This document shows, piece after piece, positions 1-33,408 of a DNA stretch of 33,408 nucleotides. The translations under genes were made by a program, and so were the position numbers. Position 1 is the first letter of the stretch; the number at the start of each line of letters is the position of its first letter. The DNA is from Methanoculleus sp. MH98A (GTDB lineage: Archaea > Halobacteriota > Methanomicrobia > Methanomicrobiales > Methanoculleaceae), in contig NZ_JMIO01000028.1 of NCBI RefSeq assembly GCF_000691865.1, positions 1 to 33,408 on the forward strand, given 5' to 3'. The notes under the pieces were generated by a model that did no database searches, was not told the origin of the DNA, and worked only from the letters and a program-made list of their open reading frames with translations.

Positions 1-204
1 CGGGTGGAGATTGTCTTTGTCGATCCCGACCTCTGGTCGAAAGGGTGGAATATCTACGAGACACGATTGGATAAGGCGTGGAGTCTTACCGACTGCATCT
101 CCTTTGCGGTCATGAAGGAACGGGGCCTCTCCGATGCCCTGACAGGTGACCGGCATTTTGTCCAAGCCGGATACCACGCCCTGCTCGCTGAAGACCGGGA
201 ATGA
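1..204 (+). CDS. PIN-domain protein (VapC-like), C-terminal part only
   Basis: The window opens inside this gene, so the N-terminus and start are not visible. About 67 residues remain. The motif LTDC followed by TGDRHF, then QAGYHALL, is the usual end of a PIN-domain ribonuclease: the Asp of LTDC and the Asp of GDRHF belong to the acidic metal-binding set. PIN proteins of this length class are commonly VapC toxins that cleave RNA, but the partner antitoxin would lie left of the window. A 6-bp stem (205-210 with 219-224) follows directly after the stop and may help end the transcript. The family call is firm; toxin activity is inferred. Confidence 0.75.
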   Translation, partial: RVEIVFVDPDLWSKGWNIYETRLDKAWSLTDCISFAVMKERGLSDALTGDRHFVQAGYHALLAEDRE

Positions 205-224
205 TCGGGATTGTGCCGTCCCGA
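205..224 (+). terminator. Possible hairpin after the PIN gene
   Basis: TCGGGA at 205-210 pairs with TCCCGA at 219-224 around an 8-base loop, overlapping the last bases of the PIN gene. No T run follows, so a terminator role is weak. An AT-rich TTAATTA at 301-307 lies about 34 bases before the aglB start and is a candidate TATA element for that gene. Confidence 0.3.
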
Positions 225-337
225 CACAGGGATAGACTACATCGCCGAGAACAATAGCCGGGAGTTCAAGGAGCGCGAATCCCACCTCCAGCCGTACCCC
301 TTAATTACCGGCCGCCCCAAAGATCAACCTACGACCT

Positions 338-2776
338 ATGGCTCCCGCTGCACTCAAAGATCATAAAACAGCCCTCACCGCCGCCGCCCTGCTCATCTTC
401 ATGATCGTGGCGGTGCTCCTCCGCGCAATCCCCCACGCAACCCTCGTCGACGGCTCGTTCACCAGCCTCATCGGCGCCGACGCCTGGTACAATCTCCGCC
501 AGGTCGAGGTGATCGCGGCGAACTACCCCGGCTACGCCTGGTTCGACCCCATGACTGCCTACCCGGGGGGTAAAGAAGTCGCGTGGGGACCGCTCTTCCC
601 GTTCGTCACCGCCACCCTCTGCATCATCGCCGGGGCGGCCGCCCGGCCCGAGATCGTGTACGTCGCCGCATGGGTCCCCCCGCTCCTCGCGGCCGCCGTC
701 GTCCCGGTCGTCTACCTCACCGGAAAGACCCTCGCCGACAGGACGACCGGGCTCGTCGCCGCCGGGCTCATCGCGGTCGTCTCGGCCTCGTTCTTCGCCC
801 GTTCGATCTTCGGGTTCGTCGACCACCACGTTGCGGAGACGCTCTTCTCCACCCTCTTCTGCCTCGCCTACATCGCCGCGCTCGCGTACGCCGCCCGGCA
901 CCCGGTAACGCTACGGGACACAAAGACCCTCCTCCCCGTCGCGCTCCTCGCCCTCGGCGCCGGGTTCGCCTACCTCCTCGGCCTCCTCGTCATGCCGACG
1001 ATCATCCTCTTCGCGCTCATCGCCGGGGTCTTCACGGTCATCCAGGCCGTAAGGAACCACCTCGACGGCACCGGGCCGGAAGGACTCCTCCTCGTCAACG
1101 CCGTCACGTTCGCCGTACCGGCGGCCTTCCTGCCCATATCCGGGTTCATGGTCGACTCCATGTCGCTCTCACTCTACTCCGTCGCCCACGTCTACGCCTA
1201 CCTCCTCCTGATCGCCGCGACCGCCCTCCTCGCCGGCATCTCGCTGGCGCTCAAAGGAAAGCAAAACGAGTACCTCGCCGCCCTTGCCGCGCTCGGAGTT
1301 GCCGGCATCGCCTTCCTCACGCTCACCGATATCGGGAAGGTGATGATGAGCGGTCTTACGGCGTTCTTCGGCCAGAACATGTCGGCCACCGCCATCCGGG
1401 AGATGGGGGCCTGGGATCTCTCCCTCGCGTGGCAGAGCTTCAACGTCGGCCTCCTCCTCATCCCCGCCGGGCTCGTCCTCCTCGCCCTCAGGCTCCGGCG
1501 CGAGAACCGCCCCGAACTCCTCTTTACAATCGTCTGGTCGGTCGTCATCCTCATCGCGACCATCCAGCACCTGCGGTTCGAGTACTATCTCGCCGTGAAC
1601 CTCGCCCTCCTTGCGGCGGTCGTCGTCGCGTGGGCGCTCGACTACGGGCTCGAGAAGACCATTGCGTTCTTCCGTGAGCCAGAGAGCAAAAAGAAGAAGA
1701 AAACGCTTCCCGCCGCCGAGGTCGCCGCCGTCGGGATCGCCGTCCTCCTCACCGTGGCTCTTGTCGGCGCATCGGCCTCGGAAAACATCGGCTACGCGCA
1801 GAACGGCGTCCCCCGCACCATGCTCGCCGAGGACTGGCGTAGCGCCCTCGAGTGGATGGGCGAAAACACCCCCGGCCCCGGCGTCGATTACTACGCCATC
1901 TACGAGAAGGATGGCTTCGCCTATCCCGAGAACTCCTACAGCGTCATGTCCTGGTGGGACTACGGCCACTGGATCACCTTCATCGCCCAGCGGGTCCCGG
2001 TCACCAACCCCTTCCAGGACAACGTCCGCAGCGCCAGCGGGTTCTTCCTCGCGACGAACGAAGAGAAGGCCGACGCGGCCGGCTCCCGCTACATCGTCAC
2101 CGACGGCAGGATGGCCGCCGACGGCTTCCCGTCCATCGCCTATTGGCACGAAACGACCGCACCGGTCGATCCGTACGCAATGGGGCTTTTAGTGGCGGTC
2201 CCGGGAAGAGGGGACACCTACAGCATCGAATCGTTCTACAAGGCGGCCTACTACGAGACAATGGTGGTACGGCTCCAGGCCTTTGACGGGACGCGCGTAG
2301 AGCCCGAAGAAGTCCTCTACGTCGAGTATGACACCAGATCCGTCCCGGAGACCGGGTATCCGCTCCTCACCGGGAGCAAAGAGATGAGCCCGGCCGAGGC
2401 GCAGGCGGCGGCCGACGCCTACACGGGAACGGGGAAGGCCGCGGTCTTCGGGATTGATACCGCGAGCCCGGCCGGGACCGTCCCGGCGCTCACGCACTAC
2501 CGGCTCGTCTACGAGTCCTCGCCGGACCCCGCGACGAGCGTCAAGATCTTCGAGCGCGTCGAGGGCGCCGTGATCCCGGGCGAGGGCGTCATCGAGGTCA
2601 CGGTCGCCACCAACACCGGCCGGGAGTTCGTCTACCGGCAGACAAGCGAGAACGGGACGTTCGTCGTCCCCTACTCCACAACCGGCAACCCCTACGACGT
2701 GAAGACGGTCGGAGGCTACCGGATCGGGAACGAAGAGATCACGGTGACCGAGGAGGCCGTGAGAGGGGGCGCGTAG
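338..2776 (+). CDS. aglB: AglB/STT3 oligosaccharyltransferase
   Basis: This 812-residue membrane protein transfers the lipid-linked glycan to Asn in exported proteins, the last step of archaeal N-glycosylation. The first 480 or so residues hold many hydrophobic spans. An acidic site in the first outer loop (GADAWYNLR, Asp48) and a GFVDHH motif correspond to the metal and donor-binding loops of STT3. The soluble C-terminal domain carries the signature WWDYG at residues 539-543. A poly-Lys stretch (SKKKKK, about residue 450) lies on the cytoplasmic side before the last spans. The ATG at 338 has an AT-rich TTAATTA 34 bases upstream. The 3' end overlaps the convergent lipid synthase gene by 38 bases. 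The family assignment is secure; the glycan is unknown. Confidence 0.96.
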   Translation: MAPAALKDHKTALTAAALLIFMIVAVLLRAIPHATLVDGSFTSLIGADAWYNLRQVEVIAANYPGYAWFDPMTAYPGGKEVAWGPLFPFVTATLCIIAGAAARPEIVYVAAWVPPLLAAAVVPVVYLTGKTLADRTTGLVAAGLIAVVSASFFARSIFGFVDHHVAETLFSTLFCLAYIAALAYAARHPVTLRDTKTLLPVALLALGAGFAYLLGLLVMPTIILFALIAGVFTVIQAVRNHLDGTGPEGLLLVNAVTFAVPAAFLPISGFMVDSMSLSLYSVAHVYAYLLLIAATALLAGISLALKGKQNEYLAALAALGVAGIAFLTLTDIGKVMMSGLTAFFGQNMSATAIREMGAWDLSLAWQSFNVGLLLIPAGLVLLALRLRRENRPELLFTIVWSVVILIATIQHLRFEYYLAVNLALLAAVVVAWALDYGLEKTIAFFREPESKKKKKTLPAAEVAAVGIAVLLTVALVGASASENIGYAQNGVPRTMLAEDWRSALEWMGENTPGPGVDYYAIYEKDGFAYPENSYSVMSWWDYGHWITFIAQRVPVTNPFQDNVRSASGFFLATNEEKADAAGSRYIVTDGRMAADGFPSIAYWHETTAPVDPYAMGLLVAVPGRGDTYSIESFYKAAYYETMVVRLQAFDGTRVEPEEVLYVEYDTRSVPETGYPLLTGSKEMSPAEAQAAADAYTGTGKAAVFGIDTASPAGTVPALTHYRLVYESSPDPATSVKIFERVEGAVIPGEGVIEVTVATNTGREFVYRQTSENGTFVVPYSTTGNPYDVKTVGGYRIGNEEITVTEEAVRGGA

Positions 2777-3341
2777 CCCCCCGGACGGAGAGGAGCCTAT
2801 GCACCGCGGTGGCGTTCGTCGCGACAGCGAGGAGGACGAGCGCCGGGAGGACGAGACCCGTCACCAGCCCGACGATGACGACCGCGATCCGCTCCGGCCG
2901 GGCGAAAAGCCCGGCCCGGCACTCGACCCCGAGCCCCTCGGCCCGGGCCCGGGCGTAGCTGACCATCAGCGAGCCGATAGCGGCGAAGAACGCGGCCTCG
3001 ACGCCCCAGGGCGTCCCCGCCCCCGCGTAATAGACGACGAGCCCCCCGTAGACCGCAGCCTCGGCGTAGCGGTCCAGGAACGAGTCGAAGAACGCGCCAT
3101 AGAGTGAAGCGGCCCCGGTCGCGCGGGCGAGTGCCCCGTCGAGGGCGTCGAAGACGCAGGATGCGGCGACGACGAGCCCGGCAAAGAAGAACGATCCGGC
3201 GGCGCAGAGGACCCCCGCGGCCGCCATCCCGAGAAACCCGAGCGCCGTGAGGGTGTTCGGGGTCGCCCCCGTCCGGGCGATGAGGGCCGCGACTCGCGTG
3301 AGCGCACCGTTCACCCGTCCCCGGAGGTGCTCCTCGATCAC
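2739..3341 (-). CDS. CDP-alcohol phosphatidyltransferase (archaetidylinositol phosphate synthase type)
   Basis: A 200-residue membrane enzyme of the CDP-alcohol phosphatidyltransferase family. The catalytic signature D-x2-D-G-x2-A-R-x8-G-x3-D-x3-D is complete, in the stretch from DALDG through ARAT to FFDSFLD at residues 64-89. Several hydrophobic segments follow. Archaeal members of this size usually join CDP-archaeol to inositol-1-phosphate to make archaetidylinositol phosphate, a precursor of polar lipids; the exact acceptor cannot be read from sequence. The start chosen is the GTG at 3339-3341, where the family-like N-terminus begins. The C-terminal tail is Arg/Pro-rich and is coded in the 38 bases shared with the 3' end of aglB on the other strand, so it is probably not conserved. 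Confidence 0.85.
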   Translation of the reverse strand: MIEEHLRGRVNGALTRVAALIARTGATPNTLTALGFLGMAAAGVLCAAGSFFFAGLVVAASCVFDALDGALARATGAASLYGAFFDSFLDRYAEAAVYGGLVVYYAGAGTPWGVEAAFFAAIGSLMVSYARARAEGLGVECRAGLFARPERIAVVIVGLVTGLVLPALVLLAVATNATAVHRLLSVRGATRPLSRPPRSP

Positions 3342-3442
3342 CGGCCCGTCACCCCGGAGTGATGACTCGTGACCGCCGTCGGCCCTACCATGGCAGGGGA
3401 TCGTCGCTCCCGGGAGATAAGGGTGTCTCTCCCGGCGGCACC

Positions 3443-3483
3443 ATAATGATTATATCTATAATTATTATATCTATAATCATTAT
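3443..3483 (+). promoter_or_regulatory. AT-rich inverted and direct repeat overlapping the ATPase start codon
   Basis: This is a 41-base block of almost pure A/T in a GC-rich region. The outer arms ATAATGATTATA (3443-3454) and TATAATCATTAT (3472-3483) are exact reverse complements. Inside, ATTATATCTATAAT occurs twice in direct orientation (3449-3462 and 3464-3477). The right arm includes the A and T of the ATG at 3482-3484. It may hold the promoter and an operator for the ATPase gene; a protein bound here would block both transcription and access to the start codon. Confidence 0.6.
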
Positions 3484-4858
3484 GAGGTTCTACGGCAGGG
3501 AGCGGGAACTCCAGTTGATGGAGCACCTCTACGCCCGAACCCCCTCCTTTCTCGTCGTCACCGGCAGGCGAAGGGTCGGCAAGACCGAGCTCATCAAGGA
3601 GTTCTGCAAAGGAAAACCGGCCCTCTATTTCTACGTGGACGCAAACAAGAGCATCGAAGCCCTCATGGAGGAGTTCGGAAGGCTGACGGCAGAGGCGCTC
3701 AACCTCCCGGGCTACATCAGGACCGACACCCCGGAGACGTTCCTTGAATTCCTCTTCTCCTACGATCGGCCCCTGGTCGTCGTTTTCGACGAATTCCAGC
3801 GGTTCCTGAAGGTCCACCCCTCGTTCATCTCCCAGATGCAGCGGTTCTGGGACCTCACAGGGCGGGACTCGCACCTCTTCGTCATCGTCTCCGGCTCGTC
3901 GGTCGGAATGATCCGGGAGATCTTCCTTGAAGGAAACGCCCCGCTCTTCCGGCGTGCCGACAACATCCTGACGCTTCGCCCGTTCGGCCCCCGGGAATGC
4001 CTCGCCATCCTCGAAGACCTGGGGGTGCGGGACCCGGCAGAGCGGCTCGACCTTTACCTCCTCTTCGGCGGGACGATATACTACTACACGTTCCTTGAAA
4101 AGTACGGGTGTACCGACCTTGAAAGCGCTCTCGACCGGCTTGTCCTCGATGAACTCGCTCCACTCCGCCGGGAGATGAGCGATGTCGTGGTCGAAGAGTT
4201 CGGGCGGGAGCATGCGACCTACTACGAGATCCTCGCTGCCATCGCCGGGGGGAAGAGATCCCAGAAGGAGATCGCCGACGTTGTCCGCCTTCCTTCGACC
4301 TCGCTCCCCCCGTACCTGCGTGACCTTGTCGACCTCCTCGGGGTCATCGAGTATCGGGTTCCGGTCACCGAAAAGGGAAAGCGCTCGAAGATGGGCAGAT
4401 ACGTCTTTGCTGACAACTTCTTCCGGTTTTACGCCCGCTACATCTACCGGAACATGAGCCTCTACGAGAGCGGCCGCTTCGACCTCCTGAAAGACCGGAT
4501 CCTCCGGGAATGGAAAGGGTTCTCGGGCCGGGCCTTCGAGGAGATGCTGCGAAGCCTCCTCGCCCGGGACCTCGCGGAGAGGTACGAAGAGATCGGCCCC
4601 TGGTGGAACCGACGGGGAGATGAGATCGACCTCCTCGCCCTCGGCCCGGAAGGAAGCCTCGCCGTCGAGATCAAGAACCGCGACCTCTCCCTCCCGGAGG
4701 CACGCGGCATCCTTGCTGCCCTTGAGGAGAAGTTACCGCTCGTAAAGGGCCTCGCCCGCCCGGTGACAAACGGCATCGCCGCCCGCACCATCGAGGGCAA
4801 GGAAGTGCTCAGGGCCGGGGGGTTCTACGTCATGGACCTCGACGACCTGGGGATCTGA
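3482..4858 (+). CDS. Archaeal AAA-type ATPase with C-terminal DUF234 nuclease-like domain
   Basis: A 458-residue ATPase of the large archaeal family of solo P-loop proteins. MRFYGRERELQ opens the ATPase domain. Walker A is GRRRVGKT (residues 28-35) and Walker B is VVVFDEF (Asp103, Glu104). A winged-helix region follows (SQKEIADVVRLPSTSL). The C-terminal DUF234 part resembles a PD-(D/E)xK nuclease fold, with GDEIDLLAL and AVEIKNR around residues 380-400. The reading frame is open further upstream, to 3359, but the ATG at 3482 gives the canonical family N-terminus and the upstream part translates to low-complexity Ile from the palindrome. No Shine-Dalgarno sequence precedes it, so the mRNA may be leaderless. 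The biological role of this family is not established; defence or mobile-element functions have been suggested. Confidence 0.9.
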   Translation: MRFYGRERELQLMEHLYARTPSFLVVTGRRRVGKTELIKEFCKGKPALYFYVDANKSIEALMEEFGRLTAEALNLPGYIRTDTPETFLEFLFSYDRPLVVVFDEFQRFLKVHPSFISQMQRFWDLTGRDSHLFVIVSGSSVGMIREIFLEGNAPLFRRADNILTLRPFGPRECLAILEDLGVRDPAERLDLYLLFGGTIYYYTFLEKYGCTDLESALDRLVLDELAPLRREMSDVVVEEFGREHATYYEILAAIAGGKRSQKEIADVVRLPSTSLPPYLRDLVDLLGVIEYRVPVTEKGKRSKMGRYVFADNFFRFYARYIYRNMSLYESGRFDLLKDRILREWKGFSGRAFEEMLRSLLARDLAERYEEIGPWWNRRGDEIDLLALGPEGSLAVEIKNRDLSLPEARGILAALEEKLPLVKGLARPVTNGIAARTIEGKEVLRAGGFYVMDLDDLGI

Positions 4859-5094
4859 GGAGTCTGGTGTGCAGAGGGCGCCATTCCCGGGATCCCGGAA
4901 AGGGACTTTCATCTTCGTGAATACCTCACCGGACTTGCTTGCGATCTGTTGAGGCGAGATGCTCTGCTCCACCGAACCTCGCGCACACCAAACGGGAGAG
5001 GCGTTCTGGATAGCGCCCGGGAGACGAACCTGCCGGAGAATACCCGATACACCGGCAATGTTTTTCTGTCAGTAGTACATATATCACGAATGCC

Positions 5095-5280
5095 ATGAAT
5101 GCCACAAAGCGCATTGTTGTCAGGGAAGAGGTCTGGGCTGCCCTCTCCAGTATGCGCAAGCCGGGGATGACCTTCTCCGAACTGATAGAGGAGATGATCG
5201 AGCACGAAAAGAAGCGGCGGCTTATAGAGGATATCAAGCGGATCCAGGAGACGGAAGAACTCGTGGAGATCCCATTGTGA
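5095..5280 (+). CDS. Small antitoxin (VapB/RelB-like)
   Basis: A 61-residue protein with a short N-terminal strand (TKRIVVREEVWAAL) like ribbon-helix-helix or DUF7557-type antitoxins. A helical segment (FSELIEEMIEHEKK) and a charged tail follow, and the tail probably wraps the toxin. It precedes a RelE/ParE-like gene and the two overlap as GTGA, the standard layout of a type II toxin-antitoxin operon. It presumably neutralises the toxin and represses its own promoter. AT-rich sequence (ACATATAT) lies just upstream of the ATG. The family call rests on short motifs and on context. Confidence 0.78.
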   Translation: MNATKRIVVREEVWAALSSMRKPGMTFSELIEEMIEHEKKRRLIEDIKRIQETEELVEIPL

Positions 5281-5570
5281 CGTTTGCCGTTCTGTTCAGG
5301 CGGTCGGCAGCGGATTTCCTGAATACTCTGCCGGAGAAGTCGCAGCGCATCGTCACGGCAAAGCTTGCCATTCTGCAGACGGATCCGTATCCCGGCACCG
5401 GGGGAGATAAAGAACGCCTGAATACAGATGGCATGGAAGTATTTCGCCTCCATATAGGACGGACATTTACCGCGCTCTATATCATCCATACCGATACCGA
5501 CAGGAACTGGGTCGAGATCACCCACCTGATGACCATCGAGCAGGCGCATAAACGCTACGGCCGAACCTGA
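5277..5570 (+). CDS. RelE/ParE-type toxin
   Basis: A 97-residue protein with the RelE/ParE fold pattern: an N-terminal strand (FAVLFRRSAADFLNTL), two helices, then the strand pair FRLHIGRTFTALYII typical of this superfamily. Members are mRNA interferases that act on the ribosome, or gyrase poisons. Which one applies here cannot be told. Translation starts at GTG 5277, overlapping the antitoxin stop, so the two are coupled. No frameshift or truncation is seen and the length is normal for the family, so the pair is probably functional. Confidence 0.85.
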   Translation: MTFAVLFRRSAADFLNTLPEKSQRIVTAKLAILQTDPYPGTGGDKERLNTDGMEVFRLHIGRTFTALYIIHTDTDRNWVEITHLMTIEQAHKRYGRT

Positions 5571-5683
5571 CCTTTGACAGCATGGGACTGATCATATTCA
5601 CGGGTCAGGCTCGAGTGAATGAGCCCGGGATGCACGGAATGATGAGTGGCCCGGGAACAGTAGAGTGCCAGTGCCTTTACTCC

Positions 5684-5770
5684 CTGCAGGGCACGGATAT
5701 ACTCGGCGAGGAACTACTCAATGTCGCCGACATACTCCCGGAGCAGGTCGTAGATCCTGTCGTTGTCACA
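5684..5770 (-). pseudogene. Remnant of a HepT/DUF86 (HEPN) gene with in-frame stop
   Basis: On the minus strand this reads CDNDRIYDLLREYVGDIE, then TAG (5714-5716), then FLAEYIRALQ in the same frame. It looks like the last 30 residues of a DUF86/HepT toxin, where an acidic residue would normally stand at the stop (a GAG to TAG change would explain it). The upstream two thirds of the gene are absent and replaced by hairpin repeats. No nucleotidyltransferase partner is next to it. Identification rests on a short segment, so it is moderate. Confidence 0.5.
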
Positions 5771-5905
5771 CCTAACGGTGCTCGAACTCCGACCCAAAGG
5801 GCCTCGTTCTTCGAAGCCTGACGGCTTCTCAAACCCCGTTCCTACGGAACGTCGTTCTTCGCGGCTTCGCGTGAGGCAACCTTGCACGTGAAATTTTAGG
5901 TGCAA
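5769..5905. repeat. Cluster of degenerate short hairpins
   Basis: Together with the HepT remnant this fills the 342-base gap 5571-5912. Hairpins in order: CACC/GGTG (5769-5780), CCC/GGG (5793-5801), GAAGCC-tgac-GGCTTC (5813-5828), CGTTCC-tac-GGAACG (5837-5851) and TTGCAC/GTGCAA (5882-5905). Read on the minus strand, the order and linkers (GGAGTTCGAG, then hairpin, then GAAGAACG) resemble the array at 9752-10055, with different stem sequences. No coding frame is convincing here. Confidence 0.6.
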
Positions 5906-5912
5906 AGCTCTA

Positions 5913-6635
5913 CTAGCACGCCCCGCCGCAACCGCAGCCCGCCGGTTTCCTGGCGCCGACCCTGACGCTGACGATGCTCTTTTCAATCGACGCCCTCTCG
6001 TCCTTGGCGAGGAGCCCGGCAAGCTCCGGCTCGCTCACGATGAGATCGAGCGGGAAGACCGTCTCCCCCTGGACCGCGATCTCCGTAAAGCCGGCACCGG
6101 CGATGCTGCCGAGGTATTCCTCTTTTATCAGCGCTCCCGCGACGCAGCTGCTGTAGAGGAGCGCCGACTCCGCGAGCGGGGCCGGGAGGGGTGCCATCAG
6201 CACGATGTCGGAGACCATGAGCCTCCCGCCGGGGCGGAGGACCCGGAACGCCTCGCGGAAGACCTGCGGTTTATCGGTAGAGAGGTTGATGACGCAGTTT
6301 GAGAGGATCACGTCGACCGAACTGTCCGCCACCGGCAGGTGCTCGATCTCGCCGAGGCGGAACTCCACGTTCGCCCGTCCGCTCTTCTTTGCGTTCTCCC
6401 GCGCCTTATCAAGCATCTCAGCCGTCATGTCGATGCCGATGACGCGGCCCGTCGGGCCGACCCGCTCCGCCGCAAGAAAGGAGTCGAACCCCGCCCCCGA
6501 CCCCTGATCGAGGACGACTTCGCCTTCCCGGAGGGAGGCGAGAGCCACCGGGTTGCCGCACCCGCATCCGCCCTGCCGGGTGGCCACCTGCCCGTATGCA
6601 TTCCGTACCCGCTTGTGAATATCTTCTCTCTTCAT
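5913..6635 (-). CDS. arsM: Arsenite S-adenosylmethionine methyltransferase
   Basis: A 240-residue cytoplasmic methyltransferase that transfers methyl groups from SAM to trivalent arsenic, giving methylated and volatile arsenic. The SAM site is [12 protein letters not shown] (residues 41-52), followed by GIDMTAEML. Arsenic-binding cysteines of the ArsM family are present: GCGCG near residue 24, SNCVINL (Cys113) and SSCVAGA (Cys164). The protein ends in another Cys-rich tail (GCGCGGAC, 233-240). GGAG precedes the ATG at 6635 at good spacing. The gene lies 15 bases after the AbrB-like gene on the same strand, so they probably form one transcript from the operator at 6968-6992. The family call is strong; substrate is inferred from the cysteines. 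Confidence 0.92.
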
Positions 6636-6650
6636 CGCGATAACTCCTGG

Positions 6651-6932
6651 TTACTTCTGTTCTCCTCTGCCCGCGAGTTCCTCCGTCATGGGGGAGAGCA
6701 GCGCCGTCACCATGCCGTTGAAACAGCTCGCCTTGATCAGCGTGATGCAACAGACGTCTCCTTCCTTCTCCCAGAAGACGACCGCAAGCCGGTCGCCGGG
6801 AGCGATCCCCGCACGTTCGCGTATATCTTTCGGCAGCACCACCTGCCCCCGTGCGTCGACGCTCACGACCGCCTCGATCGTGCAGGCACCGGAACAGGAG
6901 GGGTTCCGCCCGTCTCTCGGGGTACCTTCCAT
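6651..6932 (-). CDS. AbrB/SpoVT-like protein of the HgcAB-associated type
   Basis: A roughly 93-residue protein with a swapped-hairpin AbrB DNA-binding domain: EAVVSVDARGQVVLPKDIRERAGIAPGDRL. Extra cysteines (CSGAC, VCCITL and a later Cys) are the hallmark of the group annotated in methanogens as HgcAB-associated protein. No hgcA or hgcB lies in this window. The frame is open to an ATG at 6965, but MEGTPRDGRN at 6932 is preferred because it leaves the palindrome at 6968-6992 fully upstream. Position ahead of arsM suggests a metal(loid)-responsive regulator or metal chaperone. Function is inferred. Confidence 0.75.
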   Translation of the reverse strand: MEGTPRDGRNPSCSGACTIEAVVSVDARGQVVLPKDIRERAGIAPGDRLAVVFWEKEGDVCCITLIKASCFNGMVTALLSPMTEELAGRGEQK

Positions 6933-6967
6933 ATGGATCAGGGGTTGTCGGCTGGAGCATATCAATG

Positions 6968-6992
6968 TTCCGAATATTCAGAATATTCTGAA
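6968..6992 (-). promoter_or_regulatory. Palindromic operator upstream of the arsM operon
   Basis: TTCCGAATATTC (6968-6979) and GAATATTCTGAA (6981-6992) form an inverted repeat around one central base with a single mismatch. Each half contains the palindrome GAATATTC. It lies 36 bases before the preferred start at 6932. Size and symmetry suit a dimeric regulator such as ArsR or the AbrB-like product itself. The binding protein is unknown. Confidence 0.6.
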
Positions 6993-7124
6993 AGATCGGT
7001 GGTTTCGGGGGGTGCGCCGTACTTCAGGAAAATTTTAGCGGCCCGCCGGCCACGAGGGGCCGGGCGGATACGGATCGACAACCTCACCTCCGCCGTCCGT
7101 TCATCAAGACAGATCCGCGGCGCA

Positions 7125-7151
7125 CTTATATCCCGGGAGCGCCAACTGTTG
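7125..7151 (+). promoter_or_regulatory. TATA element and short palindrome before the HEPN/MNT pair
   Basis: ACTTATATCC at about 7125-7134 is a candidate TATA box. CCAACTGTTGG (7141-7151) is a perfect 11-base palindrome between it and the start codon at 7172. It is a plausible site for autorepression by the toxin-antitoxin complex. Confidence 0.45.
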
Positions 7152-7171
7152 GTAACCATCGGGCAGATACC

Positions 7172-7579
7172 ATGGATGCGAACATACGGGAAGCGGAGCG
7201 GTGGCTGCGGCAGGGAGAGCGGGACCTCGTCAGTGCAAAGAACAGCTGCCGGTCGGGAGATTTCGAGTGGGCCTGCTTCCAGGCACAGCAGAGCGCAGAG
7301 AAATCCCTGAAAGCCCTGCTGTATGCCAGGGGGTTCCGGAAGATCCTGACGCATTCGGTCTACGAACTGATCAGGGAGATCGGCGAGTACGAGGCCTCGT
7401 TCCTGACGCTGAAGAGCAAGGCCAAGGCACTTGATGCCGCTTACATCACGACCCGATATCCGGACAGCATCGTGGGGAACCTGACACCGTCTGAATACTA
7501 CGACCGGGAGGATGCCGAAGAATGCATCGAGCATGCGGATTCGATCTGCAGTGCCGCGAGACGAGCGCTCGCCGGGTGA
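7172..7579 (+). CDS. HEPN-domain protein (toxin of a HEPN/MNT pair)
   Basis: A 135-residue helical protein with the HEPN pattern. It begins ANIREAERWLRQGERDLVSAKN, followed by FEWACFQAQQSAEKSLKALL, the most conserved helix. The ending SICSAARRAL matches the family, as does the length. HEPN proteins next to minimal nucleotidyltransferases act as RNases or as targets of AMP transfer by the partner. The stop overlaps the start of the nucleotidyltransferase gene as TGATG, so both are made together. The R-x4-6-H RNase motif of the HepT subgroup is not obvious, so this is the other HEPN subgroup and RNase activity is uncertain. Confidence 0.88.
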   Translation: MDANIREAERWLRQGERDLVSAKNSCRSGDFEWACFQAQQSAEKSLKALLYARGFRKILTHSVYELIREIGEYEASFLTLKSKAKALDAAYITTRYPDSIVGNLTPSEYYDREDAEECIEHADSICSAARRALAG

Positions 7580-7866
7580 TGGAGCAGGTCCGGGACCTCG
7601 CCCGCGAGATCCGGTCGCGCCGGCGCGTGAGTGCCGTCATCCTCTACGGCTCGTTTGCCCGCGGGGACTTCCACGAGGGGAGCGACGTCGACCTGATCGT
7701 CGTCGGAGACTTCCCCGAACGGCACCATAAGCGGGCTGCAGCCATCCTCGATCTCACGGATCTCCCGGTCGAACCGCTCTGTTACACCGACGAGGAGTTC
7801 GCCGGCCTGACCCGGGACGCCAACCCGTTCATCCTCCGGGCGCTGGCCGAGGGGATCCGGCTATAG
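7579..7866 (+). CDS. Minimal nucleotidyltransferase (MNT antitoxin)
   Basis: A 95-residue enzyme of the DNA polymerase beta-like nucleotidyltransferase family. GSFARGDFHEGSDVDLIVV contains the GS-x-n-SDxDL metal and nucleotide site. The start at ATG 7579 overlaps the HEPN stop; the frame is open further upstream (7522), but that would bury the start inside the HEPN gene. In characterised pairs such enzymes silence the HEPN toxin by adding AMP to it. The gene ends 7 bases before the convergent fusion reductase gene, leaving no room for a separate terminator. Confidence 0.88.
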   Translation: MEQVRDLAREIRSRRRVSAVILYGSFARGDFHEGSDVDLIVVGDFPERHHKRAAAILDLTDLPVEPLCYTDEEFAGLTRDANPFILRALAEGIRL

Positions 7867-7873
7867 GCCGGTC

Positions 7874-9049
7874 TCACGCGGCGACAACCCGCTCTTTCGC
7901 CTCCTCGCTCAGGAGGAAGTCGTGCGCCTCGATCGCCGCCTTCGCCCCCTCGCCGGCGGCGACGATGATCTGCTTGGCCCGAACACAGGTCGCATCCCCG
8001 GCCGCAAAGATTCCGGGAACGCTCGTGTGGCAGTTCTCGTCGATGAGGACCTCGCCCTGCTCGTTCAGCGCCACCAGGTCTCCGAGGAACCCCGTATTCG
8101 GCACGAGCCCGATCGCGAGGAAGAGACCGGAGACATCGAGGGCCGTCTCCTCCCCCGTGTTCCGGTCCCGGATCGTGATCCCGGTCAGGGAATCTTCGCC
8201 GTGGAGGGCCGTCACCACGTGGCGGAGGTAGATCCGCACGCCGAGGTCCTTTGCCCGGGCGATGTAGACCTCGTCGCACCGGAAATCGCTGCGGACGATC
8301 ATCGCCACGGAACTCGCGATCTTCGTCATCTCGATCGCGGTCTGGATGGCCGCGTTCCCGCCGCCGACAACGGCTACGGGCCTGTCACGGAAGAGCGGGG
8401 CGTCGCAGGTCGCGCAGATCGAGACGCCCCTCCCCATCAGCCGGTCCTCGCCCGGGAGCCCCAGGGTCCGGGGCTCTTTCCCGGGAGCAAGGATGACCGC
8501 CCGGCAACGGAACGTGTGCTCCGAGGAGGTCCGGACAACGAAGGCGTCATCCTCTCTGTGGATGCCCGCGACGCTATCGAGCTCGAGGTGGACGTGGAAC
8601 CCCCGGATCTGCTCCTCGAACTTATGGATAAGGTCCTCCCCCCTGATCATCGTGAACCCCATGTAGTTCTCGATCGTCCAGCTCCAGGCCGCCTGGCCGC
8701 CGACATTCTCGGTTATTATAGCGGTCTTCATCAGTTTCCGGGCACAATAAACCCCGGCCGTCAGCCCTGCCGGGCCGGCGCCCACGATGACCACATCGTA
8801 GGCCCCTCCCGCTTCCGGCGTCCCGAAGATCTCACGGAGTCGCTTCGCGTCGAACCCGACGACCATCTTGTCGCCGGATACCGTGACCGGCACCCCCCGC
8901 TGCCCCGAGATCCGGATCATCTCCCGCGCCGCCTCGCGGTCTTTCCCGACGTCTACGATCTCGTATTCGACACCCTGCTTCCTGAGGAACGCCTGGACCA
9001 TCCGGCAGTAGGGGCAGTTCTCCGTCGTGTAGACCTTCACGCCTGCCAT
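7874..9049 (-). CDS. Glutaredoxin-thioredoxin reductase fusion
   Basis: A 391-residue flavoenzyme with a glutaredoxin-like domain (residues 1-78, active site CPYC at 12-15) fused to a complete thioredoxin reductase. The reductase has the FAD site GAGPAG (90-95), redox pair CATC (212-215), pyridine-nucleotide site GGGNAA (229-234) and the C-terminal FAD motif ending GDATC. It should pass electrons from NAD(P)H through FAD and CATC to the fused CPYC domain, and on to proteins such as peroxiredoxin. GTTAAATAGG at about 9072-9081 is a TATA candidate 28 bases before the ATG, suggesting a leaderless mRNA. The cofactor (NADH, NADPH or F420) is not decided by the motif. Confidence 0.93.
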   Translation of the reverse strand: MAGVKVYTTENCPYCRMVQAFLRKQGVEYEIVDVGKDREAAREMIRISGQRGVPVTVSGDKMVVGFDAKRLREIFGTPEAGGAYDVVIVGAGPAGLTAGVYCARKLMKTAIITENVGGQAAWSWTIENYMGFTMIRGEDLIHKFEEQIRGFHVHLELDSVAGIHREDDAFVVRTSSEHTFRCRAVILAPGKEPRTLGLPGEDRLMGRGVSICATCDAPLFRDRPVAVVGGGNAAIQTAIEMTKIASSVAMIVRSDFRCDEVYIARAKDLGVRIYLRHVVTALHGEDSLTGITIRDRNTGEETALDVSGLFLAIGLVPNTGFLGDLVALNEQGEVLIDENCHTSVPGIFAAGDATCVRAKQIIVAAGEGAKAAIEAHDFLLSEEAKERVVAA

Positions 9050-9160
9050 GGAATGGGATATCTCGGGCCCCTATTTAACTTGTGGGGGAGAAGGAGGGAC
9101 AACATCCCGGGGCGAGGTGGTTCGCGGGTACGGGCGGCACCGGGCCGAAAAGAAGATAGG

Positions 9161-9661
9161 TTATTGGATCTCGCGGAACATCCGTGCCGGAACACCGCAT
9201 ATCGGGCACTTGTCCGGCGCCTCGCCGATCTCGACGTTGCCGCAGACCGGGCAGAGGAAAACCTTCTCCGCGTCGAGGTCTTTTCCTTCCCGGACAGCCT
9301 CGAGCGCCTGGAGATAGAGGTTCGCGTGCACCTCTTCCGCCTTCATCGCATGGGTGAAGACGATAGAGGCCTCGTTTTTGCGCTCCTCCTTCGCTTCGGC
9401 GATGAAGGCGGGGTACATCTCCATGGACTCGTAGTTCTCGCCCTCCATCGCGCCCTTCAGGTTCTCCTCGGTGCTTCCGACGGCGTTCAGGATGAAGAGG
9501 AGGCGTTTTGCGTGGACGGCTTCCGCCTCGCTTGCCGCACGGAAGAGCTTCGCCACGGCGGGATAGCCCTCGGCGGCTGCCTTCTCAGCAAAGACCGAGT
9601 ATTTTCTGTTCGCCTGGGACTCCCCGGCGTACGCATTCTGAGCGTTTTCATCTGTCGGCAT
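9161..9661 (-). CDS. rbr: Rubrerythrin
   Basis: A 166-residue non-haem di-iron protein with C-terminal rubredoxin domain, used by anaerobes to reduce hydrogen peroxide. The N-terminal four-helix bundle carries the iron-ligand pattern: Glu in YAGESQAN (Glu14), EAEAVH (to His50), a mid-protein Glu segment and KAEEVH (to His112). The rubredoxin-like end has CPVC (137-140) and CPIC (152-155), which bind one iron. TATTTTATAAG-like sequence near 9684-9694 (minus strand GATTTTATAAGAG) lies 28 bases before the ATG, typical for a near-leaderless archaeal promoter. Its likely electron donors are the neighbouring reductases. Confidence 0.95.
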   Translation of the reverse strand: MPTDENAQNAYAGESQANRKYSVFAEKAAAEGYPAVAKLFRAASEAEAVHAKRLLFILNAVGSTEENLKGAMEGENYESMEMYPAFIAEAKEERKNEASIVFTHAMKAEEVHANLYLQALEAVREGKDLDAEKVFLCPVCGNVEIGEAPDKCPICGVPARMFREIQ

Positions 9662-9751
9662 AGATGGATCATTTTCAGGATGCTCTTATAAAATCTTTCA
9701 CCTTTATCTTCGGAAACCCTATCCCGCCTGAGAACCTACCCCCGGTGGATG

Positions 9752-10055
9752 ATGGTTGCGACGGCTCGTAGAGCCGGAGCTCGAGAAGACCGAAGGTCTT
9801 CGAATGCGACGGTTCGTAGAGCCGGAGCTCGAGAAGACCGAAGGTCTTCGAATGCGACAGTTCGTAGAACCGGAGCAGGAGCACCGCAGGTGCGACTTGC
9901 GATGTTCCAACGAACGACGGTCCGTAGGATGCGACGGCTCGTAGAGCCGGAGCTCGAGAAACCCAACGGGTTTCGGACGGGAGTTCGAGAAGACCGAAGG
10001 TCTTCGAGGAACGGAGCTCGAGAAGACCGGAGGTCTTCGAATGCGACGGGCGAAG
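9752..10055. repeat. Tandem array of two-hairpin repeats
   Basis: This array fills the gap 9662-10065 between rubrerythrin and the CDF gene. The complete unit is 48 bases. It starts ATGCGACGG, then a first hairpin (GGCTC-gta-GAGCC or variant), then GGAGCTCGA, then a second hairpin (GAAGACC-gaa-GGTCTTC or variant) and a final GA. About four full and three partial units are visible. Stems differ between units yet stay paired: GCACC-gca-GGTGC at about 9880, GAAACCC-aac-GGGTTTC at about 9957, GAAGACC-gga-GGTCTTC at about 10022. Since 48 is a multiple of 3, most reading frames are open through it; I do not regard these as genes. Confidence 0.85.
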
Positions 10056-10065
10056 GAGGTGAAGC

Positions 10066-10983
10066 ATGAGTGCCGAAGGTGCGAACGGAACGCGAGATGA
10101 CAGGAGGTCCCCGGGCGTAACCAGCCAGAAGGTGCGACGGATCTTTATCGTCGTCCTCGCCCTGAATATCTCCGTCGCCCTCGCCAAAGCGGTCTTCGGT
10201 CTCCTCGCCGGGTCGGTGAGCATGGTAGCGGACGCCGTCCACTCGGGGTTCGACTCCTTCTCGAACGTCGTCGGGATCGTCGCCCTTTACTTCGCCGCAA
10301 AACCTCCCGACCCGGAGCACCCCTACGGCCACGGCAAGATCGAGACGCTCGGCACCCTGGTCATCGGGGCGATGCTCCTCCTGACCGCCGCCGGGATCCT
10401 CTACGAAGGCTACCGGCGACTCGTCGAAGCCGCCGCCCCCGAGATCACCGCGGTCACCGTCGGCGTCATGGTCGGGACACTCGTCGTCAACCTCGCCGTC
10501 TCCACCTACGAACGACGGAAAGGCGAGGAGTACCGGAGCCAGATCCTGGTCGCCGACTCCCGGCACACGAAAAGCGACGTCTTCGTCTCCCTGGCTGTCC
10601 TCGCCGGTTTCCTCGCCGTCAGGCTCGGGTTCCCGGAGGCCGACCCGGTCATCGCGTTCGCCATCGGTCTCCTCATAGCGAGGATGGGGATCAGGGTCCT
10701 TTACGACGCCGCCCGGGTTCTCACCGACACGATGGACCTCCCCTGCGACATGGAACTCATCCGGGCGGTGGTGACGGACGTCCCGGGGGTGACCGGGTAC
10801 CACGACTTCCGGTGCCGGGGAAAACCGGACGAGATCCTTGCCGACATCCACATCACCGTCGACCCCGTCCTCCCGGTCTCCCGGGCCCACGAGATCTCCA
10901 AGGTGGTCGAGCGCCGGCTCAAAGAGACGGTACCGGGGCTCGCCGAGGTCGTCGTCCATATCGAGCCCGACGACTCTCACTGA
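10066..10983 (+). CDS. Cation diffusion facilitator (CDF) metal exporter
   Basis: A 305-residue membrane protein of the CDF family, exporting divalent metals such as Zn, Fe, Mn or Co in exchange for protons. Six hydrophobic spans fill residues 25-210. The transport-site motifs are ADAVHSGFDS (TM2) and DSRHTKSDVFVS (TM5), with the zinc-type H/D arrangement. PYGHGKIETL joins TM2 and TM3. The C-terminal cytoplasmic domain ends VVVHIEPDDSH. A strong Shine-Dalgarno (GGAGGTGA, 10055-10062) precedes the ATG. The first 20 codons are polar and arginine-rich and look partly built from the adjoining repeat array. The metal is not certain. Confidence 0.92.
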   Translation: MSAEGANGTRDDRRSPGVTSQKVRRIFIVVLALNISVALAKAVFGLLAGSVSMVADAVHSGFDSFSNVVGIVALYFAAKPPDPEHPYGHGKIETLGTLVIGAMLLLTAAGILYEGYRRLVEAAAPEITAVTVGVMVGTLVVNLAVSTYERRKGEEYRSQILVADSRHTKSDVFVSLAVLAGFLAVRLGFPEADPVIAFAIGLLIARMGIRVLYDAARVLTDTMDLPCDMELIRAVVTDVPGVTGYHDFRCRGKPDEILADIHITVDPVLPVSRAHEISKVVERRLKETVPGLAEVVVHIEPDDSH

Positions 10984-11064
10984 CATATCGAGGCAGCGCT
11001 CAGGGCGCGAGCGGGATCGCCGCATCGGGCGTGAGACCCCAATCCCCCTCATGCACCGGAACTC

Positions 11065-11673
11065 TCAAACAACGGCGGCCTGCTGTTCCAGGAGCCGTCC
11101 GAGTTCGTAGCCCTTCCGGTAGGCCGCCTCCATCACCTCCGGCCGCGTCCGGATGTCCCGGATCGTGTCCATGTCGTTTCGGAGCACCTCGTCCCAGTAG
11201 GGGCAGTCGATGATCTCGCCGAACGCCCGGGCGGTCATCTTCACGCCGAGAAAGACGTCCGGGATATTCATTCCCGCGATCGATATGAAGAGCATCTTAC
11301 GCTTTTTTCTCCGCTCGGGAGAGATGAACGACTTGCCCCGGCGGTACTTGGCCATGTAGAAGACCTGGAACCTGTCCATGAACGACTTGAGCCTCCCGGG
11401 GATGCCCATCGTCATCACCGGTGTGGCGATGATCAGGCCGTCCATCTCCCGGAACTTCCTGTAGTACTCTTCCATCCCGTCCTGGATCAGGCAGGTATCG
11501 CTTTCCATGCACTGGAAGAACTCCATACAGGGCAGAATGTCCATGTGCGCGACCTCGACCTTCTCGACCTCGCACCCGGCCTCCTCTGCACCCCTGATAG
11601 CCTCGTCGAGGAGACGGGCGGTGTTCCCATCGAGAATGGGGCTTCCGAGCAGCGCGACAACCTTCTTTTGCAT
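11065..11673 (-). CDS. Iron-sulfur flavoprotein-like NAD(P)H:FMN reductase, incomplete cluster motif
   Basis: A 202-residue flavodoxin-fold protein. VVALLGSPILDGNTARLL is the FMN phosphate loop and ATPVMTMGIPGRLKSFMDR the second FMN-binding segment. In the Isf family the cluster motif is C-x2-C-x2-C-x5-C. Here the sequence is CMEFFQCMESDTC, so the second Cys is replaced by Phe and only three remain. It may bind FMN only, or an altered cluster. A TATTAATAGG-type TATA lies about 27 bases before the ATG. It is divergent from the desulforedoxin/peroxiredoxin operon across a 135-base shared promoter region, which suggests a role in the same stress response. Confidence 0.85.
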   Translation of the reverse strand: MQKKVVALLGSPILDGNTARLLDEAIRGAEEAGCEVEKVEVAHMDILPCMEFFQCMESDTCLIQDGMEEYYRKFREMDGLIIATPVMTMGIPGRLKSFMDRFQVFYMAKYRRGKSFISPERRKKRKMLFISIAGMNIPDVFLGVKMTARAFGEIIDCPYWDEVLRNDMDTIRDIRTRPEVMEAAYRKGYELGRLLEQQAAVV

Positions 11674-11808
11674 GGTGCTGGGTAATACCTGACCCTATTA
11701 ATAAGATGCGCGCGCTCCGGATAACCGGGTACCTCTGCCAGACCGGTTCCCACGGTAAGGATAACTGCTAAATACCTTGAAAGGATATTACCGCTCTGGT
11801 GACAATCT

Positions 11809-12051
11809 ATGGCCGAACCAGAGACCAGAAAAACAGCAAAAGCCGGTGAGAAGCCGGGCCCGGGCCGGTTCATCTGCATCGACTGCGGGCGGGAAGTCCG
11901 GATCGACAGCAGCGACGAGGATCTCGTCAAATGCCCGACCTGCGCCTGCGAGATGTACAACTGCCTCCCGATGACGCACATCAGGCCGGACATCAAGACG
12001 CCCGAAGACGTCCTGAATCCTCCCGAGAGAAAGAAACCGGAGAACCGTTGA
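11809..12051 (+). CDS. Small zinc-ribbon protein
   Basis: An 80-residue hypothetical protein with [10 protein letters not shown] and [10 protein letters not shown], a C-x2-C-x15-C-x2-C metal site that suits zinc or iron. N- and C-termini are charged and probably disordered. TAAATACC around 11767-11774 is a TATA candidate and GGTGA precedes the ATG. It is the first gene of the stress operon, 10 bases before the desulforedoxin gene. It could be a rubredoxin-like electron carrier, but the spacing of its cysteines is closer to a structural zinc ribbon. I know no function for it. Confidence 0.75.
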
Positions 12052-12061
12052 GGTGAGAAGA

Positions 12062-12187
12062 ATGGTGAACGTATCGGCAAAAGGGCAGGTCTACCACTGC
12101 GAGATCTGCGGAAACGTTGTCCAGGTGCTGGAAGCCGGCGGCGGCGAACTGGTCTGCTGCGGCGAGGCGATGGTGCTCGAGGAGTGA
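12062..12187 (+). CDS. Stand-alone desulforedoxin
   Basis: A 41-residue protein below usual gene-calling limits. [11 protein letters not shown] and LVCCGEAM give C-x2-C-x15-C-C (Cys13, 16, 32, 33), the iron site of desulforedoxin. From memory it matches the 36-residue Desulfovibrio gigas protein closely along its whole length. Desulforedoxin binds one Fe in a distorted FeS4 centre and carries one electron; the same domain forms the N-terminus of desulfoferrodoxin. Here no superoxide reductase domain follows. The gene sits between the zinc-ribbon and AhpD-like genes with 10- and 5-base gaps, so it is translated within the operon. Its partner is probably the peroxiredoxin or a flavoprotein; this is inferred. 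Confidence 0.93.
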
Positions 12188-12192
12188 TCGGG

Positions 12193-12612
12193 ATGGAAGA
12201 GAAACGCCTGGAAGAGAAGATCGGGAAAATTCCCGTGATCTTCAAGGAACTGAAACAGACCGACCCCGACCTCTACGCCAGCGTCATGGGGCTCGACCAG
12301 ATGATCTGGGCCGACGGCGCCCTCTCGAAGCAGACGAAGAAGGTCATCGCGATCGCGATTGCGGCCGCGCTCCGGGACGGGCACGCCGTCCGGGCGCAGA
12401 TGGCCGGTGCCGGGAGCATCGGCGTATCGAAGGAGGAGATCGAGGAAGGGCTCCGGGTCGCGTTCCTGCTCGCGGGGATGCCGGCCTACGTCCACGGCAA
12501 GACCGCCCTCGAGGAGTACCTGGCAACCGCCCGAGGAAGTGAATCATGGAACCCGAAGAACTGCTTCAGATGCCGGTTATCGGCGAGAAAGCGCCGGAAT
12601 TCGACGTGCTGA
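12193..12612 (+). CDS. Carboxymuconolactone decarboxylase/AhpD-like protein without the CxxC motif
   Basis: A helical protein of the CMD/AhpD family of up to 139 residues. LYASVMGLDQMIWADGALSKQTKKVIAIAIAA and GVSKEEIEEGLRVAFLLAG match the family core. At the active-site position, usually C-x2-C-x3-H, it reads RDGHAVRAQ, so both cysteines and the histidine are lost and AhpD-type disulfide reduction is not expected. The ATG at 12193 has GGAG at 12181-12184. The frame overlaps the peroxiredoxin gene by 67 bases. A stop in the next frame at 12540-12542 would give normal spacing, so the last 23 residues may come from a recent frameshift or a sequence error. Role unknown; co-location with Prx suggests peroxide defence. 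Confidence 0.8.
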   Translation: MEEKRLEEKIGKIPVIFKELKQTDPDLYASVMGLDQMIWADGALSKQTKKVIAIAIAAALRDGHAVRAQMAGAGSIGVSKEEIEEGLRVAFLLAGMPAYVHGKTALEEYLATARGSESWNPKNCFRCRLSARKRRNSTC

Positions 12613-13190
12613 CAACCCACGGACGCCTGAAACTCTCGGATCTCAAGGGGAAGTGGGTCATCCTCTTCTCCCACCCGGCCGACTTCACGCCGGTCTGCAC
12701 CACGGAGTTCATGGCCTTCGCCGCGATCGCCGACGAACTCAAGGAACTGGACGTCCAGCTCGTGGGCCTCTCCATCGACAGCGTCCACTCGCACCTTGCG
12801 TGGGTCAGGAACATCAAGGAGAAGATGGGCGTCGAGATCCCGTTCCCCATCATCGCCGACCTCGACATGAAGGTCGCCAAACGCTACGGGATGCTCCACC
12901 CCGGCCAGAGCACCACCTCCACGATCAGGACGGTCTTCTTCATCGACGACAAGGGTGTCATGCGGGCCATGCTCTACTACCCGATGTCCAACGGCCGCTC
13001 CATGCCCGAGATCCTCCGGCTCACGAAGGCCCTCCAGACATCCGACAAGCACGGCGTCGCGACACCGGCGAACTGGGAGCCGGGCGAAAAGGTGATCGTC
13101 CCGGCGCCAAAGACCCCCGAAGAGATCGAGAAGCGGATGCAGGAAGGCTACGAGTGCAAAGACTGGTACCTCTGCTTCAAGGAACTCTGA
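12546..13190 (+). CDS. Peroxiredoxin (Prx6/archaeal thioredoxin peroxidase type)
   Basis: A 214-residue thiol peroxidase that reduces hydrogen peroxide and alkyl peroxides. The peroxidatic site PADFTPVC (Cys51, with Thr48) is canonical. The C-terminal extension has two more cysteines (Cys204 and Cys210 in YECKDWYLC), as in archaeal 2-Cys-like enzymes of the Prx6 group, where they resolve the sulfenate. GAGG precedes the ATG. It is the last gene of the operon and is followed by a T-run terminator. Reduction may come from the fusion thioredoxin reductase at 7874-9049 or from desulforedoxin; the sequence does not decide. Confidence 0.96.
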   Translation: MEPEELLQMPVIGEKAPEFDVLTTHGRLKLSDLKGKWVILFSHPADFTPVCTTEFMAFAAIADELKELDVQLVGLSIDSVHSHLAWVRNIKEKMGVEIPFPIIADLDMKVAKRYGMLHPGQSTTSTIRTVFFIDDKGVMRAMLYYPMSNGRSMPEILRLTKALQTSDKHGVATPANWEPGEKVIVPAPKTPEEIEKRMQEGYECKDWYLCFKEL

Positions 13191-13192
13191 AA

Positions 13193-13204
13193 ACCCCCTT
13201 TTTT
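13193..13204 (+). terminator. C/T-rich terminator of the peroxiredoxin operon
   Basis: Directly after the stop come CCCCC and then six T (13199-13204). T tracts end transcription in archaea. No stable hairpin is needed or seen. Confidence 0.6.
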
Positions 13205-13295
13205 CCTGACCGGCCAACAATCACAGCAGATCCGCCGGTGCGGCGAGACACAAGAGAGCCGGGAGCCGCCGCCGTCGGAGAGGCCCGGGATCGAC

Positions 13296-13336
13296 TTCGG
13301 TGCATTAATGATGCCGAAACCCCGATATTACCGGTA
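13296..13336 (+). promoter_or_regulatory. Palindromes in the promoter region of the stress protein gene
   Basis: TTCGG (13296-13300) and CCGAA (13314-13318) frame an AT-rich TGCATTAATG, a candidate TATA area. TACCGGTA (13329-13336) is an 8-base palindrome between it and the ATG at 13384. Either could bind a regulator of the USP-BCCT operon. Confidence 0.35.
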
Positions 13337-13383
13337 TTCAGGATTTGCCGGGCGGCACCCGGCGTTCTTGAGGTGTCCAGGGG

Positions 13384-14214
13384 ATGTTTGAGAAGACGCT
13401 GATTCCGGTCGCCTACGGAGAGAGGCCCGAAGAGGTGAGGAAGGCCGGAACTATCCTCAAAACCCTCGGGGCGAACTCGGTCTGCCTCTACCACGTGAAC
13501 GAACCCGGTTCGTTCTTCCGGGGAGCCGATCTCTCGTGGCTCACGCTTCTATCGGAGGCGCTCGAAGAGACGGGGCTCGTCGTGGAGGTAAAGACCGGGG
13601 AAGGCCACATCGCCTCGGCAATCGCGGAGACGGCGCTCCTCGAGGGTGTCGACGGCATCTACATGAAGGCGAAGCGGCGGTGGCACATCGAGACGATGCT
13701 TCTCGGGAGCGTCTCGCGGGATCTCCTCCGGCTTGCCGACGTTCCCGTATTCGTCCACAAAGTCCGGCCCCGCCTGCCCGACGACGGGGCGGACCCCGCC
13801 CAGAGTGACCTCAACGTCCTCTACGCGACCGACCTCGACGAGGCGTCCGCCCGCACGCTCCCCTACGTGATGGAGTTCGCGGGAGCCTGGTGCCACGTCC
13901 TCCACGTCAGGGGGAGGATGGCCGATCCGCTGGCGGAGCGGGTTCGGCGGGAGGCCGTCGAGAGAGAGCTCGGCACGGTGGCGGAAGAACTCCGCCCGTA
14001 CTTCGGGCGTGTCACCGTCGAGCAGCAGATCGGAGACCCCGCCGCGCAGGTGCTGTATGTCTCCGACCAGATTGAGGCCGACGTCGTCGTCCTCGGGAGG
14101 AAGAGCGCGGCGTTTCTCTCCGCCCCGATGGGGTACACGGCGGAGCGGATCGTGACCGGGTCGAGGGCTTCGATATTCCTCGTGCCGCAACCGGGGAGAC
14201 GCAATGCTTCGTGA
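13384..14214 (+). CDS. Universal stress protein, two UspA domains
   Basis: A 276-residue protein with two UspA-like halves. Half one (1-135) opens FEKTLIPVAYGE and ends VPVFVHKVRP. Half two (145-276) opens NVLYATDLDEASARTLPYVMEFA and closes DVVVLGRKSAAFLSAPMGYTAERIVTGSRASIFLVP. The last stretch matches the ATP-binding G-x2-G-x9-G(S/T) loop only loosely, so nucleotide binding is uncertain. The stop lies 11 bases inside the BCCT transporter gene, so the two are translationally coupled. UspA domains fused or coupled to transporters usually modulate them; here it probably adjusts osmolyte uptake to stress or energy state. That role is inferred from context. Confidence 0.88.
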   Translation: MFEKTLIPVAYGERPEEVRKAGTILKTLGANSVCLYHVNEPGSFFRGADLSWLTLLSEALEETGLVVEVKTGEGHIASAIAETALLEGVDGIYMKAKRRWHIETMLLGSVSRDLLRLADVPVFVHKVRPRLPDDGADPAQSDLNVLYATDLDEASARTLPYVMEFAGAWCHVLHVRGRMADPLAERVRREAVERELGTVAEELRPYFGRVTVEQQIGDPAAQVLYVSDQIEADVVVLGRKSAAFLSAPMGYTAERIVTGSRASIFLVPQPGRRNAS

Positions 14215-15697
14215 GTACCTCAGGAGGGAGGGGGTCTTCCTCCTCTCCGCCGGGATCATCCTCTTCTTCATCGGGTTCGGGGTCGCGAGGCCCGACCTCC
14301 TTGATTCGGCCTCGTCCGCGGTCCACGCCGCAATCCTCGACAACTTCAGCTGGCTCTATCTCATATCGGTCTTCTTCTTCCTCGCTTTCGCGCTCGGACT
14401 CGCGCTCTCGCGCTACGGGACGATCAAACTCGGCTATGACGCAGAACGGCCGCAATACGGATTCTTCGGCTGGATCGCGATGCTCTTTGCCGCCGGGATG
14501 GGGATCGGGCTCCTCTTCTGGGGAGTCTCCGAACCGCTCGTCCACTTCCTCCAGCCGCCCCCCTTCATCGACGCCGCATCCCCCGACGCCGCCTCGTTCG
14601 CCATGCGCTACGCGTTCTTCCACTGGGGGATTCACCCGTGGGCGATCTACACCATCGTCAGCCTTTCTATTGCGTATTTCTCGTTCCGGCGCGGGATGCC
14701 CGCCCTGATCAGCTCCTGCTTCTACCCGGTTCTCGGCGAGCGGATCTACGGCGCCGCCGGGAAGACGGTGGACGTGCTCGCGGTCTTTGCGACGGTCTTC
14801 GGGACCGCGACGTCGCTCGGGTTCGGCGCCCTCCAGATCCACAGCGGGCTCACCCATCTCTACGGGCTCTCGTCCGCGATCTCCGTCACCATCGGGATCA
14901 TCCTCATCGCGACGGCGCTCTTCATGGCATCCGCGATCATCGGGGTGGAGAAAGGCGTCCAGGTCCTCTCGAAATTCAACATCGTCCTGGCGACGGTGCT
15001 TCTCTTCCTCGTCCTCGCCCTCGGATCGCCGCCTTACGTCCTCAACGTCTTCGCCTCCACCCTCGGCGGCTACATCAACAACATCATCGACCTGAGCCTC
15101 CAGTCCTACCCGTTCGCGGGGTTCGAGTGGAGCAGGGACTGGACGGTCTTTTACTGGGCATGGTGGATCTCGTGGTCGCCGTTCGTGGGGCTCTTCATCG
15201 CCCGGATATCACGGGGCCGGACGATCCGGGAGTTCGTCCTGACCGTCCTCACGGTTCCTACCCTCTTCACCTTCGTCTGGTTCACGATCTTCGGGGGATC
15301 GGCGCTGCACCTCGAACTCGAAGAGGGAGCGGGCATCGCCGCCGTCGCGGGAGAGGACGTCTCGCTCGCCCTCTTCGCGTTCCTCGAGCACTACCCGTTC
15401 GCAGGAATCCTCTCGCTCGCCGCGATACTTCTCCTGATCGTCTTCTTCATCACCTCGGCGGACTCCGCGACGGTCGTCCTCGGCTCGCTCACATCGGGCG
15501 GGGGCCTGGTCGTCCCGAACTACAAGAAGGTCGTCTGGGGACTCTCCCTCTCCGCCGTCGCGATCGTCCTCCTCCTCACCGGGGGGCTTGACGCTCTCCA
15601 GGTGATGGCGATCACCGCGGCGTTCCCGTTCATGCTCGTGATGATCGGCCTCTGCTACACGCTCGCGATCGGGCTGTCGCAGGAGAAGGTGCAGTGA
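14204..15697 (+). CDS. BCCT-family glycine betaine/choline-type transporter
   Basis: A 497-residue membrane protein of the betaine-choline-carnitine transporter family. The signatures are AAGMGIGLLFWGVSEP (TM3 region) and the aromatic WTVFYWAWWISWSPFVG followed by LFIARISRGRTIREF. Twelve hydrophobic spans fit the normal fold. The family imports quaternary ammonium solutes such as glycine betaine with Na+ or H+. Uptake as osmoprotectant is likely; in some methanogens betaine can also be a methyl source, but no methyltransferase genes are nearby. N- and C-terminal tails are short, so osmosensing may rest on the coupled UspA protein. Ligand choice is inferred. Confidence 0.94.
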   Translation: MLREYLRREGVFLLSAGIILFFIGFGVARPDLLDSASSAVHAAILDNFSWLYLISVFFFLAFALGLALSRYGTIKLGYDAERPQYGFFGWIAMLFAAGMGIGLLFWGVSEPLVHFLQPPPFIDAASPDAASFAMRYAFFHWGIHPWAIYTIVSLSIAYFSFRRGMPALISSCFYPVLGERIYGAAGKTVDVLAVFATVFGTATSLGFGALQIHSGLTHLYGLSSAISVTIGIILIATALFMASAIIGVEKGVQVLSKFNIVLATVLLFLVLALGSPPYVLNVFASTLGGYINNIIDLSLQSYPFAGFEWSRDWTVFYWAWWISWSPFVGLFIARISRGRTIREFVLTVLTVPTLFTFVWFTIFGGSALHLELEEGAGIAAVAGEDVSLALFAFLEHYPFAGILSLAAILLLIVFFITSADSATVVLGSLTSGGGLVVPNYKKVVWGLSLSAVAIVLLLTGGLDALQVMAITAAFPFMLVMIGLCYTLAIGLSQEKVQ

Positions 15698-15703
15698 AAC
15701 AAA

Positions 15704-15732
15704 TCCCGGCACGTTTTTTGCCTCCGCCGGGA
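15704..15732 (+). terminator. Hairpin with T run after the transporter gene
   Basis: TCCCGGC (15704-15710) pairs with GCCGGGA (15726-15732). The loop holds six T in a row. It lies between the BCCT stop and the next ATG (15746) and probably separates the two transcripts. Confidence 0.55.
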
Positions 15733-15745
15733 CAACACATCATAT

Positions 15746-16357
15746 ATGACCATAGACGTCCTCGCGTTTGCGGCTTCGCCCCGCCGTCACGGCAACTCCG
15801 AGACCCTCCTCGACTGGGTGCTCGCGGCGATGGAGGCCGAAGGGGCCGCGGTCGAGAAGATCGTCGTCGCCGAGGCCGACATCCGGCCCTGCCGCGGGTG
15901 CAACATCTGCGAGACGCTCAACCGGTGCGTCCAGCACGACTACATGGACTACGTCCACGACCGGATCATCGCGGCCGACTGCATCATCCTCGCGTCCCCC
16001 ATCTACTGCATGGGGCTTGCCGCGCAGGCGAAGGCGCTGGTCGACCGGGCGCAGGTCTTCCGCTCCCGGAAGTACGTCCTCCACCTCCCGGTCGTCCCGC
16101 CGGAGCGGAAAGGAAAACGGATGGGCATCTTCCTCTCGACCGCCGGGCAGAACTGGGATTACGTCTTCGACGCGGCAATCCCGTCGGTGAAATGCTTCTT
16201 TCACGTCGTCGACATACCGAGCAGAGATCTCCGGTACCTGATGGTGAACGGGGTCGACGAGAAGGGCGCGATCGCCCGTCACCCCACGGCGAAGGACGAC
16301 GCGGAGAGTCTGGCACGGGAGGTTGTTGCGCACCTGCGGGAGGTCGGGGCGGCATGA
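15746..16357 (+). CDS. Iron-sulfur flavoprotein (Isf family), first of a tandem pair
   Basis: A 203-residue flavodoxin-fold protein with FMN loop SPRRHGNSETLLD and the compact cluster motif CRGCNICETLNRC, exactly the C-x2-C-x2-C-x5-C of Methanosarcina iron-sulfur flavoprotein. The family carries FMN and a 4Fe-4S cluster and can reduce oxygen or peroxide with electrons from ferredoxin. ASPIYCMGLAAQAKALVDRAQ is the second FMN segment. The protein overlaps the next gene by ATGA, so the pair is cotranslated. The ATG at 15746 lacks a clear Shine-Dalgarno sequence. Related to, but distinct from, the three-Cys protein at 11065-11673. Confidence 0.9.
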   Translation: MTIDVLAFAASPRRHGNSETLLDWVLAAMEAEGAAVEKIVVAEADIRPCRGCNICETLNRCVQHDYMDYVHDRIIAADCIILASPIYCMGLAAQAKALVDRAQVFRSRKYVLHLPVVPPERKGKRMGIFLSTAGQNWDYVFDAAIPSVKCFFHVVDIPSRDLRYLMVNGVDEKGAIARHPTAKDDAESLAREVVAHLREVGAA

Positions 16358-16974
16358 CCGTAAACGTCCTCGGCATCTCCGGCAGCCCACGGCGGCACGG
16401 GAACACCGAGACGCTGCTCGACGCCGTGCTCGAGGGTGCCCGCGAGGCGGGGGCGGATGTCGAGAAGATCGTTCTGCGGCCGCTCGAGTACGCCTCGTGC
16501 CAGGGGTGCAACGCCTGCCATAAAACGGGGGTCTGCGTCCTCAAAGACGAACTCACGGAGGTCTTTGAGAAGATCGGCGATGCCGACGTCATTGTCCTTG
16601 CTTCCCCCATCTATTCGATGGGGATCACGGCGGAGGCGAAGGGGCTGATCGACCGCGCCCAGTACCTCTGGGCGCGCAAGTTCATCAAAAAGAACCTCTA
16701 CTACACGGCCGAGCATATCCGCCGCCACAAGGGGATATTCGTCTCGACCGCGGGGCTCGGGTGGGAAAACGTCTTCGACGCGGCGTTCCCGGCAATCACC
16801 GCCTTCTTCAACACCACCGGGTTCGAGTACTGGGACAACGTCATCGCAAACGATCTCGACCGCTACGGCGGGATCGCGGGGCACCCTACAGCGCTCACGG
16901 AGGCGCGGGAGAAAGGGCGTGACGTGGTCGCCCGCCTTTCCGGCCTGCAGGATCCGGAAGATGCGAAAACCTGA
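16354..16974 (+). CDS. Iron-sulfur flavoprotein (Isf family), second of a tandem pair
   Basis: A 206-residue paralogue of the gene just upstream, similar along its full length (VLGISGSPRRHGNTETLLDAV). Its cluster motif CQGCNACHKTGVC also fits C-x2-C-x2-C-x5-C, so it should hold FMN and 4Fe-4S. The ATG at 16354 overlaps the previous stop. The same frame is open upstream to 15694, but only through the preceding gene. The copies could form a heterodimer; Isf proteins are known as homodimers or tetramers in which the cluster of one subunit contacts the flavin of another. Stoichiometry is speculative. Confidence 0.9.
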   Translation: MTVNVLGISGSPRRHGNTETLLDAVLEGAREAGADVEKIVLRPLEYASCQGCNACHKTGVCVLKDELTEVFEKIGDADVIVLASPIYSMGITAEAKGLIDRAQYLWARKFIKKNLYYTAEHIRRHKGIFVSTAGLGWENVFDAAFPAITAFFNTTGFEYWDNVIANDLDRYGGIAGHPTALTEAREKGRDVVARLSGLQDPEDAKT

Positions 16975-17063
16975 CTCCTGTTTTCCTCGTGCGGCGGCCG
17001 GGCAAAGAATGTTTCCATTGCACCGGCCCCGGGCACGATACCCCGCTCCGCCACGGCCGCACG

Positions 17064-17108
17064 GATTAATATTTTTTCCCCCTATCCAGCAACCGGAACA
17101 GATTAATA
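17064..17108 (+). promoter_or_regulatory. Repeated GATTAATA before the histidine kinase gene
   Basis: GATTAATA occurs at 17064-17071 (followed by a T run) and at 17101-17108, 37 bases apart, in an otherwise GC-rich gap of about 200 bases. Either may be a TATA element for the kinase; the first, with TTTTTT, may also end the Isf transcript. Confidence 0.35.
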
Positions 17109-17177
17109 CGTTTTGACAATCTTCATATTCAATATCAGCCCGCAAGATGCATCTTGGGGCAGCAGGAGAAACCGAGC

Positions 17178-20100
17178 GTGGCCCCCGTCGACCCTCCGGA
17201 GCGTCTGCACGGCGCGCAGCCGGACTACCGGGTACTCGAAGGTATGGAAGACGCGGTCCTGGTGCTCGATGAGGATGCCCGCATAATCTGGGTGAATACG
17301 GCCTCCCGCCGGATGCTCGGCGTGCATGAGACCGAACCCGGGCAGGCGGGGGCGGTGAGCGATCTTGCCGATAAAATTCTTGCGGCACCCGGAAACGGGA
17401 CGCTGGAGTTCGAGTGCCGGTTCAGGGGCCCGGACGGTGGAGAACGGGGATACCGCTGCTCGGGGTGGAGAACGCCGTCCGGGAAGAACTGGGTGCTCCG
17501 GCTCCGGGAAGCCCCTGACACCGGGGATTACGAGGCAATCGTCGAGTACACCGGGACGGCGACGATCCTCATCGAAGGCGACGGCACTATCTCAGTGGCG
17601 AACACCGAGTTCGAGCGGCTCTCCGGGTATCCGCGGCAGGATGTCACCGGAGTAAAGCGTTTGGCCGATTTCATCGCCCCGGGGGAAGAATGCCGGCAGA
17701 TCATGGAGTATCACAACCTCCGCCGGAAGGATCCTGCAGCCGCGCCGAAGAACTACTCCTTCACGTTCATCGACCGTTCCGGCACCCTTCACGCCGTCGA
17801 GGCCACCATCGGCCTGATCCCGGGGACGGCCCGCTCGGTGATGTCGCTCCTCGACGTGACCGAGCGGAACCGCGCGGAGCGAGCGCTGCAGGAGAGCGAA
17901 AAACGGCTGAACCTGGCGCTCTCGGCGGCAGAGGACGGACTGGTCGACTGGGACGTCGGCGCCGGCACGATCTACTACAGCCCGCGGACCTTCACGATGC
18001 TCGGCTATGAACCCGGGGCGTTCGCGCCCACGCTCCCCGCCATCCTCGCGCTCGTCCACCCGGAGGACCGCGATCGCGTCGAGGCGACCCTCACCGGGAT
18101 GGCCGCAGGAGTTCGCGACCGCTGCGAGATGGAGTTCCGGATGAAGTCCGCATCGGGAGAGTGGGTCTACGTGCTCGACCGGCTCCGGGTGGTCGAGCGC
18201 GATGCCCGCGGGACGCCGCTCCGGATCGCGGGGACGCATACCGATATCACGGAACGGAAACGGGCGGAGCGAGAACTCCTGATCGGGAAGATCTCGCTTG
18301 AGTCGTCGTTTGCCGCGATCGCCATCGCGGACCTCGACGGCTACATCACGCACGTCAACCCATCACTGCTCGCACTGGGCGGGCTGACCGACCCGGGGGA
18401 GGTTATCGGCCGGCATCTCACGGAATTCTGGGTGGAACCGGCCAAGGTCGAGCGGGTGCTTGCGACGTTCGCGGAACGGGGGAGGGCTACCGGAGAACTG
18501 ACCGGCAAGAAGGCCGACGGAACGGAGTTTGTTGCCCACGTGACCGCGACGCTCCTCAAGGATGATTCCGGAACCCCGATCTGCATCATGGCCACCGCCG
18601 TCGATATCAGCGAGGAGACACGCATGGCCCGGGCGCTCCGGGAGAGCAAGGAGCGTTACCGGATGCTTACGGAGTTTGCACCGGACGTCATCTTCCTCGT
18701 AGGCATGGACGGGGATATCCTATTCGTGAACGGTGCCGGCGGCCGCCTGGTCGGCGCAGACCCGGAGAGCCTGCAGGGAAAGAACATCAGGGAACTGTTT
18801 CCGCCCAATATCGTTCAAGGGTGGCTTCCGGTGCTCCGGGCCGTAGCGGAGTCTCCAGGGAAGATCTTCACCGCAGAGGGGCAGATCCCCGGTGATGGCG
18901 GGGAGGTGTGGCTTGAGACGCGCCTCATCCCGATGCCGGGAAGCGACGGCACCGTCCGGAACCTGCTCGGGATCAGCCGCGATGTCACCGAACGGAAACG
19001 GGCGGAAGAGCAACTCCGGTTCCAGTCCCAGGTGCTCTCGCAGGTGGAGGACGCCGTGATAGCGGCCGACACGGATGGACGGATCACCTACATGAACCCG
19101 GCAGCAGAGCGCCTTTACGGTCTCCCTCTCGGTGAGGCGCTCGGCCGGCACGCCTCGGAACTCTTCACCGTCGAGTGGCTCCGTCCGGAAGACGAAGAGG
19201 CGGCGAAAAACGCTCTCGGATCGTCAGGAACCTGGCGCGGCGTCGTCAGCCACTACAAGAGGAGCGGCGAGGTCATATCCGTCGACGAGACGCTCAGCAC
19301 CTTACACGACGATTCCGGACGGGTTACCGGAACGCTCTACTTCCTCCGCGACGTGACCCGGCAGCGGCAGGCCGAACTCGAACTCTGGATCAAGGATATG
19401 GCGATAGCCTCGGCGCTCGAAGGCATCTCGCTTTCCGACCACGACGGGAAGATCATCTACGCCAACCGCGCCTCTCTCGCCATACACGGGTGGGAGGAGG
19501 AGGAGATCGTCGGGCAGAACGTCTCGGTGCTCTGGGGGGACCCGGGGGAGATGGGCCAGATCCGGGAGGAACTCGTCCGGAACGGCGCCTGGTCGGGCGA
19601 GGTGAAATCACGACGAAAAGACGGAACGGCCTTCCCCATGCAGCTCTCCCTCACCGTCGTCACCGATGAAGCGGGCAGGCGGATCTGCACCATGGGTTCG
19701 GGGATCGACATCACCGAACGCAAGCTGGCCGAGCAGGAACTCCGGATCAGGGATATGGCGATAGCGTCGTCGCCGAGCGCGTTCACCGTCGCCGACCTCG
19801 ACGGCCGCCTGACCTACGTCAACCAGGCGTTTCTCACCATGTGGGGCTACGGCTCCCCCGCCGAGGCGATCGGGAAGCAGGTCACGGAACTCTGGCAGAA
19901 CGAGGAGGAGGCCCGGAACACGTTTGAGAAAGTTGCCCGCACCGGCAGGTATACCGGCGAGCGGATCGGCAGAAGGCGGGACGGCACGGTGTTTTACGCC
20001 ATGTTCTCCGGGATTCTGGTCCGGGACAGCGATGGGGTTCCCCTCTGTATCACGGCTTCGTTCACCGACATCACCAGCCAGAAAGAGGCCGAAGCCGAGA

Positions 20101-21233
20101 TCCAGGCCCATAATCGCGAGCTCTCGGTCTTAAACCGGATCATCGGCGTATCGGCGTCCGCAACGGACATCGAGGAGGCGCTGGAGAAAGTGCTCGCGGC
20201 AGTCCTCGCCCTCCTCGATCTCCCGGGCGGCGGCATCTACCTGATCGAGCCGGGGGGGCAGAGCGCCCGGCTCGTCTGCGTGCAGGGCCTCCCGGAGAGC
20301 TTTCCTGCGCAGCCATGCATCCCGGATATCACCCTCGCGCCCTACGCAACGGTGCTGGTTGCAGGAGAGACCCTCTTTCCCGACGAGTGCACCGAGGAAA
20401 GCGGCGAGACGCCGCACACCTACGCCAGCATCCCGATTATAGCGCACGGCAGGATAATCGGGGCCCTGAATGTGGCCTCCCGGGATGACAGGCGGTTCAG
20501 CGACGCCGACCGGTCTCTTCTTACAGCCATCGGGAGGGAGATCGGTAATTCCGTCGAGCGCACCATACTGATCCAGCAGCTGGAGATGGCCGAACGGGAG
20601 GCGAACCTCTACCTGGACATCCTCAGCCACGACATCAGGAACGCCGAGAACGTCTCGGGCCTCTACACCGACCTCCTCGTCGATATGCTCGAGGGGGAGG
20701 GAAAAGGCTACGCACAGAAACTCCAGAGCAGTATCCGCAAAAGCATCGAGATCCTGCGGAACGTCTCGACCATCCGCCGGATCCACAAGGAATCGACCGT
20801 GCTCGTTCCGGTAGACCTTGATCGGGTGATCCGGGACGAGATCGCGATCTTCTCCGGGAGCCGGATCCGTTACGGCGCCACGAATCTTGCGGTCATGGCC
20901 GACGCGCTCCTCCCCGAAGTCTTCACGAACCTCATCGGCAACAGCATCAAGTTCGGGGGGGCGGAGGTCGAGATCACCGTCCGGGTGGAGGAGAACGACG
21001 GCGAGGTCGTGGTCTCTGTCGAGGATACCGGGCCGGGGATACCTGATGCGATGAAAGATGCCATATTCATGCGGTTCGGGCAGAGCAGACAGCGCAAAAG
21101 CGGCCAGGGCCTCGGGCTCTACATCACCCGGATGCTTGTTACGCGTTACGGCGGCCGGATCCGGATCGACGACCGGGTACCGGGCCGTCCGGAGTGCGGC
21201 GCGGCGTTCCGGTTCTCGCTGAAACGGGCCTGA
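17178..21233 (+). CDS. Soluble histidine kinase with eight PAS domains and a GAF domain
   Basis: A sensor kinase of about 1351 residues with no membrane span, so probably cytoplasmic. Eight PAS units run from about residue 10 to 985, most ending in the linker D(V/I)TERxRAE. Units 7 and 8 begin with nearly the same IKDMAIAS/IRDMAIAS and look recently duplicated. A GAF domain follows (about 985-1128), then the dimerisation helix with phosphoacceptor LSHDIRN (His1151), and the ATPase domain with NLIGNSIKFGG (N box), VEDTGPGIP (G1) and GQGLGLYI (G2). No receiver or response regulator gene is adjacent. GTG 17178 is chosen as start because GGAG lies 9 bases before it; the frame is also open to TTG 17154. 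The signal is unknown. Confidence 0.93.
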   Translation: MAPVDPPERLHGAQPDYRVLEGMEDAVLVLDEDARIIWVNTASRRMLGVHETEPGQAGAVSDLADKILAAPGNGTLEFECRFRGPDGGERGYRCSGWRTPSGKNWVLRLREAPDTGDYEAIVEYTGTATILIEGDGTISVANTEFERLSGYPRQDVTGVKRLADFIAPGEECRQIMEYHNLRRKDPAAAPKNYSFTFIDRSGTLHAVEATIGLIPGTARSVMSLLDVTERNRAERALQESEKRLNLALSAAEDGLVDWDVGAGTIYYSPRTFTMLGYEPGAFAPTLPAILALVHPEDRDRVEATLTGMAAGVRDRCEMEFRMKSASGEWVYVLDRLRVVERDARGTPLRIAGTHTDITERKRAERELLIGKISLESSFAAIAIADLDGYITHVNPSLLALGGLTDPGEVIGRHLTEFWVEPAKVERVLATFAERGRATGELTGKKADGTEFVAHVTATLLKDDSGTPICIMATAVDISEETRMARALRESKERYRMLTEFAPDVIFLVGMDGDILFVNGAGGRLVGADPESLQGKNIRELFPPNIVQGWLPVLRAVAESPGKIFTAEGQIPGDGGEVWLETRLIPMPGSDGTVRNLLGISRDVTERKRAEEQLRFQSQVLSQVEDAVIAADTDGRITYMNPAAERLYGLPLGEALGRHASELFTVEWLRPEDEEAAKNALGSSGTWRGVVSHYKRSGEVISVDETLSTLHDDSGRVTGTLYFLRDVTRQRQAELELWIKDMAIASALEGISLSDHDGKIIYANRASLAIHGWEEEEIVGQNVSVLWGDPGEMGQIREELVRNGAWSGEVKSRRKDGTAFPMQLSLTVVTDEAGRRICTMGSGIDITERKLAEQELRIRDMAIASSPSAFTVADLDGRLTYVNQAFLTMWGYGSPAEAIGKQVTELWQNEEEARNTFEKVARTGRYTGERIGRRRDGTVFYAMFSGILVRDSDGVPLCITASFTDITSQKEAEAEIQAHNRELSVLNRIIGVSASATDIEEALEKVLAAVLALLDLPGGGIYLIEPGGQSARLVCVQGLPESFPAQPCIPDITLAPYATVLVAGETLFPDECTEESGETPHTYASIPIIAHGRIIGALNVASRDDRRFSDADRSLLTAIGREIGNSVERTILIQQLEMAEREANLYLDILSHDIRNAENVSGLYTDLLVDMLEGEGKGYAQKLQSSIRKSIEILRNVSTIRRIHKESTVLVPVDLDRVIRDEIAIFSGSRIRYGATNLAVMADALLPEVFTNLIGNSIKFGGAEVEITVRVEENDGEVVVSVEDTGPGIPDAMKDAIFMRFGQSRQRKSGQGLGLYITRMLVTRYGGRIRIDDRVPGRPECGAAFRFSLKRA

Positions 21234-21250
21234 AAAAAGGGGCAGGTCCC

Positions 21251-21874
21251 TCAGAAGAGAGAGAGTGAGCTTGGCCAGACGAGAGGCAGTGTAAGTGACC
21301 AGAAGAGGAGCCCGGCGGAGGCGGCCATGAGCACGGCGAAGACGGCCGGGTTCCAGGCGAGGACCTTGCGCCCGTCGAGCACGCTGATCGGGAGCATGTT
21401 GAAGGTCGCGATCATCGCGTTGATCCGGAGCCCGACGAGACCCACGAGTGCGAGGAGCCCGCCGCCACCGAAGAGCATCAGCGCCGCAAACGGTATGCAG
21501 AGGAGGAGGTTCGTGATCGGGCCCGCCGCCGATATCCGTCCGTTCTCCGTCCGTGTCGCGTTCCCGTAGACGTAGGTCGCTCCTGGCGCCGCAAAGACGA
21601 CCCCGACGAGCGCCGCCATCACCACGGCGACGAGGAGCATCTGGTTGTCCTTCTGGAACTCAGCCCAGTAACCGTAGCGCATCGCGGCGAACTTATGCGC
21701 CAGCTCGTGCAGGACGAAGGCGACGCCCACCGTGACGAGCGACATCGCGAAGTAGAAGACGAGAACGTCAAGGGAGACCATGCCCCTGATGAAGATCAGG
21801 GTGAAGGCGACCGAGATGGCAAGCCACGCGATCAGGAGATCCCGGCGTTCGCGCAGCGGTATTCGTTCGAGCAT
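21251..21874 (-). CDS. Site-2-type membrane metalloprotease (peptidase M50)
   Basis: A 207-residue integral membrane protein with HELAHKF (HExxH zinc site) in a hydrophobic segment and NMLPISVLDGRKVLAWN, the NxxPxxxLDG third-ligand motif, near the C-terminus. These are the two essential motifs of site-2 proteases, which cut transmembrane segments of regulators or cleared signal peptides. No PDZ or CBS domain is attached, typical of the short archaeal group. GATATTATC at about 21901-21909 is a TATA candidate about 30 bases upstream. It converges on the kinase gene with a 17-base gap containing a run of A/T usable as terminator from both sides. Substrate unknown. Confidence 0.9.
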   Translation of the reverse strand: MLERIPLRERRDLLIAWLAISVAFTLIFIRGMVSLDVLVFYFAMSLVTVGVAFVLHELAHKFAAMRYGYWAEFQKDNQMLLVAVVMAALVGVVFAAPGATYVYGNATRTENGRISAAGPITNLLLCIPFAALMLFGGGGLLALVGLVGLRINAMIATFNMLPISVLDGRKVLAWNPAVFAVLMAASAGLLFWSLTLPLVWPSSLSLF

Positions 21875-21971
21875 ATTCGGTACCAGGTTTGTCCCGGCAC
21901 GATAATATCCTTCGCCTCACCGGGGGCGCGACCCGTCAGGTTTATTCCCCGGTCGCGGTCAATCATGTAGT

Positions 21972-22256
21972 ATGACTCTAGATGCCGTCAGGAACGAGAT
22001 CCGCGAGATCGACGAGAGAATCATCGATCTGGTTGCGGAACGGCAGAAACTCGCAACGCAGGTCGCGAGGATCAAGCAGGAGACGGGTCTTTCCATCCAT
22101 GATCCGGCGCAACGGAAGACAGTCCTCGACCGGGTTTTCACCTACGCCGTCGAGAGCCGGATCGACCCGGTCGCCGTGCGGAGGATCTTTGAGATCCTGG
22201 TCGAGATGAACGAGGAGCGGCAGCGGGAGTGCAGCGGGGACGGCAACCTGCCGTGA
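21972..22256 (+). CDS. Chorismate mutase (AroQ class)
   Basis: A 94-residue all-helical enzyme converting chorismate to prephenate, first step towards Phe and Tyr. LDAVRNEIREIDERIIDLVAERQKLATQVARIKQ is the long first helix with the active-site Arg and Lys, and the segment around VLDRV completes the site. Size equals the stand-alone archaeal form. A TATA-like GGTTTATTCC at about 21936-21945 lies near -30, pointing to a leaderless mRNA. It is a lone gene, divergent from the protease gene and convergent with argB over a 14-base gap. Confidence 0.9.
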   Translation: MTLDAVRNEIREIDERIIDLVAERQKLATQVARIKQETGLSIHDPAQRKTVLDRVFTYAVESRIDPVAVRRIFEILVEMNEERQRECSGDGNLP

Positions 22257-22258
22257 GA

Positions 22259-22268
22259 GGAAAAAAAG
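22259..22268 (-). terminator. T-run terminator of the arg operon
   Basis: GAAAAAAAGA on the plus strand gives seven T on the minus strand, three bases beyond the argB stop and in the narrow gap to the convergent chorismate mutase gene. Confidence 0.6.
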
Positions 22269-22270
22269 AG

Positions 22271-23140
22271 TTACAGGGTGAGCATCGTCCCGACGCCCTG
22301 GTCGGTGAAGAGCTCGAGGAGCAGGTTGTGCTCCCGGTTGCCGTTCACGACGTGGGCGCTCGCGACACCGTTCCTGACCGCTTTCATGCATCCTTCGAGT
22401 TTCGGGATCATCCCGCCGGCGATGACCCCCGCACCGATCATCGCCTCCGCTTCGGTGAGCGCGAGGCGGTGGTAGACCGTCGTCCGGTCGGCGTCCATCA
22501 CCCCGTCGACGTCGGTGAGGTTGACCAGTTTGAACGCGCCCAGAGCAATCGCGATCTCGGCGGCCGCCGTGTCGGCGTTGATGTTCAGGCTCCGGCCCTG
22601 CCGGTCGATGGCGATCGGGGCCACCACCGGGATGTAGTTCTGGGCGAGGAGGCAGTGGAGCACCTCGGGATCGACCTCCTCGATCTCGCCGACCTGGCCG
22701 AGATCCACCTCCTGCATGACCTCGCCGACCTGCACCCGCTGGGGATCCATCTTCCGGGCGATGAGGAGGTTGCCGTCGTTGCCGGAGATCCCGACCGCAC
22801 GGGTGCCGCAATTCGCGATGAGAGAGACTATGCCGTCGTTGATCTTGCCGACGAGAACCATCTGGGCGATCTCGAGCGTCTCGGGATCGGTGATCCGCAG
22901 CCCCCCGACGAATTTGGGCTCTTTGCCCATCGCCTGCATCTTCGCGGTGATCTCCGGGCCCCCGCCGTGGACCAGGACGACCTTCATCCCGACGTAGCGG
23001 AGAAGGACGGCGTCCCGGATCACCGTCTCGAGAATGCTCTGGTCGACCATCGCGTGGCCACCGAGCTTGATCACGATCGTTTTGCCGTAAAACTTCTGGA
23101 TGTAGGGGAGTGCCTCCATCAGCACGTCTTCTCGTTTCAT
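22271..23140 (-). CDS. argB: Acetylglutamate kinase
   Basis: A 289-residue cytoplasmic kinase that phosphorylates N-acetylglutamate with ATP, the second step of arginine synthesis. KLGGHAM (near residue 24) is the phosphate-binding Lys-Gly-Gly loop and HGGGPEI binds the substrate; LNINADTAA closes the active site. ATG 23140 overlaps the argJ stop (ATGA), so it is translated with argJ; the frame is open 54 bases upstream but that lies inside argJ. The protein lacks the N-terminal helix of arginine-sensitive forms, so feedback inhibition is less likely. It is the last gene of the operon. Confidence 0.96.
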
Positions 23141-24276
23141 GTCGTGTACTTCCCGTTGATCTCTACGTACTTCTCGGTGAGGTCGCACCCCCACGCCGTC
23201 GCCTTTCCGTCGCCGGCAGCAAGGTCGAGGTCGAACGCGACGGTCGCACCGCGCATCGCGGCCTTCGCCGCTCCGAGATCGGCGACGATCTCGCCGCGGA
23301 GGACGAGCGGTATCTCCCCGACCCGGAGCGAGACCGCGTAGGGGTCGAACTCCACACCGGCCCGTCCCGCCGCCGCGACCACCCGGCCCCAGTTGGGGTC
23401 TTCGCCGTAGACGGCGGTCTTGACGAGCGGGGAGGCGACGACCGTCCGCGCCACGGCGGCGGCGGCGTCCTCGTCGGGAGCGCCGCGGACGGTGACCTCG
23501 AGGAGTTTCGTCGCTCCTTCGCCGTCGCGGGCGATCTGGACGGCAAGGTCGCGGCAGACAACCTCGACGGCCCTCGCGAGCTCGGCCCGGTCAACCCGGC
23601 CGGCGGCGCCGGTCGCGGTGCAGAGGGAGACGTCGTTCGTGCTCGTGTCGCCGTCGACAACCACCCGGTTGAACGACCGCCGGGTCGCCTGCTGGAGGAT
23701 ATCCCGGAGAACCGGGGCCTCGACCTCGGCATCGGTGTAGATGAACGCGAGCATCGTCCCCATGTTCGGGGCGATCATCCCGCTTCCCTTGGTGATCCCG
23801 CCGACGGAGAACGTCTCCGTCTCGAATAGGGCGTGTTTGGGGAAGGTGTCGGTCGTCATGATCGCCTTCGCCGCCGCATCCTCGGCGTCGGCACTCCGGG
23901 CGAGGAGTGGGGCCGCACGCCCGCACTGGTCCCGGATGAGGGGCAGGTCAAGGTAGCGCCCGATCACCCCGGTGCTCGCGACGCCGACCGACCCCGGTGC
24001 AAGGTTGAGCGCGCCGGCCGCGATCTCGCACATCTCCACCGCGTCGCGGTAGCCCCGCTCGCCGGTGTAGGCGTTCGCGCACCCGCTGTTGACGACGACG
24101 GCGTCAAGGGCACCCCTCTCTATCCGCTCCATCATCACCTCGACCGGGGCCGCCCGCACCTTATTCGACGTAAAGACCCCGGCCGCGGTCCCGCTCGCCC
24201 GGATCAGGGCAAGCCCGAATTTGCCTTCCCTGATCCCCGCGGCGGTGACGCCTTCGACCGCACAGATGCTCTTCAC
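23137..24276 (-). CDS. argJ: Glutamate N-acetyltransferase (ornithine acetyltransferase)
   Basis: A 379-residue enzyme that moves the acetyl group from N-acetylornithine back to glutamate, closing the acetyl cycle. It is an Ntn-hydrolase that splits itself at a conserved Thr, here Thr174 in [17 protein letters not shown] lies just before it. VDGDTSTND and [10 protein letters not shown] are further active-site motifs. The start is GTG 24276, overlapping the CBS gene stop (GTGA). Whether it also uses acetyl-CoA (bifunctional form) cannot be judged by eye; no argA-type synthase is seen nearby, so either is possible. Confidence 0.96.
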
Positions 24277-24755
24277 GATTTCTCCCCCGAAGACGCCCCG
24301 AGGCCGTGGACGATATCCGCCCGGGTGACGATCCCGACCAGTTTGTCGTCGCGGAGCACCGGGAGGCGTGCAATCCCCTCGCGGAGCATCAGGGAAGCTG
24401 CATCGGCAATATCCGAATCCTCGTCGATGGCGATGACCGGGCTGCTCATCACCCGCCGCACCTCCATGTTGCCGATATCGGTGAGCGCACGCTTCGTCCG
24501 CTCCCAGTTGATGAACTCCCTGACCGGGACCTCGATCACCTCGAGCGGCGAGGGGAGCCAGAGGTCGTCGGAGAGGTTGCCGGTATCGAGGAGCGAAAGG
24601 ATATCGGTCTCGGTGACGATTCCCGCCACCCGGTCGCCGTCCATCACGGGAAGCCCGCCGATGTGGTACTTCCGGAGCAGTCCCGCCGCCTCGCTCACCG
24701 TTGAAGCGACCCGGACGGTCACGGGGTCCGGGGTCATAACGTCTCTTACCTTCAT
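24273..24755 (-). CDS. Two-CBS-domain protein in the arginine operon
   Basis: A 160-residue protein made of two CBS domains: MTPDPVTVRVASTVSEAAGLLRKYHIGGLPVMD...GIVTETDILSLL and VMSSPVIAIDEDSDIADAASLMLREGIARLPVLRD...GIVTRADIV. The first 20 residues of each part are typical and the GIVT-(E/R)-(T/A)-D-I loop is the adenosyl-binding site. It should sense AMP, ATP or SAM. The ATG at 24755 is chosen because GAGGTG stands 6 bases before it; a second ATG lies 6 bases upstream. It lies between argC and argJ with a 10-base gap and a 4-base overlap, so it is co-made with the arginine enzymes and may report energy state to them; that is inference. Confidence 0.9.
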   Translation of the reverse strand: MKVRDVMTPDPVTVRVASTVSEAAGLLRKYHIGGLPVMDGDRVAGIVTETDILSLLDTGNLSDDLWLPSPLEVIEVPVREFINWERTKRALTDIGNMEVRRVMSSPVIAIDEDSDIADAASLMLREGIARLPVLRDDKLVGIVTRADIVHGLGASSGEKS

Positions 24756-24765
24756 CTTCATCACC

Positions 24766-25752
24766 TCAGGGGAACATCCCGGCGGTGCGCAGACCGGTGT
24801 CTTCCGCAAACCCGCACATCAGGTTCATGTTCTGGATCGCCTGGCCGCTTGCGCCCTTGACCAGGTTGTCGATCGCCGAGACCGCGACGACCCGGTCGCC
24901 CTCGCTCTCGACGGCGACGTCGCAGAAGTTCGTCCCGCGGACGGCCGCGAGGGTCGGTTTCTGGTAGCGGACGAAGAACTCGTCGGCGTAGAACTTCTTA
25001 TAGAGCGCCTCGACCTCGTCCTGCCCCATCGGCTCGTTGAGGAGGATATGGGCCGTCGTCAGGATGCCCCGGTTCACCGGGAGGAGGTGGGGCGTGAAGT
25101 AGCACCGGGCGGTTGAACCGAGCCGGGCGGCCTCCTGCTTCATCTCGGCGAGGTGGCGGTGGCTCGTCCACTTGTAGGCGCTGAAGTTGTCGCCGACGTT
25201 CGGGTAGTGGGTGGTCGCGGAGGGGGAGGTTCCCGCGCCCGAAACCCCGGTCTTTGAGTCGTAGATGATGGTGTGGGCGAATTTTGCGAGCGGCGCCGCC
25301 GCAAGCGTCGCCCCCGTCGGGAAGCAGCCCGGGTTCGCGACGAAGGAGGCGCCCGGGATCTCGTCGCGGTGCAGTTCGGGGAGGCCGTAGGGGGCCTCGA
25401 AGTAGGCCTCGTGGGTCACGCCGTAGATCTTTTCGTAGACGTCTTTTGGGAGACGGTAGTCGGCCGAGAGGTCGACGGTCCTGATCCCCCGCTCTGCAAG
25501 CGTTCCGGCAACCTTCATCGCCGCGGTGTGCGGGACGGCGAGGAAGGCGAAGTCGGCGTCGATATCGCCGGCTCCGGCGTTCCGGAAGACGAGATCGGTC
25601 AGACCCCGGAGATGGGGGTGCACCGAGGCGACGGGGGTGCCGTCCAGCTTCCGGGATGTCGCGGCGACGACGTCCGCGGACGGATGGTGCAGCAGGAGCC
25701 GCATCAACTCGCCCCCGGTGTATCCGGATGCACCGATAATCGCAATTTCCAT
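24766..25752 (-). CDS. argC: N-acetyl-gamma-glutamyl-phosphate reductase
   Basis: A 328-residue NADPH-dependent reductase for the third step of arginine synthesis. [18 protein letters not shown] is the dinucleotide-binding loop and catalytic Cys143 lies in [10 protein letters not shown]. Full length with no gaps. It is the first gene of the operon argC-CBS-argJ-argB; argD, argF and others are not in the window. TCTATAAAAG (minus strand, about 25766-25775) lies 14-23 bases before the ATG, wedged between it and the preceding stop, so the promoter is very short and the mRNA likely has almost no leader. Confidence 0.97.
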
Positions 25753-25765
25753 AAGAAGAGAGTGT

Positions 25766-25775
25766 CTTTTATAGA
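25766..25775 (-). promoter_or_regulatory. TATA element of the arg operon
   Basis: TCTATAAAAG on the minus strand, only 14-23 bases before the argC ATG and just after the stop of the ADP-ribosylglycohydrolase gene at 25779. It is closer to the start codon than the usual 26 bases. Confidence 0.5.
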
Positions 25776-25778
25776 ATC

Positions 25779-26684
25779 TTAAGGCTTTGCGGTGTAGCGT
25801 TCGTAGAGCCGGGCGGCCATGGACTCGATCTCGTCCCGCCCCTCGAGTCCTTCGAGGAGATCCGGCGGGAGGGCGGATCTCCCGTAGACGGCGCCCGCGT
25901 AGGCTCCGCAGATGAGCGCAATGGTGTCGGTGTTCCCGCCGACGTGCGCCGCGGTGGTGAGGAGAACCGTGATGTCTTTGATCCTGCTGATCAGGAAGAA
26001 GGCGAGCGGAACGGTCTGGTAGACGGTGACGTCGTTTCCTATCACCGAGAGCGCGCTCTCGAGGCTGATCCCTTCGTTTGCCAGGCGGACGGCGTCGCGA
26101 ATCTTGTTGCCGAGGGCGACGTCTTCGAGGCCGGCATGCTTTTCGGCGAGCTCGAGGGCGTCGGAGCGGCCGCGGACGGCGTGGTGGACGAGCATCGCGA
26201 CGCTGACCGCTCCCGCATGCGCCGCCGGGTGGGTGTGGGTGACGCTACAGGCCTGGACCACCCGTTCGGTGACGTCGATGGGGTCGCCGTAGAGGAGGCC
26301 GAACGGGACGGCGATCCCGGTGCAGCCGGCGGTGTTGGAGGAGACACCCCCCGGTTTGCCGCTGGAAAGAAGGAGGTGGCGGCACGCGGCGTCCACGGCG
26401 CCGTCGGGGAACCGGAGTTCCTCGTTCATGTACATCCGGGCAAGGGCGGCAGCGTAGGCACTCTCCGAGTAGGCGTCGTCGGCGAGCATCCCGGCGACGA
26501 GGAGCATCATCTGGGTGTCGTCGGTGAACTGCCCGGGTTTCAGCCCGGCGTTCGGGTGCCCCCGCCAGGCACGGCGGTATCCCTCGTGGAGGCGCTGGAA
26601 GTCGGGCGGCGTGCTCTCCCGCGCCATGCCGAGCGCGTCCCCGATGGCGGCCCCGAGGAGGCAGCCCTTGAACTGATCGAGCAT
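25779..26684 (-). CDS. ADP-ribosylglycohydrolase family protein
   Basis: A 301-residue helical enzyme of the ARH/DraG family. Metal-binding motifs are GDALGMA (15-21), FTDDTQMML (about 60-68) and [16 protein letters not shown] near residue 250. These Asp/Thr residues hold two Mg or Mn ions that cleave ADP-ribose from protein Arg or from small molecules. The true start is ATG 26684 ([16 protein letters not shown]); the frame is open 93 bases further up but without family sequence. TTAAGAG-like sequence near 26714 is a TATA candidate at -30. No DraT or nitrogenase genes are nearby, so a nitrogenase link is not supported; the substrate is unknown. Confidence 0.9.
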
Positions 26685-26773
26685 CTTAGGTAGTATCTCT
26701 CGTAAGGTTGCTCTTAAGGGTTGTTGTTCTGCGCGCGGGGGACGAGAGAGCATCGCTCCCGCATGGGCTCCGG

Positions 26774-27292
26774 TCAACGTCGCGGCACAGCGGTGACGTC
26801 GATCTGTTTCACCCGTCCGGGCAGTTGTCCTACCCGTTCAACGGATGATACCGTCCCGTTGGGTGTGTCGAGGATTATTCTGTAGTTCTCCCAGCCGGTG
26901 GTATTGACGGTGCTCTCCCGGCCGACCGTCTCGCCGCCGGCATCAGTAACGGCGGTGACCACTCTATAGGCATCGATACTCTCCCGCGCCGCAGGGCCGG
27001 AGTCCGACGCCGCCTGCCGGAGAGGGGGAAGACTGATGAATGCTACCGATTCTCCCGTCTCGTTGAACACGCCGCCCTTGAAGATGTAGCCTCCCTCGAC
27101 CAGATCCCGGACCTCGCTGTCGTTTCGCAGTATCCGGGTCATCCGGTCATACCCGGAGACCCGGTCGATCCCGCCGTGTGCGGCTTCGTCATCACCGGCA
27201 CAATCCGTACTCACCGGGGGGAAAGCGAAGAGGATTGCAGAGAGCACGGCGGCAAGCCCCAACAATACTCCCATTATCTTCTTTGAGTCCAT
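26774..27292 (-). CDS. Exported hypothetical protein
   Basis: A 172-residue protein with an N-terminal hydrophobic segment (VLLGLAAVLSAILFAF, about 8-23) that could be a signal peptide or anchor. The rest is soluble and beta-rich with several N-x-T/S sites (RNDS, FNET, VNTT, PNGT), suitable for AglB glycosylation. It has no motif I recognise. Its frame starts with a good ATG (MDSKKIMG). It is the leftmost of a set of minus-strand genes for exported proteins and does not carry the shared promoter block of its neighbours. Confidence 0.7.
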   Translation of the reverse strand: MDSKKIMGVLLGLAAVLSAILFAFPPVSTDCAGDDEAAHGGIDRVSGYDRMTRILRNDSEVRDLVEGGYIFKGGVFNETGESVAFISLPPLRQAASDSGPAARESIDAYRVVTAVTDAGGETVGRESTVNTTGWENYRIILDTPNGTVSSVERVGQLPGRVKQIDVTAVPRR

Positions 27293-27456
27293 CGGCCCTC
27301 CATGGTTGCTGCCGGAGGATTGGCGGGATCAAACATCCCATTCCCGGAATGCCCGGTTCTTTCGGGTACCCTGGAAATGGCCCCTCCCTTATCCATAGCC
27401 AGCTCCCAAAGTCGTTCAGGTGCCTGGAGGCAGGGGAGCGTACCTCCGAGCCACGC

Positions 27457-27765
27457 TCACGGTGCGTCCTTCCCGCGGGACCTCCGGATGAGGAAGTAGC
27501 CCACCGCGAGCACGAGCACGGCTCCCAGGCCGCACGCGAGGAGCACGGGGTTGTAGAAGATGCTGTACGCACTTTCGGAACCGTGATACGTCGTCGTATC
27601 TCCGGGCTCCGCCAGCACGGCCTCCCGGCCCTCCCCCGCATCGGCCGGCGGTTCTCCACCCGGAGATGCGCACGCTATACCGCTGCCGGCCAGGATGAAG
27701 AGCAGCAGGGCGATGCAGATCAGCCCTCCCCGGCCGGTACCGTTTATGAATTGCTTTTCTTTCAT
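27457..27765 (-). CDS. Small exported protein with C-terminal membrane anchor
   Basis: A 102-residue protein. A signal peptide (GLICIALLLFILAGSGIACA, residues 14-33) is followed by a short acidic linker, then a hydrophobic span (VLLACGLGAVLVLAVGYFLI, about 73-92) and a positive tail RRSRGKDAP. The mature part would be mostly a short outer stalk. No known family is seen. The promoter region (27834-27868) shares a 25-base block with the gene at 28724-30220. Possible role: subunit or linker of an envelope complex; only topology is supported. Confidence 0.7.
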   Translation of the reverse strand: MKEKQFINGTGRGGLICIALLLFILAGSGIACASPGGEPPADAGEGREAVLAEPGDTTTYHGSESAYSIFYNPVLLACGLGAVLVLAVGYFLIRRSRGKDAP

Positions 27766-27833
27766 CGATCTTCACCTGCCGGTGCATCCCGGGATACGAT
27801 CCCGGTATTCACGATGGAGACGTCAACGTTCCT

Positions 27834-27895
27834 CTACATATCTTTTCTGTGCCGCACGTCTACACGTCAGGTCATTCGGATCGACACTCCACTCA
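27834..27895 (-). promoter_or_regulatory. Promoter with shared 25-base block (copy A)
   Basis: A TATA-like CTACATATC on the plus strand (27834-27842) is followed by a block at 27844-27868 that matches 30272-30296 at 23 of 25 positions. The block is directly upstream of TATA in the direction of the 27457-27765 gene. Weaker similarity continues to about 27895. Probably a recent duplication or a site for a common regulator. Confidence 0.65.
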
Positions 27896-27910
27896 AAAAC
27901 GGCCTTAACG

Positions 27911-27988
27911 CACCGGGAACCGGTGTTGCGCAGGATGGGGAGGTGCCCGAATGCCGGGCGACCGTCCAGCATTCCGGACATATGTCCG
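27911..27988. promoter_or_regulatory. Hairpin and 14-base palindrome in an intergenic region
   Basis: CACCGG-gaa-CCGGTG (27911-27925) is a small hairpin whose gaa loop recalls the 9.8-kb repeats. CGGACATATGTCCG (27975-27988) is a perfect 14-base palindrome flanked by matching TT/AA. Both lie in the 330-base gap 27766-28095. Beyond the promoter block I see no gene here; the plus-strand frame near 28000 (FEKTIEVLRERLTEALREEG) looks helical but has no start or family. Confidence 0.5.
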
Positions 27989-28095
27989 AAAAACCGGACG
28001 TTCGAGAAGACCATTGAGGTCCTGAGGGAACGCCTGACGGAGGCGCTGCGGGAAGAGGGGGTGAGAGAGCAGCCGGCTCATAGCCGTTCCGGCCA

Positions 28096-28569
28096 TCACT
28101 CGACGATCGATGAGGCGACCTTCGTTATCTCGTCCACGGGGAGTTTTCCTGTCATGCAGAAAGCGGCATCGTTCCACTCCCACCGGAACAGCCAGAGAGA
28201 GCCCTCCGAACGGTCGTCGTTCTCGTAGACCAGATGGCCCTGGATGCCGTTACCCTGGACGATCCGCTCCTCATTCCCGGCGACCGTCGGGCCGGGGCAC
28301 GGCGCGTCCGCGGCCGAAAGCCTCGTTACCCGGAGGTCGCCGGCGGTGCCGGTGTAGGTAAGCGTGACACTGCCGTCGGGGGAGCGGACGGCGCTCTCGA
28401 AGGCGTAGCCTTCGGGCAGGTAGGACGGTTCGGGGATATCGGGGCCGAAGACCTCGCGGGCCTCGGCAAGCGTGCCCGCGTGTTCCGGTACGGTCTCCTC
28501 GGTGCCGGTGCAGCCGGCAGCGGCAAGGAGGCAGCAGAGCAGGAGAAGGGCAGGGAGAATATTCTTCAT
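28096..28569 (-). CDS. Lipoprotein with DUF4367-like domain
   Basis: A 157-residue protein. The signal peptide ends in a lipobox (LLAAAGC, Cys20), so the mature protein is probably lipid-anchored outside the cell. The domain PSYLPEGYAFESAVRSPDGS...LTYTG and the ending WNDAAFCMTGKLPVDEITKVASSI follow the DUF4367 pattern (a YLPxGY start and a final helix that names the family). Similar domains occur in anti-sigma-like or envelope stress proteins in bacteria; in archaea the role is unknown. ATG 28569 is chosen over an upstream frame start because it gives the signal peptide. A TATA element and an 11-base core of the shared block lie near 28665-28683. Confidence 0.8.
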   Translation of the reverse strand: MKNILPALLLLCCLLAAAGCTGTEETVPEHAGTLAEAREVFGPDIPEPSYLPEGYAFESAVRSPDGSVTLTYTGTAGDLRVTRLSAADAPCPGPTVAGNEERIVQGNGIQGHLVYENDDRSEGSLWLFRWEWNDAAFCMTGKLPVDEITKVASSIVE

Positions 28570-28663
28570 GATGGTTCCTCGGGATATCCGGTGCGGAAGA
28601 GAGCCGCACTCCCCTGCGGGGGGCCGGCTCCGGCATCCACACCGGGAGACTTTCTCCCCGGCC

Positions 28664-28683
28664 CTTATACCTTTTCTGTGCCG
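28664..28683 (-). promoter_or_regulatory. Promoter with short version of the shared block (copy B)
   Basis: CTTATACC (28664-28671) and the 11-base core TTTCTGTGCCG (28673-28683) sit in the same order and spacing as in copies A and C. The match ends after the core. It may be just TATA plus BRE, or a shortened regulator site. Confidence 0.5.
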
Positions 28684-28723
28684 GGAAGCTACTTGTCCAG
28701 CCCCGGCAACCAGGACGGCAAGG

Positions 28724-30220
28724 TTAATCCAGACTGTAAAGACACCTGAAAACCTCCCCCGTCTCAGCATCCACCCACACCGCAGCAGGGAACGTCACCC
28801 CTCGCGACCGATAGTAATCGTCGGTAAACCGGACGTGCCATGCCAGACGAATGTCGTGAGGCTCCTGGAGACCCGCAGGGTAGTTCAGGTCCACCCACTG
28901 CTTCTCCGAAGAGAGTATCTGGACCCCTCCGGCACCGTTTTCAGTCATAACGTCCGCTACAATTGCGCCTGCTTCGGATTCCGATATCTTCGCCCCTGCA
29001 TCGGTCGGCACCTGACCTTCCGGCATCGTCCATGACTTGTAGTAACTCATGACACATCCGGTTGCGGGATGAACGGTGACGGTTATGCCGTCCGAGAGAC
29101 AGCGCACCCCGCCGATAATCCGGGAGTAGCGTATGAGGTACTCTCCGGGGAGCCCCTCCGCATGAGGAACTACGTACCGGGCCGTTACCAGTGCCAGATC
29201 CTGACCGTTATCCCGTTCTTCGATGTAATCGGAAGCAATCTGCTTTGCTCGCTCTAACGAGATCCGCCCCGGATCGGGGTCACTTTCTCCGGTTCGGCCG
29301 AATGCGGGATCCAACTCGTCCGGTTTCCCGCCCCGGCACGACCCGAACGCCACGGCATCCATCAGGCTCTTTACGAGGGTTGCAACCCGGGCCCCGGTAA
29401 CTTCCGGAGAACCCCCGGTCCCGGACGGCGTCACGCAGACGTCGGTAGCCAGGGGCCAGAATTTCGGGATGACGTCCCGTTCGTCGTAAATGATGTGCAC
29501 GACCTTCTGCTCCCCGCCGACCTCGACCGTCCCTGCCTGGCCGATGACGAGCGACGTCGAGCCGCACCGGACCGTCCCGAGGATCACGTCGCTGCCAACG
29601 GTGAACGCGGCCAAACTCCCGGGCTCGCCGGCGACGGTTCCCTCAAAACGCCATGTAGAAGGAAGGGCGACTTCAAACGTGCCCGACTCGTTCTTGACGA
29701 AGGCCCGGGTGCCTTCCGCAACGGGGCCCGGCACCGGTTCGAGGTCGAGCACGAACTCCCCGCCGGGGAGGCGGAGCGTCACCGGACCCCCCGAACCCGC
29801 GTCGGCGACGAACGCCGCCGGGTCGGCGGTCACGAGGTCGTACTTCCGGAGGGGCGGAAGGCTTGTGAGGTTCGCCCCGCCGGCCGTCGGGACCGGACTG
29901 AAGTACGCAGGATCGGTCACGACCACGTCAACCGTAGGGCCGGACGGCAGCCCCGGCGCCACCACGTATCCGGCGTCGGGGAACGTCACGTTCTCATCGA
30001 GCAGGATCAGGCCGGGGTGCTGCCGCGCGATCTCCTCAGTGATCGGAACCCTCTGCGGGGTTTCAATGACCGGATTGTACATCGACATATCCCGGGGCCC
30101 GGCCCACTCGTCGAAGGTATCGAGCCAGTTCGTGGTTCCCCCGGTGGAGGGCGCCGGAGCCGCGGCGGAACTCGCCGGGAGGATGAGCGCCAATATCAGG
30201 AGTACTTTGATTCCCTGCAT
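28724..30220 (-). CDS. Exported protein with M12B-propeptide-like domain and PepSY/YcdB-like C-terminal half
   Basis: A 498-residue secreted protein starting with a clear signal peptide (VLLILALILPASSAAA). Residues 95-265 have the layout of the reprolysin propeptide: PLRKYDLV, VTLRLPGGEFVLDL, FEGTVAGEPGSLAAFTVG, DVILGTV and KVVHIIYDERDVIP. After that one expects a zinc peptidase with HExxHxxGxxH, but none follows. Instead residues 320-498 resemble PepSY/YcdB repeats (ISLERAKQIASDYIEE, PGEYLIRYSRIIGGVRC). So it may be an inhibitor or a protein retaining only the prodomain. Protein 32276-33130 shares the first module. Promoter has copy C of the block. Family calls are by eye. Confidence 0.78.
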   Translation of the reverse strand: MQGIKVLLILALILPASSAAAPAPSTGGTTNWLDTFDEWAGPRDMSMYNPVIETPQRVPITEEIARQHPGLILLDENVTFPDAGYVVAPGLPSGPTVDVVVTDPAYFSPVPTAGGANLTSLPPLRKYDLVTADPAAFVADAGSGGPVTLRLPGGEFVLDLEPVPGPVAEGTRAFVKNESGTFEVALPSTWRFEGTVAGEPGSLAAFTVGSDVILGTVRCGSTSLVIGQAGTVEVGGEQKVVHIIYDERDVIPKFWPLATDVCVTPSGTGGSPEVTGARVATLVKSLMDAVAFGSCRGGKPDELDPAFGRTGESDPDPGRISLERAKQIASDYIEERDNGQDLALVTARYVVPHAEGLPGEYLIRYSRIIGGVRCLSDGITVTVHPATGCVMSYYKSWTMPEGQVPTDAGAKISESEAGAIVADVMTENGAGGVQILSSEKQWVDLNYPAGLQEPHDIRLAWHVRFTDDYYRSRGVTFPAAVWVDAETGEVFRCLYSLD

Positions 30221-30258
30221 ACCCGGTCACCTCATTGGTTGAGAGGGATCTCGGCATT

Positions 30259-30320
30259 CTTCTATAAACGATTTCTGTGGCGCGCGTCTACACGTCGGAC
30301 CTGCCGGATTGGTTCCACGT
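30259..30320 (-). promoter_or_regulatory. Promoter with shared 25-base block (copy C)
   Basis: CTTCTATAAACG (30259-30270) is the TATA area, about 40-50 bases before the ATG at 30220. The block at 30272-30296 matches copy A at 23 of 25 positions. Similarity fades over the next 25 bases. Confidence 0.65.
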
Positions 30321-30344
30321 CAGAAATCGGTACCCTCACCCGCA

Positions 30345-31340
30345 TCAGTACTTCATGTACATCCCAAGCACCGCCGATCCGCCATCGGCCGTCGGGATGA
30401 GGGCCACGACCCTGCTGTACTCGTCCAGCCGCTGCGTCGACGTCCATGACGCGGCTCCGTCCTCATCGAACCTCTCCACCCGGAGTTGAGCACCGCCGTA
30501 GTCGTTCTCGGCGAGGGCCGCCGAGAGGTACCCGCCGTCAGGAGTCCAGGTTACGGGAGCCGAGGCGTTTATCGCGTTCTGCCGGAGGATGCTCCCGTCC
30601 TCGCCGAGCGAGACCTCCAGAACTCCCGCCGGTTCCGCACCCGTGAACCCGGCAAGCAGGCTGTAGCCGCCGGCCGGGTCCTGCCGGGCCGCCGAGAGGA
30701 GGTACCGCTCTCCAGGATCGCACCGGAGCGTCGTGTTCCAGACCGGTGCACCCCGGTCGTCGAACTTCGCCGCTATGACGGTTCCGGGCGCCCCTGCTGC
30801 TTCCCCGGCGACGAGGCATCCTCCCGCCGGGTCCGGGACGATAATCGGGATCGAACCCGGACTCACGCCTCCGGCCGGCTCCTGCCAGGCGACGCTGCCG
30901 TTAGCGTCGATCCTCGCAACCTGGTCGTCACCAGCCGCGATCCAGCCTCCGGCACCCGAGGGTGCGATCGCCCAGTAATCCCCCTCCGCGGCAAGGTCCG
31001 TGCGGTGCCGCTCGCTCCCATCTGCGTCCGTCTGGATGACGAGGCCGCGGGAGGCCGCGACGGCGAACCCTCCTGTACCGGCAGGTGCGATCCCCGTCCC
31101 ACGACAGTCGTCCGGCGTCGGGTAGGTCGTATCCCATGCCACCGCCCCTTCCCGGTCGAGGAGGATGACCCGCGGTGTCGGGTGGAGCTCGCCCACATCC
31201 GAGACCGACCCGGCAATCGCGTAGCCGCCGGGGACCTCGACGATGGAGAACGCTTCGTCGAACTTCCCGCTGTCGATGACGGTGAACCACTCCCGGTCCC
31301 CGGCATCGTCCAGTTTCAGCACCCAGACATCTCCCTCCAG
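30345..31340 (-). pseudogene. Beta-propeller repeat protein lacking its N-terminus
   Basis: About 330 codons of tandem beta-propeller repeats of the type DVWVLKLDDAGDREW...FDEAFSIVEVPGGYAIAGS, with later units such as GGWIAAGDDQVARIDANGSVAW. The frame enters from the right in the middle of a repeat (LEGDVWVLK near 31340) with no start codon, signal peptide or Shine-Dalgarno sequence; the first possible start is GTG 31322, inside a repeat. Intact members of the family are exported archaeal surface or S-layer-associated proteins. Right next to the break, the opposite strand carries the end of another gene. So this is the 3' part of a broken gene, unless GTG 31322 serves as a new start without export signal. 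Confidence 0.65.
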
Positions 31341-31345
31341 CGTGC

Positions 31346-31600
31346 GGTGGCCCGGAGGAACTCCTCTACCTGACGATCGGTCTTGCCGCCCCGTATACCC
31401 TCACGACCCCGAACGGCACGCCGATCATCTTCGATCTCCGGGAGATGAGCAGCGTCGCCTCGGGCCCCACCCTCACCGGCGGGGACGCGATCGATCCCGA
31501 TTACAACAGGGCCCGCCTTCCCCGGGCGTCGGCGACGTTCGTCGTAGCGGGGAAAGATGCACCTGAACCTGTTCTGCCGCCGACCCTCCGGGCAGTGTGA
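31346..31600 (+). pseudogene. C-terminal remnant of an unidentified gene
   Basis: A plus-strand frame of about 84 codons without start codon, ending TGA at 31598-31600. Residues include ELLYLTIGLAAPYTLTTPNG, SGPTLTGGDAIDPDYN, ATFVVAGKDAPEP and end TLRAV. Codon use (GC-rich third bases) is that of a real gene. I do not recognise the family; beta-rich sequence with N-G-T suggests an exported protein. Its missing N-terminus meets the missing N-terminus of the beta-propeller gene at about 31341-31350. Confidence 0.5.
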
Positions 31601-31634
31601 CGGGATTCGCCGAATACCCTCTTTTTCGGCCTTA

Positions 31635-31655
31635 CCGGAACCCTCCGGGTTCCGG
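31635..31655. terminator. Perfect 9-bp hairpin
   Basis: CCGGAACCC (31635-31643) and GGGTTCCGG (31647-31655) with a 3-base loop. It lies after the gene remnant and after TTTTT at 31622-31626, and 74 bases before the winged-helix gene. Its stem-and-3-base-loop shape also resembles the repeats at 9.8 kb. Confidence 0.5.
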
Positions 31656-31728
31656 AATGCTTCTCTCTCCTGGCGGAAGAATACCTGATCGTTTCGGGCC
31701 AGGCCCGCTGACGGAGAGATTTCAAGGT

Positions 31729-32202
31729 ATGGAAGAAATTGCGCTCGATCGGGACGACATCACCGCTCTCTCCTCCGACGTCCGGGTCATGATCCTCAAA
31801 GCGCTCGATTCCCGGCCGATGACGGTCAGCGAGCTCGCCGATCGACTCGGTCTTGCAAAGTCGACCGTCCACCAGCACCTTGCCGTTCTCGCCAGCGCGG
31901 ATCTCGTGGCCCACGCGAGCGCCCGGAAATGGCGGGACTACACCCTGACGGAGAAGGGGCGGCGGATCCTTCATCCCGGGAGGGATCACCGGATCACCAT
32001 CATCCTCGGCACGTCCCTGGTTGCCGTGACGGCCGGAGCGCTCTGCGTGACATCATTTCTCCGCGGTTTCGCCGTCCAGGGAGGAAGCGTCGTCCGGGAA
32101 CCCCTCCTCCTCTACGCGGGTGAGGCGCTCCTCGGCGTGACGGTCGTGCTCTGGTACCTTGCGATGCGGTGCCGGCGGAGAACCACCCCTATACCGGCGT
32201 AG
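31729..32202 (+). CDS. Winged-helix (ArsR/MarR-like) regulator with two membrane spans
   Basis: A 157-residue protein. Residues 5-80 are a winged helix: ALSSDVRVMILKALDSRPMTVSELADRLGLAKSTVHQHLAVLASADLV, then the wing ending KGRRILHP. The second half has two hydrophobic spans (IILGTSLVAVTAGALCVTS and LLLYAGEALLGVTVVLWYLA). So it is a membrane-anchored transcription regulator, a common type in methanogens. ATG 31729 with AAGGT just before it fits the domain start; the frame is open upstream but holds no domain. It probably responds to an envelope signal and may control the exported-protein genes on either side, including those with the shared block; that link is inference. Confidence 0.88.
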   Translation: MEEIALDRDDITALSSDVRVMILKALDSRPMTVSELADRLGLAKSTVHQHLAVLASADLVAHASARKWRDYTLTEKGRRILHPGRDHRITIILGTSLVAVTAGALCVTSFLRGFAVQGGSVVREPLLLYAGEALLGVTVVLWYLAMRCRRRTTPIPA

Positions 32203-32275
32203 TTTCTCTCTCAGTCGCATAAACGCCTGCTCCTGGGGCGTGGGACCGGAATCCCCTGCCTCACCCCGGTGCCGC

Positions 32276-33130
32276 CTAACTTTCGATGAAGTCGATCAGA
32301 TAGTAACTCCCACAATACTCCACGATCTTCCCCCGGTAACTCTTTGCGATACGTCCCGCCTCGTCTTCGGATAGCGGCACCTCCAGGCCGCCGCTATGGA
32401 GGGTCTCGTTCACTGTGGGGAGTTCGGCGAAATCGGCATCAGTGAGCCGGGCGATATCGTACCCGGCGCTCCGGAAGTCGGCCTCGGTCCAGTTTGCAGG
32501 AAGATCGAACCCGTAATATTCCGCCCTCCCGTTGCTGATATTGTGCAATATGAGGTAGTAGCCACTCAGCATTGCGGGCGGCCCTTCCGGGACGACGTCG
32601 GCGGAAGAGTAGACGTAGTGGAGAACTCTCTCTGGAGATACGGTGTCGTGCTGTTTCGTGCTCTCCACGTAATATTCGACACCACCGATCCTGAACAGGG
32701 CGAGAAAAACGCTGTCGCTGACGGTCAGAAGCGCCGCGCCCCCCCTGTCAAGCGTGCCGGAGAAGGAGTGCCTCCCCGCACTGCGGGATTCGGGGTCGTG
32801 CAACGACTCCTGCAGGTCCGCCGTGTAGGGCAGCCCGGCGATGTACACGATCAGCGGTTCGCCGCTGAGTAGGCGGTCCCGGATTGCCTGCGTATCGTAG
32901 ACCACAAGGTCGTAGCGCCGGACTGACGACGGGATCCCGAGATCGCCGGGATCCCGGGTCGAGGCGTCTCTTTTCTCCGTGAAAGAGTCGATATGGACCA
33001 GGACCCGCTCCTGCGGGGTTGTGGTATCGGCGACCTCCGTGCCGGGTCCGAAAACCGCAAAACCTGCCGCCAGCACCGTAGCCACGGCAACCAGAAGCAG
33101 AGCCGGGAGCAGGGGATTTTTCTGGATCAT
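32276..33130 (-). CDS. Exported or anchored protein with M12B-propeptide-like domain
   Basis: A 284-residue protein. MIQKNPLLPALLLVAVATVL is a signal anchor. Residues 60-185 repeat the module of the 28724-30220 protein: SVRRYDLVVYDTQAI, LIVYIAGLPYTADL, HSFSGTLDRGGAALLTVSDSVFLALF and RVLHYVYSSADVVP. No zinc-protease motif follows; the C-terminal third (AEYYGFDLPANWTEADFRSAGYD...) is not recognised. The ATG at 33130 is preferred because it opens the hydrophobic segment. Together the two form a divergent paralogous pair. The module call is by eye and the function unknown. Confidence 0.75.
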   Translation of the reverse strand: MIQKNPLLPALLLVAVATVLAAGFAVFGPGTEVADTTTPQERVLVHIDSFTEKRDASTRDPGDLGIPSSVRRYDLVVYDTQAIRDRLLSGEPLIVYIAGLPYTADLQESLHDPESRSAGRHSFSGTLDRGGAALLTVSDSVFLALFRIGGVEYYVESTKQHDTVSPERVLHYVYSSADVVPEGPPAMLSGYYLILHNISNGRAEYYGFDLPANWTEADFRSAGYDIARLTDADFAELPTVNETLHSGGLEVPLSEDEAGRIAKSYRGKIVEYCGSYYLIDFIES

Positions 33131-33373
33131 TTCAGCACACCACATGCGATCTGTTCTGAGGGGTGAGGGGCAAGCCCGCTCCACCCCTTCCGGGAACTAT
33201 TGCCGGCACCTGTACTCACCACCAGCAGGGGAAGTTGATCCCCGACCTTAACAATAGGATGCGACAACACCCTTCGTTTCAGTAATTCTCCGCGAGTTAT
33301 CATGGTTGGCATCGCCATAAAAGCCATCGGTTGCCGAAAATTGCAGCCAGGCCGTTTTCATGAAACACCCCCA

Positions 33374-33400
33374 CATAACGGTCTGATAGTACCTGTTATG
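33374..33400. repeat. Inverted repeat near the window end
   Basis: CATAAC (33374-33379) pairs with GTTATG (33395-33400) across 15 bases, with GGT/ACC able to extend the stem past a bulge. The rest of the gap 33131-33408 shows no supported gene. It may belong to a promoter beyond the window. Confidence 0.35.
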
Positions 33401-33408
33401 TTCGTAAA

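Follow-up and report, generated by a model that had tools for sequence, protein, structure and literature searches.

Tandem two-hairpin repeats of Methanomicrobiales with conserved linkers and stems that vary in sequence while pairing is kept

Results

Methanogens of the order Methanomicrobiales carry hundreds of copies of a short repeat in which two distinct hairpins follow each other between fixed linkers, and in which the stems change from copy to copy while remaining paired. The repeat family itself is solid; the mechanism by which it spreads is inferred. Our preferred explanation, which we hold to be somewhat on the probable side, is that these are non-autonomous REP-like repeats that are read as a folded strand and spread in trans by machinery other than a Y1 transposase.

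The array with which the analysis began lies in the window, that is, the whole 33,408-nucleotide stretch analysed here, which is contig C28 of a 2.54 Mb draft genome (G000). Using Tandem Repeats Finder, a 48-bp period with 2.5 copies was detected at 9757-9876 and a looser array at 9984-10040, and reading of the hairpins between 9757 and 10040 confirmed the tandem 48-base two-hairpin unit that the initial annotation had described (Table 1). The second-stem variants listed there (GAAGACC/GGTCTTC, GCACC/GGTGC and GAAACCC/GGGTTTC) are all present, and all loops of the array have 3 bases. Its first stem, GGCTC-gta-GAGCC, was also recovered, but the second A stem is GGTTC/GAGCC with a T.G wobble, and the compensated form sits in unit 3; units 1-3 thus show C-G, T.G and T-A at one stem position. 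The array folds far above chance (z score of -7.4 as RNA and -3.8 as DNA).

Table 1. Features of the window at and around the repeat array (CM R1, covariance model R1)
Feature	Position	Strand	Details
Second element copy	5811..5855	-	CM R1 35.1 bits, E 8.5e-9
Rubrerythrin gene, upstream and divergent	9161..9661	-	PF02915, PF21349
Open frame, ancestral ATG through array	9749..10069	+	106 codons; ends in ATGA overlap with present CDF start
Whole insertion (array and decayed tail) relative to empty site of sister species	9756..10131 (about)	+	
Unit 1	9758..9803	+	GCGA-[CGGCTC gta GAGCCG]-GAGCTCGA-[GAAGACC gaa GGTCTTC]-GA; CM R1 71.9 bits
Hairpin A1	9762-9776	+	CGGCTC-GTA-GAGCCG
Unit 2	9806..9851	+	GCGA-[CGGTTC gta GAGCCG]-GAGCTCGA-[GAAGACC gaa GGTCTTC]-GA; one T.G wobble; CM R1 70.3 bits
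Hairpin A2	9810-9824	+	CGGTTC-GTA-GAGCCG
Hairpins B1 and B2		+	both GAAGACC-GAA-GGTCTTC
Unit 3	9854..9895	+	GCGA-[CAGTTC gta GAACCG]-GAGCAGGA-[GCACC gca GGTGC]-GA; CM R1 37.2 bits
Hairpin A3	9858-9872	+	CAGTTC-GTA-GAACCG
Hairpin B3		+	GCACC-GCA-GGTGC
Unit 4	9931..9976	+	GCGA-[CGGCTC gta GAGCCG]-GAGCTCGA-[GAAACCC aac GGGTTTC]-GG; CM R1 56.3 bits
Hairpin A4	9935-9949	+	CGGCTC-GTA-GAGCCG
Hairpin B4		+	GAAACCC-AAC-GGGTTTC
Hairpin B5	9989..10005	+	GAAGACC-GAA-GGTCTTC; unit without full A hairpin
Partial unit containing hairpin B6	10008..10040	+	CM R1 32.5 bits
Hairpin B6	10022-10038	+	GAAGACC-GGA-GGTCTTC
Insertion tail	10041..10131	+	Shine-Dalgarno GGAGGTG, present CDF ATG at 10066 and first 22 codons; missing from empty-site species
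CDF cation-efflux transporter gene	10066..10983	+	PF01545 E 5.8e-50, PF16916 E 4.4e-20

Where empty-site species read CCCCCGGTGAATGCATGGCAAACGG directly followed by GTGCGCCGGATCTTT, the window array lies between GGTGGATGATGG and GTGCGACGGATCTTT. The CDF site is empty in at least 11 sister species, and their CDF gene starts with an ATG, four codons and a conserved GTG CGN CGG (or CAG) ATC/GTC TTT; in most sister species the DNA matches to the CDF gene begin at query base 66, which is position 10131. In seven species (G009, G014, G026, G005, G003, G015 and G002) the insertion follows the ATG, stays in frame with the transporter and adds 14 to 50 codons. In the window genome, G007 and G012 the insertion does not keep the frame, and the CDF gene starts at a new ATG in its tail, with GGAGGTG or a similar sequence; the array at this locus is also out of frame in G010. 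In the DNA compared, the tail of the window insertion had counterparts only where two sister species carry this insertion as well, and it reads as a decayed repeat (AAGCATGAGTGCCGAAGGTGCGAA against GAGCATGAGCACCGAAGGTGCGAA). The units had been described as running into the Shine-Dalgarno region of the CDF gene. The array is, however, no 5' leader lying by chance next to the Shine-Dalgarno sequence: the inserted DNA extends past the coordinates first given and includes that sequence. Compared with the sister species, the array was inserted where the CDF coding region begins, and it supplied the present start. The open frame that runs from the ancestral ATG had no Pfam match, and its overlap with the new CDF start makes translational coupling possible.

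The in-frame arrays bear on a reading in which the 48-bp unit would be translated into a repeating peptide (REDRRSSNATVRRAGA) and the covariation would follow from constraint on the protein. Such a reading would also fit the divisibility of 48 by 3 and the frame that stays open over 106 codons, but the window array is out of frame with the CDF gene, most copies are intergenic, and units of 45, 46, 47, 49 and 68 bp also occur. Because of these unit lengths and the intergenic location, it is largely refuted, and we give it hardly any credence.

When many copies were read, the grammar of the family was GCGA-[hairpin A]-GAGCNNGA-[hairpin B]-GA, with hairpin A usually of the form C....G and hairpin B usually G....C; after a short spacer a new GCGA follows. 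The linkers GCGA, GAGCNNGA and GA are conserved, and the stems vary in sequence and length with complementarity kept; A stems are mostly 6 bp with loops of 3-4 nt and CG inside the stem. To measure covariation, A hairpins were gathered by their linkers alone, with pairing not required, which gave 85 distinct hairpins of 15 nt in which six pairs were assumed (distinct copies are not independent events, and several of the genomes are MAGs). In these, 84% of the cells were paired compared with 60.6% after shuffling, cells changed on both sides numbered 103 compared with 35, and the covariation score was 0.573 compared with 0.203, and none of 500 shuffles reached any of the observed values. Structures slid by 1-3 bases were at most 53% paired. 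With a chimera control that kept the composition of the half-hairpins, 23 near-perfect A hairpins (maximum 32) and 27 near-perfect B hairpins (maximum 42) were obtained, compared with 96 and 97 observed. The two-hairpin alignment agreed, above its controls, and so did 85 distinct rows aligned by covariance model, although these lean towards the model because they were fitted to it. Compensatory stem changes thus exceed the shuffled and slid controls, as in a structurally conserved hairpin family; the claim that stems change on both sides and stay paired was borne out by a wide margin, and the covariance folding that had been proposed as a check found compensated changes rather than uncompensated copies. 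On the element strand, G.T mismatches (38) outnumber A.C mismatches (17), an excess that fits folded RNA as well as folded DNA. A large subfamily of A hairpins of the type CTGGCC-GAA-GGGCAG or CGGGCC-GAA-GGGCCG (for example at loci L004 and L006) shares a G.G mismatch that recurs at pair four of the stem and may be tolerated or structured.

The loops follow a rule of their own. Among 150 distinct perfect hairpins, about two-thirds (98) have GNA or GNNA loops: 65 of the 96 triloops are GNA, with all four bases found in the middle, and 33 of the 54 tetraloops are GNNA. GNA loops make up 68% in the elements compared with 11% in like hairpins inside genes on either strand, where 12.5% is expected by chance. 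Such loops are the rule for extraordinarily stable single-stranded DNA mini-hairpins, which require a GNA or GNNA loop and, in the stem, two or more G-C pairs (PMC4686876), and by their letters the majority of the element loops would qualify. The shortest A forms, GCGA-[GC GNA GC]-GAGC and GCGA-[AC GAA GT]-GAGC, have a stem of two pairs, and the first contains the published DNA mini-hairpin itself. Nearest-neighbour energies (ViennaRNA) did not discriminate, the observed loops being only slightly stabler than random ones for DNA and RNA alike; the single-stranded DNA reading therefore relies on the agreement of the loops with the published rule. A few hairpins, at loci L135, L140 and L071, have the loop inverted (GAA to TTC) on an intact stem, as if flipped.

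Copies were found throughout Methanoculleus and in other families of the order. The initial annotation had named an absence of copies from related genomes as the finding that would speak against it, and this is not what the search returned. A strict linker pattern matched 138 times in the complete sister genome G007, compared with 1 match of the reversed-pattern control, and 70 times in the window genome compared with 4; it exceeded the control in most of the genus. Covariance model R1, whose counts per genome are lower bounds, placed the family in 82 of 232 Methanomicrobiales genomes at an E value of 0.001 or better, some single matches among them possibly being due to chance. Outside Methanoculleus there were at least 86 matches in G085 and at least 57 in G089, with others in G158, G180, G164 and G139. 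Stems differ in these families, as in GCGA-[CTGGTTC ATCA GAACCAG]-GAGCAAGA-[GAAGAACCC GTCA GGGTTCTTC]-GA or in GA-[GAAGAAGGCC GGA GGCCTTCTTC]-GA, and G063, of family f3, has the similar forms GCGA-[GGGTC GTA GACCC]-GAG... and GA-[GCAAACC GAA GGTTTGC]-GA. Named records with the motif belong to Methanoculleus, Methanofollis and other Methanomicrobiales. Elsewhere in the phylum, about 340 genomes were searched; only nine single matches turned up, near the threshold and all weaker than E 2e-5. A viral origin was rejected, as the consensus pattern had no match in 2.9 million viral contigs.

The genomic context was examined with genes called by a home-made codon-model finder, and is approximate in that respect. 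Hairpin seeds were intergenic in 447 cases and genic in 20, in DNA that is 83% coding. Of 84 intergenic regions between convergent genes, 45 held elements, compared with 39 of 250 between tandem genes and 6 of 128 between divergent ones (odds ratio 8.5, p 2e-15). Since many of the stretches had been picked for the copies they carry, the absolute frequencies are too high, but no selection had been made on configuration or orientation. No significant bias of orientation relative to genes was found, and both orientations occur: in tandem-gene regions, elements lay on the same strand in 15 cases and on the opposite strand in 8, and were mixed in 16. A replichore or strand bias was likewise not seen in G007.

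The main rival to recognition of folded DNA is an RNA function in gene tails, whereby the chain of hairpins acts in cis in mRNA (in stability, in processing or through a protein on the GAGCNNGA linkers) and the stems stay paired because RNA folding is under selection. The position of the copies, mostly downstream of genes, with divergent promoter regions avoided, would suit such a role, as would the RNA folding score of the array and the G.T excess. However, the orientation relative to genes is not fixed, the tetraloops show no RNA-type enrichment of GNRA (10 of the 33 GNNA loops), and sites are gained and lost between close species. We regard this explanation as rather unlikely.

Presence and absence at orthologous sites follow the pattern of a mobile element: the corresponding sites of sister species are empty or hold different arrays, as at the CDF locus and at sites in G003 and G014 that are empty in the sisters. 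Clean target-site duplications were not seen at the examined junctions, which are obscured by nesting in other repeats. Arrays also change in length, with one orthologous array differing in unit number between G007, G008 and G012, and G007 holding about 21 near-identical 47-bp units in tandem. This 47-bp array and long tandem expansions of 45-bp and 68-bp versions lie at G007:C1:222460-223427, 1923559-1923946 and 211567-212070. Such arrays and changes in copy number show frequent replication errors, and these would favour a mutational origin of the palindromes, in which a template switch during replication would rewrite one arm as a copy of the other, and paired stems would need neither selection nor recognition. 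Double changes in a single event are expected from such switching, and hairpin flipping would give the few inverted loops. It leaves unexplained, however, the conserved linkers, the G..A loop ends around a free middle base and the spread to unlinked intergenic sites in several genera, and the T.G intermediate visible in window units 1-3 points to a stepwise route rather than one event. We judge this origin improbable.

Hairpin units were also seen within other repeats. Often the host is a second dispersed repeat, CTCACGCGAAG...(CGCGAAG repeats)...CTTCGCGTGAG (L153 11050-11245; also L002, L014 and L021), and a MITE-like repeat with terminal inverted repeats TATCGCCATG.ACTGCCCCC and the internal motif GACAGGGGAGGGGG carries them as passengers at seven loci (L011, L013, L017, L018, L020, L022 and L028).

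Bacterial REPs are mobilised by Y1 transposases (RAYT/IS200), which define the RAYT REPs. In the methanogens, the Y1 transposase family PF01797 was not found in ten copy-rich genomes, namely the window genome, the complete G007, and G026, G082, G085, G089, G139, G158, G164 and G180; only G017 and G092 among the copy-rich genomes tested have it. Methanoculleus genomes that bear Y1 hold fewer copies (p 0.004). Y1 transposases are present in G033 (up to 19 matches), G011 and G030, where the repeat is almost absent. The conserved flanks are GCGA, GAGC and GA; GTAG was seen only where the GTA loop meets a stem G, and not unpaired at the end of a hairpin as in GTAG REPs, nor do the hairpins have the 8-9 bp stem, 4-5 nt loop and unpaired CGTC of CGTC REPs. 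The repeats are nevertheless high-copy, short, intergenic palindromes, as REPs are. Genuine REPs mobilised in trans by a RAYT/IS200-type Y1 transposase would account for the hairpins, copy number, convergent location and intragenic cases, and a RAYT may have been present in the past and been lost. Given that Y1 was not found in nearly all copy-rich genomes tested, that Y1-bearing genomes of the genus have fewer copies and that the GTAG tag is missing, RAYT REP membership was rejected, and we consider this explanation very unlikely. The likening to REP/BIME elements in the initial annotation thus holds for distribution and fails for membership in the RAYT sense: the repeats work like REPs without belonging to them.

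Discussion

The unit had been said to belong to no named family, and we came to the same result in Rfam, for the window, and in the open-access papers searched. A known RNA family was rejected, as the window had no Rfam 15 match above the gathering score, and the open-access literature search returned no description of such repeats for Methanoculleus or Methanomicrobiales. The genome paper of M. marisnigri reports none (PMC3035220), and the RepRanger survey did not sample Methanomicrobiales.

Like the bacterial GTAG and CGTC REP/BIME elements (PMC3733652), the repeats are short palindromes with short loops and high copy number, lie mostly in convergent or unidirectional gaps with some intragenic copies, and fall into subfamilies whose stems show complementary changes as well as G.T pairs; some lie within longer palindromes. 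Unlike them, two distinct hairpins alternate here in fixed head-to-tail order with 8-nt linkers, the loops are GNA or GNNA, an unpaired GTAG or CGTC tag and a Y1 transposase were not found, and stem identity changes between genera while linkers persist. The host is archaeal, whereas that survey reports bacterial phyla only. With the CGTC REPs, including the Rickettsia palindromic elements (PMC3733652), they share the lack of an associated transposase and copies in coding genes (here CDF, in frame, in seven species), but differ in having CG in the stem and shorter stems and loops. Among archaeal satellites (Methanocella conradii and others, PMC6749651), tandem non-coding repeats are likewise dispersed in a methanogen genome, but no hairpin grammar or covariation is described there, and Methanoculleus is not among the cases shown.

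Fixed linkers, the loop rule and indifference to stem sequence together argue for recognition of a folded strand, probably DNA. A chain of mini-hairpins folded from one strand, most likely of single-stranded DNA, would be the object recognised; sequence would matter in the linkers, and pairing alone in the stems. Copies would spread through trans-acting machinery other than a Y1/RAYT transposase, and tandem duplication and deletion would later lengthen or shorten the arrays; an enzyme for the spread, or active transposition, was not identified in this analysis. At the window locus, a copy would have been inserted at or just after the ancestral CDF start codon and then expanded; the array is out of frame in this genome, and the insertion tail supplies the present start codon and Shine-Dalgarno sequence.

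A bolder version, which we advance tentatively and think less likely, is that the repeats form a class of mobile archaeal DNA whose defining feature is shape. GNA-capped mini-hairpins of single-stranded DNA, strung together by fixed linkers, would be recognised in folded form by a non-Y1 enzyme or by replication or repair machinery. Recognition in folded form would make the stem sequence replaceable between genera while the element persists across the order. Allomyces-type double-hairpin elements (DHE) of mitochondrial genomes look mobile and keep their hairpin shape. The present repeats resemble DHE and the repetitive hairpin elements (RHE) of sponge mitochondrial genomes (PMC2800124) in these respects and in having one or two hairpins per unit; those elements are organellar, however, and the sponge RHE stems are conserved and only the loops vary (PMC2800124), the reverse of the situation here.

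The repeats would represent an archaeal family conserved in fold and linkers, and demonstrably not in stem sequence, over several families of one order. Two questions become testable: by what means REP-like repeats spread when a Y1 transposase is not found, and whether cells naturally use folded single-stranded DNA, in the form of GNA/GNNA mini-hairpins, as a signal for recognition. In practice, Methanoculleus assemblies are likely to break at these repeats, which probably also give rise to spurious small ORFs. The CDF locus shows such repeats inserted at the start of a gene, where they are read in frame in several species and supply a new start codon in others.
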